This document shows, piece by piece, positions 1 through 64,000 of a DNA stretch of 64,000 nt (positions are counted from its first letter, which is position 1; each line of letters begins with the position of its first letter). Source of the DNA: Nonlabens ulvanivorans (GTDB lineage: Bacteria; Bacteroidota; Bacteroidia; Flavobacteriales; Flavobacteriaceae); NCBI RefSeq assembly GCF_000755285.1, contig NZ_BBMK01000009.1, positions 1-64,000 of the forward strand, written 5' to 3'. A model generated the notes under the pieces. It was not told where the DNA came from, did no database searches, and saw nothing but the letters and a program-made list of their open reading frames with translations. The translations under genes were made by a program, and so were the position numbers.

Positions 1-1
1 T

Positions 2-1573
2 AATGCAACTCAGGCACAAGTAGCACCTTTTGAAATCACCCTAGAACCTATTACAATTCCTCAATTAGGTGGCTTGCAATCCTATGCATTTGGTCAGGCA
101 AATGGAAAGTGGTTGATTCTAGGTGGTCGTTTAGATGGACTACATCGCAGGCAACCATGGGCATCTTTTGATGTAGCAGGACATAATAATGAACTGATCG
201 TCGTAGATCCTGTATCACTGCAAAAATGGAGTGCTCCATTAACGTCTTTACCATCCAGTATTCAAGAGCAGTTAAGTGCTACTAATATGGAGTTTTATCA
301 GGAAAACGATTACCTGTATTGTCTAGGCGGCTATGGCTACAGCCCTACAGCAAATGATCATACTACTTTTGATAAACTTACTGCGATTAAAGTACCTGAT
401 GTCATTAATGCGATTATAAATAACACCAGCTTTACTAGTTATTTTAGACAAATTACAGATACGCAGTTTCAAGTTACTGGTGGACGCCTCAAAAAAATTA
501 ATAATACTTTTTATCTCTTAGGTGGCCAAAAATTTATCGGGCGATATAATCCTATGGGACCTAACAATGGACCTGGTTTTATACAAGAATATACCAATGC
601 GATTAGAAAATTTAATCTTACAGATGATGGCACAACCATTACCATAACACATTTTGTACCATATATCGATAGCGCCAACTTGCACCGAAGAGATTATAAT
701 GCAGAGTCTCAAATTTTGCCTAATGGTAGCGAAGGAATTACGATGTTCTCGGGTGTTTTTCAGCCTACTGCAAACCTACCTTTTTTAAATTCAGTTACTG
801 TAGACGCCAATAACTACACTGTAAATAATACCTTCCAACAATACTACAATCATTATCATTGTCCAGTATTACCTATTTATTCTGCTACAGATAATGAGAT
901 GCATACGGTATTCTTTGGTGGTATCGCACAGTTCTATGATAACGCAGGCACTTTAGTGCAAGATGACAATGTCCCTTTTGTAAACACTATTGCCAGAGTC
1001 ACAAGAGATCAAACCGGCAATATGGCCGAGTATAAATTACCTATAGTAATGCCATCACTTCTAGGTGCTGGTGCAGAGTTTATTCCAGACTTAAGTTTTC
1101 CGCGTTTTAACAACGAAGTATTAAAACTCGATCAACTAACGACAACCAGTACTTTAGTAGGATATATATATGGTGGAATCAGTAGTACGCAACCTAATAT
1201 TTTCTTTATCAATGACGGCACGCAAAGCAGTGCAAACCATCAAATCTTTAAAGTCAAAATTAAGAAATCAAGTTCTTTATCTCTTGATGATTTAAATGAA
1301 TCAAGTATCAACCCTTTGAACTTGAGAATTTATCCTAATCCTAATAATGGTCAATTAAAAATAGCCTTTAACTTAAAAACATTAGACGACGCTACCTTAA
1401 CTATACAAGATTTAAAAGGATCTGTTGTTGATACTACCTTATTAACTAATCTAATGATAGGTGAGAATATCTTTGAGAAAGAAGTACAGCAATTAAATCA
1501 CGATAGTGTTTATTTGATTTCGTTAGAAACTAGAAATCAAAAAAGCACACACAAACTAGTCATTAAAAAATAA
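2..1573 (+). CDS. Kelch-like secreted protein with T9SS type A sorting domain (5' partial)
   Basis: The reading frame is open from base 2, so the N-terminus lies before the window; the TTG at 74 is not a credible start. The body has Kelch-like blade motifs: LGGRLDG, YCLGGYGYS, TGGRLKK, FYLLGGQ, FFGGIAQ and YIYGGI recur at spacings expected of beta-propeller blades. The last ~80 residues begin LNLRIYPNPNNGQLKI and end in LVIKK, the usual form of the type A T9SS C-terminal sorting domain. This implies export through the type IX system and probable surface attachment or release. The partner or substrate cannot be told. A strong hairpin terminator follows. The T9SS assignment is firm; the propeller is inferred from spaced GG motifs only. 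Confidence 0.85.
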   Translation, partial: NATQAQVAPFEITLEPITIPQLGGLQSYAFGQANGKWLILGGRLDGLHRRQPWASFDVAGHNNELIVVDPVSLQKWSAPLTSLPSSIQEQLSATNMEFYQENDYLYCLGGYGYSPTANDHTTFDKLTAIKVPDVINAIINNTSFTSYFRQITDTQFQVTGGRLKKINNTFYLLGGQKFIGRYNPMGPNNGPGFIQEYTNAIRKFNLTDDGTTITITHFVPYIDSANLHRRDYNAESQILPNGSEGITMFSGVFQPTANLPFLNSVTVDANNYTVNNTFQQYYNHYHCPVLPIYSATDNEMHTVFFGGIAQFYDNAGTLVQDDNVPFVNTIARVTRDQTGNMAEYKLPIVMPSLLGAGAEFIPDLSFPRFNNEVLKLDQLTTTSTLVGYIYGGISSTQPNIFFINDGTQSSANHQIFKVKIKKSSSLSLDDLNESSINPLNLRIYPNPNNGQLKIAFNLKTLDDATLTIQDLKGSVVDTTLLTNLMIGENIFEKEVQQLNHDSVYLISLETRNQKSTHKLVIKK

Positions 1574-1634
1574 TGCCCTATTACACATAGAAGTGAACTT
1601 AAAAAAGTTGACTTCTCGTCATACCCAATCCTTT

Positions 1635-1675
1635 AAAGCTCTAAGAATCCATCACAGGATTTTAGAGCTTTTTTT
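1635..1675 (+). terminator. Rho-independent terminator after the Kelch-like gene
   Basis: An inverted repeat AAAGCTCTAA..AATCC / GGATTTTAGAGCTTT with a short ATCACA loop is followed by a run of seven T. It lies 60 bp after the stop codon. Confidence 0.8.
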
Positions 1676-1801
1676 AATGAGTTTTTAACGGTTAGAGGAA
1701 CTTTCTTTGATGAGGTTCTTTTATTTTAGGTGACGACAGTATCTTAGCAATATTATAATTTAAATCTAGTCATTAGATTTAAAAACATCAACCACTCACC
1801 T

Positions 1802-2578
1802 ATGCGCTCTATAAAAAGCATTGTATCAATACTAAAATGTGTTTTAATATGTGTAATGTTTGTACAGTGTAAAGATTCCAATTCAATATTAAAAGAACCT
1901 CAAGAATTAAAAACAGTAGAAACTATTACTCCTATCGCTTTTGCTGATTATTATCCTTCAGGAAATATTAAAATAAAAGGGCAATTGCTGCACGATATAA
2001 AAACGGGTACATGGATTTCTTATTTTGAAAATGGAGACGAAAAGTCAATTCAAAATTATAAAAATGATGTTCTGGATGGTTTTCAAAAAATACTGTATTC
2101 GCAAGAACTATACATGGAAGGCAAATTTAAGCAAGGTGTCAAAGTTGGCACTTGGAAAAGTTACTTTAAAGACAACCACCAGCTTAAGTATCTCAAACAT
2201 TTTGATAATAAGGGCAACAGTACTGGTAAATGGGAAAGTTATTACGACAGCGGCGAATTATCTTTGATTGAAAATTATGCTAACAATCAAGCTCATGGAT
2301 TGCAAACACAATACTTTAAAAATGGTCAAATAAGTAGTACTGGAAAACTGATTAATGGTAAAAACCATGGTATATGGAATTATTACTATGATACTGGCGT
2401 ACTACAATGTGAGAAAGAATTTAAAATAGGTATTGAAGAAGGTGTATACAAACAGTATTATGAAAACGGTAGCCTATATAAAGAAGGCACTAAAACCAAC
2501 TTTAAAAAAACTGGCGTTTGGAAAACATACAACCAGCAAGGGATTATTATTGAAACTAAATCATACGACCATCCATAA
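1802..2578 (+). CDS. Lipoprotein with MORN-variant (YwqK-type) repeats
   Basis: 258 aa. The N-terminus is a lipoprotein signal: a hydrophobic stretch ending VMFVQC, with Cys23 as the likely lipidated residue. The rest is a chain of ~22-residue units of the form YxSGxxxxxGxxxxGxxxGxWxxYxxxG (YYPSGNIKIKG, GTWISYFENG, GTWKSYF, GKWESYYDSG, GIWNYYYDTG, GVYKQYYENG, GVWKTYNQQG). This is the MORN-repeat variant seen in proteins often labelled YwqK-family antitoxin. That label is misleading here: nothing toxin-like is adjacent, and a secreted lipoprotein is unlikely to be an antitoxin. Function is unknown; such repeats are thought to form beta-hairpin stacks. Confidence 0.85.
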   Translation: MRSIKSIVSILKCVLICVMFVQCKDSNSILKEPQELKTVETITPIAFADYYPSGNIKIKGQLLHDIKTGTWISYFENGDEKSIQNYKNDVLDGFQKILYSQELYMEGKFKQGVKVGTWKSYFKDNHQLKYLKHFDNKGNSTGKWESYYDSGELSLIENYANNQAHGLQTQYFKNGQISSTGKLINGKNHGIWNYYYDTGVLQCEKEFKIGIEEGVYKQYYENGSLYKEGTKTNFKKTGVWKTYNQQGIIIETKSYDHP

Positions 2579-2596
2579 AATTAATAGATTAAAATT

Positions 2597-3094
2597 ATGA
2601 ACGACTCTTTAAATACAGACACAGAAACCAACTGGGAATTAGCCGCCTTTGTAGGTGAGAATCGAGCTTATTATTTAGAGAAATGGGAAAGCTTAAAAAA
2701 CGGTAGTGTTTTATCTTTTAATTTCTATGCATTTTTATTTGGTATCGCCTGGCTTCTTTATAGAAAAATGTATCGTGAAGCAGGTATTTTATTTGCCATC
2801 ATTCTTATTGAGTCAGAGGTTACTTTTAATCTTGTCGGTGATAATGGCGCGGTGGATATAGCTATTAGAATCTTCTATTCACTAGCCATTGGTTTTACAG
2901 CAAATTACTTTTACCTCAAACATGCCGAAAGAGAAATTCAGAAGTTGAATGAGCAATTTCAAGACCCTACTGCATTAAAAGAACTTATCATAAAGAAAGG
3001 TGGCACGTCTTGGGTTTCGGTAATAGTAGGAATAGCAACTATCGTTGGGTTATCGCTACTTCTCGCTTATTTATTGGGTGACTTGAATTTTTAA
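2597..3094 (+). CDS. DUF2628-type membrane protein
   Basis: 165 aa. After a short charged N-terminus (YYLEKWESLKNG) there is the aromatic segment FNFYAFLFGIAWLLYRKMY, typical of DUF2628 proteins, then three more hydrophobic segments near residues 62-77, 85-106 and 140-162. It begins 18 bp after the MORN lipoprotein and ends 2 bp before the next gene, so the three probably form one transcript. The function of the family is unknown. Confidence 0.75.
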   Translation: MNDSLNTDTETNWELAAFVGENRAYYLEKWESLKNGSVLSFNFYAFLFGIAWLLYRKMYREAGILFAIILIESEVTFNLVGDNGAVDIAIRIFYSLAIGFTANYFYLKHAEREIQKLNEQFQDPTALKELIIKKGGTSWVSVIVGIATIVGLSLLLAYLLGDLNF

Positions 3095-3096
3095 TT

Positions 3097-3897
3097 ATGA
3101 GAATTTTCAAATATTGGATTGCATATTCCAAAGAACTCTCAATAGATGGATTTAAACAAATCTCTACTACCTATGGAGGTTCTAATATTTCTGAAGATGA
3201 AGCCATTAAAGATGCCCTTCTCAAACTTAACAACGCCCAAAAAAGAATCAACGGCGAGCTAGGAACAAACAGAGATTATGAAGCTGACATCATAGAAGAA
3301 ATTATTGAAATCATCGATAAAGACAATATTATCACAAGAAATAGATATGGTGCACTCGTATTAAATTCTAAAAAATTAATGTTTATAGATATTGACGAAT
3401 ATTCTTCCTCTATAAGCGACCTTATCTTTAGAAGATCGTATTCTCAAAAACAGTTAATGCTGCGCAAGATTGAGAAAACAGCACAAAAAAAGGATTATCA
3501 TCAACTTGGATTCAGAATATACGAGACCGCAAAAGGTTATCGTGTATTAGTGACTAATAAAGATTTTGATCCTAGAAGTTATGAATCAAAGCGCATGATG
3601 AGAGATTTTAATGCAGATCATTTATACCGTTGGTTGTGTAGAAAACAAAATTGTTATCGTGCAAGATTAACGCCTAAACCGCATCGCATTAATTTAAAAA
3701 AGATTAAAGTAATTTTTCCAAATAGGACTGCCGTACAGCAACAAGAACTAACGAACTGGCTTAACGAATATGAAGTGAAATCCCAACGAACTTCTAGTTG
3801 TCATCTGGTAAAAGAAATTGGTCAGGTACGTACCAATGAAGCCATTGAATACCACGATCGATTGAGCGGTATCAAATGGGCATATAGTTTAGCCTAA
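3097..3897 (+). CDS. Conserved protein of unknown function with FIDID motif
   Basis: 266 aa, no signal peptide or membrane segment. Three blocks stand out: LMFIDID at residues 94-100; FRIYETAKGYRVLVTNKDFDP near 147-167; and DHLYRWLCRKQNCYRARLTPKP near 180-205. I recall a widespread uncharacterised family with the same order of blocks (hydrophobic-D-x-D, R-x-Y-x-T-x-x-G-x-R, then LCR...RARLTPKP). The D-x-D following a beta strand resembles motif I of archaeo-eukaryotic primase/polymerase folds, but I cannot confirm a fold from sequence alone. It is the last gene of a probable operon with the MORN lipoprotein and DUF2628. Confidence 0.7.
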   Translation: MRIFKYWIAYSKELSIDGFKQISTTYGGSNISEDEAIKDALLKLNNAQKRINGELGTNRDYEADIIEEIIEIIDKDNIITRNRYGALVLNSKKLMFIDIDEYSSSISDLIFRRSYSQKQLMLRKIEKTAQKKDYHQLGFRIYETAKGYRVLVTNKDFDPRSYESKRMMRDFNADHLYRWLCRKQNCYRARLTPKPHRINLKKIKVIFPNRTAVQQQELTNWLNEYEVKSQRTSSCHLVKEIGQVRTNEAIEYHDRLSGIKWAYSLA

Positions 3898-3946
3898 AAA
3901 AACAACCTTAAATAGGTCCATTATTTTAAAGCAATGATACTATCAT

Positions 3947-4798
3947 CTACTCTGCTTTTTTTAATCGCTCAACCATTTCTAGTAAATAAGGTATAACTAG
4001 ATCTGGTCTTTTCCAGGCGATCTCGTGACCTAGATTTGGAATAGTAATCACCTCAACATTTGAAAAAACAGCCTTACTATAAATCACATTGATATAAGGC
4101 ACCAATTCATCACGATCACCATGAATATGCATTACAGGAACGTTGACCTTTGACCAGTCATTTTGTATAGACGCCAGTTCTTGTGCATGTACGGTTTTCT
4201 CATCTCCAGCCACTCGATAACCTGTAGGAACTAGCCAGCGCGTTAACCACCATTGTGTAAAGTCAGATTGCCATACTCGTTTTTCATGATCTGGATCTAT
4301 GGCTGGCGACACCATAACAACGGCTTTAATTTGATTATTTTCTATGGGTAATCTAGCAGCTACCGGACCGCCATAAGATGTACCTACGGCAATAACATTT
4401 TCTAAATTTAATTGATCAATAACCTCACTTATAACCTTAGTTTGAGTATCAATAGAGGTCATTTGTTTCCCAAAATCTGAATAACCATATCCTGGTCGAT
4501 CTACGGCATGTAGGTTGACTGTACCATGCAGTAAGCTGTCTTTAAGATAAGCTTGCCATGCTGTTAAGGAACTAGGCGATCCATGTAAGAAAACTATATT
4601 ATAATTGGTTTTTGCTTGCGTGACACTTTGCACACGTACATTCAAATCCATACTATCTACCTTAACATACGATATGGTGGTCTGTAAGTCCGCTTTCGCG
4701 AAAGCGGAATATATAGCATCATCAGGTAACCGATACTGTAGGCTTTTACAAGAACTAAGAAAAAGTAAACTTAGTAGTAAGAAAAATAGATGCCTCAT
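3947..4798 (-). CDS. Alpha/beta-hydrolase lipoprotein
   Basis: 283 aa with a lipoprotein signal (SLLFLSSC, Cys17). The alpha/beta-hydrolase core shows an oxyanion-type HGSPSS motif, the nucleophile elbow GTSYGG, a late acid in HGDRDELVP and the catalytic His in LGHEIAW. It is probably a periplasm-facing esterase or peptidase-like hydrolase; the substrate is unknown. One copy of the CGCTTTCGCGAAAGCG palindrome (4691-4706) is read as SAFAKAD just after the lipobox, in the linker before the folded domain. Confidence 0.85.
   Translation of the reverse strand: MRHLFFLLLSLLFLSSCKSLQYRLPDDAIYSAFAKADLQTTISYVKVDSMDLNVRVQSVTQAKTNYNIVFLHGSPSSLTAWQAYLKDSLLHGTVNLHAVDRPGYGYSDFGKQMTSIDTQTKVISEVIDQLNLENVIAVGTSYGGPVAARLPIENNQIKAVVMVSPAIDPDHEKRVWQSDFTQWWLTRWLVPTGYRVAGDEKTVHAQELASIQNDWSKVNVPVMHIHGDRDELVPYINVIYSKAVFSNVEVITIPNLGHEIAWKRPDLVIPYLLEMVERLKKAE
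4691..4706. repeat. CGCTTTCGCGAAAGCG palindrome (in coding DNA)
   Basis: Perfect 16-bp copy within the hydrolase lipoprotein gene. Confidence 0.95.
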
Positions 4799-4944
4799 AT
4801 CTTAAGAATGTAATGTATAAAAGTAAGGATATTTAAGTAGTGATGAATTGCTTTCTACTACATTGTGTAGGTTACTATCATACCTAATAAAGACTATAAA
4901 CACCAAAGCTTTAGTGGTAGTGATAGACAACGCTGTTTAGGTCG

Positions 4945-4952
4945 TATATTTG
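4945..4952 (+). promoter_or_regulatory. Bacteroidota -7 element TATATTTG
   Basis: Matches TAnnTTTG about 50 bp before the CDP-alcohol transferase start. No clear -33 TTG is seen at the usual spacing. Confidence 0.4.
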
Positions 4953-5001
4953 CGCTTATTACATTTGGTATATTCCACATTACCGTTTTCTATGACATTA
5001 C

Positions 5002-5766
5002 ATGTCCAAACTTCCTCAAGAGCATAAATTTATCGACCTGTCCGATTATGGACGACCGATAGCAAAAATCATAGCTCATTCTTTAAAACATACCGCAGCT
5101 ACACCAGTCCATGTAACGATAGGTTTTATAATATCTGGCCTTATAGGTGTTTACTGCATTTTAACAGGCTATTACTGGTTTGCAGGTTTCTTTCTTATTC
5201 TTAAGTCTATATTAGACGCCGCAGATGGTGAGCTGGCTCGAGTTAAACAAAAGCCATCGTACACTGGTCGTTATCTAGATTCTGTCGCAGACATCTTGCT
5301 CAACGCTATCATCTTTCTAGCCATATGGTACGTCACAGATACTAACTTATGGATTTGTATCACAGCTTTTATAGGGCTTCAATTACAAGGCACCTTATAT
5401 AATTACTATTATGTCATCCTGCGCAATAAGTTTAATGGTGATAGAACCAGTCGTGTGTTTGAAAACAAAACTCCGGTAGCACTAGAAGGTGAAAAACAAC
5501 AACATGTTGATGTGCTCTTTAAGCTTTATAAATTTCTATATGGCGCCTTTGATAAGGCGATATATGTATTAGATCCCAGAGCAGGTTATGGCAAACCATT
5601 ACCTAAATGGTTTATGACCAGTGTATCCACCTTTGGTTTAGGATTTCAATTACTGATAATTTCAGTAATGCTCATTCTAGGATTTAAAGCTTTCATTCTT
5701 CCCTTCTTTTTATGTTATACCGTGATGGTATTTATCCTTGTAGGGATTAGAAAAATGTTTTATTAA
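5002..5766 (+). CDS. CDP-alcohol phosphatidyltransferase family protein
   Basis: 254 aa integral membrane enzyme. The family signature D-x2-D-G-x2-A-R-x8-G-x3-D-x3-D is complete: DAADGELAR followed by GRYLDSVAD (residues ~73-99). Hydrophobic segments flank it (near 40-70, 100-120, 125-140, 205-250). Enzymes of this family move a phosphoalcohol group from a CDP-linked lipid or alcohol to an acceptor in the inner membrane. Which phospholipid or inositol-like product is made cannot be said from the motif. It is monocistronic between genes on the opposite strand. Confidence 0.85.
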   Translation: MSKLPQEHKFIDLSDYGRPIAKIIAHSLKHTAATPVHVTIGFIISGLIGVYCILTGYYWFAGFFLILKSILDAADGELARVKQKPSYTGRYLDSVADILLNAIIFLAIWYVTDTNLWICITAFIGLQLQGTLYNYYYVILRNKFNGDRTSRVFENKTPVALEGEKQQHVDVLFKLYKFLYGAFDKAIYVLDPRAGYGKPLPKWFMTSVSTFGLGFQLLIISVMLILGFKAFILPFFLCYTVMVFILVGIRKMFY

Positions 5767-5820
5767 AAAAGGTAACACTTTTGATAAAACTACTTGAGAA
5801 TAATTATGTGTCCATAACCT

Positions 5821-6414
5821 CTATTGTTTCCCATCTAAAAATGGAACAAACCTAAACTCTCCAAAAGTCTCTTTAGAGAACTGTGTCGCAGATTCTCTAA
5901 TCAATAAGGTCATAATTTGTGGATCATCACCGACCGGTATGACCATGCGACCACCTATTTTAAGCTGACTTAATAAAGTTTGAGGTATTTGAGGTGCGCC
6001 ACAAGTAACGATAATAGAATCAAAAGGCGCATCTTCTGGCATACCTTTGTATCCATCACCAAAGAAATATCTTTTAGGCCTATAATTTAATTTTCTGAAG
6101 ATCAGATTGGTCTTTTTATACAATTCGTTTTGACGTTCAATGGTATAAACTTGCGCTCCCATTTCTAATAGCACTGCGCATTGATAACCACTACCGGTTC
6201 CTATCTCTAGAATCTTATCATTAGGCTTAACTTGTAAAAGTTCGCTTTGAAAAGCAACGGTATAAGGATGCGATATAGTCTGATCAGCACCTATAGGAAA
6301 TGCTTTATTTTGATAAGCATGTTCTAAAAAAGAACTGTCTAAAAAAACATGGCGTGGCACTTTATTCATGGCGTCCAACACACGCTGGTCCTTGATTCCT
6401 TTCTCACGCATCAA
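5821..6414 (-). CDS. pcm: Protein-L-isoaspartate O-methyltransferase
   Basis: Repairs isoaspartyl residues in aged proteins using S-adenosylmethionine. Family motifs are PRHVFLDSSF, the substrate loop GADQTISHPYTVAFQ, the SAM-binding ILEIGTGSGYQ and the late block DSIIVTCGAPQIP...LKIGGRMVIPVG. Start problem: the frame continues upstream through FIHKGKRRQLVELMREKG, which looks like the conserved N-terminus of the family, but this extension (to ~6471) has no ATG, GTG or TTG before the TAA. Either an unusual start (ATT at 6471) is used or a base error hides the true start. The TTG at 6414 and ATG at 6411 are probably too short. Confidence 0.85.
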   Translation of the reverse strand: MMREKGIKDQRVLDAMNKVPRHVFLDSSFLEHAYQNKAFPIGADQTISHPYTVAFQSELLQVKPNDKILEIGTGSGYQCAVLLEMGAQVYTIERQNELYKKTNLIFRKLNYRPKRYFFGDGYKGMPEDAPFDSIIVTCGAPQIPQTLLSQLKIGGRMVIPVGDDPQIMTLLIRESATQFSKETFGEFRFVPFLDGKQ

Positions 6415-6544
6415 CTCTACCAGCTGGCGTCTTTTTCCTTTATGTATGAAGTCGTCTTTGATACCGCTAATTTATAATGACTGCTTAAAAAGTACAGCAC
6501 TTTTTATCAAAAAGATTTAAGATAATTTTCTGCTCGCTAATCCT

Positions 6545-6552
6545 TATTTTTG
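6545..6552 (+). promoter_or_regulatory. Bacteroidota -7 element TATTTTTG
   Basis: Matches TAnnTTTG 17 bp before the oxidoreductase ATG, in the divergent gap with pcm. Confidence 0.4.
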
Positions 6553-6569
6553 TGGAAAACCCATAAACT

Positions 6570-7538
6570 ATGCTTAAAGCTGGCGTGCTAGGTGCTGGAC
6601 ACCTCGGAAAAATTCACTTAAGACTTCTTGAACAAAGTGAGCGTTATGAATTAATAGGATTTTATGATGCAAATCCCGAGTATGCCGCATCTATTGAAGC
6701 AGAGTTTGGTTACAAATATTTTTCAGACATCGACGCACTTATCGCGGCCTGTGACATGATAGACGTAGTTACTCCTACTTCTTACCACCACGAGAGTGGA
6801 ATGAAAGTTCTCGAGGCTGGCAAGCACTTATTTGTTGAGAAGCCTATAACGGTTACTGTAGAAGAGGCAAATGATTTAATTGCGCTTTCGCGAAAGCGTA
6901 ATGTAAAAGGTCAAGTAGGTCAGGTAGAACGTTTCAATCCTGCATTTAGATCAGTAGTGGATCGATTTGATAATCCTATGTTTATAGAAACTCATCGCCT
7001 GGCAGAGTTTAATCCACGTGGTACGGATGTAAGTGTGGTCCTGGATTTAATGATACACGATATTGATGCCATTTTAAGTGTGGTAAAAAGTCCTGTAAAA
7101 TCTGTAAGCGCAAGTGGTGTTTCTGTAATTTCTAAAACTCCGGACATTGCCAATGCTCGTATAGAATTTGAAAATGGTTGTGTTGCAAATCTAACAGCTA
7201 GTCGTATCAGTCTTAAGAAAATGCGTAAGGCACGTTTTTTTCAGCGTGATGCTTACATATCTGTTGATTTTTTAACTAAGGCTGTAGAAGTGGTGCGCAT
7301 GAAAGATGCTCCTGAAGTTCCAGGAGATTTTGATATGATTCTTAAAAATGCTGAAGGTGAGAAAAAACAAATCTATTTTGACAATCCTGATGTTGCAGAT
7401 AACAATGCCATACTCGATGAACTAGAGACCTTTGCAGACGCTATAGAAAATGACACCAGACCAGTAGTAAATCTAGAGGATGGAACAGCGGCACTAGATG
7501 TGGCCTTAAAAATCATTAAGGAATTTAAATCATTGTAA
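6570..7538 (+). CDS. Gfo/Idh/MocA family oxidoreductase
   Basis: 322 aa. The N-terminal Rossmann fold has the dinucleotide motif GVLGAGHLGKIHL. The conserved HLFVEKPITV block (catalytic Lys of the EKP motif) is near residue 90. The C-terminal Gfo/Idh domain contains HDIDAIL. Members oxidise or reduce sugars and related compounds with NAD(P); the substrate cannot be assigned. A palindrome copy (6883-6898) is read as LSRKR right after the EKP block. Its stop codon overlaps the next start (TAATG), so the two genes are translationally linked. Confidence 0.85.
   Translation: MLKAGVLGAGHLGKIHLRLLEQSERYELIGFYDANPEYAASIEAEFGYKYFSDIDALIAACDMIDVVTPTSYHHESGMKVLEAGKHLFVEKPITVTVEEANDLIALSRKRNVKGQVGQVERFNPAFRSVVDRFDNPMFIETHRLAEFNPRGTDVSVVLDLMIHDIDAILSVVKSPVKSVSASGVSVISKTPDIANARIEFENGCVANLTASRISLKKMRKARFFQRDAYISVDFLTKAVEVVRMKDAPEVPGDFDMILKNAEGEKKQIYFDNPDVADNNAILDELETFADAIENDTRPVVNLEDGTAALDVALKIIKEFKSL
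6883..6898. repeat. CGCTTTCGCGAAAGCG palindrome (in coding DNA)
   Basis: Perfect copy inside the Gfo/Idh oxidoreductase gene. Confidence 0.95.
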
Positions 7539-8791
7539 TGAATTATAAACTTCTGGTTAGCTTATTAATCTTATGTGGTTTGAGCAGCTGCAAAAATACT
7601 GATACTACCGCTACGGATGAAAACATCATTGTAAAAGCTGTTGAAGTAGAACTGGATAAAAAATTAGATAGCATACACCAACTTAAACAATTTCATGGTA
7701 TAGGTGTTGCTATAGTTAATGAAAAAGGACCTGTTTTTCAAAAAGGCTATGGCTATTTAGATCGCAAAATTAGGGCAGACTATACAGAAAACACTATTCA
7801 AAACATCGCTTCTATCTCAAAAGTAATCTTAGGGTTAACTCTTGCTAAAGCAGTAGAAGATGGACACATCAAACTGGATGATGATATTAACAATTATCTT
7901 GATTTTAACGTACGCAATCCTCTACATCCAAATAACCCTATTTTAGTAAGACATTTAACCTCACACACAAGTAGTATTCTAGACGGTGATTATTATGACT
8001 TAAGCTATATCAACCTTGAAGATGACGCTGTAGATAATCCTAAAATAGATCAAGAAGAACTTGCTTATTTTCATTCTCAGAAAACGGCTCCATGTCTTGA
8101 GGCCTATTTAAAAGAAGGTTTGCAGACAGTGGACTCCACACAGACTTCCTATATCTTTCATCAATTTGCACCAGGTACTGCATATTCATACTCAAACATA
8201 GGTGCTGGACTTACAGCATTGATTATTGAAAAAGCCACTAAAACTTCTTTTAAAGAATATTCTAAAAAGCATATCATTGACCCTTTAGGTTTAAAAAACA
8301 CCTCTTGGAATGTTGCAGACCTAGACTCGCGTCAACGCAGTACTTTATACAGCACACTAGAACTGCGCTATCCAGTTTATCGATTGATCACATTTGCAGA
8401 TGGCGGTTTATACACCACACCTAACGATCTAGGAATAATTCTTACTGAACTTATTAATGGATATAATGGTAAGGGAACTTTATTAAAAACGTCCACTTAT
8501 GTACAGTTCTATAAAAAGCAACTGAATGAATCGATGTTTAAAACAGAAAAATCGCTAGCCGACTTTCAGAAAGGTTTTAATAAAGGAATGTTTATTACCT
8601 ACGAAAGAGATGGCATAGGTCACTCTGGTGGTGATCCAGGTGTCTCCACGTTAATGTATTTTAATCCTAAAACAAGTATAGGTCAAATCACTTTCTTAAA
8701 TACTGATTTTAATAGTCAGGAAGCATATGATAGTTTTATTGCTATCGATTCCCTTTTAAAAGAATATGGAATTAAATTATTAAAAAAATAA
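7538..8791 (+). CDS. Serine hydrolase lipoprotein (beta-lactamase/DD-peptidase fold)
   Basis: 417 aa. Lipoprotein signal LCGLSSC near residue 18. Class C beta-lactamase-like motifs appear in order: SISK (S-x-x-K, catalytic Ser, in NIASISKVI), YSN in AYSYSNIGAG (Y-x-N) and HSGG in GIGHSGGDPG (the K/H-x-G position). Such secreted hydrolases act on peptidoglycan peptides, esters or D-amino-acid peptides; real beta-lactamase activity is unlikely. The start ATG overlaps the stop of the upstream oxidoreductase by 1 nt. Confidence 0.85.
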   Translation: MNYKLLVSLLILCGLSSCKNTDTTATDENIIVKAVEVELDKKLDSIHQLKQFHGIGVAIVNEKGPVFQKGYGYLDRKIRADYTENTIQNIASISKVILGLTLAKAVEDGHIKLDDDINNYLDFNVRNPLHPNNPILVRHLTSHTSSILDGDYYDLSYINLEDDAVDNPKIDQEELAYFHSQKTAPCLEAYLKEGLQTVDSTQTSYIFHQFAPGTAYSYSNIGAGLTALIIEKATKTSFKEYSKKHIIDPLGLKNTSWNVADLDSRQRSTLYSTLELRYPVYRLITFADGGLYTTPNDLGIILTELINGYNGKGTLLKTSTYVQFYKKQLNESMFKTEKSLADFQKGFNKGMFITYERDGIGHSGGDPGVSTLMYFNPKTSIGQITFLNTDFNSQEAYDSFIAIDSLLKEYGIKLLKK

Positions 8792-8803
8792 ACAGCTATA
8801 ACA

Positions 8804-9691
8804 ATGAAAAATATAACCGTAATAGGCGCAGGAACCATGGGAAATGGTATCGCACATACATTTGCTCAAAAAGGATTTAAAGTAGCTCTAGTAGAACGCA
8901 CACAAGAAGCTATCGATCGAGGTTTAGGAACTATTTCTAAGAATCTAGACCGCATGATTGCCAAAGAACGTATTACTGAAGCTGATAAATCAGCTACTCT
9001 AGGAAATATTACTTCATTTCTAGACTTAAAAACTGGAGTCGCTCAAGCAGATTTAGTTGTAGAAGCAGCAACTGAAAACGTAGATTTAAAACTGAAAATA
9101 TTTAGTGAGATGGACGAGTTTGCACCAGCAAACTGTATTCTATCGACCAACACCTCATCTATTTCTATTACTCAAATCGCTGCGGTTACTAATCGTCCAG
9201 AAAAAGTTATAGGGATGCATTTTATGAATCCAGTACCTATTATGAAACTGGTAGAAATCATAAGAGGTTATTCTACAAGTGATGAGGTGACTACAACCAT
9301 CATGGAGTTATCAAAACAACTAGGTAAAACACCTACTGAAGTGAATGACTATCCAGGATTTGTAGCAAACCGTATTTTAATGCCTATGATTAACGAGGCT
9401 ATTGAAACACTTTATAATGGAGTTGCTGGTGTAGAAGAAATCGACACGGTAATGAAATTAGGTATGGCACATCCTATGGGACCATTACAACTAGCAGATT
9501 TTATAGGACTAGACGTTTGTCTTTCTATTCTTAACGTCATGCACGATGGGTTTAAAAACCCTAAATATGCTCCATGTCCATTATTAGTAAATATGGTCAT
9601 GGCTGGTAAAAAAGGTGTGAAATCTGGAGAAGGTTTTTATGACTATTCAGAATCCAGAAAAGCAGAGAAAGTGAGTGCTAGTTTTAAGTAA
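8804..9691 (+). CDS. hbd: 3-hydroxyacyl-CoA (3-hydroxybutyryl-CoA) dehydrogenase
   Basis: 295 aa, the usual length of the short single-function enzyme. NAD-binding motif GAGTMGNGIAHTFA at the N-terminus. Active-site blocks are STNTSSISIT and GMHFMNPVPIMKLVEII (catalytic His and the NP motif), followed by the C-terminal dimerisation domain with PGFVANRILMPMINEA and MGLADF-like MGPLQLADFIGLD. It interconverts 3-hydroxyacyl-CoA and 3-oxoacyl-CoA with NAD. It lies 12 bp after the serine hydrolase and just before a small lipoprotein, probably on one transcript. Confidence 0.9.
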   Translation: MKNITVIGAGTMGNGIAHTFAQKGFKVALVERTQEAIDRGLGTISKNLDRMIAKERITEADKSATLGNITSFLDLKTGVAQADLVVEAATENVDLKLKIFSEMDEFAPANCILSTNTSSISITQIAAVTNRPEKVIGMHFMNPVPIMKLVEIIRGYSTSDEVTTTIMELSKQLGKTPTEVNDYPGFVANRILMPMINEAIETLYNGVAGVEEIDTVMKLGMAHPMGPLQLADFIGLDVCLSILNVMHDGFKNPKYAPCPLLVNMVMAGKKGVKSGEGFYDYSESRKAEKVSASFK

Positions 9692-9697
9692 GAAGTG

Positions 9698-10132
9698 ATG
9701 AAAAGAGTTATAGTTTTATTGTTAGTGAGTTTATCTTTTATTTCTTGTAATGAAATTATCAAAGAATTAAAACCTGAAAAAGAAAACAATTTTGTAGAAA
9801 TTGAATACTTACAAGATCGACAACAGGTTTATATTGAAATCGCTAAATTTATTAGAAACGATATTGAAAACATATCTATAAGTAACGGCTATAGTTATGA
9901 AAATGGAGACGAAGCGATAGGCTTCATTGACGTAAAGGTCAAAAATCCCGACGCTAGCATCTCAAATGATGCTATTGCTGAAGATCTTTCCAGAGTAATT
10001 TTCAACATATTAGAAAATGAGATTATCAATCTAAATGAATTTGAAAAAGTAAACATAAAATTCTATACTTTAACTAAAAACGATCAACTTACCATTCGTA
10101 AAGAAACGCAAATAACTTTGAAAGTAAATTAA
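9698..10132 (+). CDS. Small hypothetical lipoprotein
   Basis: About 144 aa. MKRVIVLLLVSLSFISCN is a clear lipoprotein signal. I chose the ATG at 9698 over the GTG at 9695 because it sits directly before the Lys-Arg n-region. The mature part is acidic and has no motif I recognise. It ends immediately before the next ATG. Confidence 0.6.
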   Translation: MKRVIVLLLVSLSFISCNEIIKELKPEKENNFVEIEYLQDRQQVYIEIAKFIRNDIENISISNGYSYENGDEAIGFIDVKVKNPDASISNDAIAEDLSRVIFNILENEIINLNEFEKVNIKFYTLTKNDQLTIRKETQITLKVN

Positions 10133-11355
10133 ATGCCCATTATAAAACCTTTTAAAGGAGTAAGAGCAGCACCGCATATGGCGTCACACGTCATATCGCG
10201 CACCTATCAAGATTATAGTGACACAGAGCTAGAGGCGATTTTAAAATATAATCCTTTTAGCTTTTTGCACATCCTTAATCCTGGTTATAAATTTAGCAAT
10301 AGTCTTAAAGGAGAAGAGCGATTTAATCTAGTGCGCAATCGGTATCTAGAATTTAAGGAAGAACAATACCTTGTTCAAGATGAGTCGCCTGTATTTTACA
10401 TCTATGAAAGATCAGATGCAGTACACTCTTACACAGGCATCATAGCCGGAACTGCTACATCAGACTATGATAACGGTAAGATTAAAAAGCATGAAGACAC
10501 CTTAGAAAAACGAGAAAAACTATTTAAAGACTATTTAAAAACAGTAGGCTTTAATGCAGAGCCTGTACTACTCACCTATCCAGATGATCACGTCATTGAT
10601 GAAGTGATCGACCAAGAAAAAAAGCACAGGCCTGTCTATGATTTTGTTACCACAGATCGCAGTTGTCATAAACTATGGGTAATAAAAGACATCCATCATA
10701 TACAGTCATTGCAACAGCAATTTGCAGCGATGCCACACATCTATATTGCAGATGGTCACCATCGTAGCGCCAGCTCTTCCCTACTCGCTAGTGAAATGGG
10801 AGAAAAGCACGACAGCTATAATCATTTTATGAGTTACCTCATCGCTCAAAGTCAGTTGCGCATCTATGAATTTAATAGACTCGTTAAAGATCTAAACGGT
10901 TTGAGTAAAGAAGCTTTTCTCATGCAACTGGATATGAAATTCCGTATACAGAATCGTGGTCTAGAGATGTATAAGCCATCAAAAAACACCATTTCTCTAT
11001 GTATCTAGATGGCGAGTTTTACAGTTTGTATTTACGTAAAGACATTTATAACATTGAAACGCCACTCGATGATCTGGACACTCAAATGTTATTTGATTTG
11101 GTCTTAAATCCTATCTTAGGAATAGAGGACTTGCGCAACGATTCTCGTATCGCCTACAGTTATGGACAGACAGATTTATTGCGCATTAAAGATCGAGTAG
11201 ATAAAAATGAATTTGCCGTTGGTTTTGGTTTATTCCCAGCGACAGTAGAGCAAATGAAATCCATCGCAGACGAGTCTCTAATCATGCCACCTAAGAGCAC
11301 TTACATCAGACCTAAGTTACCTAGCGGTCTTACCATTTACGAATTTGAATCATGA
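10133..11355 (+). CDS. DUF1015 family protein (frameshifted)
   Basis: Two pieces form one gene: 10133-11008 carries the N-terminal part through IADGHHRSAS, and 10999-11355 carries MYLDGEFYSLYLRKD to the end. Joining them needs one extra A in the A6 run at 10981-10986, giving SKKHHFSMYLDGE, the continuous form expected in the family. The ADGHHR motif is the hallmark of DUF1015, a cytosolic family with a ParB/SerK-like nucleotide-binding region; the exact reaction is not established here. The stop overlaps the yggS start by 4 nt. Confidence 0.85.
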
Positions 11356-12020
11356 GCATAAAAGATCATTTATTACGCTTTCGCGAAAGCATAGAACCCA
11401 AAGCGACTCTAGTTGCCGTAAGCAAAACCAAACCTATAAGCGACCTGCAAGAGGCTTATGATGCTGGACAAAGACACTTTGGCGAGAATAAAATCCAGGA
11501 GATGACCGAAAAATGGGAAACGCTACCTAAGGACATTTACTGGCACATGATAGGTCACACGCAGCGCAATAAAGTGAAATATATGGCGCCTTATGTTCAT
11601 TTAATTCACAGTGTGGATTCACCACGATTACTCAAGGAAATCAACAAACAAGCGGAGAAAAACGAAAGAATCATCGATTGTCTTTTACAGATTCATATTG
11701 CTGAAGAAGAAACAAAATTTGGTTTTGATCAAAATGAACTGCTCGAGTTATTAAGTAGTGATGCCTTTGCAGGTTATAAAAACGTGCGCATCACAGGACT
11801 AATGGGCATGGCCACTTTTACAGATAATAAAAAACAAGTACGTAAAGAGTTCAAAAGTCTTAAAACACTACTCGATTATATTAACAATAATAAGCTGATT
11901 AGTGATTCACACGATTTGAAAACACTTTCTATGGGAATGACAGGCGATTATAAAATCGCGATAGAAGAAGGCAGCACGATGGTGAGGATAGGTAGTGCGA
12001 TTTTTGGGAGTAGAGCTTAA
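11352..12020 (+). CDS. yggS: YggS family PLP-binding protein
   Basis: 222 aa, single-domain alanine-racemase-like TIM barrel of the PLP homeostasis family (YggS/PLPBP). PLP-lysine motif in LVAVSKTKP (residue ~24). Other family blocks are FGENKIQE, WHMIGHTQRNKVK, IHSVDS, the LLQIHIAEEETKFGF strand, GLMGMATF and the C-terminal LSMGMTGDYKIAIEEGSTMVRIGSAIFG. The product controls free pyridoxal phosphate and has no clear catalytic activity. A 15/16 copy of the palindrome (11376-11390) encodes RFRES in the N-terminus. Confidence 0.92.
   Translation: MSIKDHLLRFRESIEPKATLVAVSKTKPISDLQEAYDAGQRHFGENKIQEMTEKWETLPKDIYWHMIGHTQRNKVKYMAPYVHLIHSVDSPRLLKEINKQAEKNERIIDCLLQIHIAEEETKFGFDQNELLELLSSDAFAGYKNVRITGLMGMATFTDNKKQVRKEFKSLKTLLDYINNNKLISDSHDLKTLSMGMTGDYKIAIEEGSTMVRIGSAIFGSRA
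11376..11390. repeat. Palindrome copy, 15 of 16 bases (in coding DNA)
   Basis: CGCTTTCGCGAAAGC followed by A instead of G, within yggS. Confidence 0.85.
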
Positions 12021-12109
12021 CCGCGGCGTTTATTAAAAGACTTCGTTTTCTGTAGATATAAAACTTTCAATACCTATAATGAAATCAATAGTTAACTAAA
12101 AATCAAATT

Positions 12110-12502
12110 TTGGAATTATCTCTAAGCATACCAGCCCTACTCTTCCCAGCCATATCATTAACCATGCTGGCTTATAACGCACGTTATCTAGCGATTGCAG
12201 CGTTAATAAGAAATCTATATGCTAAGTACGAAGAAAATCCATCAGATAAAATACGTATTCAAGTTCAAAAATTAAGAAAGCGACTGACCATCATTAAAAA
12301 TATGCAAGCCGTTGCTATTTTAAGTTTCTTACTTGCGGTAATCACGATGTTCTTAATTTATATAGAATTGAATTTTTGGGCAAATCTAGTTTTTGGAATC
12401 AGTTTACTGGCTTTAATGATATCACTTATTCTGTCACTTATAGAGGTGCAGTTATCTACTAAAGCACTATCAATCCAACTGGAAAGTATAGAGAAGAAAT
12501 AG
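12110..12502 (+). CDS. DUF2721 family membrane protein
   Basis: 130 aa, TTG start (no nearby ATG in frame). Hydrophobic segments near residues 5-28, 68-88 and 92-114 surround a basic cytosolic loop with IRIQVQKLRKRL. The layout (SIPALLFPAISLTMLAYNARYLAIAALIR) matches DUF2721, whose function is unknown. It ends at a hairpin shared with the convergent CotH-type gene. Confidence 0.75.
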   Translation: MELSLSIPALLFPAISLTMLAYNARYLAIAALIRNLYAKYEENPSDKIRIQVQKLRKRLTIIKNMQAVAILSFLLAVITMFLIYIELNFWANLVFGISLLALMISLILSLIEVQLSTKALSIQLESIEKK

Positions 12503-12517
12503 AAATTAATTAAACGT

Positions 12518-12552
12518 AAAAAACCTACAAAGCGAGCTTTGCAGGTTTTTTT
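12518..12552. terminator. Hairpin between convergent genes
   Basis: AACCTACAAAGC / GCTTTGCAGGTT stem with a GAG loop, followed by T7; A-rich on the left arm, so it could serve both strands. Confidence 0.75.
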
Positions 12553-12571
12553 GTTGCCAATAATTATGAAC

Positions 12572-14844
12572 TTATTGCTTAATCACCTTAACCGTTTGTT
12601 GATTATTAATGGTCAATAAATAGATTCCTTGCGTATAATTTGTTAAGTCTAATTGACTTTGTTGTTCTCCATTAAATTTGAGACTCATCAACTGTTGTCC
12701 TTGTAAATTATACAGCGATATTTGATTAATACTTCCATTATTAGTTTTGATGTTTATCACATCGTTAACCGGATTAGGATAAATAGAATAATCTGTATTA
12801 AGTTCAAAGTCACTATTACTTAATGTTTCATTATTAGTACCAAAAGTAGGTGCTTGAATCACAAAGTTACCAGTACCATTAGGTACACGAGCATATCCCA
12901 TATCAGTGGTTTGTGCACCAAATGTGATGGACTCTATTACGGTTCCATTATCATATGACAATACAGCATCCTCTCCATTTGATGAAAATTTTAAGTCGGC
13001 ATGAAGACCTGTTTGAGTTAAATCTTTATCGCACCATACAATTAGATAGCTATCTGGAGCTATGGTTGTTCCACTAGGAAATTGCCACATTAAAGGATCG
13101 GTAGCATCATCAGATAGGTATAAGTTATCTAGACTCAAAGTTGAAGAAGAGTTATTATAAAGCTCTACCCAATCTTCATACTCACCATCATCATCTACAG
13201 CAGTTGTACTGTTAGACGCCATTATTTCATTAATAACTAAATCTCCAGGAGTAATTGTTGTGTAAGTTGCAACTATAGAGTGATATTCATACTCAGCTCT
13301 TGCTGGTGAAAATGCCCCTATATTGTTATTTTCTGCATAAATATAGTATTGGGTCAATGAATTGGTAATTGGTAAGTCAATACCATAAACATTATCACCA
13401 GCAGTCCCATCATTATGTGCTCCATCATCATACATTAAAATCTTAGTAAATGGTACAAAATCGCCTTCACGATATCCTAAATATACAGCCGTTGTATTCG
13501 TATTAGTTACTTGTGCAGTAACAGTTATCGTATTGCCTATGATTGGTGTAGCTACAGATGGAGCTACAGCGGTAATAGAAGGCTGTATGGCAGTAAAGTC
13601 GGACTGTGCTAATAAATATGTGCTTCTCGCACTCATTAAATTTGTTAATCCACTAGCAGTATTCATTTGTGCATTTACATCTGAATTGATATTACTATTG
13701 AACTGTGCGTAGCTGTAAAACTTATTATTATCTGCTTGTACGGCAAGGTCAATAATATTTTGATAAGCATTTGCGCTAGTTAAATAATCCGAGTTCGATA
13801 TATTTTCAGTTAAAATCGTTTTAAAATGAGCTAGATACATTTTTTTATAACGTGGTACTGCCATTAACTTACTCATCAATGGCCACGCAGCGTCATTTTC
13901 ATGTAACAAATGAGTTAACTGACTTTTCTGCGTAGTACTATTCAAAGATCCTCCAGATCCAGTCTGACCAAAAGTTCCGAAAGACATGTTCAAATCCCAA
14001 ACTACTGGTCTAAATCTACCGTTATCATCTTTATATAAATAATAGTTTTGTTTAAACTGACCTAGATAACTGTCTAAATTTACCATCACATTATCAAAGG
14101 CAAGCATCCATAATGCAGCATCTACGTCTAGCACAGTTTCTATATTATTAATATCCGTATTTAATATTCTAGTTAATTCTATTAAATCATCCCACCCAGT
14201 ACCTGTCACATCTGACTTTATTTCATAAGCATCTTCATAACTTGTGTAATTGGTTCCTAGATATTGTAAACTAGGAAAATCATTTCCTTGAGGTCCTGCG
14301 CCTGCTGGTGGACTACAACTAAAGAATGCATTATCATTTGAGTTAAAGTGCTTATTGACGAATTTCTTAGAAATTGACTCTACATTAGTATACAACCCAA
14401 TCAATGTTCCATTAACGTATACATTAGCATAGTTTGCTTGTGGCGCATCCATGTATTTATTGACAATATTATAAGAAACTGTTTCTCTAACAAATGATGG
14501 ATCAAAATAAACATTGGCTAGTTTAAGATCTGTGTAGCCTTCATAATCTTGATCAACATAGGTATCTAGCTCGATGTGAAAAGGGTTTTTAGTTTGATTT
14601 GCACTATAAGAGCTATTTCCCTTATACTTAACACCTACATTATTAAATACTGTACCATTGATAGTTACTGAAGTGGCCGCTATATAACCATCTGCCCCAG
14701 CTTTTTCGGCATCTAGTAAAGCGTCCCAATTACTTTGCGCAAAGACAATTCTAATGTCTTGGATGGTATTCATGTCATAAAGAGTCTGAGAATAGACCGT
14801 TGCTACCTGAACTAATAGCAAAAAGAGTAGTAAAGTTTTTTCAT
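12572..14844 (-). CDS. CotH kinase family protein with lamin-tail and T9SS type A domains
   Basis: About 757 aa. The clear start is the ATG at 14844. One extra A in the A6 run (plus strand T6 at 14836-14841) gives MKKTLLLFLLLVQVATVYSQ, a textbook signal peptide; without it the frame begins at an internal TTG. The CotH-type region includes VGVKYKGNSSYS, NPFHIELDTY, the NVYVNGTLIGLYTNVE block and RPVVWDLNMSFGTFG. It is followed by a PKD/Ig-like part and a lamin-tail-like segment (GDLVINEIMASNST...WVELYNNSS). The C-terminus (DYSIYPNPVNDVINIKT..TVKVIKQ) is a type A sorting domain. CotH proteins are atypical protein kinases in spore coats; in secreted bacterial multidomain proteins their role is unclear. 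Confidence 0.88.
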
Positions 14845-14913
14845 GATTAAAGTCTTATTTTTCAGGTTAGACTTTAATTTCATGTAAAGGTTTAATCAAA
14901 TCTTAAAAAAATC

Positions 14914-15559
14914 TTAATAATCGATAACTTCACTTAAGTCATAACCTCCAAAACGTTTCATATAAGTCTTTACAGAACTACCGTAAGCATCACGATTAGA
15001 CTTACGACCTTTAGTTTTAAAGAAACGTTTTACACCACCAGGACCAGATAGGTGTGCTGCAGCAAGAATGCCGCTTTCGGTTACATGTATACCACCTATC
15101 TTTTTGCCAGCATATTGTTTAATATATGGCTCTAAAATCTCGTGATTGTAACGTAAATTTTTAATAAACACGCGTTCTTGTAATCTAGGAGATCTTAAAA
15201 ATTGCAAGGAATCTCTAACACCTAAAGTTTCTAATGTGGTCATACCAAATTGATATTTCCCCCATATAACCTAGACTATTCACTTTCCAAAATTTCCCTT
15301 GGGATTCTTTAAAAGCTAAAGCTTCTCTAAAGGTTAAAAATGAATCTGGTGGTGTAATCGCTAAGGAGTAATAGCGTACATCAAATAAATTAGAGCTTGT
15401 CACAGGACCTATAAAAGCATCTGCATCATAGAACTCTTCATTGATATTATTAACACTGGTTTTAAAAACACCAGAATCTAATTTCAAGTGGTTATTACTA
15501 AAAGACCAAAAGATTAACACTAATGGTAAAACAACCAAATACACATGACGTGATTTCAT
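14914..15559 (-). CDS. Lysozyme-like (transglycosylase-type) secreted protein (frameshifted)
   Basis: Two overlapping pieces (15215-15559 and 14914-15243) are one protein. Changing G5 to G4 (plus-strand C5 at 15259-15263) gives SLGYMGKYQFGMTTLETLGV, a join typical of lysozyme-like domains. The N-terminus has a signal or anchor (VYLVVLPLVLIFWSF). FREALAFKESQGKFWKVNS contains the probable catalytic Glu (KESQG) followed by the GKYQFG block. The C-terminal region AAAHLSGPGGVKRFF resembles the substrate-cleft helix of this fold. It probably cleaves peptidoglycan glycan strands. It lies between the CotH protein and mltG, another wall-cleaving enzyme. Confidence 0.8.
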
Positions 15560-15793
15560 AAATTTTGTTTTCGAAAGTTACTGTCACCCTTTCTTTAACG
15601 CGGCGCAAATTTACGACTAATTAACGGTTGTGGATTTTTAAGATGTTAAATTAGTCCTAACAGACTCATAAATATTTGAAAACCAAAATCATACACAATA
15701 TCTCATATAGATTTTAAAAAACTTAACTAAAGATAATTTTATATGTTTTGAATAGAAACCAGTTAATGAAATGGCTTTTCATGAAGAAACAAC

Positions 15794-16841
15794 TTACCTA
15801 TTTATTCCTTGCCTACTCACCCATCTGCGATAAGCAGCTGCATTTGCATTATGTTGACTTAAGGTCTTAGCAAATTTATGATACCCAAAATTTTCAACAT
15901 TGGCTACAAAATAATAATAACCATGCTTCTCATAATTAAGAACTGCGTCGATAGCGTTCAGGTCTGGTGTTACTATAGGTCCAGGTGGTAAACTAGAATA
16001 TTTGTAAGTATTATAAGGAGAATCGATAGTCAAATCAACATACAATACACGTTTGATAACCTGATTAAAATCTTTTTTCCTTTAGCTTTTTTGCATAAAT
16101 TACCGTTGGGTCTGCATCGAGTTTAATTCCTCTATTCAATCTATTCATGTAAACACCAGCAACTCTAGGACGTTCATCAGCCTTAGCAGTTTCTTTTTGC
16201 ACAATACTGGCAAGTGTATATACTTCTTGAGGTGTAAGATCGATCTTTTTTGCTTTTGCGAGTCTGTCTTCATTCCAGAAATTTTTATAAGCACTTAACA
16301 TCTTATCTCTCAGTTTTACGGCACTAGTATTCCAGTAACAGTCATAAGAATTGGACAAATACATGGTCAGTGCAGTTTCTTCTGTAAACCCATGTTCTTT
16401 TAAAAATGCTGGATCTTTCATCACTTTTAATAGAGTGAGACTATCTGGTTCAACCTGCTGTGCTAATCGACCTGCAAGGTCTTCTAATCGTTCTTGATTA
16501 TTAAATCGAACCTTAACAGGTTGGTTCTGAATACGTATGGTATTGATAATATCATTATTACTCATTCCTTTTTTAAGGATGTAATGACCAGGTTTTACAT
16601 TTGAATTATAACCTTTACGCACCGCAGTTTCATGGAAGGCGTCTCTATCTTCAACAGCATCTGCTACCAGCATAAAAGCGGCATTATAGTCTGCTGTAGA
16701 TGGAATGAAAACCTCATAGGTTTGCGCCTCAAAGTTGGTATTTGCACTAAAAAATGTGCTATAAACTTTATAGGCAAATAAAGACATTGCGATTAAGCCT
16801 ACTAGGGCTACTCCTACGATGACGTTTTTATATTTATTCAT
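15794..16841 (-). CDS. mltG: Endolytic transglycosylase MltG (frameshifted)
   Basis: An inner-membrane enzyme that cleaves nascent glycan strands. One N-terminal membrane segment ([21 protein letters not shown]), a LysM-like region ([18 protein letters not shown]) and the YceG domain with the catalytic Glu in [26 protein letters not shown]. The gene is broken at A6 (plus-strand T6, 16073-16078). One more A restores [18 protein letters not shown] and continues into [16 protein letters not shown] and the conserved [21 protein letters not shown] end. The ORF overlaps the GNAT gene upstream by 8 nt. Confidence 0.9.
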
Positions 16842-17355
16842 TAATAAGTTGGTAGGTGATTTCGTTTTTATAGGAAGTTTCTGTGGCTATCCAGTCTTTT
16901 TTTATTCCGCTTTCGCGAAAGCGTAATTTCTCAAACAACTTCCTGCTAGCGGCATTATCCTCTGTAATACCAGCATATAACTGGTGTAATCTAAGATGCT
17001 TGAAGGCATAATCAATCATTAACTGCAGTCCTTCTGAGGCATAACCTTTTTGACGATCTGCATGCTGAGATATCACGATTCCTACACCAGCACGTTTATG
17101 ATAAGGATCAAAATCATAGAGATCAACAATGCCTATTATTTCTTCTTTTAAATTACATATGGCAAGTCTCAATTGCTTGACCTCATAGATATCGCGATGT
17201 GCATTTTCTAGGTATTCTCTAATCGTATATTTTGAAAAAGGCGTCCAAGTATTTCCTACTTCCCATAACTCGGAATTGTTTTCTAGTCTATAGATAAACT
17301 CCATGTCTTCAGGATCTACTGCTCTTAAAAAGCAATGTTGAGATTGTAGCATCAT
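16834..17355 (-). CDS. GNAT family N-acetyltransferase (RimJ/RimL-like)
   Basis: 173 aa. The acetyl-CoA pyrophosphate loop is [10 protein letters not shown] after the GVGIVIS strand. The C-terminal [26 protein letters not shown] is the standard GNAT motif B. It resembles ribosomal-protein or small-molecule acetyltransferases; the acceptor is unknown. It sits between mltG and dapF with overlaps on both sides (8 and 4 nt), so the three are one operon read dapF-GNAT-mltG. The palindrome at 16908-16923 encodes RFRES near the C-terminus. Confidence 0.85.
16908..16923. repeat. CGCTTTCGCGAAAGCG palindrome (in coding DNA)
   Basis: Perfect copy in the GNAT gene. Confidence 0.95.
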
Positions 17356-18134
17356 GCGGTAAAGGTTCCTTTAAAAACTTGCAGCGCTGGTCCTGTGAGC
17401 CATATGTTTTCATATCCAGTATCACAAGCTTCAAAAGATACTTTTAAAACACCACCAGGTGTTTCTAAGGTTACCTCATTAGAAGATGTGTGATTAGTCC
17501 TGTGCATAGCAATGGCAACAGCCGTGACGCCAGTACCGCAACTTAGTGTTTCATCCTCTACTCCACGCTCATAAGTACGTACTTTAAAGGTGTTGCTATC
17601 TTGAAACTGAACAAAATTAATATTTGCACCAGCTTTTCCATATACATTATCTCGCAAGTACTTTCCTTCTTTATAAACATCTAGTTCTGTCAAATTTTCA
17701 GTAAGTTGAACATGATGTGGTGATCCTGTATCTGTAAATACGTAGTTATTTTCTAATCTCATTTCTGTCACATCACTCATTTGCAAACTGATAGATATAT
17801 CATCCACAACTCTAGCGTGATGCATGCCATCTATAGCTTCAAAGGTTGCCGTTTCTTTAATAATATCTAGAAATTGCGCAAATCGTACAAGGCATCTTCC
17901 TCCATTACCACACATGGTACTTTCTTGCCCATCTGCATTATAATAGACCATTTTAAAATCTGCCGTAGGGTGATTTTCTAATAAGATAAGTCCGTCTGCA
18001 CCTATGCCAAATTTTCGGTCGCATAATAATTCTATGAGTTTGGTATCGTTTTTGGAAAATAATTGATCACGATTATCAATCATGACAAAGTCGTTACCGG
18101 TTCCTTGATATTTATAGAAGTGTATGTGGCTCAT
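17352..18134 (-). CDS. dapF: Diaminopimelate epimerase
   Basis: 260 aa. Converts LL- to meso-diaminopimelate for lysine and peptidoglycan synthesis. Both catalytic Cys motifs are present: MCGNGGRC (residue ~73) and LSCGTGVTAVA (~199). Other family blocks are YQGTGNDFVMIDN at the N-terminus and FGIGADGLILL. The promoter element TACCTTTG ends 5 nt before the ATG, so the transcript is probably leaderless. It is first in an operon with the acetyltransferase and mltG, linking wall precursor supply to glycan processing. Confidence 0.95.
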   Translation of the reverse strand: MSHIHFYKYQGTGNDFVMIDNRDQLFSKNDTKLIELLCDRKFGIGADGLILLENHPTADFKMVYYNADGQESTMCGNGGRCLVRFAQFLDIIKETATFEAIDGMHHARVVDDISISLQMSDVTEMRLENNYVFTDTGSPHHVQLTENLTELDVYKEGKYLRDNVYGKAGANINFVQFQDSNTFKVRTYERGVEDETLSCGTGVTAVAIAMHRTNHTSSNEVTLETPGGVLKVSFEACDTGYENIWLTGPALQVFKGTFTA

Positions 18135-18139
18135 AATTG

Positions 18140-18147
18140 CAAAGGTA
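18140..18147 (-). promoter_or_regulatory. -7 element TACCTTTG of dapF (leaderless)
   Basis: TAnnTTTG consensus on the minus strand; only 5 nt separate it from the dapF ATG. Confidence 0.5.
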
Positions 18148-18358
18148 AAGCGAAAACTTTTTTCTAGCTCTTATGGGTGCAATTTCTTAAGAATATTGAT
18201 ATCAAAAAATATTGATAAAACAGTTGCTGTGATCTTAAAGAATAAATTTATTTCTTAAAAAGCTTATTCTCAACTGTTAAATAAGGTTAAACTAATTTGT
18301 ATTGTACAATCACTAAACTAATTTTAAGTTATTAAGTCATAATAGAAAAAGAAAGCAA

Positions 18359-19765
18359 ATGAAAACATTTATTAAATCTCTAGGAATGGCTATTCTAGGT
18401 GGAATAGTCGCATTAGGCGGTTACCAACTGGTACAAAATGAAGAATCTGGTGATGCCATCACTCAATCATCTATCATAGAAAGCCCTTTACCGGTAACAC
18501 CTGTTTCTTACACAGGCAATACTTCTATTGCTGGTGTAGATTTTACAGAAGCGGCTGAGAAGACCGTACATTCTGTAGTACATGTAATTAATAAAACAGT
18601 CGCTAGAGCACCTATGTCTATGGCAGATGTATGGGCAGGACGCACTCCATATCGTGAGGCTATAGGAACAGGTAGCGGTGTTATTATCACACCAGATGGT
18701 TATATAATCACTAATAATCATGTGATCAAAAACTCTAACCATTTACAAGTGACGTTAAACAATAATCAAACTTATAAGGCAGAACTTGTAGGAGCAGACG
18801 AAGAAAGTGATATCGCATTAATTAAAATTGATACCGATGAAGATTTACCGTTTGTTCCTTTTGGCGATTCTAATAATGCTAAAATTGGTGAATGGGTACT
18901 AGCAGTAGGAAACCCTTTTAATCTTACGAGTACAGTAACCGCAGGAATTATAAGCGCAAAAGGTCGTGACCTTGAATCTAGAGACTCAAAAGTCCAATCG
19001 TTTATTCAAACAGACGCAGCAGTTAATCCAGGGAACTCTGGTGGTGCGCTTGTAAATACACGTGGTGAACTTATAGGAATTAACACAGCAATTAAATCAC
19101 AAACTGGTTCTTATATAGGATATTCATTTGCTGTACCATCTAATAATGCTCGTAAAATCATCGAGGATTTTATGGAATTTGGTTTTGTACAAAAAGGTAT
19201 GTTAGGAATCAGAGGAACTGACTTAAATGGAACAAACTCTAAAGAATTTGGCCTTAACTCTACGGAAGGAATCTATGTTGCAGAAATTGTAGAAGATAGT
19301 GGTGCCGAAAAAAGTGATTTAAAGAAAGGTGATGTAATCACTTCTCTAGATGGCGTTAAGATCAGTAAGTTCTCTGAATTATCTGGTTATATAAAAACAA
19401 AAAATCCTGGTGATATAGTAAATGCCGAAGTAATCAGGAAAAATAATCTGATCACTATACCTATTACTATCTCAAAGAATAACACGGTAACTATTCCACA
19501 AATAGAAATGGAATTGCGAAACTTAACTGGTGAAGAAAAAAAGATTTTTGATGTAAAAGATGGTGTTAAAATCACAAAAACGATAGGTAAACTATCACGT
19601 TACAATTTAAGTGATTACATCGTTACAAAAGTAAATGATACTGATGTGACCGATATCGATGATATACAAGCTGTGTTAAGAGATGTAGTACCTAATGAAA
19701 CATTGCTTATACAAATGAAAAACTCAAAAGGTGAGATTGAACGTTTCCGATACACGGTGAATTAG
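18359..19765 (+). CDS. HtrA/DegP-type periplasmic serine protease with two PDZ domains
   Basis: 468 aa. N-terminal signal or anchor (LGMAILGGIVALGGYQLV). Trypsin-like catalytic triad: His in YIITNNHVI (~120), Asp in DEESDIALIKI (~150) and Ser in NPGNSGGALV (~226). The first PDZ domain follows at about 285-370 (GIYVAEIVEDSGAEKSDLKKGD); a second, shorter PDZ-like region ends the protein (YIVTKVNDTDVTDIDDIQAVL). It acts in envelope protein quality control, degrading or refolding misfolded proteins. It is monocistronic, with a strong terminator after it. Confidence 0.93.
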   Translation: MKTFIKSLGMAILGGIVALGGYQLVQNEESGDAITQSSIIESPLPVTPVSYTGNTSIAGVDFTEAAEKTVHSVVHVINKTVARAPMSMADVWAGRTPYREAIGTGSGVIITPDGYIITNNHVIKNSNHLQVTLNNNQTYKAELVGADEESDIALIKIDTDEDLPFVPFGDSNNAKIGEWVLAVGNPFNLTSTVTAGIISAKGRDLESRDSKVQSFIQTDAAVNPGNSGGALVNTRGELIGINTAIKSQTGSYIGYSFAVPSNNARKIIEDFMEFGFVQKGMLGIRGTDLNGTNSKEFGLNSTEGIYVAEIVEDSGAEKSDLKKGDVITSLDGVKISKFSELSGYIKTKNPGDIVNAEVIRKNNLITIPITISKNNTVTIPQIEMELRNLTGEEKKIFDVKDGVKITKTIGKLSRYNLSDYIVTKVNDTDVTDIDDIQAVLRDVVPNETLLIQMKNSKGEIERFRYTVN

Positions 19766-19782
19766 TAAGTCATTAAATAGCA

Positions 19783-19819
19783 TAAAAAAGCAGCTCATTA
19801 ATGATGAGCTGCTTTTTTT
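19783..19819 (+). terminator. Rho-independent terminator after the HtrA protease
   Basis: AAAAAAGCAGCTCAT / ATGAGCTGCTTTTTT, a 15-bp stem with a TAATG loop and a T7 tail. Confidence 0.9.
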
Positions 19820-19846
19820 ATGAATGCTATTAGTTAATTCACGACA

Positions 19847-20178
19847 CTAACCTACTCTATGACCATTGTTTGCAGCCGCACTGGGCTGTAAAAGAATTAC
19901 ATCTTTATCATCTCCTACGACACCTAACACAAGACATTCACTCATGAAATTTGCAATTTGTTTTTGGGGAAATTTACTACAGCAACGACTTGTTTTCCTA
20001 CCAGTTCCTTTTTATCATACCGTTTTGTGATTTGCGCACTGGTCTTCCTGATACCTAAAGGACCAAAGTCAATTTGTATTTGATAAGCTGGATTTCTAGC
20101 CTCTGGAAAATCACTTACCGTAAGCACAGTTCCTACTCGGATGTCTATCTTTTCAAAATCGCTCCAAGAAATCTCCAT
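19847..20178 (-). CDS. tRNA-binding (CsaA-like) protein (frameshifted)
   Basis: About 110 aa single EMAP/OB-fold domain: SWSDFEKIDIRVGTVLTV at the N-terminus, then RNPAYQIQIDFGPLGIRKTSAQIT. Adding one A to the A5 run (plus-strand T5, 19961-19965) gives NFPKKQIANFMSECLVLG and a natural end at 19847; the uncorrected frame stops early at NFPKNKLQIS. CsaA-like proteins bind RNA and have been proposed as export chaperones. The start overlaps the stop of the upstream gene (TAATG). Confidence 0.8.
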
Positions 20179-20475
20179 TAATGCATTCTTAATTTCTCAA
20201 TCATTTCACGAGAAATAGCAACATCTGCTCCATAAGCGTCAAGCAACAATCCTTTTTCACCATCTGCACACTCAAGCATATAATATCATATTGTCTCCAG
20301 GATTAGTCATCCCTTCAAATCTATAGAATTGTACGACCTCTATTTCTCCTGCTTTCCATTCTTTTTTTAAATGTTTAGAATGTACACCATCTTCTACCAG
20401 GTCAAAATCTATGGTATACCCTTTAGATTGCAAATCCTCTACGGCCTCTGTTACTGTGTCATATCCCTTTTTCAT
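20178..20475 (-). CDS. Small protein of the group often labelled phosphoribosylpyrophosphate synthetase (frameshifted)
   Basis: About 98 aa. YDTVTEAVEDLQSKGYTIDFDL at the start and VVQFYRFEGMTNPGDN in the middle match a short Bacteroidota family usually given that name, although it is far too short for a PRPP synthetase. A frame slip near 20281 separates ILYA from ECADGEKGLLLDAYGADVAIS, the expected C-terminal half. Function unknown. It is coupled to the tRNA-binding protein gene by a TAATG overlap. Confidence 0.65.
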
Positions 20476-20565
20476 GTTTTTATTTTAAATTTAAAAAAAT
20501 AAAAACATTCCTTACAGCTTTAAAAAAACTTTAAGTAATCTATTTATCGCGATGTTTTCTGGATA

Positions 20566-20581
20566 CGCTTCCGCGAAAGCG
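20566..20581. repeat. Palindrome copy, 15 of 16 bases (intergenic)
   Basis: CGCTTCCGCGAAAGCG, one mismatch, between a minus-strand and a plus-strand gene. Confidence 0.85.
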
Positions 20582-20622
20582 TAACAAAAACCACTTTTAT
20601 GCTACTAATAATAAAAAACTAA

Positions 20623-21177
20623 ATGGCACTGACTCCTTCTACTATGCTGCCCTTAAACACCAAGGCACCTCAATTTCAATTACTGGATACTATTAGTGGT
20701 GATATTTTGTCTTTTAATCAAATTAAAGGTAAAAAAGGAACTGTAGTCATGTTTATATGTAATCACTGTCCATTTGTTATTCATGTTAATGAAGAAATTG
20801 TAAGAATGGCAAATGATTACAGAATCCTTGGTTTTGGCTTTGTAGCGATATCTAGTAATGATATTGAAAGATATCCACAAGATTCACCAGATATGATGTA
20901 TAAAACGGCTATGGAAAACGATTATACTTTTCCATATTTATACGACCAAAGTCAAGAAGTTGCAAAAGCATATGATGCGGCGTGCACTCCAGATTTTTAT
21001 CTTTTTGATAGCGAGGACTATCTTATCTATCGAGGTCAACTAGATGATTCTAGACCAGGTAATGGCATTCCATTAACGGGACGTTCATTACGTGAGGCCA
21101 TGGATGCTATAATGGGAAATAAAAAAGTCCCTACGCTTCAAAAACCAAGTATGGGTTGTGGTATTAAGTGGATCTAA
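20623..21177 (+). CDS. Thioredoxin-fold (AhpC/TSA-like) protein
   Basis: 184 aa, no signal peptide. Thioredoxin-like fold with the redox motif CNHC in VVMFICNHCPFVIHV, then ISSND, YLYDQSQEVAKAYDAACTPDFYLFD and LVYRGQLDDSRPGN-like LIYRGQLDDSRPGN, the pattern of a common thioredoxin family group. It is likely a cytosolic thiol oxidoreductase or peroxidase-like enzyme; partner unknown. Confidence 0.85.
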   Translation: MALTPSTMLPLNTKAPQFQLLDTISGDILSFNQIKGKKGTVVMFICNHCPFVIHVNEEIVRMANDYRILGFGFVAISSNDIERYPQDSPDMMYKTAMENDYTFPYLYDQSQEVAKAYDAACTPDFYLFDSEDYLIYRGQLDDSRPGNGIPLTGRSLREAMDAIMGNKKVPTLQKPSMGCGIKWI

Positions 21178-21234
21178 TTAAGGATTCCTGTTCTAAAGTT
21201 GATGACATCTCACATACAAACTTTAAGTTTTAAA

Positions 21235-21774
21235 TTATTGTCCTAAATGAATCATCGCAAAAATGGCATAGTTTATCATGTCCTGATAATTTGCATCTAG
21301 TCCTTCAGAGACGATGGTTTTCCCTTTATTATCTTCAATTTGTTTTACTCTTAAAAGCTTTTGAAGAATTAAGTCTGTAAGCGAGCTCACTCTCATATCT
21401 CGCCATGCCTCGCCATAATCATGATTTTTATCCATCATCAACTGCTTAGTAACTGCAACATGATGGTCGTATAATTCTAGGGATTGCTCTAACGTTAAAT
21501 CAGGTTGCTCTACCACACCTTTTTCTAGCTGTACCAGTGCCATTATAGAATAATTGATTATCCCTATAAACTCACTTTCCTGACCTTCATCAACTTTAGA
21601 TTCTGCAAGTGTTTGAAGTCCTCTTATGCGTTGTGCTTTAATAAATATCTGATCTGTAAGCGATGGTAATCTTAATATGCGCCATGCACTACCATAATCT
21701 TTCATCTTCTTTGAGAAAAGATCTCTACAGGTGGTTACTACTGCATCATATTGCTGACTGGTCTGGGACATAAA
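21235..21774 (-). CDS. DUF1599 family protein
   Basis: About 179 aa. I placed the start at the ATG at 21774 (MSQTSQQYD), since the 13 residues before it from a TTG at 21813 look non-homologous. Two repeats of the family unit are seen: DLFSKKMKDYGSAWRILRLPSLTDQIFIKAQRI and MMDKNHDYGEAWRDMRVSSLTDLILQKLLRV. Each contains the DYGxAWR and SLTD blocks, which suggests an internal duplication with an all-alpha, MazG-like shape (inference). It is divergent from folP; this pairing is common in the phylum. Confidence 0.85.
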   Translation of the reverse strand, partial: FMSQTSQQYDAVVTTCRDLFSKKMKDYGSAWRILRLPSLTDQIFIKAQRIRGLQTLAESKVDEGQESEFIGIINYSIMALVQLEKGVVEQPDLTLEQSLELYDHHVAVTKQLMMDKNHDYGEAWRDMRVSSLTDLILQKLLRVKQIEDNKGKTIVSEGLDANYQDMINYAIFAMIHLGQ

Positions 21775-21827
21775 CGGATAATATTTTGTGTAAATTTCGG
21801 CTTTAAATTTCAAATAACCATAATTTA

Positions 21828-22658
21828 ATGCAGACCATCAATTGTAGCGGTAGATTAATAGACCTGTCCACACCACGCGTGATGGGTATCGTTAATGTCA
21901 CACCAGATTCTTTTTATGATGGTGGTAAATTAAAATCAGACTCAGATCTATTACATCAGGTCACTAAAATGTTGACTGATGGCGCTACATTTATAGACAT
22001 AGGTGGTTACAGCTCCAGACCAGATGGAGTTGATATATCTGTTGATTACGAGTTGAACCGCGTTATTCCCATGATAGAGGTGTTGTGTAGGGAATTTAAA
22101 AATCTTAATCTAAGTATAGATAGTTTCCGAGCTAGTGTAATAGATCAAGCAGTACAGCATGGTGCCAATATAGTTAATGATATAAGTGCTGGAACGATAG
22201 ATGAAAAAGTCATAGAGACAGTAGCGCTACATCAAGTACCCTATATCATGATGCATATGCGTGGCACACCACAAACTATGAAGTGCTTAACTAATTATGA
22301 CAACCTGATAAAAGATATTAATTTCTATTTTTCGGAGCGTATTGCTACAGCCAGAGCTGCAGGAATTAATGATATAATAATCGATCCAGGTTATGGGTTT
22401 GCAAAAACAATTAATCAAAATTTTCAATTACTTAAAAACCAAGACCTATTAAACGTTCACAATGTACCTGTACTCTCTGGAATCTCTCGTAAGTCAATGA
22501 TTTACAAAACTCTAGACATTGAAGCTTCACAAGCACTTAATGGCACTAGTGCCTTACATATGCTGTGCTTACAAAAAGGCGCTTCCTTATTACGAGTGCA
22601 TGATGTTAAGGAAGCGATGGAAGTGATAAAGCTTTATCATATGTTAGAAACAAATTAA
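21828..22658 (+). CDS. folP: Dihydropteroate synthase
   Basis: 276 aa TIM barrel that joins p-aminobenzoate to the pterin diphosphate in folate synthesis. Motifs: MGIVNVTPDSFYDGGK at the N-terminus, GATFIDIGGYSSRPDG, SIDSFRASV, the HMRGTPQTM loop and IDPGYGFAKT near residue 185. It lies directly upstream of cdaA, an arrangement widespread in Bacteroidota and some Firmicutes. It is a sulfonamide target family. Confidence 0.95.
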   Translation: MQTINCSGRLIDLSTPRVMGIVNVTPDSFYDGGKLKSDSDLLHQVTKMLTDGATFIDIGGYSSRPDGVDISVDYELNRVIPMIEVLCREFKNLNLSIDSFRASVIDQAVQHGANIVNDISAGTIDEKVIETVALHQVPYIMMHMRGTPQTMKCLTNYDNLIKDINFYFSERIATARAAGINDIIIDPGYGFAKTINQNFQLLKNQDLLNVHNVPVLSGISRKSMIYKTLDIEASQALNGTSALHMLCLQKGASLLRVHDVKEAMEVIKLYHMLETN

Positions 22659-22685
22659 ATTCTATTTTTACAAAAACCGATCCCT

Positions 22686-23462
22686 TTGGAATTACCAGAT
22701 TTAAGAATTCTCGACGTTATAGATATATTGTTAGTGGCAGCGCTAACCTTCTATTTGTATAGACTGGTAAAAGGCACACCTGCTATTAATATTTTTATAG
22801 GAATCGTAATCATTTATATCATTTATAGCATTACTGAAACGCTTAAAATGGAACTACTTAGTCGGGCATTGGGTGCTTTTACCGGCGCAGGTGTTTTTGC
22901 ATTAATTGTTGTATTTCAACAAGAAATCCGAAAGTTTTTATTAATGCTCGGATCTACTAACTTTACTTCTCGTAAAGGTTTTTTAAGGCAATTACATTTC
23001 TTTAAAGACGATATAGACACTGACCATACTGCCATAGATCAAATAGTAAAGGCTTGTGATGAAATGTCTAAAACATTTACTGGTGCATTAATTGTCATTA
23101 AGCGAGATGGATCGTTAGACTTTGTAAAAAACTCTGGTGATGAGCAAGACATTGTTGTAAATACATCTATTATTAAAAGTATCTTTTTTAAGAACTCACC
23201 TTTACATGATGGTGCCATGATCATTGAAGGTAACCGTATAACGGCTACTCGTGTGATTTTACCTGTATCAGATAATAGAAGTATTCCTCAACGTTTTGGA
23301 CTTAGACATCGTGCAGCTGTAGGTGTTACGGAGAGAAGTAACGCCATCGCTATTGCTGTAAGTGAAGAAACTGGTCAAATTTCTCTAATTAATAACGCTG
23401 AATTTGAAACATTTGAGAATTTAGAAGACCTATCTGTGAGGATCAAAAAACATCTCGAGTGA
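22686..23462 (+). CDS. cdaA: Diadenylate cyclase (c-di-AMP synthase, CdaA type)
   Basis: 258 aa with a TTG start. Three N-terminal membrane segments (LDVIDILLVAALTFYLY, IFIGIVIIYIIYSI, GAFALIVVFQ-like GVFALIVVFQQEI), then the DAC domain with both catalytic motifs: SPLHDGAMIIEG (DGA) and FGLRHRAAVGVTE (RHR). Makes the second messenger c-di-AMP from two ATP at the membrane, controlling osmolyte and potassium balance and wall homeostasis. No CdaR/GlmM partner is next to it; instead it overlaps by 4 nt a tandem pair of DUF3667 membrane proteins. Confidence 0.93.
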   Translation: MELPDLRILDVIDILLVAALTFYLYRLVKGTPAINIFIGIVIIYIIYSITETLKMELLSRALGAFTGAGVFALIVVFQQEIRKFLLMLGSTNFTSRKGFLRQLHFFKDDIDTDHTAIDQIVKACDEMSKTFTGALIVIKRDGSLDFVKNSGDEQDIVVNTSIIKSIFFKNSPLHDGAMIIEGNRITATRVILPVSDNRSIPQRFGLRHRAAVGVTERSNAIAIAVSEETGQISLINNAEFETFENLEDLSVRIKKHLE

Positions 23463-24260
23463 AAACCTGTAAAAATTGCACCACCAGATACACTAGTAAA
23501 TTTAATTATTGCCCACATTGCGGTGCACAATGGTTGGACTACAGACTTACACCTCGTAAAATCACAGCTGAATTTACCGATCGCTATTTAGGAACTGAGA
23601 ATGTTTTTATCAAAACTTGCATCACGCTTTTTAAATATCCAGAGGATGTGATAAATGGATATATAACTGGACAACGCAAGAAGTATGTCAATGTGATTAA
23701 TTTCTTCTTTATTAGTTTAACGCTATTCGGAATTCACATATTTGTGCTTAAAAACTTTTACCCAGAATTATTAGGATTTGACGCCATATCTTCAAATGAA
23801 AAAAACACAGAAGAATACCTATCCTATTTTTATGATTACATGGGGGCTTTTAACCTCGATATTCATTCCTTTTTATGCTTTAACTGGCTGGGTGACATTT
23901 TATAAAAAGTCATACAATTTTGTAGAGCATCTCGTGCTATTCGGCTATGTTTTTGGATTAATAAATCTGATAACGGTATTATTAACGCCTGTAATCATCC
24001 TTACATCTCTGAATTATTTTCAGATGACTTCAATTCTATCTGTATTCTCTTTTTTATTGATAGGTTGGTACTATAAAAGGATTTTTAAATTATCATTTTG
24101 GAAAACGGTTTGGAAAACTATTTTAATGACCATTCTCTATTTTATCACCCAATTCATCATCACTTTAATTATAGGTATGATTATTATTGCAGTAATAGTC
24201 ATTTTTTATCCTGATTTATTAGAAGGGCTTAATATCAAACTAAATGGAACGCAACTGTAA
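23459..24260 (+). CDS. DUF3667 zinc-ribbon membrane protein, copy 1 (frameshifted)
   Basis: Two overlapping pieces (23459-23905, 23778-24260) join if the G5 run at 23842-23846 is G4, giving YFYDYMGLLTSIFIPFYALTGWVTF. The N-terminal zinc ribbon CKNCTTRYTSKFNYCPHCGAQW has four Cys. It is followed by YLGTENVFIKTCITLFKYPEDVINGYITGQRKKYV, the family signature, then about five membrane segments. Function unknown. It overlaps both cdaA (4 nt) and the second DUF3667 gene (17 nt). Confidence 0.82.
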
Positions 24261-25067
24261 AAACTGTGGAAGTCTCGTATATGCTGGTAAATCATACTGT
24301 GCAGACTGTGGTGCAAAATGGATTGAAAAGCGTATCACTATGCGCAATGTAGGTATCGATGTCGCAGATATGTATCTGGGAATAGATACTAAATTTGGAC
24401 GTAATTTTATAGACCTATTCACTAAACCACACCACGTCATTAATGGATATATAAAAGGTGCCCGCATGAACTATGTGGACGCCATACGATATGTCTTTAT
24501 TGCTATTTTTATGAGTGGTATCTATATGTTTGTTGTGAAAACTTTTAATATCGACATAACCGCAGGCCTTGCCAATAACGATGAATTTTACAGATCATTA
24601 GGTTATACCGAAGAAAGAATAGCCGAAACTAATGTAATGAATGGTAAAATTTTTGATTTTGTCACTAAGTATCAAGGCTTAATCATTTTCATGACCTTAC
24701 CTATACTTGCGTTTATAGGACGTATTACTTTCTGGAAAAACAAGAAATATAACTTTACAGAGCATCTGGTATTTCATATGTACACTTACAGCCATTTTGT
24801 AATTGTAACAACTCCCGTATCAATATTATTAAGTTTTATTAATGTAGATATTTTAATGGCGTGGTCCATGATGGCCTACCCAATGCTATTCATATACAAT
24901 ACTTATTGCTATAAAAATGCATGTATTTAAACTGGCAAGAAGCTATACTTAAAGCATTTATCGCTATTATGATATCGGTTGCCCTTGCAATAATTACATT
25001 TTTAGCAGGCATAATAATTACTATAATAGTTGTTGTTATTTATAAAAAATATATAAGTCCAGCTTAA
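24244..25067 (+). CDS. DUF3667 zinc-ribbon membrane protein, copy 2 (frameshifted)
   Basis: Paralogue of the previous gene. Zinc ribbon CKNCGSLVYAGKSYCADCGAKW, then DMYLGIDTKFGRNFIDLFTKPHHVINGYIKGARMNYVDAIRY and several membrane segments. The frame stops at 24930, but one more A in the A5 run at 24913-24917 extends it through LNWQEAILKAFIAIM and a last hydrophobic helix to TAA at 25067. The tandem copies are clearly diverged, so the duplication is old. They may be functionally tied to cdaA by their overlapping order (inference). Confidence 0.8.
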
Positions 25068-25084
25068 GAATAGATTTACAAATA

Positions 25085-25100
25085 CGCTTTCGCGAAAGCG
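25085..25100. repeat. CGCTTTCGCGAAAGCG palindrome (intergenic)
   Basis: Perfect copy in the 57-bp gap between convergent genes (DUF3667 copy 2 and the ABC exporter). Confidence 0.95.
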
Positions 25101-25123
25101 AACTCACAACAAGCTATTTAAAA

Positions 25124-26905
25124 TTATGCGACCTCTTCTTGAGCAAATTGAACCTCATAAAGATTCTTGTAATAACCATCTTCTTTTTGAAGAAGTTCTA
25201 AATGCGATCCTATTTCAACAATCTGACCAGAGTCCATTACAATAATTTTATCGGCTTTTTTAATAGTAGCAAGCCTATGAGCTATTACTATAGAAGTGCG
25301 ATTTTTTGTAATTTTTTCTGTAGCGTCTTGTATCAATTGCTCACTATAACCATCTACAGAGCTTGTAGCCTCATCTAACACTAGAATACTAGGATTTGAA
25401 ACATATGCTCTTAAAAAGGCTATTAACTGTCGCTGGCCAGAGCTTAACATGACACCACGCTCCTTAACATTATAGTGATAACCACCAGGCAAAGAGGTAA
25501 TAAATTTATGGACACCTATTTCTTTTGCAGCCTTTACAACGTCATCCTCTGTAATATTGATATCGTTGAGCGTTATGTTATTAAGTATAGTATCTGCAAA
25601 TAGGAAAACATCTTGAAGAACAACTGCAATTTCTGATCGCAAGCTGTATAAATCATAGTCCTTTGTGTTTACACCATCAATTAAGATATCTCCAGCATCT
25701 ATCTCATAGAACCTAGATAATAAATTAATAATTGTTGATTTACCAGCACCTGTTGCTCCTACAATGGCAACTGTATTACCTGGATCTACTTTGAAACTAA
25801 TACCCTTGAGCACAAGCTCATCGTCTACATAACTAAATTTTACGTCTTCAAATACAATCTCGCCTTTAAGATGGTCTGCCTTTACATTACCAGTATTCTC
25901 AATAGTTGAATCGGTATCTAATATCCCAAAAACTCTATTTGCGGCTACCATACCCATCTGTAGGGTATTGAATTTATCTGCTATCTGTCGTAACGGTCTG
26001 AAGAGCATTTGAGCTAGCTGTATAAACATAACTATCGTACCTATTTGTAAACTAGCCTCTTCTAACGTATCACTAGATACCATTAACTTAAAACCTAAAA
26101 ACACAATTAAGGCAATGGTTATACTTGAAGCCATTTCAGCAATAGGAAAGAATATAGAATTATACCACACCGTCTTAACCCATGCGTTACGATGCTTATC
26201 ATTTATTTCTTTAAACTGATTATACTCTACCTTTTCACGGTTAAAGATTTGAACTATTTTCATTCCTGTAACTCGTTCTTGAACAAAAGAATTTAAATTA
26301 CTCACCTGATTACGTACGTCTTCAAATGCCGTTTTCATAGCTTTTTGAAATACTCGAGTTGCATATAATATAAATGGCATTACAATCAGAGAAACTAAAG
26401 TCAATTGCCAACTAGAAATACCCATAAATACAAGGACCACTAGCATTTTTAATAAATCAGATATAATAACAAACAACCCTTGTGAAAAGATACTTGCAAT
26501 AGTCTCTATATCACTTACAGCTCTAGTGACCAGTTTACCTACAGCACTTTTATCAAAGTACTTCATTTTAAAACTGAGCATGTGGCTGAAAAGTTTTAAC
26601 CTCAAATCTCTAATCACCTGTTGCCCTAACCAGTTTGCATAAAATATAAATGAAAATTGTAATAACACCTCTAATAACAGTGCAGCGACCATTACACAAA
26701 TCACTATATAAATACCACTTAATTCTTGTGGGATTATGTAATCATCTATTAAAACTTTAATTAAATATGGCATTGCAATAGCAAGACCTGAAAGTAAAAT
26801 AGCAGAAACAGCTACAAAATAATATGTAGTCTTATAAGGTTTTGTATAAGAGATCAGCCTCTTGAACAATTTAAAGTTAAATGCATTACCTGTAGTAGAT
26901 GCCAT
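25124..26905 (-). CDS. ABC exporter, fused permease and ATPase (MsbA-like)
   Basis: 593 aa half-transporter that works as a dimer. Six membrane segments lie in residues 25-320. The nucleotide-binding domain has Walker A GATGAGKST (~388), Q-loop VLQDVFLF, signature LSSGQRQL, Walker B ILVLDEATSS and H-loop IAHRLAT. This is the group containing lipid and multidrug exporters; the substrate is not predictable. It is followed (upstream on this strand) by a PH-like membrane protein and truA, all with short gaps or overlaps, so probably one operon starting at truA. Confidence 0.92.
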   Translation of the reverse strand: MASTTGNAFNFKLFKRLISYTKPYKTTYYFVAVSAILLSGLAIAMPYLIKVLIDDYIIPQELSGIYIVICVMVAALLLEVLLQFSFIFYANWLGQQVIRDLRLKLFSHMLSFKMKYFDKSAVGKLVTRAVSDIETIASIFSQGLFVIISDLLKMLVVLVFMGISSWQLTLVSLIVMPFILYATRVFQKAMKTAFEDVRNQVSNLNSFVQERVTGMKIVQIFNREKVEYNQFKEINDKHRNAWVKTVWYNSIFFPIAEMASSITIALIVFLGFKLMVSSDTLEEASLQIGTIVMFIQLAQMLFRPLRQIADKFNTLQMGMVAANRVFGILDTDSTIENTGNVKADHLKGEIVFEDVKFSYVDDELVLKGISFKVDPGNTVAIVGATGAGKSTIINLLSRFYEIDAGDILIDGVNTKDYDLYSLRSEIAVVLQDVFLFADTILNNITLNDINITEDDVVKAAKEIGVHKFITSLPGGYHYNVKERGVMLSSGQRQLIAFLRAYVSNPSILVLDEATSSVDGYSEQLIQDATEKITKNRTSIVIAHRLATIKKADKIIVMDSGQIVEIGSHLELLQKEDGYYKNLYEVQFAQEEVA

Positions 26906-26910
26906 AATTA

Positions 26911-27372
26911 TTATAATAAATGTGCAATACTAGATTGCAATTCTTTTTCTTTTTGTGTACCGATTACATATTGACGACCAGCCATTTTGATATGAAGTCC
27001 TTTTGAGCCACTCACATTGTAAACGGTTCCATAATTAGTCCATAGCCTTATTCCCCATCCACCTACAAAACCATAATCAATTACTTGTGCTTCTGACAAT
27101 TCAGACCATTTAAAGACCTTTTTAATAAAAGGAATATATCTAACGGTAATTTCATCGTCCGTTATTGTCGTTGTCAACCTGAGTGATAAAAATAAAACCA
27201 AAATAAGACCTATAATAACACTTGGCATAACTTTATCAATAGTGAGTTGATCTAGAAGATCTTCATCCCAATTAAATTGGAACAATATGACTACTACTAA
27301 ACCTATAATTATAAGCCACAACCACCACTGCGTAAAACGTTGCGTTTCTTGAAAGATAATTTTACTTTTCAT
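26911..27372 (-). CDS. Membrane protein with bacterial PH-like domain
   Basis: 153 aa. Two hydrophobic segments (WWLWLIIIGLVVVILF and VMPSVIIGLILVLFLSL), then a beta-rich C-terminus with ITDDEITVRYIPFIKKVFKWSELSEAQVIDYG and a GGWGIRLW..YNVSGSKGLHIKMAGRQYVIGTQ segment. This ordering is characteristic of small bacterial PH-like proteins. Function unknown. Its start overlaps the truA stop by 4 nt. Confidence 0.65.
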   Translation of the reverse strand: MKSKIIFQETQRFTQWWLWLIIIGLVVVILFQFNWDEDLLDQLTIDKVMPSVIIGLILVLFLSLRLTTTITDDEITVRYIPFIKKVFKWSELSEAQVIDYGFVGGWGIRLWTNYGTVYNVSGSKGLHIKMAGRQYVIGTQKEKELQSSIAHLL

Positions 27373-28124
27373 AAAAACAGCTCCTCTGGATAATGAATTT
27401 TAGTAAGAAACAATCCTCCTGCAGGAGCACTTGCGCCAGCATTACTACGATTTTTAGAAGCAATTATTTCTCGCAAATCTTCAATTGTTTTTTTACCATA
27501 CCCGATATCTAATAATGTTCCCACTACTGCCCTAACCATATTACGTAAAAATCTATTTGCAGTGATATGAAAAATCACTTTATGATCTTTAAATTCAAAA
27601 TAAGCCTCTGTTAGATCACATATATAAGTCTTTACATCAGTATTAGACCTTGAGAAACATTCAAAATCTTTATACTCTGGTAAAATTGCAGCAGCTTCCT
27701 GCATTAATTTAAAATCAGGCTTTCTAAAAAGAACATATGCCTGCATTACCTGAAAAGGATCCGGTCTTAATAAAAAATGATATTCATAGGATCTTTTATA
27801 AGCATGGAATCGCGCATGTGCATTTTCTACAACAGGTTTCACTTCGAAAACAGCAATATCCTTAGGCAACCACCTATTTAATCGATAAACTAGATGTTCC
27901 AGATCTATTTCTCCTACATAATCAAAATGGGCTACCATAAATGCCGCATGTACACCAGCATCAGTCCTTCCAGCACCTTGAATCGCTATTTTTTCTCTCA
28001 GCATTTTATTCAATCCATCCTCTACAACTTCTTGTACAGATATACTTTGTGGTTGTCGTTGCCATCCATGATAAGCTGTACCATCATAAGCGAGCTCAAT
28101 AAAATAACGTCTTTTGTCTTGCAT
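27369..28124 (-). CDS. truA: tRNA pseudouridine(38-40) synthase
   Basis: 251 aa. Forms pseudouridine at positions 38-40 in the anticodon stem. Motifs: ELAYDGTAYHGWQRQP at the N-terminus, the catalytic Asp in GAGRTDAGVHA (~59), HARFHAYKRSYEY, FECFSRSNTDVKTY and the C-terminal ANRFLRNMVRAVVGTLLDIG. The promoter element TATCTTTG ends 5 nt before the ATG, suggesting a leaderless mRNA. Confidence 0.95.
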   Translation of the reverse strand: MQDKRRYFIELAYDGTAYHGWQRQPQSISVQEVVEDGLNKMLREKIAIQGAGRTDAGVHAAFMVAHFDYVGEIDLEHLVYRLNRWLPKDIAVFEVKPVVENAHARFHAYKRSYEYHFLLRPDPFQVMQAYVLFRKPDFKLMQEAAAILPEYKDFECFSRSNTDVKTYICDLTEAYFEFKDHKVIFHITANRFLRNMVRAVVGTLLDIGYGKKTIEDLREIIASKNRSNAGASAPAGGLFLTKIHYPEELFL

Positions 28125-28129
28125 CCATA

Positions 28130-28137
28130 CAAAGATA
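28130..28137 (-). promoter_or_regulatory. -7 element TATCTTTG of truA (leaderless)
   Basis: TAnnTTTG on the minus strand, 5 nt before the truA ATG. Confidence 0.5.
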
Positions 28138-28240
28138 AGTGGATATGCCGGATATTGAACCAGATTTGTTGCTAGTAGAAATTGAGAAAAGATAAGAAGT
28201 ATAAACCACGGTAAAATTCCATCAACACAGATTCACACAC

Positions 28241-28248
28241 TATCTTTG
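28241..28248 (+). promoter_or_regulatory. -7 element TATCTTTG of the phosphoesterase (leaderless)
   Basis: TAnnTTTG ends 4 nt before the ATG at 28253; the start of transcription would fall at or on the start codon. Confidence 0.5.
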
Positions 28249-28252
28249 AAAT

Positions 28253-28743
28253 ATGAAAATATTACTGCTTTCAGACACACACAGCCATATAGACGATTTT
28301 ATCATTAAATATGTTAAGCAAGTAGATGAGGTATGGCACGCTGGTGACATAGGTGATTTAAAGGTTACAGATCAAATTGCTGCTATAAAACCACTACGAG
28401 CCGTATGGGGGGGCAATATAGATGATGATAAAGCAAGAATGCAGTTTCCTGAAAACAATCGTTTTATATGTGAAGAGATGGACGTATGGATCACACATAT
28501 AGGTGGTTATCCTGGCAGGTACAACCAGCGAGTAAGACCAGAGATTTATAATAATCCACCAGATCTATTTATTTGTGGCCATTCACACATTCTTAAAGTA
28601 ATCAACGATAAAAAATCAATTGTCTACATATGAATCCTGGCGCTATAGGCCTACATGGTTTTCATCAAAAACGTACCATGTTGCGATTTGAAATTAATGC
28701 AGGTAAGATTTCAAATTTAGAGTTAATTGAGAAAGATCGCTAG
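28253..28743 (+). CDS. YfcE/MJ0936-type metallophosphoesterase (frameshifted)
   Basis: About 163 aa. Metal-binding motifs of the calcineurin-like fold: LLSDTHSH (D-x-H), HAGDIGD (GD), the N of GGNIDDD, THIGGYP and CGHSHI (GHxH). The frame breaks at A6 (28610-28615). One added A restores KKINCLHMNPGAIGLHGFHQKRT and an end at 28743, as the family expects. The G7 run at 28407-28413 gives VWGGNID where VWGN/VYGN is usual, that is, one Gly codon too many. Likely a phosphodiesterase on nucleotides or small phosphates. Confidence 0.88.
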
Positions 28744-28771
28744 AGCTTAAATGTAATGATGTAAAGAATTA

Positions 28772-28787
28772 CGCTTTCGCGAAAGCG
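28772..28787. repeat. CGCTTTCGCGAAAGCG palindrome (intergenic)
   Basis: Perfect copy with the longer arms TTA..TAA, 9 bp before a terminator hairpin. Confidence 0.95.
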
Positions 28788-28795
28788 TAAAAACA

Positions 28796-28827
28796 AAAAC
28801 CTGCAAGGTGGCGCCTCGCAGGTTTTT
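28796..28827. terminator. Hairpin between convergent genes
   Basis: AAAACCTGC / GCAGGTTTT stem with an AAGGTGGCGCCTC loop that can itself pair (AGG..CCT), T5 tail; serves the phosphoesterase and possibly the DUF4293 gene. Confidence 0.7.
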
Positions 28828-28852
28828 CACTAAATAAACTAAGATACAGTGT

Positions 28853-29263
28853 TTAACGAAAACGATCTGCAGATTTTACGAGTTGCTCATCCCTACGAAT
28901 AGCTCTGTTAGCCAGAACTAAAAAAACGATAGATATGATAGGTAAAAGCATCCCAATGCCTTTCTCAGAAACCGCCGTTTCTCCAGACATAGTTAGCGAT
29001 CGATAAACGAAAACTCCTAGCAAAATAAGGTTCAATAAAATATTAAGACGGTTTACAACCGTTTGTAACTTTCTATTATTATAAATAAATATAGCCGCTA
29101 CTGATAACAATGCACTAGCAACAAAAGCGCCAAAATAACTAGACTCATCCATGGCTACAACTTCATTACCTTCTCCATCAATCCATAAACTTACTACAAA
29201 AATAAGACCGCCAGAAATAGCAGCAGCTAGTATTAAATAAATGGTCTGAATACGTTGTATCAT
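28853..29263 (-). CDS. DUF4293 family membrane protein
   Basis: 136 aa with four membrane segments: IYLILAAAISGGLIFVVSLW, FGAFVASALLSVAAIFIY, LNILLNLILLGVFVY and GMLLPIISIVFLVLANRAI. The opening MIQRIQTIYL and closing LANRAIRRDE are typical of DUF4293, a Bacteroidota family. It is divergent from rho, which is the usual arrangement. Function unknown. Confidence 0.85.
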   Translation of the reverse strand: MIQRIQTIYLILAAAISGGLIFVVSLWIDGEGNEVVAMDESSYFGAFVASALLSVAAIFIYNNRKLQTVVNRLNILLNLILLGVFVYRSLTMSGETAVSEKGIGMLLPIISIVFLVLANRAIRRDEQLVKSADRFR

Positions 29264-29466
29264 AAAATAAAAGTAGGCTATTTGCTTTACTTAACTATTG
29301 CCAAAAATAATATATATCCTGAAAAAAGCATAGCCCATATTAATATTTATATGTATTATTGTATCACCGATTGGTTAACCATCTCTTACTAGGTTAACTA
29401 ACCCCAAAATAATTTCTTATTCTTTCGGTTCATCTATAGAATGATATATCACACACATTATAATTT

Positions 29467-31170
29467 ATGTTTCAAATCGCTGATTTAAAATCAAAAAAGC
29501 TACCTGAATTACAGGAAATAGCTAAAGGACTTAACGTACCTAAATACAAGCAGCTCAGAAAATTAGACCTCGTATATAAAATACTAGATCTCCAAGCCGC
29601 AAATCCAGATGTGGTAAAAAAGCTAGATGTTGAAGCTACACCTACTCCAGTAGAAAAAGCACCTGTTGCTGAGAAAAAAGAAGCTCCTAAGCAACAGCGC
29701 AAGCCGAATCCAAGACCTAGAAAAACGGTGGATAAGAAAGAAGAACCTAAAGAGAGCAACACAAACTCTAATAAAGAGGAAAATAATAAAAAGGAAGTCG
29801 CTCCAAAAAAAGAGGCTCGCACGCCACGTCCTAAGCAAAATGACAATCGCAATGAGAAGTCTGATCGCTCAAATGACAAAAAGCCTAAAAACTCGCAAAA
29901 CGATAAAAGCGATAAACGCACTGATCAAAACGGTGATCGTAACGATAGAAACGATCGTAACAACCGTAATAAAAATCAGCGGAACAATAATCAAAACAAT
30001 GTTCCTAAAGGAAATAAGGACACCCGTAATCGCTACCGTGATCCTGATTTTGAATTTGATGGAATTATTGAAAGTGAAGGCTGTCTAGACATGATGCCTG
30101 ATGGATATGGATTCTTGCGCAGTAGTGACTATAACTACCTAGCTTCACCAGATGACATCTATGTATCACAATCGCAAGTACGCCTATTTGGACTTAAAAC
30201 AGGTGACACCGTTTTAGGTATGGTGCGCCCACCTAAAGAAGGTGAAAAATACTTTCCATTAATTAAAATTATTAAAATTAATGGCTTAGACCCTAGCGTG
30301 GTAAGAGATCGCGTTTCTTTTGAACACTTGACACCACTATTTCCTGATGAGAAATTCAATATAGCAGAACGTCAATCATCTCTATCAACACGAATAATGG
30401 ATCTTTTTGCCCCTATTGGTAAAGGTCAACGTGGAATGATTGTAGCACAACCTAAAACTGGTAAAACGATGTTATTAAAAGACATCGCAAATGCAATTGC
30501 AGCAAACCATCCAGAGGTTTACCAGCTCGTTCTACTTATTGATGAACGTCCAGAAGAAGTAACCGACATGCAACGTAATGTTGATGGTGAGGTTATCGCA
30601 TCTACTTTTGACAAAGAAGCTCATGATCACGTGAAAGTGGCTAACATTGTTTTAGAGAAAGCAAAGCGCATGGTAGAATGTGGACACGATGTTGTAATAC
30701 TTCTAGACTCTATTACACGTCTTGCCAGAGCTTATAATACAGTGCAACCTGCAAGTGGTAAAGTTTTATCTGGTGGTGTAGATGCAAATGCATTACATAA
30801 ACCTAAAAGATTCTTTGGAGCCGCACGTAATATAGAAGGTGGTGGGTCTTTAACTATTATAGCTACAGCACTAACAGAAACTGGTTCTAAAATGGATGAA
30901 GTGATTTTTGAAGAATTCAAAGGAACTGGTAACATGGAATTACAACTAGATCGTAACATATCAAATAGACGTATTTTCCCTGCCATAGACCTTACCTCTT
31001 CCTCCACAAGACGTGATGACCTATTATTAGATGAACAAGCCATTAAGCATATGTGGATTTTAAGAAAATATCTTGCAGACATGAACGCAGTAGAAGCTAT
31101 GGAATTTATCTCTCAACGAATGAAACAAACTCGTAATAACGAAGAATTTCTTGCAACTATGAATAGTTAA
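29467..31170 (+). CDS. rho: Transcription termination factor Rho
   Basis: 567 aa hexameric RNA helicase. Rho N-domain at residues 1-40 ([16 protein letters not shown]). A low-complexity insert at ~45-195 is rich in Lys, Glu, Asn, Asp and Arg (repeats like [12 protein letters not shown]). The cold-shock-like RNA-binding domain at ~200-275 includes [29 protein letters not shown]. The ATPase core has the P-loop [12 protein letters not shown], Walker [17 protein letters not shown] and the Q/R loops. The core is intact. The insert is common in Bacteroidota Rho and adds disordered basic sequence that may bind RNA or phase-separate (inference). It ends at a strong terminator. Confidence 0.95.
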
Positions 31171-31191
31171 CAATAAAGTAAATATCAATTT

Positions 31192-31224
31192 AAAAGAGCT
31201 TATATCATTATAAGCTCTTTTTTT
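31192..31224 (+). terminator. Rho-independent terminator of rho
   Basis: AAAAGAGCTTATA / TATAAGCTCTTTT stem, TCAT loop, T7 tail. Confidence 0.9.
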
Positions 31225-31337
31225 GTGCTTTGGTGAAAATGGTTCACTTATAAACTAATGGATTAGCACTAATAGAATTGATATTAAAAATAAATAATCA
31301 CTATTTTTAAAGATATTTTACCCTAAAAATCAAAACT

Positions 31338-31925
31338 TTGAAACACACCATATTAATAATCAGCTCTTTATTATGTTTAAACGCCCTTGCACAAGAAAAT
31401 GAACCCGCGCAAGAGACTACTATCAAAGCAAAATTTGAACAAACAATTGAGGAAGCAAATCGCTATCAAGATTTTAAAGTAATAAAACAAAGTAAACTTC
31501 AAGAACTTAAAAAAGAAACTGTAGAGCGCATTGATGGCCTTAAAGATTCTATTAAGGTATTAGAAGAACAGATAATCACGAAAGACAAAAACACCATAGA
31601 TCTAGAAGAGCAAATTACATTAAAAGACGCTGCTTTGGAAAAAGTTGATCAAGAAAAGGATTCTATTTCTCTATTTGGGATCATGCTTGATAAGGTTACC
31701 TATAATTTAATCCTATGGTCTATTATTGGTGTATTGCTGCTAACCCTCACGATTTTTATATTTAAATATCGTAGTAGCAACGAAATCACCAATGTTTCAC
31801 AAACCAATTTAAAACTTGCTGAAGAAGAACTTGAAAGTTATAAACGTAGATCCTTAGAAAAGGAGCAACAATTAAGTAGACAATTAATGGATGAGCGCAA
31901 AAAAAACCCTAACAATAATTTATAG
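31338..31925 (+). CDS. Coiled-coil membrane protein (often mislabelled tRNA methyltransferase)
   Basis: 195 aa, TTG start. Signal peptide TILIISSLLCLNALAQ, then a long coiled coil (~30-110, with EQTIEEANRYQDFKVIKQSKLQELKKE and heptads of E/K/L), one membrane helix (LILWSIIGVLLLTLTIFIFKY, ~125-147) and a basic C-terminal helix (EEELESYKRRSLEKEQQLSRQL). I recall this family in flavobacteria under a tRNA guanine methyltransferase name, which the sequence does not support: there is no SAM-binding motif. Function unknown. Confidence 0.7.
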   Translation: MKHTILIISSLLCLNALAQENEPAQETTIKAKFEQTIEEANRYQDFKVIKQSKLQELKKETVERIDGLKDSIKVLEEQIITKDKNTIDLEEQITLKDAALEKVDQEKDSISLFGIMLDKVTYNLILWSIIGVLLLTLTIFIFKYRSSNEITNVSQTNLKLAEEELESYKRRSLEKEQQLSRQLMDERKKNPNNNL

Positions 31926-31946
31926 ATTAACACTTATTAAAAACAT

Positions 31947-31980
31947 AAAAAGGTCTTTTGCGTTGCAGAAAGACCTTTTT
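31947..31980 (+). terminator. Rho-independent terminator
   Basis: AAAAAGGTCTTTT-like arm and AGAAAGACCTTTTT arm with a GCGTTGC loop; follows the coiled-coil gene. Confidence 0.8.
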
Positions 31981-32097
31981 ATTTAAAATGAGACATCCCG
32001 TTTTTTAAAATACATGATAAAACCGTTATTGGATAGTCATTCTAAAGCATGATATTATTCACTATTTAGAATTTATAAAATATTAAATTTGAAGAAT

Positions 32098-32128
32098 AAA
32101 AAAAGCCTCTCATAAATGAAAGGCTTTT
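32098..32128 (-). terminator. Terminator of rpsT
   Basis: On the minus strand, AAAAGCCTTTCATTTATGAGAGGCTTTTTTT: a 7-bp stem ending in T7. Confidence 0.75.
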
Positions 32129-32149
32129 AATTTGTACTGATGTCAAACA

Positions 32150-32401
32150 CTATAAAGCATTTACAAACTTAGCAAGCTTTGATTTAATATTTGAAGCCTT
32201 GTTATCATGAATGATATTACGCTTAGCAAGCTTATCTATCATAGACGTAACTTCTACATAAAGCTTTTGAGCTTCAGACTTATCTTCAGTCTCACGTAAT
32301 TTCTTGATAGCGTTACGAGTTGTTTTGTGTTGATACTTATTTCTAAGTCGAGCAACTTCGTTTCTTCTAATTCTCTTTAAAGCACTTTTATGATTTGCCA
32401 T
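32150..32401 (-). CDS. rpsT: 30S ribosomal protein S20
   Basis: 83 aa, all-alpha and highly basic. Family pattern: [22 protein letters not shown] at the start, then [12 protein letters not shown], the [21 protein letters not shown] end. Binds 16S rRNA early in 30S assembly. It lies 40 bp downstream of tRNA-Glu on the same strand and may be cotranscribed with it, since no separate promoter is evident. Confidence 0.95.
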
Positions 32402-32440
32402 ATACTTTCTAAATGTGGTTTATTAAAACCTAATTTGTTG

Positions 32441-32514
32441 TAGCCCGTAGGGAATCGAACCCCCCCTCTTACATGGATGAAAACCATGCGTCCTAGCCGA
32501 TAGACGAACGGGCC
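32441..32514 (-). tRNA. tRNA-Glu (anticodon TTC), T-arm distorted
   Basis: Acceptor stem GGCCCGT / ACGGGCT with discriminator A (one G-U pair). Anticodon arm CATGG-TTTTCAT-CCATG gives the TTC anticodon. The D arm GTCTATCGGCTAGGAC is normal. No encoded CCA. The T arm reads GGGGGGG-TTCGATT-CCCT; a normal molecule needs AGGGG-TTCGATT-CCCCT. The G run is therefore 3 too long and the C run 1 too short, so the T stem cannot form properly. This is strong evidence that the homopolymer lengths in this assembly are unreliable. Confidence 0.88.
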
Positions 32515-32541
32515 ATTAATGTTTTGCTCGTTTAGCGGATG

Positions 32542-32572
32542 CAAAAATAAACACTTTTTTCAATCCCGCAAA
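32542..32572 (-). promoter_or_regulatory. Promoter of tRNA-Glu (TTTG-N19-TATTTTTG)
   Basis: The minus strand carries TTTG (32569-32572), 19 nt, then TATTTTTG (32542-32549), the full Bacteroidota -33/-7 consensus, with the tRNA 5' end about 23 nt beyond the likely start site. Confidence 0.7.
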
Positions 32573-32601
32573 CATCAAGGGCAACTTTTTTTAAAAAAAA
32601 A

Positions 32602-34080
32602 TTAATAAGCCTTTGCAAATAACACTCTTTTTGAGGATTTATTACCGCTAAAAACACACTTACCATCCTCATTTACAGAGTCTAACGGAACACATCTAAT
32701 AGTAGCCTTAGTAATCTCTTTTATTTTATCCTCAGTTTCAATTGTACCATCCCAATGCGCAGAAATGAATCCTCCTTTATTTTCAAGCACATCTTTAAAC
32801 TCTTCAAAAGTATCCACTTTTGTAGTATGCGTGTTTTTATAATCTAACGCTCTATTATATAAAGAAGACTGTATCTCTTCTAATAGCACGACCACTTTAT
32901 CTTCAATTCCATCGATTGTAGTTGTCTCTTTAGAAAGAGTATCCCTTCTAGCTAACTCTACTGTTCCGTTCTCAAGGTCCCTAGTCCCTATCGCAATCCT
33001 TAATGGAACACCTTGTAATTCATGCTGAGCAAATTTTGCACCTGGTCTTAAGGTATCTCTCTTGTCATATTTAACGGTAACACCTTTTGATCTTAAAGAC
33101 TTCATCAGATGGTTAACAACATTTGTAATCTCTTCAAATTGCTCATCTGTTTTAAAAATAGGCACTATGACAATTTGATTAGGCGCTAAGTTTGGAGGCA
33201 AAACCAATCCCTTATCATCACTATGAGTCATAATAAGTGCACCCATTAGACGTGTGGAAACGCCCCATGAAGTTGCCCAAACATATTCTTGCTTCCCTTC
33301 TTTTGAAGTAAACTTAACATCAAAAGCTTTAGCGAAGTTCTGACCTAGAAAGTGCGATGTCCCAGCTTGCAATGCTTTACCATCTTGCATTAAAGCTTCT
33401 ATACAATAAGTTTCGTCTGCGCCTGCAAAACGCTCGCTCTCTGTCTTAAGTCCTTTAACTACAGGTATTGCCATAAAATTTTGAGCAAACTCTGCATAGA
33501 TATCATTCATCTGTTCTGCCTCTGCAATAGCTTCCTCTTTGGTTGAATGAGCAGTATGTCCTTCTTGCCACAAAAATTCTGCTGTACGCAAAAATAATCT
33601 AGTACGCATTTCCCATCTCACTACATTGGCCCATTGATTGATCAATAATGGTAAATCTCTATAAGATTGAATCCACCCTTTATAGGTATTCCAAATTATA
33701 GCTTCACTAGTAGGTCTAACAACAAGTTCTTCCTCTAATTTAGCATCAGGATCTACCCTTAACTTACCTGGGTTGTCAGGATCGTTTTGCAATCTATAAT
33801 GTGTTACAACAGCACATTCTTTTGCAAATCCTTCTGCATTTTTCTCTTCAGCTTCAAAAAGACTTTTAGGAACAAAAAGCGGAAAATAAGCATTTTGATG
33901 ACCTGTCTCTTTAAACATACGATCTAATTCTGCCTGCATCTTTTCCCATATAGCATAACCATACGGCTTGATAACCATACATCCTCTAACCGCACTATTT
34001 TCAGCTAGATCTGCTTTTACAACTAGCTCATTATACCATTTTGAATAGTCTTCACTTCTACTGGTTAAGTTCTTTCCCAT
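32602..34080 (-). CDS. proS: Prolyl-tRNA synthetase (short, eukaryote-like type)
   Basis: 492 aa class II synthetase. Motif 1 region [17 protein letters not shown], motif 2 in [37 protein letters not shown] with [16 protein letters not shown], motif 3 in [27 protein letters not shown]. The anticodon-binding domain begins at ~285, followed by the zinc-binding-like C-terminal extension. It lacks the editing insert found in the E. coli-type enzyme. A tyrosine-type terminus (FAKAY) is typical of this ProRS type. It charges tRNA-Pro in the cytosol. Confidence 0.95.
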
Positions 34081-34189
34081 GTACTTTATTTTGGCACAAA
34101 ACTTGATAATTATAATTAAGTTTTGTTAAAAGGTTTATTTAGCCCTCAAAACTACTTATTTTTATACTATCATCATAAATTATTACGCT

Positions 34190-35216
34190 ATGAGAACATC
34201 TACTTTAAAATTTTCGAAATCAACGAGCATTTATGCCCTATTGGCATTGATGATTACCATAACATCTTGTGGCTCTTTTGATGCGGTATCCTATAATGAT
34301 GGAATCTACGGTGATAGCTATGAAGAGGAAGAAATAGAAGAAGTAAGCTATGAGGAGAATAGCGGCTCCTATTACAAAAATTTATTTGCGGAAAAAGCAG
34401 AACAATACGGACAAAACTTTAGTCAAGACAGCGTTTTTACAGATGTAGATAATTATTCTTCTCAAAGTTATGACCAATCTAATCCAGATTATACATCCAA
34501 TTATGGTGGTGGAGAGAGCGGCTTTGGAGAAAATCCAAATTCTGTTGTGATTAACTATTACGATAATGGTTGGAATAATTGGGGGGGTTATAACACCGGA
34601 TTTGCATGGGGATGGCAACCAGGAATAGGATGGAATAGCTGGAACCGACCTTTTGGATGGAATAGACCTTGGGGGGGCTGGAACACGGGGATACGCTTGG
34701 GGAAATCCATGGCTAAGAGCTTACGGCTGGAATTCAGGCTTTGGATGGAATGGATTTTATGGAGGATGGAATGGATTCTACGGTGGTTGGAACAACGGAT
34801 GGGGTAATTATTACAATAGAAATAATTATGCTTTCGTAAATGGAAATAGAAATTACTATGGTAGAAATACCATTGGGAATTCGTCAAGAAATTCAAGAGG
34901 AACAACGTCTGTTAACAATAGAAACACCACCAGACGCAACGTAGGTAGAGGTACAAATGGCGTAAGTAGAGGTAGATCAACTACTGCAACCAACTCTCGC
35001 AGTACAAGTAGAAACAGCACAGGAGTATCAAGACATAGCTCTACAAGATCTAGCAACACAACAGCAAGAAGTAATTCATCGAGCCGTTCATCAAGAAGTA
35101 GTACGACAGGACGTTCTAGCTCAAGCACGAGAAGCTCTTCTAGCTCTACGAGATCATCTAGTAGCTCATCTGGAAGATCATCTAGCGGAACAAGATCTAG
35201 TGGTCGTAGAGGATAG
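34190..35216 (+). CDS. Lipoprotein with Trp/Gly/Asn-rich and Ser/Arg-rich regions (frameshifted)
   Basis: N-terminal lipoprotein signal (LMITITSCGSFD, Cys near residue 27), an acidic stretch (YEEEEIEEVSYEEN), then short WN/GW/NG units (YDNGWNNWGGYNTG, GWQPGIGWNSWNRPFGWN, YGGWNGFYGGWNNGWGNYYNRNN). It ends with ~100 residues rich in Ser, Arg and Thr. Two pieces (34190-34807, 34653-35216) join if the G4 at 34687-34690 is G3, giving WNTGYAWGNPWLRAYGWNSG. It also carries two G7 runs (34581-34587, 34671-34677). A surface-exposed, low-complexity, possibly adhesive protein; the flanking porin gene starts 22 bp later. No assigned family. Confidence 0.75.
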
Positions 35217-35237
35217 TTTTAAACCCATTATTTTATT

Positions 35238-36761
35238 ATGAAAAAATCAATATTATTATGCGCTTGCCTTTTAGGCGCATTAAGCAGTTATGGACAAACT
35301 GTAGCAGACGGATTATTATACGGTCAACAAGGTTCTTATGGGACAGCTCGCTATCGTAGTATGAGTGGAGCCTTTGGCGCTCTAGGAGGAGATCTTACAG
35401 CAATAGGTAGTAACCCAGCGGGATCTGTAATATTTACTAATCATTATGCTAGTGTATCGCTTGGTTACACAGGTAATCAAACAGATAGTAATTTTAACAG
35501 CTCATTTGCAGTAAATAATGATAACGACTTTACCCTAAACCAAGCTGGTGCAGTGTTAGTTTATAAAAATCAAAATGAAAATGCTGCTGTGACCAAGTTC
35601 TCTTTTGGACTTAATTATGACGACACTCGTAATTATGATAATAATGTTTTTATAGCTGGCACTAATAACATTTCTATTTCTGAATATTTTTTAAGCTTTG
35701 CAAACGGAGTTGAATTAGACAATTTTCAATTAAGCCCGACGAAACAGTTTCTGGCCTTTATCGATTTTTGGGTGAAGACCAAGGATTTGGTGTACAACAG
35801 GGCTTCTTAGGTTATCAGTCATTTGTCATAGATGCCGTTGATAATAACGATGAATTTAATACCGCTTATGTTTCTAATACTGGATCAGGTACGTTTGATC
35901 AACAACTATCTCAAAATACTTCTGGATATCAAAGTAAATTATCTTTTAATGGGGGGGCATTAGAAATTAAAAACAGATTAAGTTTAGGTCTTAACATCAA
36001 TACTCACTATATAGACTATCAGCGTTCTACATCATTTTCAGAACATAATAATAATGGAGCTTTAGTAGATGCCGTAAGGTTTAACAATTTTCTAGATGTT
36101 CAAGCTTCTGGTATTTCTCTTCAAGTAGGTGCTATAGCAAAAGTAACCGATGCTATTAGAGTAGGTGCAGCATATGAATCTCCTACTTGGTATGACGTTG
36201 AAGAATCAATAACACAATCTGTATCTGCGCGACGTTCTGATGGAAGTGGCGGCACTATAACCGAAATTATAGACCCTAATGTAGTCAATATTTTTGCACC
36301 ATACGATTTAAGAACACCTGGTAGTATAAGTGGAAGTCTTGCCTATATTTTTGGAAAGAAAGGGTTAATAAGCATAGACTACAGTTCTAGAAATTATTCT
36401 AGTTTAAAGTTCAAACCATCAAACGAACCTCTTTTTGCCGAAAACAATCAACAAATCGACCAAGATTTAACTAATGCTGGCACATTACGTATTGGTGGAG
36501 AATACAGAGTTAGCAACTGGTCCTTAAGAGCTGGTTATCGCAATGAGCAATCTCCTTATAAAAATAAGGACATTATGGATGACCTTACTGGATATAGTCT
36601 AGGTTTGGGATATACATGGGGGACAAACGTCTCTAGATATCTCTTATGATCGTGCAGAAAGAGACTACAGCCAGCAACTATTTCAATCTGGTTTAACATC
36701 TAGCGCAGCTATAAACAACGTACAAAATAATATTATTGCTACTATAGGCTTTAACTTCTAA
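35238..36761 (+). CDS. OmpP1/FadL-like outer-membrane protein (frameshifted)
   Basis: Signal peptide LLCACLLGALSSYGQT, then SYGTARYRSMSGAFGALGGDLTAIGSNPAGSVIF, the N-terminal plug pattern of this porin family. Two slips break it. C3 at 35735-35737 should be C4, giving QLSPDETVSGLYRFLGEDQGFGVQQGFLGYQ. G5 at 36618-36622 should be G4, giving YTWGQTSLDISYDRAERDYSQQLF and the natural end IIATIGFNF at 36761, with a terminal Phe as in most outer-membrane barrels. G7 at 35951-35957 adds one Gly (FNGGALE). About 507 aa; may transport hydrophobic compounds. Confidence 0.9.
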
Positions 36762-36777
36762 GATTACAAGCCTTATT

Positions 36778-36813
36778 AAAAAAGCTTTGAGAAATATCTC
36801 AAAGGCTTTTTTA
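36778..36813 (+). terminator. Rho-independent terminator of the OmpP1 gene
   Basis: AAAAAAGCTTTGAGA / TCTCAAAGGCTTTTTT stem with an AATA loop and T tail; 17 bp after the stop. Confidence 0.85.
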
Positions 36814-36852
36814 ATTTTAATATATATTGAGTCTGATTAGATATTTTTATTA

Positions 36853-36868
36853 CGCTTTCGCGAAAGCG
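36853..36868. repeat. CGCTTTCGCGAAAGCG palindrome (intergenic)
   Basis: Perfect copy, with ATTA..TAAT longer arms, in the gap between convergent genes. Confidence 0.95.
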
Positions 36869-36891
36869 TAATAACATTAACCATAGCATGA

Positions 36892-39800
36892 TTATCGCTT
36901 CATAGCAAAATGACCGGTAGCGATGCCTTTTCTACCATCTTGCTCATACTCTATTTTAAACCAGTAATCTGAACTAGGTAATGGTTGTCCATTATAATTC
37001 CCATCCCATCCTGGACCAGTTGTGTCTAGTTGTTTTAATAACTTACCATATCGATCAAATATATACAGTGTTGTTACAGGTAAGCGATCAGCACCTATAA
37101 TATTCCACGTATCATGATAACCATCATTGTTAGGTGTAAAGTAGTCTGGATAACCGAAAACAAAGACCTCAACTATTATTTCACCACAACCAGAACGCTC
37201 TGCAATAGTTACATTATGTAATCCTGGTGATACGTTATTAAATATACCGTTATTGACATAAGGACCATCATCCAATCTGAACCAATATTCATCTGGTCCT
37301 GTAGCAGTAGCAATTATCTGATGATCTACTGCATAGGTTTCTGTTGTTACGTCAACACTATATGCTGTAGGAATACCTGATTGCCTCACATTAGTCGTAG
37401 TTGAATTATCACAACCAGTCGCAATGTTAGTAACGACTACTTCATAATCACCAGGCTCAATTGCATCGTGTGATGCGCTACTAGATCCTGAAATAACAGC
37501 TCCATTTAAAAACCACTCAAAGGTATAATCCGTGTTGTTCAAACCAGTATCTAGAACCTCTGGACCATTTAATAAAACTCCATTATTATCAATACATAAA
37601 ACGTATTGAGATAACAAGCTAGGTTGTGGTAATGAATCGATAATTAAATTTACAGTGGTAAAACTTACACAATCTGTATTATCGTCTTCTACTCTTATGA
37701 ATAAAGTAGTATCTGAACTGTATGTATAAGTGGATGCTACTGCGTTTGAATTATTATCGGCATCGGCTTGTGATTCATGATAACTCACAGTAACTCCTGT
37801 TTGAGTACCGATAACCTGTGTAGTAACTGGCACTAAATCTGCAATAGCATTTCCAGTACCGTCATCACAGTTGTTACATCTAAAGGCATTACAACCACTG
37901 GCGCAGCAACCGCATCTATGATAAAATCACCTATTGCATAACAACCAGAAGCATTAGTAAGTCTATAACTTATAGTTTGAGGATTTGCCGTATTAGAGTA
38001 AGAGTTTTCATCTAAAGCATTGTTATTATTTAAAGCATCTGCATCAGAAGCATAATATAATACGGTCACACCGGTCTGGCCATTTATAATTTCAGACTCA
38101 CGATCACTTAAAGAGAAAATCGCCACCGTATCACCATCTTCATCACATTCCTCAAGATTAGAAACTGTTGCTATAGCTGGAATAGCATCTACTATTAAAT
38201 CAAAACTAGTTGTGTTATAACATCCTGTATTAATGTTTTCTACTCTTACATAAATAGTTTCTGGCGAAGTTGTATTATCATAAGCGTCGCAATTGATGGT
38301 GTATCAGCATCTGCATTTGCCTGACTTGTATGATAGGTAAATATAAAATCTGCTGGTACAAGACCATTAAGAATTGCAGCCTCATTAAGAGTCAAGTCAA
38401 AATTCTCTACACCATCACCACTAGGGTCGTCACATAATTGTAAATCTCCAGCTGTAGCAATAGTAGGTGCTGGGTTTAATATTAAATCAAAACTAGTCGT
38501 CGTATAACAATCAGTATTATTAACATTTTCTGCACGAACATAAATTGTTTGTGGACTTGAAGTATTTCCATAGCTTAAAGCTAAAGAACCAGTGTCCGCA
38601 TCAGCATCTGCTTGTGATGCATGATAAGTCACTTCAACATCAGCAGGTAATTGTGTTCCTAAAACTGTTGCTGTTTGTGCAGATAAGTCGAATAGCTCAG
38701 TACCATCATTTGAAGAATCATCACACAATGTCATATCAGTAACCGGATTTGCAACAGCCGTAGGACTCACTTCAATATCAAAGGTACCCGTTGCATAACA
38801 ATTCATATTTCCATTAGGAGAAATCCTAACGTAAATTGTTTCAACAGGAGTTAATACATTGGTATAACTAGCAGGATTAGGAATGGACGCCGTATTCATA
38901 TCTGCATCCATCTGAGTATTATGATAAGTAATCGTGAAATCTGCTGGATTTTGAGTGCCTAAAATATCAGTTTCATTGCTTGTTATATTAAAAGTTTCAA
39001 AACCATCATTATTTGGATCATCACAAAGCATTATTGTCTGAGCTGTATTAAATACCGCTTGAGGATCTACTCTAATTAAAAATGAAGTTGTGTTATAACA
39101 TGTATCGTTAAGAATACTCTCAACACGAACGTATATAGTTTCTGGTCCAGTACCAGCGTTCATATAACCACTACTTGTTAAAGCACCAGTATCAGCATCT
39201 GCATCAGATTGTGAAATATGATAGGAAATATTAAAATCTGCAAGGCTTTGTGTGCCTAGCACCATACTATTTCTAGAAGAAAGTATAAAATTTGCTATAC
39301 CATCATTAGAAATGTCATCACAAGAAATCATATCCATAGGCATATTCGCCACAGGTGTAGGTGAAACAGTGATATCAAAACTTCCTGTATCATTACATGT
39401 GGCATCTGTAACACTTTCTATGCGTACATAAATGGTTTCTGCTGGTGTCTGCACATTTACATAACTAGTAGGATTAGGTATTTCATTGACTCCTGCATCA
39501 GCATCTAACTGACTTGTATGATAAGTAACCGTAAAATCCATAGCAGATTGACTACCCAATATTCCGGCCTCTTGCGATGTTAAATCAAAAGTCTCAAACC
39601 CATCATTACTAGGATCGTCACATAAATCTATATCAGGCACGGTATTATAGGTCGCGCTACCTACAGAGATATCAAACGACTCTACAACCACACACATAGT
39701 TGTGCTATCTGTAATTGCCGCATATATAGTTTGTGGATTTGATGTATTTGTATAAGCTGTAGGTGTTGTTATTGCTCCTACTCCATTCTCTGCATCCGAC

Positions 39801-41474
39801 TGTGTTAAGTGGTAAGTAATAGGAAAATCTATTGCTGCGAGACCATTTAATATCTCAACATCACGTGTCGTTAAATCTACCGTAGCAGCTGTTCCTGTAG
39901 GGTCACAAATGACAAATCCAGATGGAACACCATTAGTTATTTCTGGAAGCACAGTAATACAAACCGTATCAGTATAGGTACATCCAAAATTATCAATAAA
40001 TTCATAAGTATAACAATTCACACCTTCGATAGTAGGAGTTACTGTTATCGTACTTCCTACCGTATTAGTAATAGAGGCATCTGCTAGCCATTGCTCACTA
40101 GTCGCGTTAGGTGTAAATGATAAATCTGCTGGGATAATTGCTGGATTAAAATTAAGTCCCCCCCAATAAAATATATAACCATTATCAGACGACAAATTAT
40201 CTGTAATATTAATACACCATTGTCCATTAAGCGGTGTACCCACAAAGGTACTATAAGGATCAACGGGCAAATAATCACCTGCTGGCAAAGTAGTTACACC
40301 AGCCTGAGCTTGCGCCCAAGTTTGCGTTGCACTTTCTGTAAAAACATAATCAAATCCGGTACCTGGATTTAAATCAGTATCAACATCAATCGGAACTCCT
40401 AAAAAAGTCCCTCCACCACCACTTCCATAGGTGTGTAATGAAACTGTTGCTCCATTAGGCGCAGTAACTGATATATCTAAATCACCTAGATAAGAATGCT
40501 CCATATTTAAGAAGATATCTACTAGATCAGATGCGTTAGTCATCGTCGCTCCAGGTGGAAATAGATCAACGCTTACACAAGTTTGATAACTTGTTGTTCC
40601 ATTGTCATCTGGTAAAAATGTTCTACCAGTAATAGGTGGCGATGGCGTTATAGCAAATTCAATAGGCGTTACATTACCGTTAATATCAGTAGACTCTCCA
40701 TAACAGATGGTATTATCTACCGCTGCAGTTCCTGTAAAATCCGGATCTGTAGATACATGAACAACGACATCTCTAGATTCTCGATCAGAACAACCGGTTG
40801 CATCAGTAACTACAAAATCTATTAAATAAATACCGGAAGCGGTATAAGTTTCACTTTGAATTGCTCCAGCATTTAATCCTCCACCGTTACCTAAATCCCA
40901 TTCATAGGTAGCACCAGTTCCGTCGACACCAAAGGTTGCAGATCCATCAAAGTTTACAGTATCACCTTGACAAATACGAACAATACCATCTGCATCGGGT
41001 GCTGGTGTTGTTAAAATAGTAGTGCTAATCGCTTGACAAGGATCAAAACAACTTATCCCAGCTCTCCATCCTGCACCAGTACCACTACCATTAGAAGTAA
41101 AAGTTACGGTTAAACAACCCGTAGGATTTCCTGCGCTAGCCTGAAATAATCCTGGTGCGGTAGTCGTATTAGTAAAAGTTCCTAATTGCGGTGCTGCTGT
41201 AGAATCCCCCATCATAGATGGTTAACACATCTCCGGTTTGGATGATCATCTGTATAAAGTTGAGCTGCATCCTATCGGTCTGAATCCCTGGACAAAAAAC
41301 AGCATAACCATTTATGTTATTACTATAATCTCCATTCTGGCCATCATCATTAAAGGATCCACTACAGGTTACGAACCTGGTCGGGACACCATTATTATCG
41401 GGCATATTGATAATTCCTTGACCAGTGGCAAATAATCCTATAAAGATTATCGCAATTGTTAATAAATTTTTCAT
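36892..41474 (-). CDS. Giant secreted adhesin-like protein with T9SS type B sorting domain (frameshifted)
   Basis: About 1527 aa reconstructed from four pieces. Slips: G5 for G4 at 41216-41220, a lost base near 38284, and one near 37893. In order: signal peptide (LLTIAIIFIGLFATGQG); a CUB-like domain (VTCSGSFNDDGQNGDYSNN..VLTIYDG); a PKD domain (FDGSATFGVDGTGATYEWDLG); a proprotein-convertase P-like domain (MEHSYLGDLDISVTAPNG..GTPLNGQWCINI); eight ~95-residue repeats each opening with CDD..NDG and containing TYHxSQxDAD and ETIYVRVE; and a C-terminal type B sorting domain (YPDYFTPNNDGYHDTWNI..GHFAMKR). G7 at 40158-40164 gives YWGGLNFNP where the paralogue has EWGINFNP. Exported by the type IX system; probably a surface adhesin. 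Confidence 0.9.
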
Positions 41475-41608
41475 CGTTTTAAATTTGCTTTTTTCACTTT
41501 TTCATCTGCTTCTACAAATATGCAGAAAATCCTTAACATCATCTTAACGCAAAAGCACTTTTCTTTAGTCTAAATCCCTTAAAACACTCGTATTACATCC
41601 GTATTCCA

Positions 41609-41616
41609 TACCTTTG
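41609..41616 (+). promoter_or_regulatory. -7 element TACCTTTG of folE
   Basis: Matches TAnnTTTG. Transcription would start near 41622, leaving almost no leader before the ATG at 41630; this supports a later start at 41657 or a very short leader. Confidence 0.5.
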
Positions 41617-41629
41617 CTTTTTAATATTT

Positions 41630-42328
41630 ATGGCTCCTTTTAGAGCAAATGTGCACATGAAAATAGAAGACTTAATGAATAATGTAGATGATCACGATCA
41701 TTTATCATCAAATGAACAAACACCTTTAAGACCTGACGCTTTTGAAAAAAGTGATGCAGATAAGATAGAAATCATCAAAAAAGACGTCCACCATATCCTT
41801 GAAACACTAGGAATGGACATGACAGATGATAGCTTAAAAGGCACGCCTAACCGTGTTGCAAAGATGTTTGTAAAGGAAATTTTTGGCGGTTTACGTCCAG
41901 ATGCAAAACCTAACGCATCTACTTTTGAAAATAAGTATAAATACGGCGAGATGTTAGTAGAAAAGAATATAGTTCTTTATTCTACCTGTGAGCACCACTT
42001 ATTACCTATTGTAGGAAGAGCACACGTCGCTTATATTTCAAACGGATCTGTCGTTGGACTCTCTAAAATGAATCGTATTGTAGACTATTATGCAAAACGT
42101 CCACAGGTTCAAGAACGTTTAAACATACAAATTGTACGAGAGCTACAACAGGTCATGAATACAGAAGATGTAGCCTGCGTTATCGATGCAAAACACCTAT
42201 GTGTTAATAGTCGTGGTATACGCGATATTGAAAGCAGTACTGTGACTGGTGAATTTGGCGGTGCGTTTAAGGATCCTATTGTACGTCGAGAATTCCTCGA
42301 TTACATTAAGATGGAAACAAAATTTTAA
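41630..42328 (+). CDS. folE: GTP cyclohydrolase I
   Basis: 232 aa from the first ATG. A downstream ATG at 41657 (MKIEDLMNN) is a plausible true start given the promoter position. Converts GTP to dihydroneopterin triphosphate for folate or pterin synthesis. Family motifs: GMDMTDDSLKGTPNRVAKMFVKEIF, zinc-binding Cys/His in YSTCEHHLLPIVGRAHVAYI, the second zinc Cys in DVACVIDAKHLCVNSRGI and the C-terminal SSTVTGEFGGAF. The folP gene lies ~20 kb away. Confidence 0.95.
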   Translation: MAPFRANVHMKIEDLMNNVDDHDHLSSNEQTPLRPDAFEKSDADKIEIIKKDVHHILETLGMDMTDDSLKGTPNRVAKMFVKEIFGGLRPDAKPNASTFENKYKYGEMLVEKNIVLYSTCEHHLLPIVGRAHVAYISNGSVVGLSKMNRIVDYYAKRPQVQERLNIQIVRELQQVMNTEDVACVIDAKHLCVNSRGIRDIESSTVTGEFGGAFKDPIVRREFLDYIKMETKF

Positions 42329-42399
42329 TAAGTAGAGAATCGTAAGTCTGTAGATAGTTTTACCCAATAGAATATACTGGGCAAAAAGTTTTTATATTA

Positions 42400-42415
42400 C
42401 GCTTTCGCGAAAGCG
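42400..42415. repeat. CGCTTTCGCGAAAGCG palindrome (intergenic)
   Basis: Perfect copy between folE and cysS, with TTA..TAA arms; it could shape the cysS leader. Confidence 0.95.
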
Positions 42416-42464
42416 TAACTTTAAAGAACAGTTACCCAAAACGACTTCAAACAATATATAAATC

Positions 42465-43952
42465 ATGGTGCGATATCAAGATCAAAAGCTCCAATTGTAC
42501 AACTCTCTTACGGGAGAAAAAGAAATTTTTAAATCTATAAACGAAGGTCTAGTAGGTATGTATGTCTGCGGTCCTACAGTATATAGTAATGTACATTTAG
42601 GAAACTGTCGTACGTTCATTTCTTTTGACATGATTTATCGTTATTTACAGCATCTAGGTTATAAAGTACGTTATGTACGTAATATTACAGATGCTGGTCA
42701 CCTAACTGATGATGCTGATGAAGGTGAAGATAAGATTTCCAAAAAGGCTCGTGTAGAAAAACTAGAACCTATGGAAATCGTACAGCAGTACACGCTAGAT
42801 TTTCATAACGTTCTTAATAAGTTCAATAACTTACCACCTAATATTGAACCTACAGCAACAGGTCATATCGTTGAACAAATAGAAATTATCAAAACAATTA
42901 TTGATAACGGATATGCTTATGAACGTAATGGATCCATCTATTTTAATGTTCTTAAATTCAATGAGGACCACGAGTACGGAAAACTGAGCGGCCGTAAATT
43001 AGAAGACATGATTGCAAACACTCGAGCGCTAGATGCGCAGAGTGAAAAAGATAATCCACAGGATTTTGCATTGTGGAAAAAAGCAAGTCCAGCACACATT
43101 ATGCGATGGCCTAGTCCATGGGGGGGCGATGGTTTTCCAGGATGGCACCTTGAGTGTACGGTGATGAGTTCAAAATATCTAGGAGAGACTTTTGATATAC
43201 ATGGTGGCGGAATGGATTTAAAATTCCCACATCATGAGTGTGAGATCGCACAAGGTGAGGCAGCGCATGGTCACAGTCCAGTTAATTACTGGCTGCATGC
43301 TAACATGTTAACGCTTAACGGTAAAAAGATGTCTAAATCTACTGGTAATTCTATTTTACCAGAAGAGCTCTTTACTGGCGATAACGACTTTATGGAAAAG
43401 GCATTTTCACCTAGTGTTGTACGTTTCTTTATGATGCAAGCGCATTATAGAAGTGTTTTAGACTTTAGTAATGATGCTATTGTAGCGGCAGAAAAAGGAT
43501 TCAACAGACTTAGTGAAGCCATTAAAACTATCGCTGATCTAACGTCAAGTAAAGAAAGCAGCATAGACGCGCCTGCATGGGTAGAGCGTTGTTATGCAGC
43601 CATGAATGATGATTTTAATTCGCCTATTCTTATCGCCGAGCTTTTTGAAGGCGCTAAGATGATTCATGCGGTTAAAGAAGGTAAACAAACAGCTACAGCT
43701 GCTGATATAGAATTGATTAAAGAGACATTTAATGCCTTTTTCTATGATGTGCTGGGTCTAGAAACCAATTCAAAAACGGGCTCTACAGACTCTAAACACC
43801 TGGATGGTGCGATGCAATTAATTATAGATTTAAGAACACAAGCAAGAGCTAATAAAGATTGGGCCACTAGTGACCAGATAAGAGATCAATTAGTTGCTGC
43901 AGGTATTCAATTAAAGGATGGTGCAGATGGTACCACTTATACCGTAAAATAA
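42465..43952 (+). CDS. cysS: Cysteinyl-tRNA synthetase
   Basis: 495 aa class I enzyme. Zinc-binding Cys in [15 protein letters not shown]-type motif VHLGNCR (HLGN), [16 protein letters not shown] (zinc His/His/Glu and the Cys-binding site) and KMSKSTGN (KMSKS, ~275). The G7 run at 43120-43126 makes [15 protein letters not shown], one Gly more than the usual [14 protein letters not shown]. It is the first gene of a cluster with yidD and lgt. Confidence 0.95.
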
Positions 43953-43954
43953 AA

Positions 43955-44182
43955 ATGAAGTATTCGATACTGGCATATCCGTTATTGTGGATTGTAAGGT
44001 TTTATCAAGTTGCGATATCTCCTTTCACACCAGCGAGTTGCCGGTACTCGCCTACTTGCTCTCATTATGCTGTCGGTGCCTTAAAAAAACATGGTGCTTT
44101 TAAAGGTGGCTGGCTAGCCCTTAAAAGAATACTGAGCTGTCATCCATGGGGGGGTGGCAGTGGTTATGATCCGGTTCCCTGA
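43955..44182 (+). CDS. yidD: Membrane protein insertion efficiency factor YidD
   Basis: 75 aa. Motifs: [34 protein letters not shown]-like block (Cys pair in SCRYSPTCS) and the terminal [13 protein letters not shown]. The G7 run (44148-44154) gives [14 protein letters not shown], with one extra Gly against the conserved [14 protein letters not shown] small inner-membrane-associated protein that assists the YidC/Sec insertase. Starts 2 bp after cysS. A hexamer repeat follows its stop codon. Confidence 0.93.
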
Positions 44183-44218
44183 TTTAAGTTTAAGTTTAAG
44201 TTTAAGTTTAAGTTTAAA
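44183..44218. repeat. TTTAAG hexamer tandem array
   Basis: Five perfect TTTAAG units (44183-44212) plus a sixth degenerate TTTAAA, starting at the base after the yidD stop codon. The unit is 6 bp, so length changes would not affect a reading frame. It looks like a slippage-prone microsatellite in a 279-bp gap before lgt that holds no gene. Confidence 0.9.
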
Positions 44219-44461
44219 AGCTACAGATTTTCTTTTTACTCACCTACAAGTTATTACACCATAAAATAGAAATATATCTAGGTCTCGAATGTCGCTAAAC
44301 CAGACACAGGTTTTACTTTTAAAATAATCATATGATATAACAATTTTAAAAACCGAAAATATCTTAGCTCACATTTTCATTCTTACTGCTAGACAAACTC
44401 ACTACTCAAAAACTAAAACCTCACGACTAAAATCCTTAATTTAGCCACTCAATAAAAGCAT

Positions 44462-45420
44462 ATGTATTCATTAAAAGTTATCTGGAACCCATTAGAAGGG
44501 ATTGATCTAGGATTTTTTACCATTCATTTTTACAGTTTATCTTATGTCATTGCCTTTGTACTGGGCTGGTATATCATTAAACCAATTTTTAAACGTGATG
44601 GTGTAGGAATGGATAAGTTAGATCCATTGTTTATGTATACCGTTATAGGTTGCCTTGCTGGTGCGCGTATCGGGCATTATCTTTTTTATGAGACAAAAGT
44701 ACTTTTTAATGACCCATTACACGTTTTACTACCTTTTTCATTAGATCCATTTGAATGGACTGGATTTGCTGGTATGGCTAGCATGGTGCAGCATTAGGAA
44801 TCATCATAGCCATGTTTTTTTACAGTAGAAAACATTTAAAAAAACATATGTTTTGGGTATTGGACCGTATTGTAATCCCTACCGCAATAGGAGGAACTTT
44901 TGTACGATTAGGAAACCTATTCAATAGTGAGATTAACGGAAAGGAAAGTGGAGATTTCTGGGCTGGATTTAAATTTGTAAGAGATACATCAGATCCACAT
45001 GTGGCTGCCGCTTTACAAAAAACGGGCTATACCGATACGGATAAAGCAATTGATACAGTTGTAAATAATCCGCAATTTACGGAAGTTCTAGAGTCTATAC
45101 CTTTTAAACATCCTGCACAGTTGTATGAAGCCATATGTTATGTCGGTGTATTTGTGATTTTATTTCTGGTTTATTGGAAAACTGAGAAACGTCATAAATT
45201 AGGTTACTTATTAGGATTATTTTTTGTCTTACTATTTACGGTGCGTTTCTTTATTGAGTTTATCAAAGAACCTCAGACCGAGACTGATAGCTTTACCTTA
45301 ATAGGCATGCATTTCAATACAGGACAATTATTGAGTATTCCGTTTATACTGGTCGGACTCTTTTTAATGTTTAGTCCTAAAGGGCTATTCAAAAACCCAG
45401 AACCTAAAGCCCATGCGTAA
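44462..45420 (+). CDS. lgt: Prolipoprotein diacylglyceryl transferase (frameshifted)
   Basis: About 319 aa. Transfers diacylglycerol from phosphatidylglycerol to the lipobox Cys of exported lipoproteins, in the inner membrane. N-terminal WNPLEGIDLGFFTIHFYSLSYVIAFVLG, then GARIGHYLFYE, FAGMASHGAALGIIIAMFFYSRKH (one lost C near 44782 restores this; the pieces otherwise end at 44797 and restart at 44812), VIPTAIGGTFVRLGNLFNSE (lgt signature) and HPAQLYEA. Many lipoproteins in this window would be substrates. It overlaps the DUF192 gene by 8 nt. Confidence 0.9.
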
Positions 45421-45889
45421 TTCCATCTTTACTATTCTTATTGCTGCTATAGCACTTACAGGTTGTCGCGATGAAAAATCTGCTTCCTTAAGTACTGACG
45501 AAATCTCTTTCTCCAAAGAAGCTACAGGTTACTTGATCAAAAAAGCTACTCGAGATACTATACAAACTCTAGAGGTTGAAATTGCCGATACGGATTATGA
45601 TATTCAAACAGGATTGATGTACCGCACCAGCATGAATAATGATCAAGCGATGTTATTTGTTTTTAAAGAAGAACAAGAACTTTCTTTTTACATGAAGAAT
45701 ACGCAAATCGCTCTTGACATTATCTATCTTAAAGCAGATGGTACAATTGTAAGCTTTGTTGAGAACGCAAAACCTATGGACGAAACACTGTTACCTAGTG
45801 CTGGACCTGCACAATATGCCTTAGAAATAAAAGCTGGCCTTGCAGAAAAATGGGGACTGGATGTAGGTGATGTTTTTGTTTGGGAATAG
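45413..45889 (+). CDS. DUF192 family lipoprotein
   Basis: 158 aa. Lipoprotein signal IAAIALTGC (Cys ~18). The DUF192 domain follows: VEIADTDYDIQTGLMYRTSMNNDQAMLFVFKEEQELSFYMKNTQIALDIIYL with the conserved MYR and FWMKNT-type FYMKNT motifs. A small beta-rich secreted domain of unknown function found on many periplasmic proteins. Its start overlaps the lgt end by 8 nt, so it shares the cysS-yidD-lgt transcript or its lgt part. Confidence 0.88.
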   Translation: MRNSIFTILIAAIALTGCRDEKSASLSTDEISFSKEATGYLIKKATRDTIQTLEVEIADTDYDIQTGLMYRTSMNNDQAMLFVFKEEQELSFYMKNTQIALDIIYLKADGTIVSFVENAKPMDETLLPSAGPAQYALEIKAGLAEKWGLDVGDVFVWE

Positions 45890-46177
45890 ATTATAGAGTA
45901 TTACAGAAGTTTAAAAGGTATGCTATCACGCAGACCTTTTTTGTAAGCTATTGCGAAAAATTATACTCAACAATGTCTAATACATACCATTATCTTCACC
46001 AGACTCATGAACGTTGTTTATTAAAATTTAAGCATCTTGACTGTTTTTACATAAATTTGCAATAGTACTAGTTTCTAGTGATGATATGGCACTGTGGTTG
46101 TAATTATATCAAACAATCTCTCAAAAATAATCCTATTTATAGATCTAGTTTTAATTAACCTATGCCTTTTATAACAA

Positions 46178-46679
46178 ATGGAGCACCTTAAAAAAACTGT
46201 AAACACCTTTTTGATTCTAGCCTTATTAGCGCTCTGCGCTTGTAGCTCAGACAATGATAATGTAATAGAACAACAAGTAACCTGTAGTCACTTATCATCT
46301 ACCGCCGTACTTAATGGCGATACAGATTACTTTCTAAGATCAGTTGGCTATGAAGGAGATGTCAAAAAAAAATACACCATAGATGCAGTTAAAAGTGATT
46401 GTTCTGCAAGAAGTATTTTCATAATCACATTTGACTCAGATGTTGTTCCTGGCACATACCCAATCATAGACTCTTTGATCCCTAGCGCAAATACAGCAAT
46501 AGTCTATATCACCGATATTGACTCCAATGGGGGTGATTGTTAATGAGACCAATTTAATTAGTGGTATTGTAATTATAACTGGCAGCATATTAAACTTCGA
46601 CCTTACCGTTAATGGAGCGACCCAAAACGGAACGAACATTTCATTCATTACGGCACATGAGTTTAATACAAATAATTAA
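46178..46679 (+). CDS. Small lipoprotein (frameshifted)
   Basis: Signal LILALLALCACSSD (lipobox ending ACS, Cys ~22). The frame stops at 46543 after DSNGGDC. Changing the G5 at 46529-46533 to G4 continues it through VIVNETNLISGIVIITG and DLTVNGATQNGTNISFITAHEF to TAA at 46679, about 167 aa. The C-terminal part looks like a beta-rich domain. No family recognised. A terminator hairpin follows 67 bp later. Confidence 0.7.
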
Positions 46680-46745
46680 TTCCCAAAGATGTTTGAATAC
46701 AGCATATTATATGCAGTAGTAATTCATTCTTATATTTTATCCACA

Positions 46746-46778
46746 TAAAAGAGCCTCTCAAATGAGAAGCTCTTTTTT
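46746..46778. terminator. Hairpin between convergent lipoprotein genes
   Basis: AAAAGAGC / GCTCTTTT arms around CTCTCAAATGAGAA, T6 on the plus strand; part of a ~70-bp unit repeated at 47432. Confidence 0.75.
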
Positions 46779-46798
46779 ATATTCAGATGTCTGTAGTA

Positions 46799-46814
46799 TG
46801 CTTTCGCGAAAGCG
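46799..46814. repeat. Palindrome copy, 15 of 16 bases (intergenic)
   Basis: TGCTTTCGCGAAAGCG with the first base T for C; otherwise in GTAT..ATAC longer arms. Confidence 0.85.
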
Positions 46815-46900
46815 ATACTAGAATGGCATCCGATAAACCCAACCTGCAAGGTCTTTAATTTTTAAATGGATGTGTTTCAATATTTGAAAAAAAGATCTTA

Positions 46901-47404
46901 CTAGAAAAACATATTCTCATAAACCACCACGCTATTTTTTTCCAAATCAATAATCATACTATAGTCAGATGACCAATTTGATTCTAATTGACGATGAGTT
47001 TTAATGGCTTTCAAAAACAACTTTGGCTCTTCTAAATCTCTAAATTCTTTCACTTCCCAATCCTGCGAGAGCACAATAAAGAATGCGAGATATTCTTCAT
47101 CCTTTTCATAAAAGTAATACATAAACTCAGTTACAACCTCTCCACTTTCAACAACATAAACGAGTTGTGTAAAACAGAACTGATCGTTCAAAGAAGAGCT
47201 TATATACTCTTGTTCATTCAGAATTTCTAAACTGTACTGAAGGCTACTATTAAATTGTGATTTTAAATTATCATCTAAACCTTCAGCAGCAACTAGACCT
47301 CTTGCCTGCTCACTAACTTCATCTAAACGATCACATGGCACAGATTTTTCAAAACAACTTAATAGCATTAAGAAAGTAAAAAATATAGACGCCATTTTAC
47401 TCAT
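46901..47404 (-). CDS. Hypothetical lipoprotein
   Basis: 167 aa. Signal ASIFFTFLMLLSC, Cys ~17. The mature part is acidic, with helical N-terminal and beta-rich C-terminal stretches (QFCFTQLVYVVESGEVVTEFMYYFYEKDEEYLAFFIVLSQDW). No recognised family. It is bracketed by two near-identical ~70-bp terminator-palindrome units, at 46745 and 47432. Confidence 0.65.
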   Translation of the reverse strand: MSKMASIFFTFLMLLSCFEKSVPCDRLDEVSEQARGLVAAEGLDDNLKSQFNSSLQYSLEILNEQEYISSSLNDQFCFTQLVYVVESGEVVTEFMYYFYEKDEEYLAFFIVLSQDWEVKEFRDLEEPKLFLKAIKTHRQLESNWSSDYSMIIDLEKNSVVVYENMFF

Positions 47405-47433
47405 GAAATTTCTTTAATCTTAAAATGCAAAAT

Positions 47434-47466
47434 AAAAGAGCCTCTCAAATGAAAGGCTCTTTTTAT
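47434..47466 (-). terminator. Terminator region of the T9SS type B gene at 47517
   Basis: AAAAGAGCCT / AGGCTCTTTT stem around CTCAAATGAA; the sequence matches the unit at 46746. Confidence 0.75.
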
Positions 47467-47486
47467 AAATTCAGATGTCTTTGATA

Positions 47487-47502
47487 CGCTTTCGCGAAAG
47501 CG
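47487..47502. repeat. CGCTTTCGCGAAAGCG palindrome (intergenic)
   Basis: Perfect copy 15 bp from the end of the 47517 gene. Confidence 0.95.
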
Positions 47503-47516
47503 TAATTACTACATTA

Positions 47517-50177
47517 TTAATAATTGATATAAACCCAACTAGCTACATCTTCTGTTTCGGCATCGTTGTACTTAATTACATAGAAATACGTTCCTACCGG
47601 AAGAAGTCCATCGCCTGCTAATGCTCCTTTATTAGGTACACCGGCAAACTCTTCATAATTAGATGCTTTAGTTTCATAAACAATACTACCGTTTCTATTA
47701 AATACAGTTAATTCAAAATTGGGATATTGCTGTAAATTAGGAATAGAGAACGTGTCGTTAATTCCATCATTATTAGGTGAGAATCCTTCTGGTATCACTA
47801 CTTCACATACTTCAACAGTAATGTTGAATGAGGTGTAGTCAAAACATCCTGTAGCGTTGTCTGTAATACGTGCATAGATTGTTTCTTGATCTGTTGATGC
47901 ATAAGGCGAGCTTAATGCACTTGCTCCACTTTGTGCATTTGCCTCACTGTTATAGTAAGTAATCGTGTAGGCTGCTGCGCTCTGTCCATTTAATACTGCT
48001 GCGTCATAGTCTGCAAGTACTAGATCTAATTGATTTGTGATAGGATTAGTAGCACAATCAGACACGTCAGACACGACTCCTATCGCTGGAGCGCTTAATA
48101 CTTCTATATTAAATTGTCCTGTCTGGTAACAATCTTGATCTTGAGCGTTTGAAACACGAACATATATGGTTTCTGGATTAGAAACATTATCATATGCTGC
48201 TGGAGTTGTAATCGCTCCTGTATTAGCATCTGCATCTGCCTGACTATTGAAAAAGGCAATATTAAAGTCTGCTGATGACTGTGAACCTAATATGCCTGCA
48301 ATTTGAGATGTTAAGTCAAATGTCTCTACTTGATCTGCAGATAAATCATCACAAAGTTCAAGATCTGCAACGGTATTATAATTCACTTCTTGGAAAGTAA
48401 CATTTACTTGTTCTGTTTTAAAACAAGAATTCACGTTATCAAATACTCTTGCCCAAACCGTAGTACTAGTAGTAACCGCAAAAGTATCTGGTGTTAAAAT
48501 AGGGTTCATATTTGCTTGCGCATCTGCATCACTATTGAAATAGGTTACATCATAATCTGTAGCAACTAGGCCATTTCTGATTTCATCATCTTTGGCTGTT
48601 AAGTCAACCGTAACAGATCCTGTGTTTTGACAAACAATAATATCTGCTGGTTGAACACTTGTAATTTCTGGAGCCACATCTATACAAACTGTTTCAGTAT
48701 ATGTACAACCGAAACTGTCTGTTAATTCAAAATCATAACAATTTTGTCCTGCTGTAGTCGGTGTTACCGTTATATCTGAACCACTTGTATTAGTTATGTC
48801 TGGATTAGTCAACCATAGTTCAGTCACTTCTCCGGGCTCAAATCTTCCAGCCGCTGGTATAATCACAGGATTAAAATTAATTCCCCACTCAAAAATAAAA
48901 CCATTATCGCTTCCTATATTATCGACAATTGTAAGGCACCAAAGCCCATTAAGAGGTGTTCCAATAAATGCAGAGAAAGGATCTTCTGTTCTATAGTCAC
49001 CTGCCGGCAAAGTAGTTCCAAAACCTCCAGCGGCTTGAGCAAGAGTTTGAGTAGCTGTTGTTGCCTCAGTAAAAGTGTATATGAATCCAGTTCCAGGATT
49101 TAGATTTGTATCTACATCAATCGGCACACCCAAAAATGTACCTCCACCACCATTAGGATATGTAATTATTTGAATACTCGAACCATCTGGTGCTGTTAAT
49201 GATATATCTAAGTCACCTAAGTAAGAATGCTCCATATTTATAAAGAAATTCAATAAATCAGAAGCATTTTGAAAAGTTGAACCTGCAGGAAAACCAGTTA
49301 CATCGATACATGTTTGATAGGAAACTCCATTACCATCTGGTAAAAAAGTGGTACCAGCAATAGGTGGAGCTACATCTGCAACAAACTCAACTGTTTCTAC
49401 CATTCCTGTAATTATTGTTGATTCTCCAAAACAAATTGAAGTATCGGCAGCAAGAGTTCCAGTAAAATCTGGAGTCGTTGATACCTGGATCACTACGTCA
49501 TCAAAAAATCTATCTCTACAACCGTTAACATCAAATGTTACATAATCTGCTCTATAGATACCAGCATTTGGATATGATTTAGCTGCTGTATTACCCGCAA
49601 CAACAGTTCCATCATCAAATCTCCACTCACTAGTTGCACCAGTACCATCTACACTAAATACAGTAGTTGCTGAGAAATTTATCGTTTCACCTTGACAAAT
49701 TCTTGTAATTCCATCACCATCAGCTGCTGGAGTGGATGTCACAGTATTTGCTATTGTTTGACAATTATCAATACATAAAACAGCTGCTTGCCAGCCGTCT
49801 GCAACACCAGTAGCACCTGAAATAAATCTAAATGTCAAACAGTTAGTTGCGGAAGAAGTTATCAAACCAGGAACATTTGTAGCGCTATATACAGCAAGAG
49901 GACTACCTGTTGCCATATCTCCATCATAAACTAATAAAATATCTCCTACACCCAAATCCCAAAAAGTAAAATTTAAAGACATAAAATCAGTATCAAAAGG
50001 AGAACAGATTGTAAATATGGAGTTTTCGCTATTTTGATAATCTGCTGTTGGTCCACCAGAATCAGAAAAAGTTCCTGAACAAGTGACTATACTTCCATCA
50101 GCCATTGGAAAATCCTGAGCTGTCGCTATCGTGGCTGTAAACAACAAGCTTAAGGTTAAGAGTAATATTTTTTTCAT
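47517..50177 (-). CDS. Secreted adhesin-like protein with T9SS type B sorting domain
   Basis: 886 aa, intact paralogue of the giant gene at 36892-41474. Signal peptide LLLTLSLLFTATIATAQ; CUB-like region (VTCSGTFSDSGGPTADYQNS); PKD region (SATTVFSVDGTGATSEWRF); P-like domain (MEHSYLGDLDISLTAPDG, GTPLNGLWCLTI); three of the ~95-residue repeats (openings VCQNTGS, LCDDLSADQ, DCATNPI); and the type B domain (IPEGFSPNNDGINDTFSIPNLQQYPNFELTVFNRNG..WVYINY). It has EWGINFNP with G4 where the paralogue has G7. Probably a surface or released adhesin. Confidence 0.92.
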   Translation of the reverse strand: MKKILLLTLSLLFTATIATAQDFPMADGSIVTCSGTFSDSGGPTADYQNSENSIFTICSPFDTDFMSLNFTFWDLGVGDILLVYDGDMATGSPLAVYSATNVPGLITSSATNCLTFRFISGATGVADGWQAAVLCIDNCQTIANTVTSTPAADGDGITRICQGETINFSATTVFSVDGTGATSEWRFDDGTVVAGNTAAKSYPNAGIYRADYVTFDVNGCRDRFFDDVVIQVSTTPDFTGTLAADTSICFGESTIITGMVETVEFVADVAPPIAGTTFLPDGNGVSYQTCIDVTGFPAGSTFQNASDLLNFFINMEHSYLGDLDISLTAPDGSSIQIITYPNGGGGTFLGVPIDVDTNLNPGTGFIYTFTEATTATQTLAQAAGGFGTTLPAGDYRTEDPFSAFIGTPLNGLWCLTIVDNIGSDNGFIFEWGINFNPVIIPAAGRFEPGEVTELWLTNPDITNTSGSDITVTPTTAGQNCYDFELTDSFGCTYTETVCIDVAPEITSVQPADIIVCQNTGSVTVDLTAKDDEIRNGLVATDYDVTYFNSDADAQANMNPILTPDTFAVTTSTTVWARVFDNVNSCFKTEQVNVTFQEVNYNTVADLELCDDLSADQVETFDLTSQIAGILGSQSSADFNIAFFNSQADADANTGAITTPAAYDNVSNPETIYVRVSNAQDQDCYQTGQFNIEVLSAPAIGVVSDVSDCATNPITNQLDLVLADYDAAVLNGQSAAAYTITYYNSEANAQSGASALSSPYASTDQETIYARITDNATGCFDYTSFNITVEVCEVVIPEGFSPNNDGINDTFSIPNLQQYPNFELTVFNRNGSIVYETKASNYEEFAGVPNKGALAGDGLLPVGTYFYVIKYNDAETEDVASWVYINY

Positions 50178-50350
50178 GGGTTAGAGTTTAATCTCAGTTA
50201 GTAATAGAGTGTTCTTGCTCTCGCTAAAACACCATGCAAAATAATAAAATAGTATTACACCGCACTATATCATGCATAATTCTATTAACCTATTATTAAG
50301 AAACCTCATTTGTTTTAGATAAAAAGTAAAAAAAAGCTATTAATGGGTAT

Positions 50351-50384
50351 AAAAAAACCGCTGTGAAACATCACAGCGGTTTTA
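50351..50384 (-). terminator. Terminator of secDF
   Basis: AAAACCGCTGTGA / TCACAGCGGTTTT, a 13-bp stem, AACA loop, with A7 upstream (T7 on the minus strand). Confidence 0.9.
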
Positions 50385-50403
50385 AATTTAAAGGAAAATG
50401 TTC

Positions 50404-53400
50404 TTATAATTCTTCCTTAGCCGGTTTAGGCTCTTTAGGAAGTAATTTACCATTTGATTTTTCCATGGTGTCAAACATTATAGGAGTTGCAATAAATACA
50501 GATGAATAGGTACCTACAATCACACCGATAATTAATGCTAACATAAATCCTTGAATAGACTCACCACCGAATGTGAAAATAGCAAGAAGTACAATTAATG
50601 TAGTTAAAGATGTATTTAACGTTCTAGAGATGGTACTGCTTATTGCCGCATTTACGGTACGTGCAAATTCCCAGTTAGTTCTCTCGTTAATAAACTCACG
50701 AATCCTATCAAATACAACTACGGTATCATTCAGAGAGTAACCAATTACCGTTAGTATTGCTGCAATAAAGGCTTGATCAATCTCCATATTGAATGGTAGA
50801 ATATCATAAGTTAAAGAGAATATACCTAATACAATTAATACATCATGGAATACAGCGATAACCGCTCCTAAAGAGAACTGCCATTTACGGAAACGAATTA
50901 AGATATAAAGGAATACTACAATTAGAGAACCAAAAATAGCATATAGCGATCCTGTCAAGATATCATCTGCAATAGTAGGCCCAACCTGGAAGTTAGACAT
51001 AATACCATATTGCTTGTCATCTTTACTCACATCTACAAACGTAGCCATATCCATATCAGCTGGCATGTATTGTTTAAGATTTGCAAATAATTTATCTTCA
51101 ATTTCTTTAGTAACCTCAGCATCTACTCCATCAATACCATACTTTGTACTAATTTTTAATTGATTATCTGAACCATAAGTTTTAGCCTCTGCACTACCGA
51201 AAACATCTTCTGCAGACAACATTTTAGTTACTTCAGTAGCGTTAACTGGTTGTTCAAAACGAACTGTATACGTACGTCCACCAGAGAAGTCAATACCAAA
51301 GTTCAAACTCTTTGTAAATAATGAGATAGCACTAATCAATACAAAAGCAAGAGATATCATGTATGCTACTTTTCTCTTCTTTAAGAAATCGATGTTTACG
51401 TTTCTAAACCAGTTCTTAGTAATAGGTGTTGAAAATGCAAGTGACTTACCGTTTTTACCGTACCCATCAATAAATAATCTAGTGATGAAAATTGCCGTAA
51501 ATAATGAAGTAAGAATACCAATCATTAAAGTTGTTGCAAATCCTTGAATTGGACCTGTACCAAATATGAAAAGAATCAATGCTGTAAGAAAGGTTGTAAT
51601 GTTTGCATCAAGAATAGAACTCAAGGCATTATTAAAACCATCTTTAATACTATCTGCTTGAGACTTACCTTTTGCTAATTCTTCCCTAATACGTTCAAAA
51701 ATCAGAACGTTTGCATCTACCGATATACCTATGGTTAATACGATACCGGCTATACCAGGTAAAGTTAATACCGCTTTAAGTGAAGCTAGAGCTCCAAAAA
51801 TAAACAAGATATTCACCACTAACGCAACATCTGCATAAAGACCAGCTCTACCATAATAGAACACCATCCATACTAAAACTAGTAATAATGCAATACCAAA
51901 AGACCACAAACCACTACTAATTGCTTCCTTACCTAATGAAGGACCAACGACAGCTTTTTGAATTATCTCAGCTCCTGCAGGTAGTTTACCAGCACGTAAA
52001 ACGTTTGCTAAATCTTCAGCATCTGCAACCGTAAAGTTTCCAGATATCTGGCTGCTTCCTCCTGTAATAGGCCCATTAGTAATACCAGGTGCACTATATA
52101 CTGTATCATCAAGCACAACAGCGATTTGAGTACCGTTTTGATAAGCCTCAGTCGTCATATCTTCCCAAACCTTTGCTCCTTCAGAGTTCATAGACATACT
52201 AACAACTACCTGACCACTTAATTCAAAATCTTGACGTGCATCAGTAATTACTGCTCCACCTAGTGGCGCTTCACCTTCACGGTTAGAACGTATAGCATAT
52301 AAATCTGCGATTTCATACCCTAATTCATCATTCAATACTGGAATTCCCCCCCATGCAAATTTTACGTGGCGTAATTCTGCTGGTAACTTAGAACGTACTT
52401 GCGCGTCATTTAAGTAGCTTACAATAACATCTTTATCTGACGCTTTAAAAGTTGCGATAACTGGACCTGTACCGTTACCTGGAGCAAGCATTCTAGATAA
52501 GATTGGGTTTTGATCATAGTTAAATTCTGTATCTTCTCCTTCAGAATCTGCTGTAGCATCATTTCCTAATATATCTCCTACTGCGTCTACCGCTTGATCA
52601 GCAGCATCTTGTGCAGCGTCTGCAACATCATCAGATACCGAATCAGTATCTGTAGATTCTTCTGTTGGAGAAACTTGGTTTTTTGCAGCTAGTTTTTCTG
52701 CCCAGTAAGTATCTGCTTCAATCACAAATTGTGAAACTTCTGAAGCTTTGTATACGTGCCAGAATTCTAATTGAGCCGTACTTGTTAAGATATCTTCAAC
52801 ACGTTTAATATCTTTTGCACCTGGCAATTCAATTAAAATACGTCCAGAATCACCTAAACGTTGAATATTAGGTTGAGTCACACCAAATTTATCGATACGC
52901 TTTCTTAGTACTTCAAAAGCACTAACCATATATTCCTTAAGCTTTACTCTTAATTTAGGCTCAATTTCTGAGTTAGACATATTAAAGTCTATAACTCCAT
53001 CCATTTCTTGATTAGAGAAAATATCTGGCGAACCTAGCTTGGCACCATCAATCGCATTAAATTCTTCAAGAAAATAATCAAAGTAATCTGCCTGTCCATC
53101 TTTTATACGCTCATCTGCACGCTCTAAAGCTGTTCTGAAATCAGGATCTTTAGATCCATCTGCCATACCTATTAATAGGTCTTTTACAGAGATTTGAAGA
53201 ATTACATTTATTCCTCCTTTAAGGTCAAGACCTTTTTGCAGCTCTTGTTCTTTTGCAGCAGAGTAAGTTGTATATCCACCCCATACGTCTTTAGACGCGA
53301 TAGAATCTAAATAAGATTTTGTAGCCTCATCTCTTAATGAAGCGGCATTTTGATCATCTGCGTTTACAATTGCATTTGCATACGTGTCTGCGTCTCCTTC

Positions 53401-53493
53401 TACTTTATTTGTAATAAAAGTATAGGTTAATTGGTAAATACTTACCAATGCAAAAACGATCGCAAAAACTCTGATCAGTCCTTTATTTTGCAT
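50404..53493 (-). CDS. secDF: Protein translocase subunit SecDF (fused)
   Basis: 1029 aa, the fused SecD-SecF form usual in Bacteroidota. SecD part: a first membrane helix, then GLDLKGGINVILQISVKDLL and P1-domain motifs, RVEDILTSTAQLEFWHV, an acidic linker (DSVSDDVADAAQDAADQAVDAVGD) and GKLPAGAEIIQKAVVGPSLG before membrane segments with GIVLTIGISVDANVLIFERIREE. SecF part from ~680: FGIDFSGGRTYTVRFE, ILTVIGYSLNDTVVVFDRIRE. It uses the proton gradient to pull exported proteins through SecYEG. G7 at 52346-52352 yields FAWGGIPV, one residue more than expected. Confidence 0.95.
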   Translation of the reverse strand: MQNKGLIRVFAIVFALVSIYQLTYTFITNKVEGDADTYANAIVNADDQNAASLRDEATKSYLDSIASKDVWGGYTTYSAAKEQELQKGLDLKGGINVILQISVKDLLIGMADGSKDPDFRTALERADERIKDGQADYFDYFLEEFNAIDGAKLGSPDIFSNQEMDGVIDFNMSNSEIEPKLRVKLKEYMVSAFEVLRKRIDKFGVTQPNIQRLGDSGRILIELPGAKDIKRVEDILTSTAQLEFWHVYKASEVSQFVIEADTYWAEKLAAKNQVSPTEESTDTDSVSDDVADAAQDAADQAVDAVGDILGNDATADSEGEDTEFNYDQNPILSRMLAPGNGTGPVIATFKASDKDVIVSYLNDAQVRSKLPAELRHVKFAWGGIPVLNDELGYEIADLYAIRSNREGEAPLGGAVITDARQDFELSGQVVVSMSMNSEGAKVWEDMTTEAYQNGTQIAVVLDDTVYSAPGITNGPITGGSSQISGNFTVADAEDLANVLRAGKLPAGAEIIQKAVVGPSLGKEAISSGLWSFGIALLLVLVWMVFYYGRAGLYADVALVVNILFIFGALASLKAVLTLPGIAGIVLTIGISVDANVLIFERIREELAKGKSQADSIKDGFNNALSSILDANITTFLTALILFIFGTGPIQGFATTLMIGILTSLFTAIFITRLFIDGYGKNGKSLAFSTPITKNWFRNVNIDFLKKRKVAYMISLAFVLISAISLFTKSLNFGIDFSGGRTYTVRFEQPVNATEVTKMLSAEDVFGSAEAKTYGSDNQLKISTKYGIDGVDAEVTKEIEDKLFANLKQYMPADMDMATFVDVSKDDKQYGIMSNFQVGPTIADDILTGSLYAIFGSLIVVFLYILIRFRKWQFSLGAVIAVFHDVLIVLGIFSLTYDILPFNMEIDQAFIAAILTVIGYSLNDTVVVFDRIREFINERTNWEFARTVNAAISSTISRTLNTSLTTLIVLLAIFTFGGESIQGFMLALIIGVIVGTYSSVFIATPIMFDTMEKSNGKLLPKEPKPAKEEL

Positions 53494-53527
53494 AATTAGT
53501 TGTTTTTAATAAAATTTTTCAATCCGG

Positions 53528-53535
53528 CAAATATA
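53528..53535 (-). promoter_or_regulatory. -7 element TATATTTG of secDF
   Basis: TAnnTTTG match on the minus strand, 34 nt before the secDF ATG. Confidence 0.45.
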
Positions 53536-53633
53536 TAGTGAGCCATAGGATTGTTTATGTTTTTTTGATATAAATAGTTGAATTCTTTAACTGTAAGAAA
53601 TAGCTAAAGAAAATAGACCTAGATAAAGGTCAT

Positions 53634-54267
53634 TTATGATTGAAAGAATAATTCTCTCGATAAGAAAATGGGGGGGCCAGCTCTCACAGCAGGAACTGCA
53701 TATGGACGATTAGCTATAGCAAGTCCCAAAACGTTATTTGCTTCTTTTATAGTATCTATAAAAACAAGATCCAGTCTAGAGTGTAATTCTCTAGGAAGAA
53801 ACGGATGACTAACTTGAGAACCTCGATGATAATCCTGTTTAATCTCAAATAACAGTGCATTATCAGTGTCAGCAAATCCACCGGTATCTTGATGGATATC
53901 ATATACATCCATCAGCAACACTACTTCATCATCTTGAACAGGAAGATCAGAAAAAGGTGATTGCTCATTTACAAAGTCAGTAAATGCCTCAACGTCAATG
54001 CGGTTTTTAATGCTAGTAACACTAAGGTCGCTATGGTAACTAATTTTATAACCACCACCGGGCTGTATAACAGTTTTAATATCAACAACACCAGCGTCTG
54101 TTAGCTGATTGGTTAAAAGACTAATAGAACATTGTACATCTTCTGTAGAAATTGCTTCACTATTAAAGTGTAATACAATTTCCTGATTAGGCACGACAGA
54201 TTCCTGCTGCTGGACAACAAAAACTGAAATAAGGCTGACTAATATCTATGTACCATTTAAAACTCAT
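53634..54267 (-). CDS. Hypothetical secreted protein (frameshifted near the start)
   Basis: About 211 aa. The in-frame start in the main ORF is a GTG at 54194, but that frame continues upstream as ILVSLISVFVVQQQESVVPNQE, which looks like a signal peptide. A TATATTTG promoter element ends 4 nt before an ATG at 54267 (MSFKWYI), one frame off. A single indel near 54245 would join them, so the true gene most likely starts at 54267. Mature part: NQEIVLHFNSEAISTEDVQCSI and VLLMDVYDIHQDTGGF. G7 at 53670-53676 gives AGPPIF, with one Pro probably extra. No family recognised. Confidence 0.6.
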
Positions 54268-54271
54268 GCGG

Positions 54272-54279
54272 CAAATATA
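54272..54279 (-). promoter_or_regulatory. -7 element TATATTTG (leaderless)
   Basis: Minus strand, 4 nt before the ATG at 54267. Confidence 0.45.
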
Positions 54280-54362
54280 ATGAAATAGAATGTTCTAGAA
54301 ATGAAGCACTAAAATCTTAATTAGCTTTTATTGACTTTATAAAAACCTCTTTATTTTAAATA

Positions 54363-54378
54363 CGCTTTCGCGAAAGCG
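54363..54378. repeat. CGCTTTCGCGAAAGCG palindrome (intergenic)
   Basis: Perfect copy with TA..TA flanks, upstream of the mdh terminator. Confidence 0.95.
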
Positions 54379-54410
54379 TAGCACAAATTAAAACAGAAAA
54401 TATAAAGCAC

Positions 54411-54442
54411 AAAAAAACCACTCTAAAACTAGAGCGGTTTTA
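54411..54442 (-). terminator. Terminator of mdh
   Basis: AAAACCACTCTA / TAGAGCGGTTTT stem (one mismatch), AAAC loop, A7 upstream. Confidence 0.8.
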
Positions 54443-54463
54443 ATTTTATTAGAACAGTAAGTA

Positions 54464-55384
54464 CTAAATAAGTCCGTTAGTTACTTTAACGCCTTCTGCA
54501 CTTTCTTGAAGTTTTGCTTTTTCTGCATCACTCAAGTTAATTTCAACGATTTTTTCAATACCGTTGCGACCTAACACAACTGGCACTCCAATACAAAGAT
54601 CAGAAAGTCCGTATTCTCCATCTAACATAACACTACATGGGAAGATTTTTTTCTGGTCACATGCAATCGCTTGTACTAATCCAGATACAGCTGCACCAGG
54701 AGCATACCATGCACTAGTACCTAATAATTTTGTAAGTGTTGCTCCACCAACTTTAGTATCTTCTAATACTTGATTAAGTCGATCTTCACTTAAAAATTCA
54801 CTAGCTGGAACTGAATTGCGAGTAGCAAGACGTGTTAATGGCACCATACCTTTATCACTGTGACCACCGATTACCATACCATCTACATCTGATATTGGAG
54901 CCTCAAGAGCTTCTGCAAGACGATACTTAAAACGCGCACTATCTAAAGCACCACCCATTCCTATGATGCGGTGTTTAGGCAAACCTGTTACTTTATGAGC
55001 TAGGTATGTCATTGTATCCATCGGGTTAGACACTACAATAAGGATTACATTAGGTGAGTGCTCAACTAAACTAGTAGCTACTGACTTAACAATACCTGCA
55101 TTAATACCGATTAATTCTTCACGAGTCATACCTGGCTTGCGAGGTATTCCAGATGTGATCACCGCGATATCACTACCGGCAGTTTTAGAATAATCACTAG
55201 TAGAACCAGTAATCTTAGTATCAAAACCGTTTAAAGAAGCCGTCTGCATTAAATCCATGGCTTTACCTTCTGCAAATCCTTCTTTAATATCTAAGATGAC
55301 TACCTCACTTGCAAAGTCTTTAATAGCGATATACTCTGCACAACTTGCGCCTACTGCGCCTGCTCCTACTACGGTTACTTTCAT
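54464..55384 (-). CDS. mdh: Malate dehydrogenase
   Basis: 306 aa, LDH-like MDH. NAD motif VTVVGAGAVGASCAEYIA; the substrate-binding Arg in GIPRKPGMTREELIGIN; NPMDTMTYLAHKVTGLPKHRIIGMGGALDSARF with the conserved Asp and Arg; catalytic His in VIGGHSDKGMVPLTR; ACDQKKIFPCSVMLDGEYG. Oxidises malate to oxaloacetate in the TCA cycle. Monocistronic, with its own terminator. Confidence 0.95.
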   Translation of the reverse strand: MKVTVVGAGAVGASCAEYIAIKDFASEVVILDIKEGFAEGKAMDLMQTASLNGFDTKITGSTSDYSKTAGSDIAVITSGIPRKPGMTREELIGINAGIVKSVATSLVEHSPNVILIVVSNPMDTMTYLAHKVTGLPKHRIIGMGGALDSARFKYRLAEALEAPISDVDGMVIGGHSDKGMVPLTRLATRNSVPASEFLSEDRLNQVLEDTKVGGATLTKLLGTSAWYAPGAAVSGLVQAIACDQKKIFPCSVMLDGEYGLSDLCIGVPVVLGRNGIEKIVEINLSDAEKAKLQESAEGVKVTNGLI

Positions 55385-55510
55385 TATAATATATTTTAAA
55401 TTTATTGAATTATATGGTCTATCTGTTGGACTTCCAGCAGATTGTAAAAATACAAAACAGCAACCACATATTAGAATTAGAGCTTATGAAAAAAGGAATT
55501 ATTAACAAGA

Positions 55511-56598
55511 TTAAATTCTAAAAAATATACTAGCTGTCGCAGTACTGTATTCTCCAAAAGTATAGTCTGCATTTATATTAAATGCTCCCAAAGTAAATTT
55601 CAAACCTGCGGTACCTAAAAAACCATTTACATCAGTATCGACTGATATCGGGTCTTCAACAGTTGCTGCTATAGGAAATATAACCGTATTAGAAGCAAAG
55701 GTGTATGCTCCTAACAAGTCCGTTTGAGTCGTTCCTCTATTATAGTTCAAACCACCATAAAAATTAAGAACCTTATAATTTGTACTAACAATTGCAGATA
55801 GATTTAAACTACTAATTTGTGTCTCAATGGATTGATTTGATCCATCAACAACAACACCATCCTCAAAATCATATGAAGCATTTAAACGTGTATAACCAGC
55901 AAGTAATGATGCCGCAATAGGTAGTGATGATTCATCGCTAGATTGAAGAAGATTCGTGAATTCCCACTGTATACCTACTCCATACAAACTAGTCTCTGCC
56001 TCATCAAATGTTATTTTAGGAACTAATCTCGCCTTCAACTCCAATCCCGCACCCAAACCTATACCTGCCTGTAAAAATGCAGATGGAACTAAATCTAAGC
56101 CTTCATTACCTAACCCATTAGGTAGATTAATGATATCTTCCTGCAGTAAGATTCCAGAGGTCGCTTCTCTACTCCTTATTATTAACTGTTGATCCATTAC
56201 ATTTTCTCCTAATGCTGATGCAATAGAACGTGGTGAAGTAGAACCGTCACCAAATGTTACCTCGATATTTGCTGGCGGATTATTAGTATTATCATAACTG
56301 TCTTGAATAATAGCTTCATACTCTGCAGGATCTAAAAAAAATTCTTTTTACTATCAGGTGCAAATGTACCGTGAGCTTTAATTTGAATTTTAAACTTTCC
56401 TGGCTTTAAAACACGCGCATCATCATACCATCCAGAGCTTAAATTAAAACTTAAGGCTTCTCCAGCAGGTGTCATATAAGAATTTGAATATCGTTCACCA
56501 GCTTCTACTCCAGCGGCTAGTATGTCTGAGAATCCATCTTGAGCAGTTGTAGCAATAGAACTTAATAAAACACTAAATAATAACAAGGACTTTTTCAT
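55511..56598 (-). CDS. DUF6588-like outer-membrane beta-barrel protein (frameshifted)
   Basis: About 363 aa. Signal peptide LLLFSVLLSSIATTAQ. Two pieces (56332-56607 and 55511-56197) join if the A5 (plus-strand T5, 56345-56349) is A6, giving APDSKKEFFLDPAEYEAIIQDSYDN and running on through GDGSTSPRSIASALGENVMDQQ. The rest has alternating strands (FLQAGIGLGAGLELKARLVPKITFD, YGVGIQWEFTNLL, FNINADYTFGEYSTATASIFFRI) ending in an aromatic FFRI, as expected for a barrel. I assign DUF6588 from overall resemblance. I start at the ATG at 56598, because MKKSLLLF is the natural signal-peptide start. Confidence 0.75.
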
Positions 56599-56654
56599 AA
56601 CAATCAAATTTTGTTTAACACTTACGAAAATAAAGAGTTAATGGTTCAATTAAT

Positions 56655-56688
56655 AAAAAAGACCCTTTTAATATAAAGGGCCTTTTTT
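56655..56688 (-). terminator. Terminator of gyrB
   Basis: GGCCCTTTATATTAAAAGGGTC hairpin on the minus strand, followed by T6. Confidence 0.75.
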
Positions 56689-56712
56689 CACTATTATTAT
56701 AAGAGACGATTA

Positions 56713-58714
<2,002 letters not shown>

Positions 58715-58825
58715 TTATAGGCTTTTGAGCCTTGTTTATGGCCTTAAGTTATTAACAAATTATTAATATCAAGTTACTTTTTTAATGTGGAATTTTATAA
58801 CTTACAAGCACTTAAAATCCATAAC

Positions 58826-59364
58826 ATGAAATACCTCGTTATTATACTCTCCTTTTTTGCAGCTACTCAAGCTATTCAAGCTCAAGAAATCGCATTTTCT
58901 AAAATTGATAAAAGCCCACTAGATGTGGTTATCCATAGAGATAATAACAATCAAGCAATTGCTCGTGTGATATACAGCAGGCCTGCAAAAAGAGATCGTA
59001 CAATTTTTGGAGAATTAGTAAAATATGGAGAAGTATGGCGCACAGCGCAAATGAAGCTACAGAAATAGACTTCTTTTATGATGTAACGATTAACGGTAAT
59101 TTAGTGAAAGCTGGCGCATACTCCATTTATACGATACCTGGTGAGGATGAATGGACCTTCATTCTTAACTCACAGACAAACCAATGGGGAACTAAACATG
59201 ACCCTTCAAAAGATATTTTAAAAGTTACTATGGATAGCATGCCGTCACCGCAAACCATAGAAGAATTCTCAATCAGTTTTGTTGAAGATCCAGATGGACT
59301 TATTTTGTTTATGGGATGGGATGACACGCTAGTGAACTTACCTATACAAGTTGCTCAACTTTAA
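58826..59364 (+). CDS. DUF2911 family secreted protein (frameshifted)
   Basis: About 180 aa. Signal peptide MKYLVIILSFFAATQAIQAQ; I use the ATG at 58826, which begins it. Two pieces join if a G lost near 59045 is restored, giving GEVWRTGANEATEIDFFYDV, the most conserved DUF2911 block. The rest matches VKAGAYSIYTIPGEDEWTFILN and MGWDDTLVNLPI. Function unknown. Its stop overlaps that of the convergent queE by 3 bases. Confidence 0.88.
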
Positions 59365-59992
59365 GGTATATTTAAATATTTATGCGTTTGTAAAGAGACG
59401 TGCCATTCTGGATTATCCATTACGAATTCAGTTATCAACGGAATCATCTTTTCACGTACAGACCATTCTGGTTGTAAATAAAGTTTGCAAGTAGATGATA
59501 CTTTTTCAGCTTCCGCTTTCGCGAAAGCGAAATCATGCTTATTAAATATTATCACCTTAAGTTCGTGAGCTGCCTCGTAAACTTCTGGTAATGGCATTTT
59601 CATTTTTTTAGGAGACAGACAAATCCAATCCCAGCTACCAGATAATGGATAAGCACCACTGGTCTCAATATGCACCTGCATACCTTTATTTTTAAGACCT
59701 GTAGTTAACGGCCCCATATCCCATGTTAAAGCTCACCACCAGTAACAACAATAGTCTTACTGTATTTTGCCGCATTAGCAACAATAGCCTCAACCGCTGT
59801 AGGTGGATGTTTTTCTGGATCCCAGCTTTCCTTCACATCACACCAGTGACAACCTACATCACAACCACCTACTCTTATAAAGTATGCTGCTTTTCCTGTA
59901 TGACTACCTTCACCTTGAATCGTATAAAACTCTTCCATTAATGGAAGCATTTCACCTTTTTCAACAGCTTGAGAAATTGATTTTTCTAACAT
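59361..59992 (-). CDS. queE: 7-carboxy-7-deazaguanine synthase (frameshifted)
   Basis: About 211 aa radical-SAM enzyme of queuosine/deazaguanine synthesis. It has the substrate motif FYTIQGEGSHTGKAAYFIRVGGCDVGCHWCDVKESW, with the cluster Cys triad and the small insertion typical of the Bacteroidota form. Two pieces join if one base is restored near 59731, giving VVTGGEPLTWDMGPLT. The start is ATG 59992 (MLEKSISQ). TACCTTTG lies 4 nt before it, so it is likely leaderless. The palindrome at 59514-59529 encodes FAFAKAE near the C-terminus. Confidence 0.92.
59514..59529. repeat. CGCTTTCGCGAAAGCG palindrome (in coding DNA)
   Basis: Perfect copy in queE. Confidence 0.95.
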
Positions 59993-59996
59993 GTGG

Positions 59997-60004
59997 CAAA
60001 GGTA
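59997..60004 (-). promoter_or_regulatory. -7 element TACCTTTG of queE (leaderless)
   Basis: Minus-strand TAnnTTTG, 4 nt before the ATG at 59992. Confidence 0.5.
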
Positions 60005-60086
60005 CTTTTTAAAAATCATAATCAAGAATACTCCTGTTATTTAAAGACAACAGGATTTAATTAACTTTACACAAAATTGTAAGTGT

Positions 60087-61608
60087 ATGTCTGATAAAGA
60101 TTCTTTATATAAAATAATTACTGAAGGTTATAACCCTAAAGGCGACTCTATCATTATGGGTGCAGCCATGCTTAATGGTGAAACATTAACTGGCGCACAT
60201 GTTAAAATACCACTTAAGACCATGAATAGACATGGGCTTATTGCTGGGGGGGCAACAGGAACTGGTAAGACCAAAACCTTGCAGATAATTGCAGAGCAGC
60301 TTTCACAAAAAGGAATACCGTCTTTATTAATGGACATCAAAGGTGATTTATCAGGTATCGCAGCCGCTAGTGATGGTCATCCTAAGATTGATGAGCGTCA
60401 TGAAAAAATAGGCTTAGAATATGTCTCACATAATTCACCTGTAGAGATTATGACCATTTCTGATCAGGAAGGAATCAGAATGAGAGCTACCGTTAGTGAA
60501 TTTGGACCTGTGTTGCTTTCGCGAATTCTAGATGTGACAGAAACTCAGGCAGGAATTATATCTGTAGTATTTAAATATTGTGATGATAATAAGCTACCTC
60601 TTTTAGATCTAGACGATCTAAAAAGGTATTGCAATATGCTACAGGAGCAGGGAAAGAAGAGTTTCAAGCGGAATATGGCGTATATCAACCTCTTCAACTG
60701 GAGCGATTTTAAGAAAAATTATTGAACTAGAACAACAAGGAGCTGATCAATTTTTTGGAGAACGCAGTTTTGATGTAAAAGACTTAGTACGTAAAGATAG
60801 AGAAGGACGTGGATATGTAAATGTAATAAGACTTACAGACATACAGGACAGACCTAAATTATTCTCAACATTTATGTTGAGCCTACTGGCCGAGATTTAT
60901 AGTACGTTCCCAGAACAAGGTGATGCAGATCAACCAGAACTCATCATGTTTATTGATGAAGCCCATTTAATATTTGATCAAGCCAGTGGTGCATTATTAG
61001 ATCAAATAGAAAGCATTGTAAAACTGATTCGTTCAAAAGGTATCGGTCTTTATTTTGTAACTCAAAATCCGACTGACATTCCAGAAGGCGTTTTAAGTCA
61101 GTTAGGTTTAAAAATCCAGCATGCGTTGCGTGCATTTACAGCAAAGGATCGTAAGGCAATAAAACTTACTGCTCAAAACTATCCAGAAACAGAATTTTAT
61201 GATACTGCAGAGATTTTAACTTCTTTAGGTATAGGTGAAGCGTTAATATCTGCGCTAGATGAAAAAGGAAGACCTAGTCCACTTGCAGCAACACTTTTAA
61301 GAGCTCCTGCAAGTAGAATGGATATATTGACCGATCGAGAACTTAGTGATTTAATTGCAGACTCTGATCTAACAGATAAATACAACGAAGAAATTAATCG
61401 GGAAAGTGCCGAAGAGATTCTTCAAGAAAAAATAGAGAAGGCAAATGAAGATGAAATAAAAGAAAAAGCCAAGGCTGAAAAAGCTAAAGCCAGCAAAAGC
61501 ACTTCTCGTCGCACTAGTACTAGACAAAATCCTATCATAAAAGTTCTTACTAGCGCAAGTTTTATAAGAGGTGTGATGGGGGGGATTTTAGGAAAAGCCC
61601 TAAAGTAA
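60087..61608 (+). CDS. HerA-like DUF853 ATPase (frameshifted)
   Basis: About 507 aa. Walker A in GLIAGGATGTGKTKTLQ (the usual form is GLIAGATGTGKT; the G7 at 60246-60252 adds a Gly), LLMDIKGDLSGIA, Walker B in LIMFIDEAHLIF and TQNPTDIPEGVLSQLGLKIQHALRAFT. Two lost bases, near A3 60653-60655 (GKEEFQAEYG) and near 60682 (GVISTSSTGAIL), join the two halves with RKIIELEQQGADQFFGE between them. The C-terminus is a charged helix and an RGVMG(G)ILGK tail with a further G7 (61578-61584). Resembles E. coli YjgR; a hexameric DNA/ATP motor fold of unknown role. Confidence 0.9.
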
Positions 61609-61649
61609 AATTTATAACCATTTTAATCGTTTGTTACCATAACTAAAAG

Positions 61650-61657
61650 TAGTTTTG
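61650..61657 (+). promoter_or_regulatory. -7 element TAGTTTTG with upstream TTTG
   Basis: TAnnTTTG, with TTTG at 61630-61633 (16 nt spacing, short of the usual 19); about 22 bp before the lipoprotein ATG. Confidence 0.45.
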
Positions 61658-61678
61658 CAACCTCATAAAACACATCAT

Positions 61679-62224
61679 ATGAAAAATATTTTCTTATTAC
61701 TCATACTAGTCATCGCTATAACATCTTGTACTAAAAAACAAAATCCATTTGAATGGAATAAGGACCGTGTAGGACATCTTACTAAAGAGATGATGGTTTA
61801 TCAACTAGACAGCTTATACTCAAATGATAGTATAGTAAAAAATATAAAAGGTGATGAGTTCAGTAATGGACCTAGCGCTATTGAAGTTTATGAAAAAGGT
61901 GGAAAACATTTGCTAACACTTACACCAGTAGAAGAGGACAGTACTTCTACAATCGAATATGTACGTATAAGAGATAATCGTTATACTACAGAAAAAGGTA
62001 TCACGATTGAAAGTGATTATAAGACGATAAGTTCTGCATACAATGTATCTAGTATTGATAATATGATAAAAGATGCTGTCGTAAGAATAGACGATCAAAA
62101 CTTTTACTTTACGATAAGTAAAGATTTGTTACCGCCAGAAATTAGATTTGATATGACGGCACCTATCGAAAAAACAATGATCCCGGATACAGCCGCGCCT
62201 AAATATGTTTTTGTAAGCTGGTAA
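61679..62224 (+). CDS. Hypothetical lipoprotein
   Basis: 181 aa from the ATG at 61679. Signal FLLLILVIAITSC, Cys 17. The mature part is beta-rich (VYEKGGKHLLTLTPVEEDSTSTIEYVRIRDNRYTTEKGI). No family recognised. A 10-bp hairpin 25 bp after its stop, inside the next ORF, may end part of its transcripts. Confidence 0.7.
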   Translation: MKNIFLLLILVIAITSCTKKQNPFEWNKDRVGHLTKEMMVYQLDSLYSNDSIVKNIKGDEFSNGPSAIEVYEKGGKHLLTLTPVEEDSTSTIEYVRIRDNRYTTEKGITIESDYKTISSAYNVSSIDNMIKDAVVRIDDQNFYFTISKDLLPPEIRFDMTAPIEKTMIPDTAAPKYVFVSW

Positions 62225-62233
62225 AATTATTTC

Positions 62234-63076
62234 ATGAAACAATTTTTACAAAAAGCCATACCTAAACTGTATGGCTTTTATTTTAACCTCATAAGCCTAT
62301 TCTCAAAGAAAAAGGCAGCACAATTAGCTCTAGAAGTTTTCAGTACACCACGTAGAGGTCGTATTCTAGAACATCAGGCTACATTTTTAAACACGGCACG
62401 TCAACAGCGTATCACGTCTGAAGATTGTCTCTATATGCTTTATCATTGGAAAGGTAATGGTCCTACTGTGTTATTAAATCATGGATGGGAATCAAATGCT
62501 TTTAGATGGAAATATTTATTTGATGATTTAAAGAAATTAGATTTAAATATTATTGCTGTAGATGGACCTGCTCATGGTAATTCTAGCGGTAAATTATTTA
62601 CGGCTATTAAGTACTCAAAGGTTATCAAATCAACAATTGAATTGTATGAACCAGAAATAATCATTTCTCATAGTGTGGGCGCGATGGCTACCATTTATAA
62701 CGAATACCACCATCCTTCTCCACGTCTTAAAAAATTAATTTTATTAGGTGGCCCTAACTCACTAGAGACTATCATGCAAGACTATCAAAGGCTACTCAGT
62801 TTTAATAACCGCGTTTACAATGGGTTAAACGCAACGCTCAAAGAGAATTTCGGTTATGAAATAGAGAAATTTAATGCAGCAGATTTTGCTGTAAATATAG
62901 AGGCTGACACTCTATTATTACATGCTAAGCAAGACGCAATAGTTCCTTGCTCAGCGAGTAAAGCCATTGCAGGACGCATGAAAAACGCTACTTATATTGA
63001 GACACAAACAGGCGGACATAGTCTACACACTGAAGAAAACACTAAGCACATCCTCGATTTCTTAGTAAAAGCTTAA
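62234..63076 (+). CDS. Alpha/beta-hydrolase
   Basis: 280 aa, cytosolic. Nucleophile elbow in IISHSVGAMATIY (S-x-S-x-G-type SHSVG), an early NHGWESNAFRW oxyanion segment, VDGPAHGNSSG, LHAKQDAIVP with the acid, and GGHSLHTEENTKHILDFL with the catalytic His. The N-terminus begins FLQKAIPKLYGFYFNL. Possibly an esterase or thioesterase; substrate unknown. Confidence 0.85.
   Translation: MKQFLQKAIPKLYGFYFNLISLFSKKKAAQLALEVFSTPRRGRILEHQATFLNTARQQRITSEDCLYMLYHWKGNGPTVLLNHGWESNAFRWKYLFDDLKKLDLNIIAVDGPAHGNSSGKLFTAIKYSKVIKSTIELYEPEIIISHSVGAMATIYNEYHHPSPRLKKLILLGGPNSLETIMQDYQRLLSFNNRVYNGLNATLKENFGYEIEKFNAADFAVNIEADTLLLHAKQDAIVPCSASKAIAGRMKNATYIETQTGGHSLHTEENTKHILDFLVKA
62249..62285 (+). terminator. Hairpin with U-tract inside the hydrolase 5' coding region
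   Basis: AAAAGCCATA / TATGGCTTTT, a perfect 10-bp stem with a 9-nt loop, then TTTTATTTT. It lies at codons ~6-17 of the hydrolase but 25 bp after the upstream lipoprotein stop. Could act as an attenuating terminator. Confidence 0.5.
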
Positions 63077-63130
63077 TTAAAGTCATTTTAACAGAGTTAT
63101 TATTCAGATTGAATTATCTTAATAATAAAA

Positions 63131-63365
63131 ATGGATTCAATTAAAAATAGAGATCAATATGAAGCTTTACGCGATCAAGGATATTCTAAAGAAAAAAGCC
63201 GCTCGCATAGCTAATACTAAAAACGCTGGCAAAAAGGGTGGAGAAGCTAGCTACTATGAGTCTAGAACAAAAGATGAACTCTACCAGAAAGCTAAAGAAA
63301 TAAACATAGATGGTAGGTCCAATATGAATAAACAAGAACTTATAGACGCCTTGCGCAACAACTAA
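63131..63365 (+). CDS. DUF7218-like protein with Rho-N-like region (frameshifted)
   Basis: About 77 aa. The 5' frame MDSIKNRDQYEALRDQGYSKEK and the 3' frame AARIANTKNAGKKGGEASYYE join if the A6 run at 63192-63197 is A5, giving SKEKAARIANTKNAGKKGG. The result has the ALRDQGYSKEKAARIAN block typical of DUF7218-like proteins and a SAP/Rho-N-type C-terminus (TKDELYQKAKEINIDGRSNMNKQELIDALRN). A small basic protein that may bind nucleic acid. Confidence 0.75.
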
Positions 63366-63368
63366 TTT

Positions 63369-64000
63369 ATGTCTCGTCAAATCCCTACTATTAAAATTCG
63401 TCAGATATTTATTCTGATTGTGATACTGTATATCCTTTACCTTATTGGTAAAGAGCTAGCACCATATTTAGGTGGTTTGCTAGGAGCGATTACTTTATAC
63501 GTATTATTAGAACCAATTCAAAAATGGTTAGAAGCAAAAAAATGGAAACCGTCTGTAGCTTCATCATTTCTAATTGTATTTTCATTTGTAATCATATTGC
63601 TTCCTATTGCAGGTATAGGATTAATGATGAGTTCTAAAGTCAAAACGGCAATTGAAAATAGCACTCAAATAACAGAAACTATAAAATCTAAAGTTGCAGA
63701 AACAGAGAATCTTTTAGGAGTAAATGTTTCTGAAAACATCAATACAGAAGAAGTGAGCAGTTGGGTATCTAGCAATGTGCAAAATCTAGCCAACTCTAGT
63801 CTTACCGTTTCCATCTCTATAGGTATCATGTTTTTCTTATTATACTTTATGCTGGTAGATCGTAAAAAATGGCTTGAAGCAGCATTAATTTATATGCCAT
63901 TAAAAGAAAAGAATTTAAAAATCATTGGAAAAGAAAGTATTGACCTGGTAAAATCTAACGCTATAGGCATACCATTAGTGGCATTATTACAAGGTATAGT
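63369..64000 (+). CDS. AI-2E family (PerM-like) transporter, 3' partial
   Basis: 210 codons open to the window end. Membrane segments at the N-terminus (IFILIVILYILYLIGKELAPYLGGLLGAITLYVLLEPI), 60-80 (SVASSFLIVFSFVIILLPIAGIGLMM) and 150-165 (ISIGIMFFLLYFML), with the family feature YMPLKEK and the start of the conserved GIPLVALLQGI helix. AI-2E family permeases export varied small molecules; the autoinducer name is historical. It begins 3 bp after the DUF7218-like gene. Confidence 0.85.
   Translation, partial: MSRQIPTIKIRQIFILIVILYILYLIGKELAPYLGGLLGAITLYVLLEPIQKWLEAKKWKPSVASSFLIVFSFVIILLPIAGIGLMMSSKVKTAIENSTQITETIKSKVAETENLLGVNVSENINTEEVSSWVSSNVQNLANSSLTVSISIGIMFFLLYFMLVDRKKWLEAALIYMPLKEKNLKIIGKESIDLVKSNAIGIPLVALLQGI

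Follow-up and report, generated by a model that had tools for sequence, protein, structure and literature searches.

Some islands at gene ends carry a replacement 3′ end, and cargo lying between two copies of the 3′ end of a gene is the layout left by such elements. DNA uptake sequences are asymmetric words that are read in one orientation. Copies of HIP1, the palindrome of cyanobacteria, are found both inside and outside genes. In Salmonella Typhimurium LT2, the orphan rhs-CT/rhsI modules are displaced gene ends that pile up by the main gene together with small immunity genes (PMC3967940). The uptake sequences of Neisseria are described in PMC2397512 as conserved, spaced like conversion tracts, situated in permissive parts of the core genome and often found in terminators.

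The locus considered here lies in a stretch of 64,000 nucleotides of the Nonlabens ulvanivorans genome (contig NZ_BBMK01000009.1), the whole of which is referred to as the window. An earlier note had described a terminator-plus-palindrome unit of about 70 bp, repeated on both sides of one lipoprotein gene. The two blocks, copy 1 (46745–46814) and copy 2 (47432–47502), were confirmed at these positions, with their parts in the claimed order and nearly the same bases: they are 89% identical (E 2.8e-19, BLAST). The features of the locus are as follows.

45413–45889, plus strand: DUF192 gene, left border of the variable site (Pfam PF02643, 1.3e-31)
45890–47431, no strand assigned: lineage-specific segment, 1.54 kb (GC 0.326 vs. 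0.354 for the window)
46178–46543, plus strand: small lipoprotein-like open reading frame, continuing in another frame to about 46680; no Pfam match
46747–46778, no strand assigned: terminator-like hairpin of copy 1 (minus-strand RNA, full stem with one wobble; plus-strand RNA, one mismatch)
46782–46792, no strand assigned: spacer TTCAGATGTCT of copy 1 (exact word search)
46799–46814, no strand assigned: palindrome of copy 1, with one outer mismatch
46833–46907, minus strand: relic of the last 25 codons of the 47517–50177 gene, ending ..KDLAGWVYRMPF and stop, where the live gene ends ..EDVASWVYINY and stop
46901–47404, minus strand: lipoprotein gene, 167 amino acids, of no known family, with a stop codon that falls within the edge of the relic
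47434–47464, no strand assigned: intrinsic terminator of copy 2 (folding and consensus scan)
47470–47480, no strand assigned: spacer TTCAGATGTCT of copy 2 (exact word search)
47487–47502, no strand assigned: palindrome of copy 2
47517–50177, minus strand: T9SS type-B sorted protein gene (CHU_C, PKD, P_proprotein), owner of copy 2 (PF13585, 1e-23; TIGR04131, 5.1e-11)

The order of the shared parts and the common spacer stand as described, and the exact word TTCAGATGTCT occurs at only these two places in the window. The palindrome, in contrast, is not identical in both, as copy 1 has one outer mismatch (TGCTTTCGCGAAAGCG), and the closing arm of the terminator, while present in both, does not have the same bases (GAGAAGCTCT vs. 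GAAAGGCTCT). The similarity of the copies runs beyond the palindrome into a coding end, i.e., the repeat is longer than the approximately 70 bp first noted. When the best 40 of 547 first-look BLAST candidates in the 3.09-Mb genome were scored, no third such block was found; the remaining matches listed among these 40 were at most 56 bp long and nearly all centred on the palindrome. A scan of a named collection with the unit gave matches in Nonlabens ulvanivorans PLR and in Flavobacteria bacterium BBFL7, and no Rfam family reached its gathering score in the window.

The minus-strand lipoprotein reading frame reported between the blocks is present and has a lipobox-like LLSC. Sequence searches, Pfam among them, returned no recognised family, and neither 58 other genomes (22 of them members of the genus) nor a genome-collection scan yielded a match or relative. 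Among 397 sampled genomes of the family, there was a single other match, of 34 residues in G380 (E 0.0085), which was rejected as a full-length relative: it covers residues 125–157 only, is 51% identical, and lies inside a frame of 218 amino acids. An AlphaFold model of the lipoprotein was dropped (mean pLDDT 46.5).

The relic lies between copy 1 and the stop codon of the lipoprotein gene, and gives an ungapped alignment with the final 25 codons of the T9SS gene next door, with 46 of 75 positions identical to the live copy and 50 of 75 to that of G021. Identity is 89% in the terminator–palindrome part vs. 61–67% in the relic, and drops to background at the lipoprotein stop codon. Because the duplicated stretch takes in the last 25 codons of the gene, the 70-bp unit is most simply read as the part of a longer duplicated gene end that has been kept best, and the proposal that the unit itself was what moved is not supported. 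In a control test run with 46815–46903, the score of the relic against the corresponding gene ends of G000 (the present genome), G011, G016, G005 and G021 was reached by none of 2029 other window segments and by none of 2000 shuffles. Against G002, the P values were 0.003 (segments) and 0.0005 (shuffles); against G009, G001, G006, G017, G004 and G013, the score was not above chance (P 0.15–0.93). Among the 14 sorting-domain gene ends of this genome, that of the neighbouring gene was the best for the relic (L123, P 0.0000), followed by L121 (P 0.0086) and L124 (P 0.0202), with P values of 0.09–0.94 for the other 11. The sorting-domain profile, run over all frames of the whole window, missed the relic (E 35), and the mismatches are not concentrated at third codon positions. 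When the relic piece was searched as DNA across the genus, its best matches (34 bp in G021, 39 bp in G013) were set aside as AT-rich chance matches in unrelated places, which are not T9SS gene ends. For these three reasons (the profile, the third positions and the chance matches of the free search), it is the DNA alignment, found where it would be expected, that carries the claim of a relic. As at a displaced gene-end locus, a truncated second gene end (the 25-codon relic and its 3′ flank) adjoins a complete gene.

Most of the window has a collinear counterpart in three relatives (G011, G016 and G002). Homology to these species ends at the stop codon of the DUF192 gene, where the alignments stop at 45890, and resumes at the edge of copy 2, at 47431 (at 47403 in G021). 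All three, together with G021, have one block each, at the place of copy 2 just behind the T9SS type-B gene, the block of G021 being more diverged (83%). Going by the sequence, copy 2 is the native one, as it closes the T9SS type-B gene and as a single block is found there in four relatives. Its palindrome is unaltered at the corresponding gene end of G011, G016, G002, G021, G006 and G001, has one mismatch in G005 and G009 and three in G013, and has no counterpart within four mismatches in G004 and G017. When the segment 45890–47431 was searched for in 23 genus genomes at E 1e-6 (15 candidates scored per genome), the copy-1 stretch alone was matched, by the blocks of G002, G011, G016 and G021 and by copy 2 of the same genome; the segment is confined to this genome among those examined. 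The suggestion that the repeats mark a past rearrangement is supported by these comparisons, in which the gene is unique among the 23 genus genomes (absent from 22 of the 22 others) and the four relatives have one block only. The pattern that would have spoken against this, with the gene and both repeats conserved in distant relatives, was not encountered. Excision by way of the repeats, which had also been suggested, is possible in principle, but the expected product is in no relative examined.

The stretch from the DUF192 stop codon to copy 2 is a variable site: in other Nonlabens species it carries displaced Rhs toxin tips along with small proteins, or a GIY-YIG gene, or hardly any sequence at all. 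The gap ranges from 137 bp to 7.7 kb in the 11 genus genomes with both borders measurable. Rhs cores are found at the site in G002 (three), G006 (two) and G005 (one), plus one at a contig-end piece of G021; GIY-YIG reading frames are found in G002 (two, one of them shorter), G011 and G016 (one each). Each Rhs core fragment of G002 has its own tip, followed by a small gene, and two of the three match the third, used as the query core, at 98.9 and 100% identity. The G002 site (L062, 1800–9700) presents three Rhs core fragments with different tips, small genes, and GIY-YIG reading frames between CTGTCATGCTGAA-type repeats. The Rhs cores of G002 had no match in the segment or in this genome, which is 87% complete. 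A faint match to the end of a G002 Rhs module was seen at 45937–45973 (84% of 38 bp, E 0.002).

Among reading frames of at least 80 amino acids in 45890–47431, there is no recombinase or transposase, only two small lipoprotein-like frames. Within 10 kb, genes seem to be split between frames at 44462–45420 (two pieces, presumably of lgt), at 36892–41474 and at 46178–46680; relatives of the split T9SS gene at 36892–41474 sit in a frame of 1535 amino acids in G011, G016 and G002. These split frames are possible assembly indel errors. The genome-specific lipoprotein sits at a site that holds Rhs modules in other Nonlabens, and from its place, orientation and size one might guess at an orphan gene of the immunity type, for or against which the sequence searches gave nothing.

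Copy 1 folds into the same hairpin as copy 2, although a consensus terminator scan called copy 2 (minus strand) and called copy 1 on neither strand. In full folding, the minus-strand RNA of both blocks forms a palindrome hairpin and a terminator hairpin (z −4.6 and −4.7). Because both blocks fold as minus-strand RNA, each minus-strand gene would own a transcript end.

The origin that we consider probable is that copy 1 is the stump of a second copy of the 3′ end of the T9SS gene, and that it belongs to a segment imported by recombination at a variable site. Copy 2 is the ordinary 3′ end of the 47517–50177 gene (stop, palindrome, spacer, terminator), and copy 1 would be a second such end (25-codon relic, stop, palindrome, spacer, terminator hairpin). 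The lipoprotein gene would occupy the place of the missing remainder of the second copy and, because it replaces this remainder, its transcript would end at the hairpin of the stump. We infer that the segment came by recombination with the 3′ end of the gene as the homology, and that the truncated second end was left over. The relic would have been worn since, and the terminator and palindrome would have been retained because they are functional. No donor or intermediate state was found.

The main rival to import is a tandem duplication in situ, in which the whole T9SS gene was doubled, the body of the outer one disappeared and the lipoprotein gene took up the vacated space, so that the repeat arose without imported DNA. 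The order and orientation of the parts fit such a duplication, and T9SS type-B genes recur nearby (36892–41474, 47517–50177). However, the stump is no nearer to the live copy of its own genome (identity 0.66) than to the copies of other species (0.65–0.67), a quick tree of six short sequences places it next to G021, with a long branch (support 0.916), and the entire 1.54 kb, beyond the repeat alone, differs from the relatives. Wear could blur each of these differences; tandem duplication is regarded as unlikely. Under both import and tandem duplication, the repeats are the trace of a past event, and the rearrangement is of an ordinary kind, with an explanation that fits it neatly.

Two copies in direct orientation could also be read as a small mobile or recombining terminator–palindrome element, inserting as a unit and able to excise the cargo between its copies. 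There is more than one terminator-plus-palindrome-like block at the site in G002 (three), G006 (both edges and the middle) and G013 (both edges), some of these with three to four palindrome mismatches, and the left and right blocks are alike above shuffles in G006 (40 vs. a maximum of 17) and G013 (28 vs. 16). Yet the left block of G006 is closer to the left block of G013 (64) than either is to its right partner, so that both look like the DUF192 gene's own end. Furthermore, the similarity of the two copies enters the coding sequence of one gene, the unit is found nowhere else in the 23 genus genomes at E 1e-8 (39 candidates scored per genome), and the palindromes keep their places across species, all of which renders such an element highly improbable. 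Insertion of an element with its own recombinase, bringing a replacement 3′ end, would fit the layout of cargo between two gene 3′ ends, but is very unlikely given the above-mentioned lack of a recombinase among the frames of at least 80 amino acids in the segment and given copies that differ by 11–39% along their length. Of the 66 intergenic palindromes in the stretches surveyed below, 32 have a terminator-like repeat no more than 80 bp away, vs. 20% of random intergenic points, so that two gene ends could each have acquired a common terminator and a common palindrome by chance or convergence. This is refuted in practice, as the spacer TTCAGATGTCT and the relic are also common to both ends and as the local alignment score of the copies is 55, against a shuffle maximum of 15. 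Import remains the preferred reading; the locus can be seen as the leftover of a gene end after rearrangement, which is easily mistaken for a mobile unit.

The palindrome itself extends far beyond this locus. The window has 13 matches with at most three mismatches, where 0.06 are expected, and GCTTTCGCGAAAGC has 487 copies in this genome. It was found in all 23 genus genomes (288–857 copies each) and in one of 36 other genomes (six copies), and a reversed-pattern control gave 0. In that sole positive outside the genus (G033:C18; L108, L109), all six copies are on one contig and the four viewed look coding; they are possibly DNA transferred from Nonlabens. The palindrome is perfect over 14 bp, with a symmetric TT/AA flank preference. 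CGCTTTCGCGAAAGCG occurs inside and between genes (e.g. at 4691, 6883, 11376, 16908, 25085, 28772, 36853, 42400, 54363 and 59514). In 11 stretches from eight genomes, intergenic DNA makes up 11% of the sequence but contains 66 of the 146 copies. These counts, and the terminator count given above, are not independent (the stretches share orthologous DNA) and use genes and terminators called by a simple script. In seven partial sets, the gaps between palindromes have a coefficient of variation of 0.30–0.69 (vs. 0.93–0.98 simulated), and they are more regular than random in six of the seven (P <0.02), the exception being G005 (P 0.07). The 688-bp pair formed by copies 1 and 2 is the shortest of the 45 gaps used for G000.

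The palindrome is intact at 36 of 37 alignable places in three near relatives (12-mer background 0.29–0.45) and at 12 of 14 in four far relatives (background 0.035–0.044), although in diverged intergenic flanks it may itself anchor the alignment. Places that could not be aligned are uncounted, i.e., 80733 in all three near genomes, 72763 in two of the three, and 9 to 13 of 14 other places in each of the four far genomes; the palindrome of copy 1 was excluded, because BLAST maps copy 1 onto the place of copy 2. The core is kept where the flanks differ. The 60 coding copies are distributed over all three frames (29, 17 and 14). Pairing in RNA is an unlikely purpose: flank complementarity was at or below expectation at most positions, being raised in the coding copies at position 5 (0.62 vs. 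0.49 expected) and clearly raised in 44 intergenic copies at position 3 only (0.55 vs. 0.34). A mobile palindrome was rejected on the conservation of positions, and the claim that the palindrome moves together with terminators failed likewise as a general rule, as relatives have it at matching positions, both within genes and in the DNA between genes. The regular spacing, the kept positions and the kept core therefore make it a DNA site that is fixed, selected or driven, rather than one carried along by terminators. Tentatively, TTnCGCTTTCGCGAAAGCGnAA may be a genus-wide Nonlabens signal, similar to an uptake or recombination mark or a site for a nucleoid protein, maintained every ~3.6–6.3 kb across the stretches surveyed, with a preference for the DNA between genes; on this reading, copy 1 and its terminator would have been rescued as the relic next to them decayed. 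Full-text searches found no published palindrome under CGCTTTCGCGAAAGCG or CTTTCGCGAAAG, nor Nonlabens with “uptake sequence”, and nothing apparently relevant, judged from the listings, was found for TTTCGCGAAA or for Nonlabens with “palindrom”. Hundreds of copies within a single genus, evenly spaced and strongly conserved in position, make the function of the palindrome testable, and it merits its own study.

In comparison with known systems, the site resembles the orphan rhs-CT/rhsI modules (PMC3967940) in that G002 has three Rhs cores with tips and small genes at the same site. The present locus differs from these modules in three respects: what was displaced is the end of a T9SS type-B gene rather than of rhs, no Rhs core was found in this 87% complete genome, and the lipoprotein belongs to no recognised immunity family. 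No toxin domain with a cognate immunity gene was recognised. The palindrome is like the DNA uptake sequences of Neisseria and Pasteurellaceae (PMC2397512, PMC7811141) in having hundreds of copies, specificity to a group, conserved positions, regular spacing and an association with terminators. It is unlike them in being a perfect palindrome without an asymmetric word and in having its host in the Bacteroidota; as a true palindrome, it has not been filed under uptake sequences. With HIP1 of cyanobacteria (PMC4390886), it shares the character of a short palindrome repeated throughout the genome, while being longer (a core of 14–16 bp), made of other bases, present in 288–857 copies per genome, and confined to one genus among those searched.
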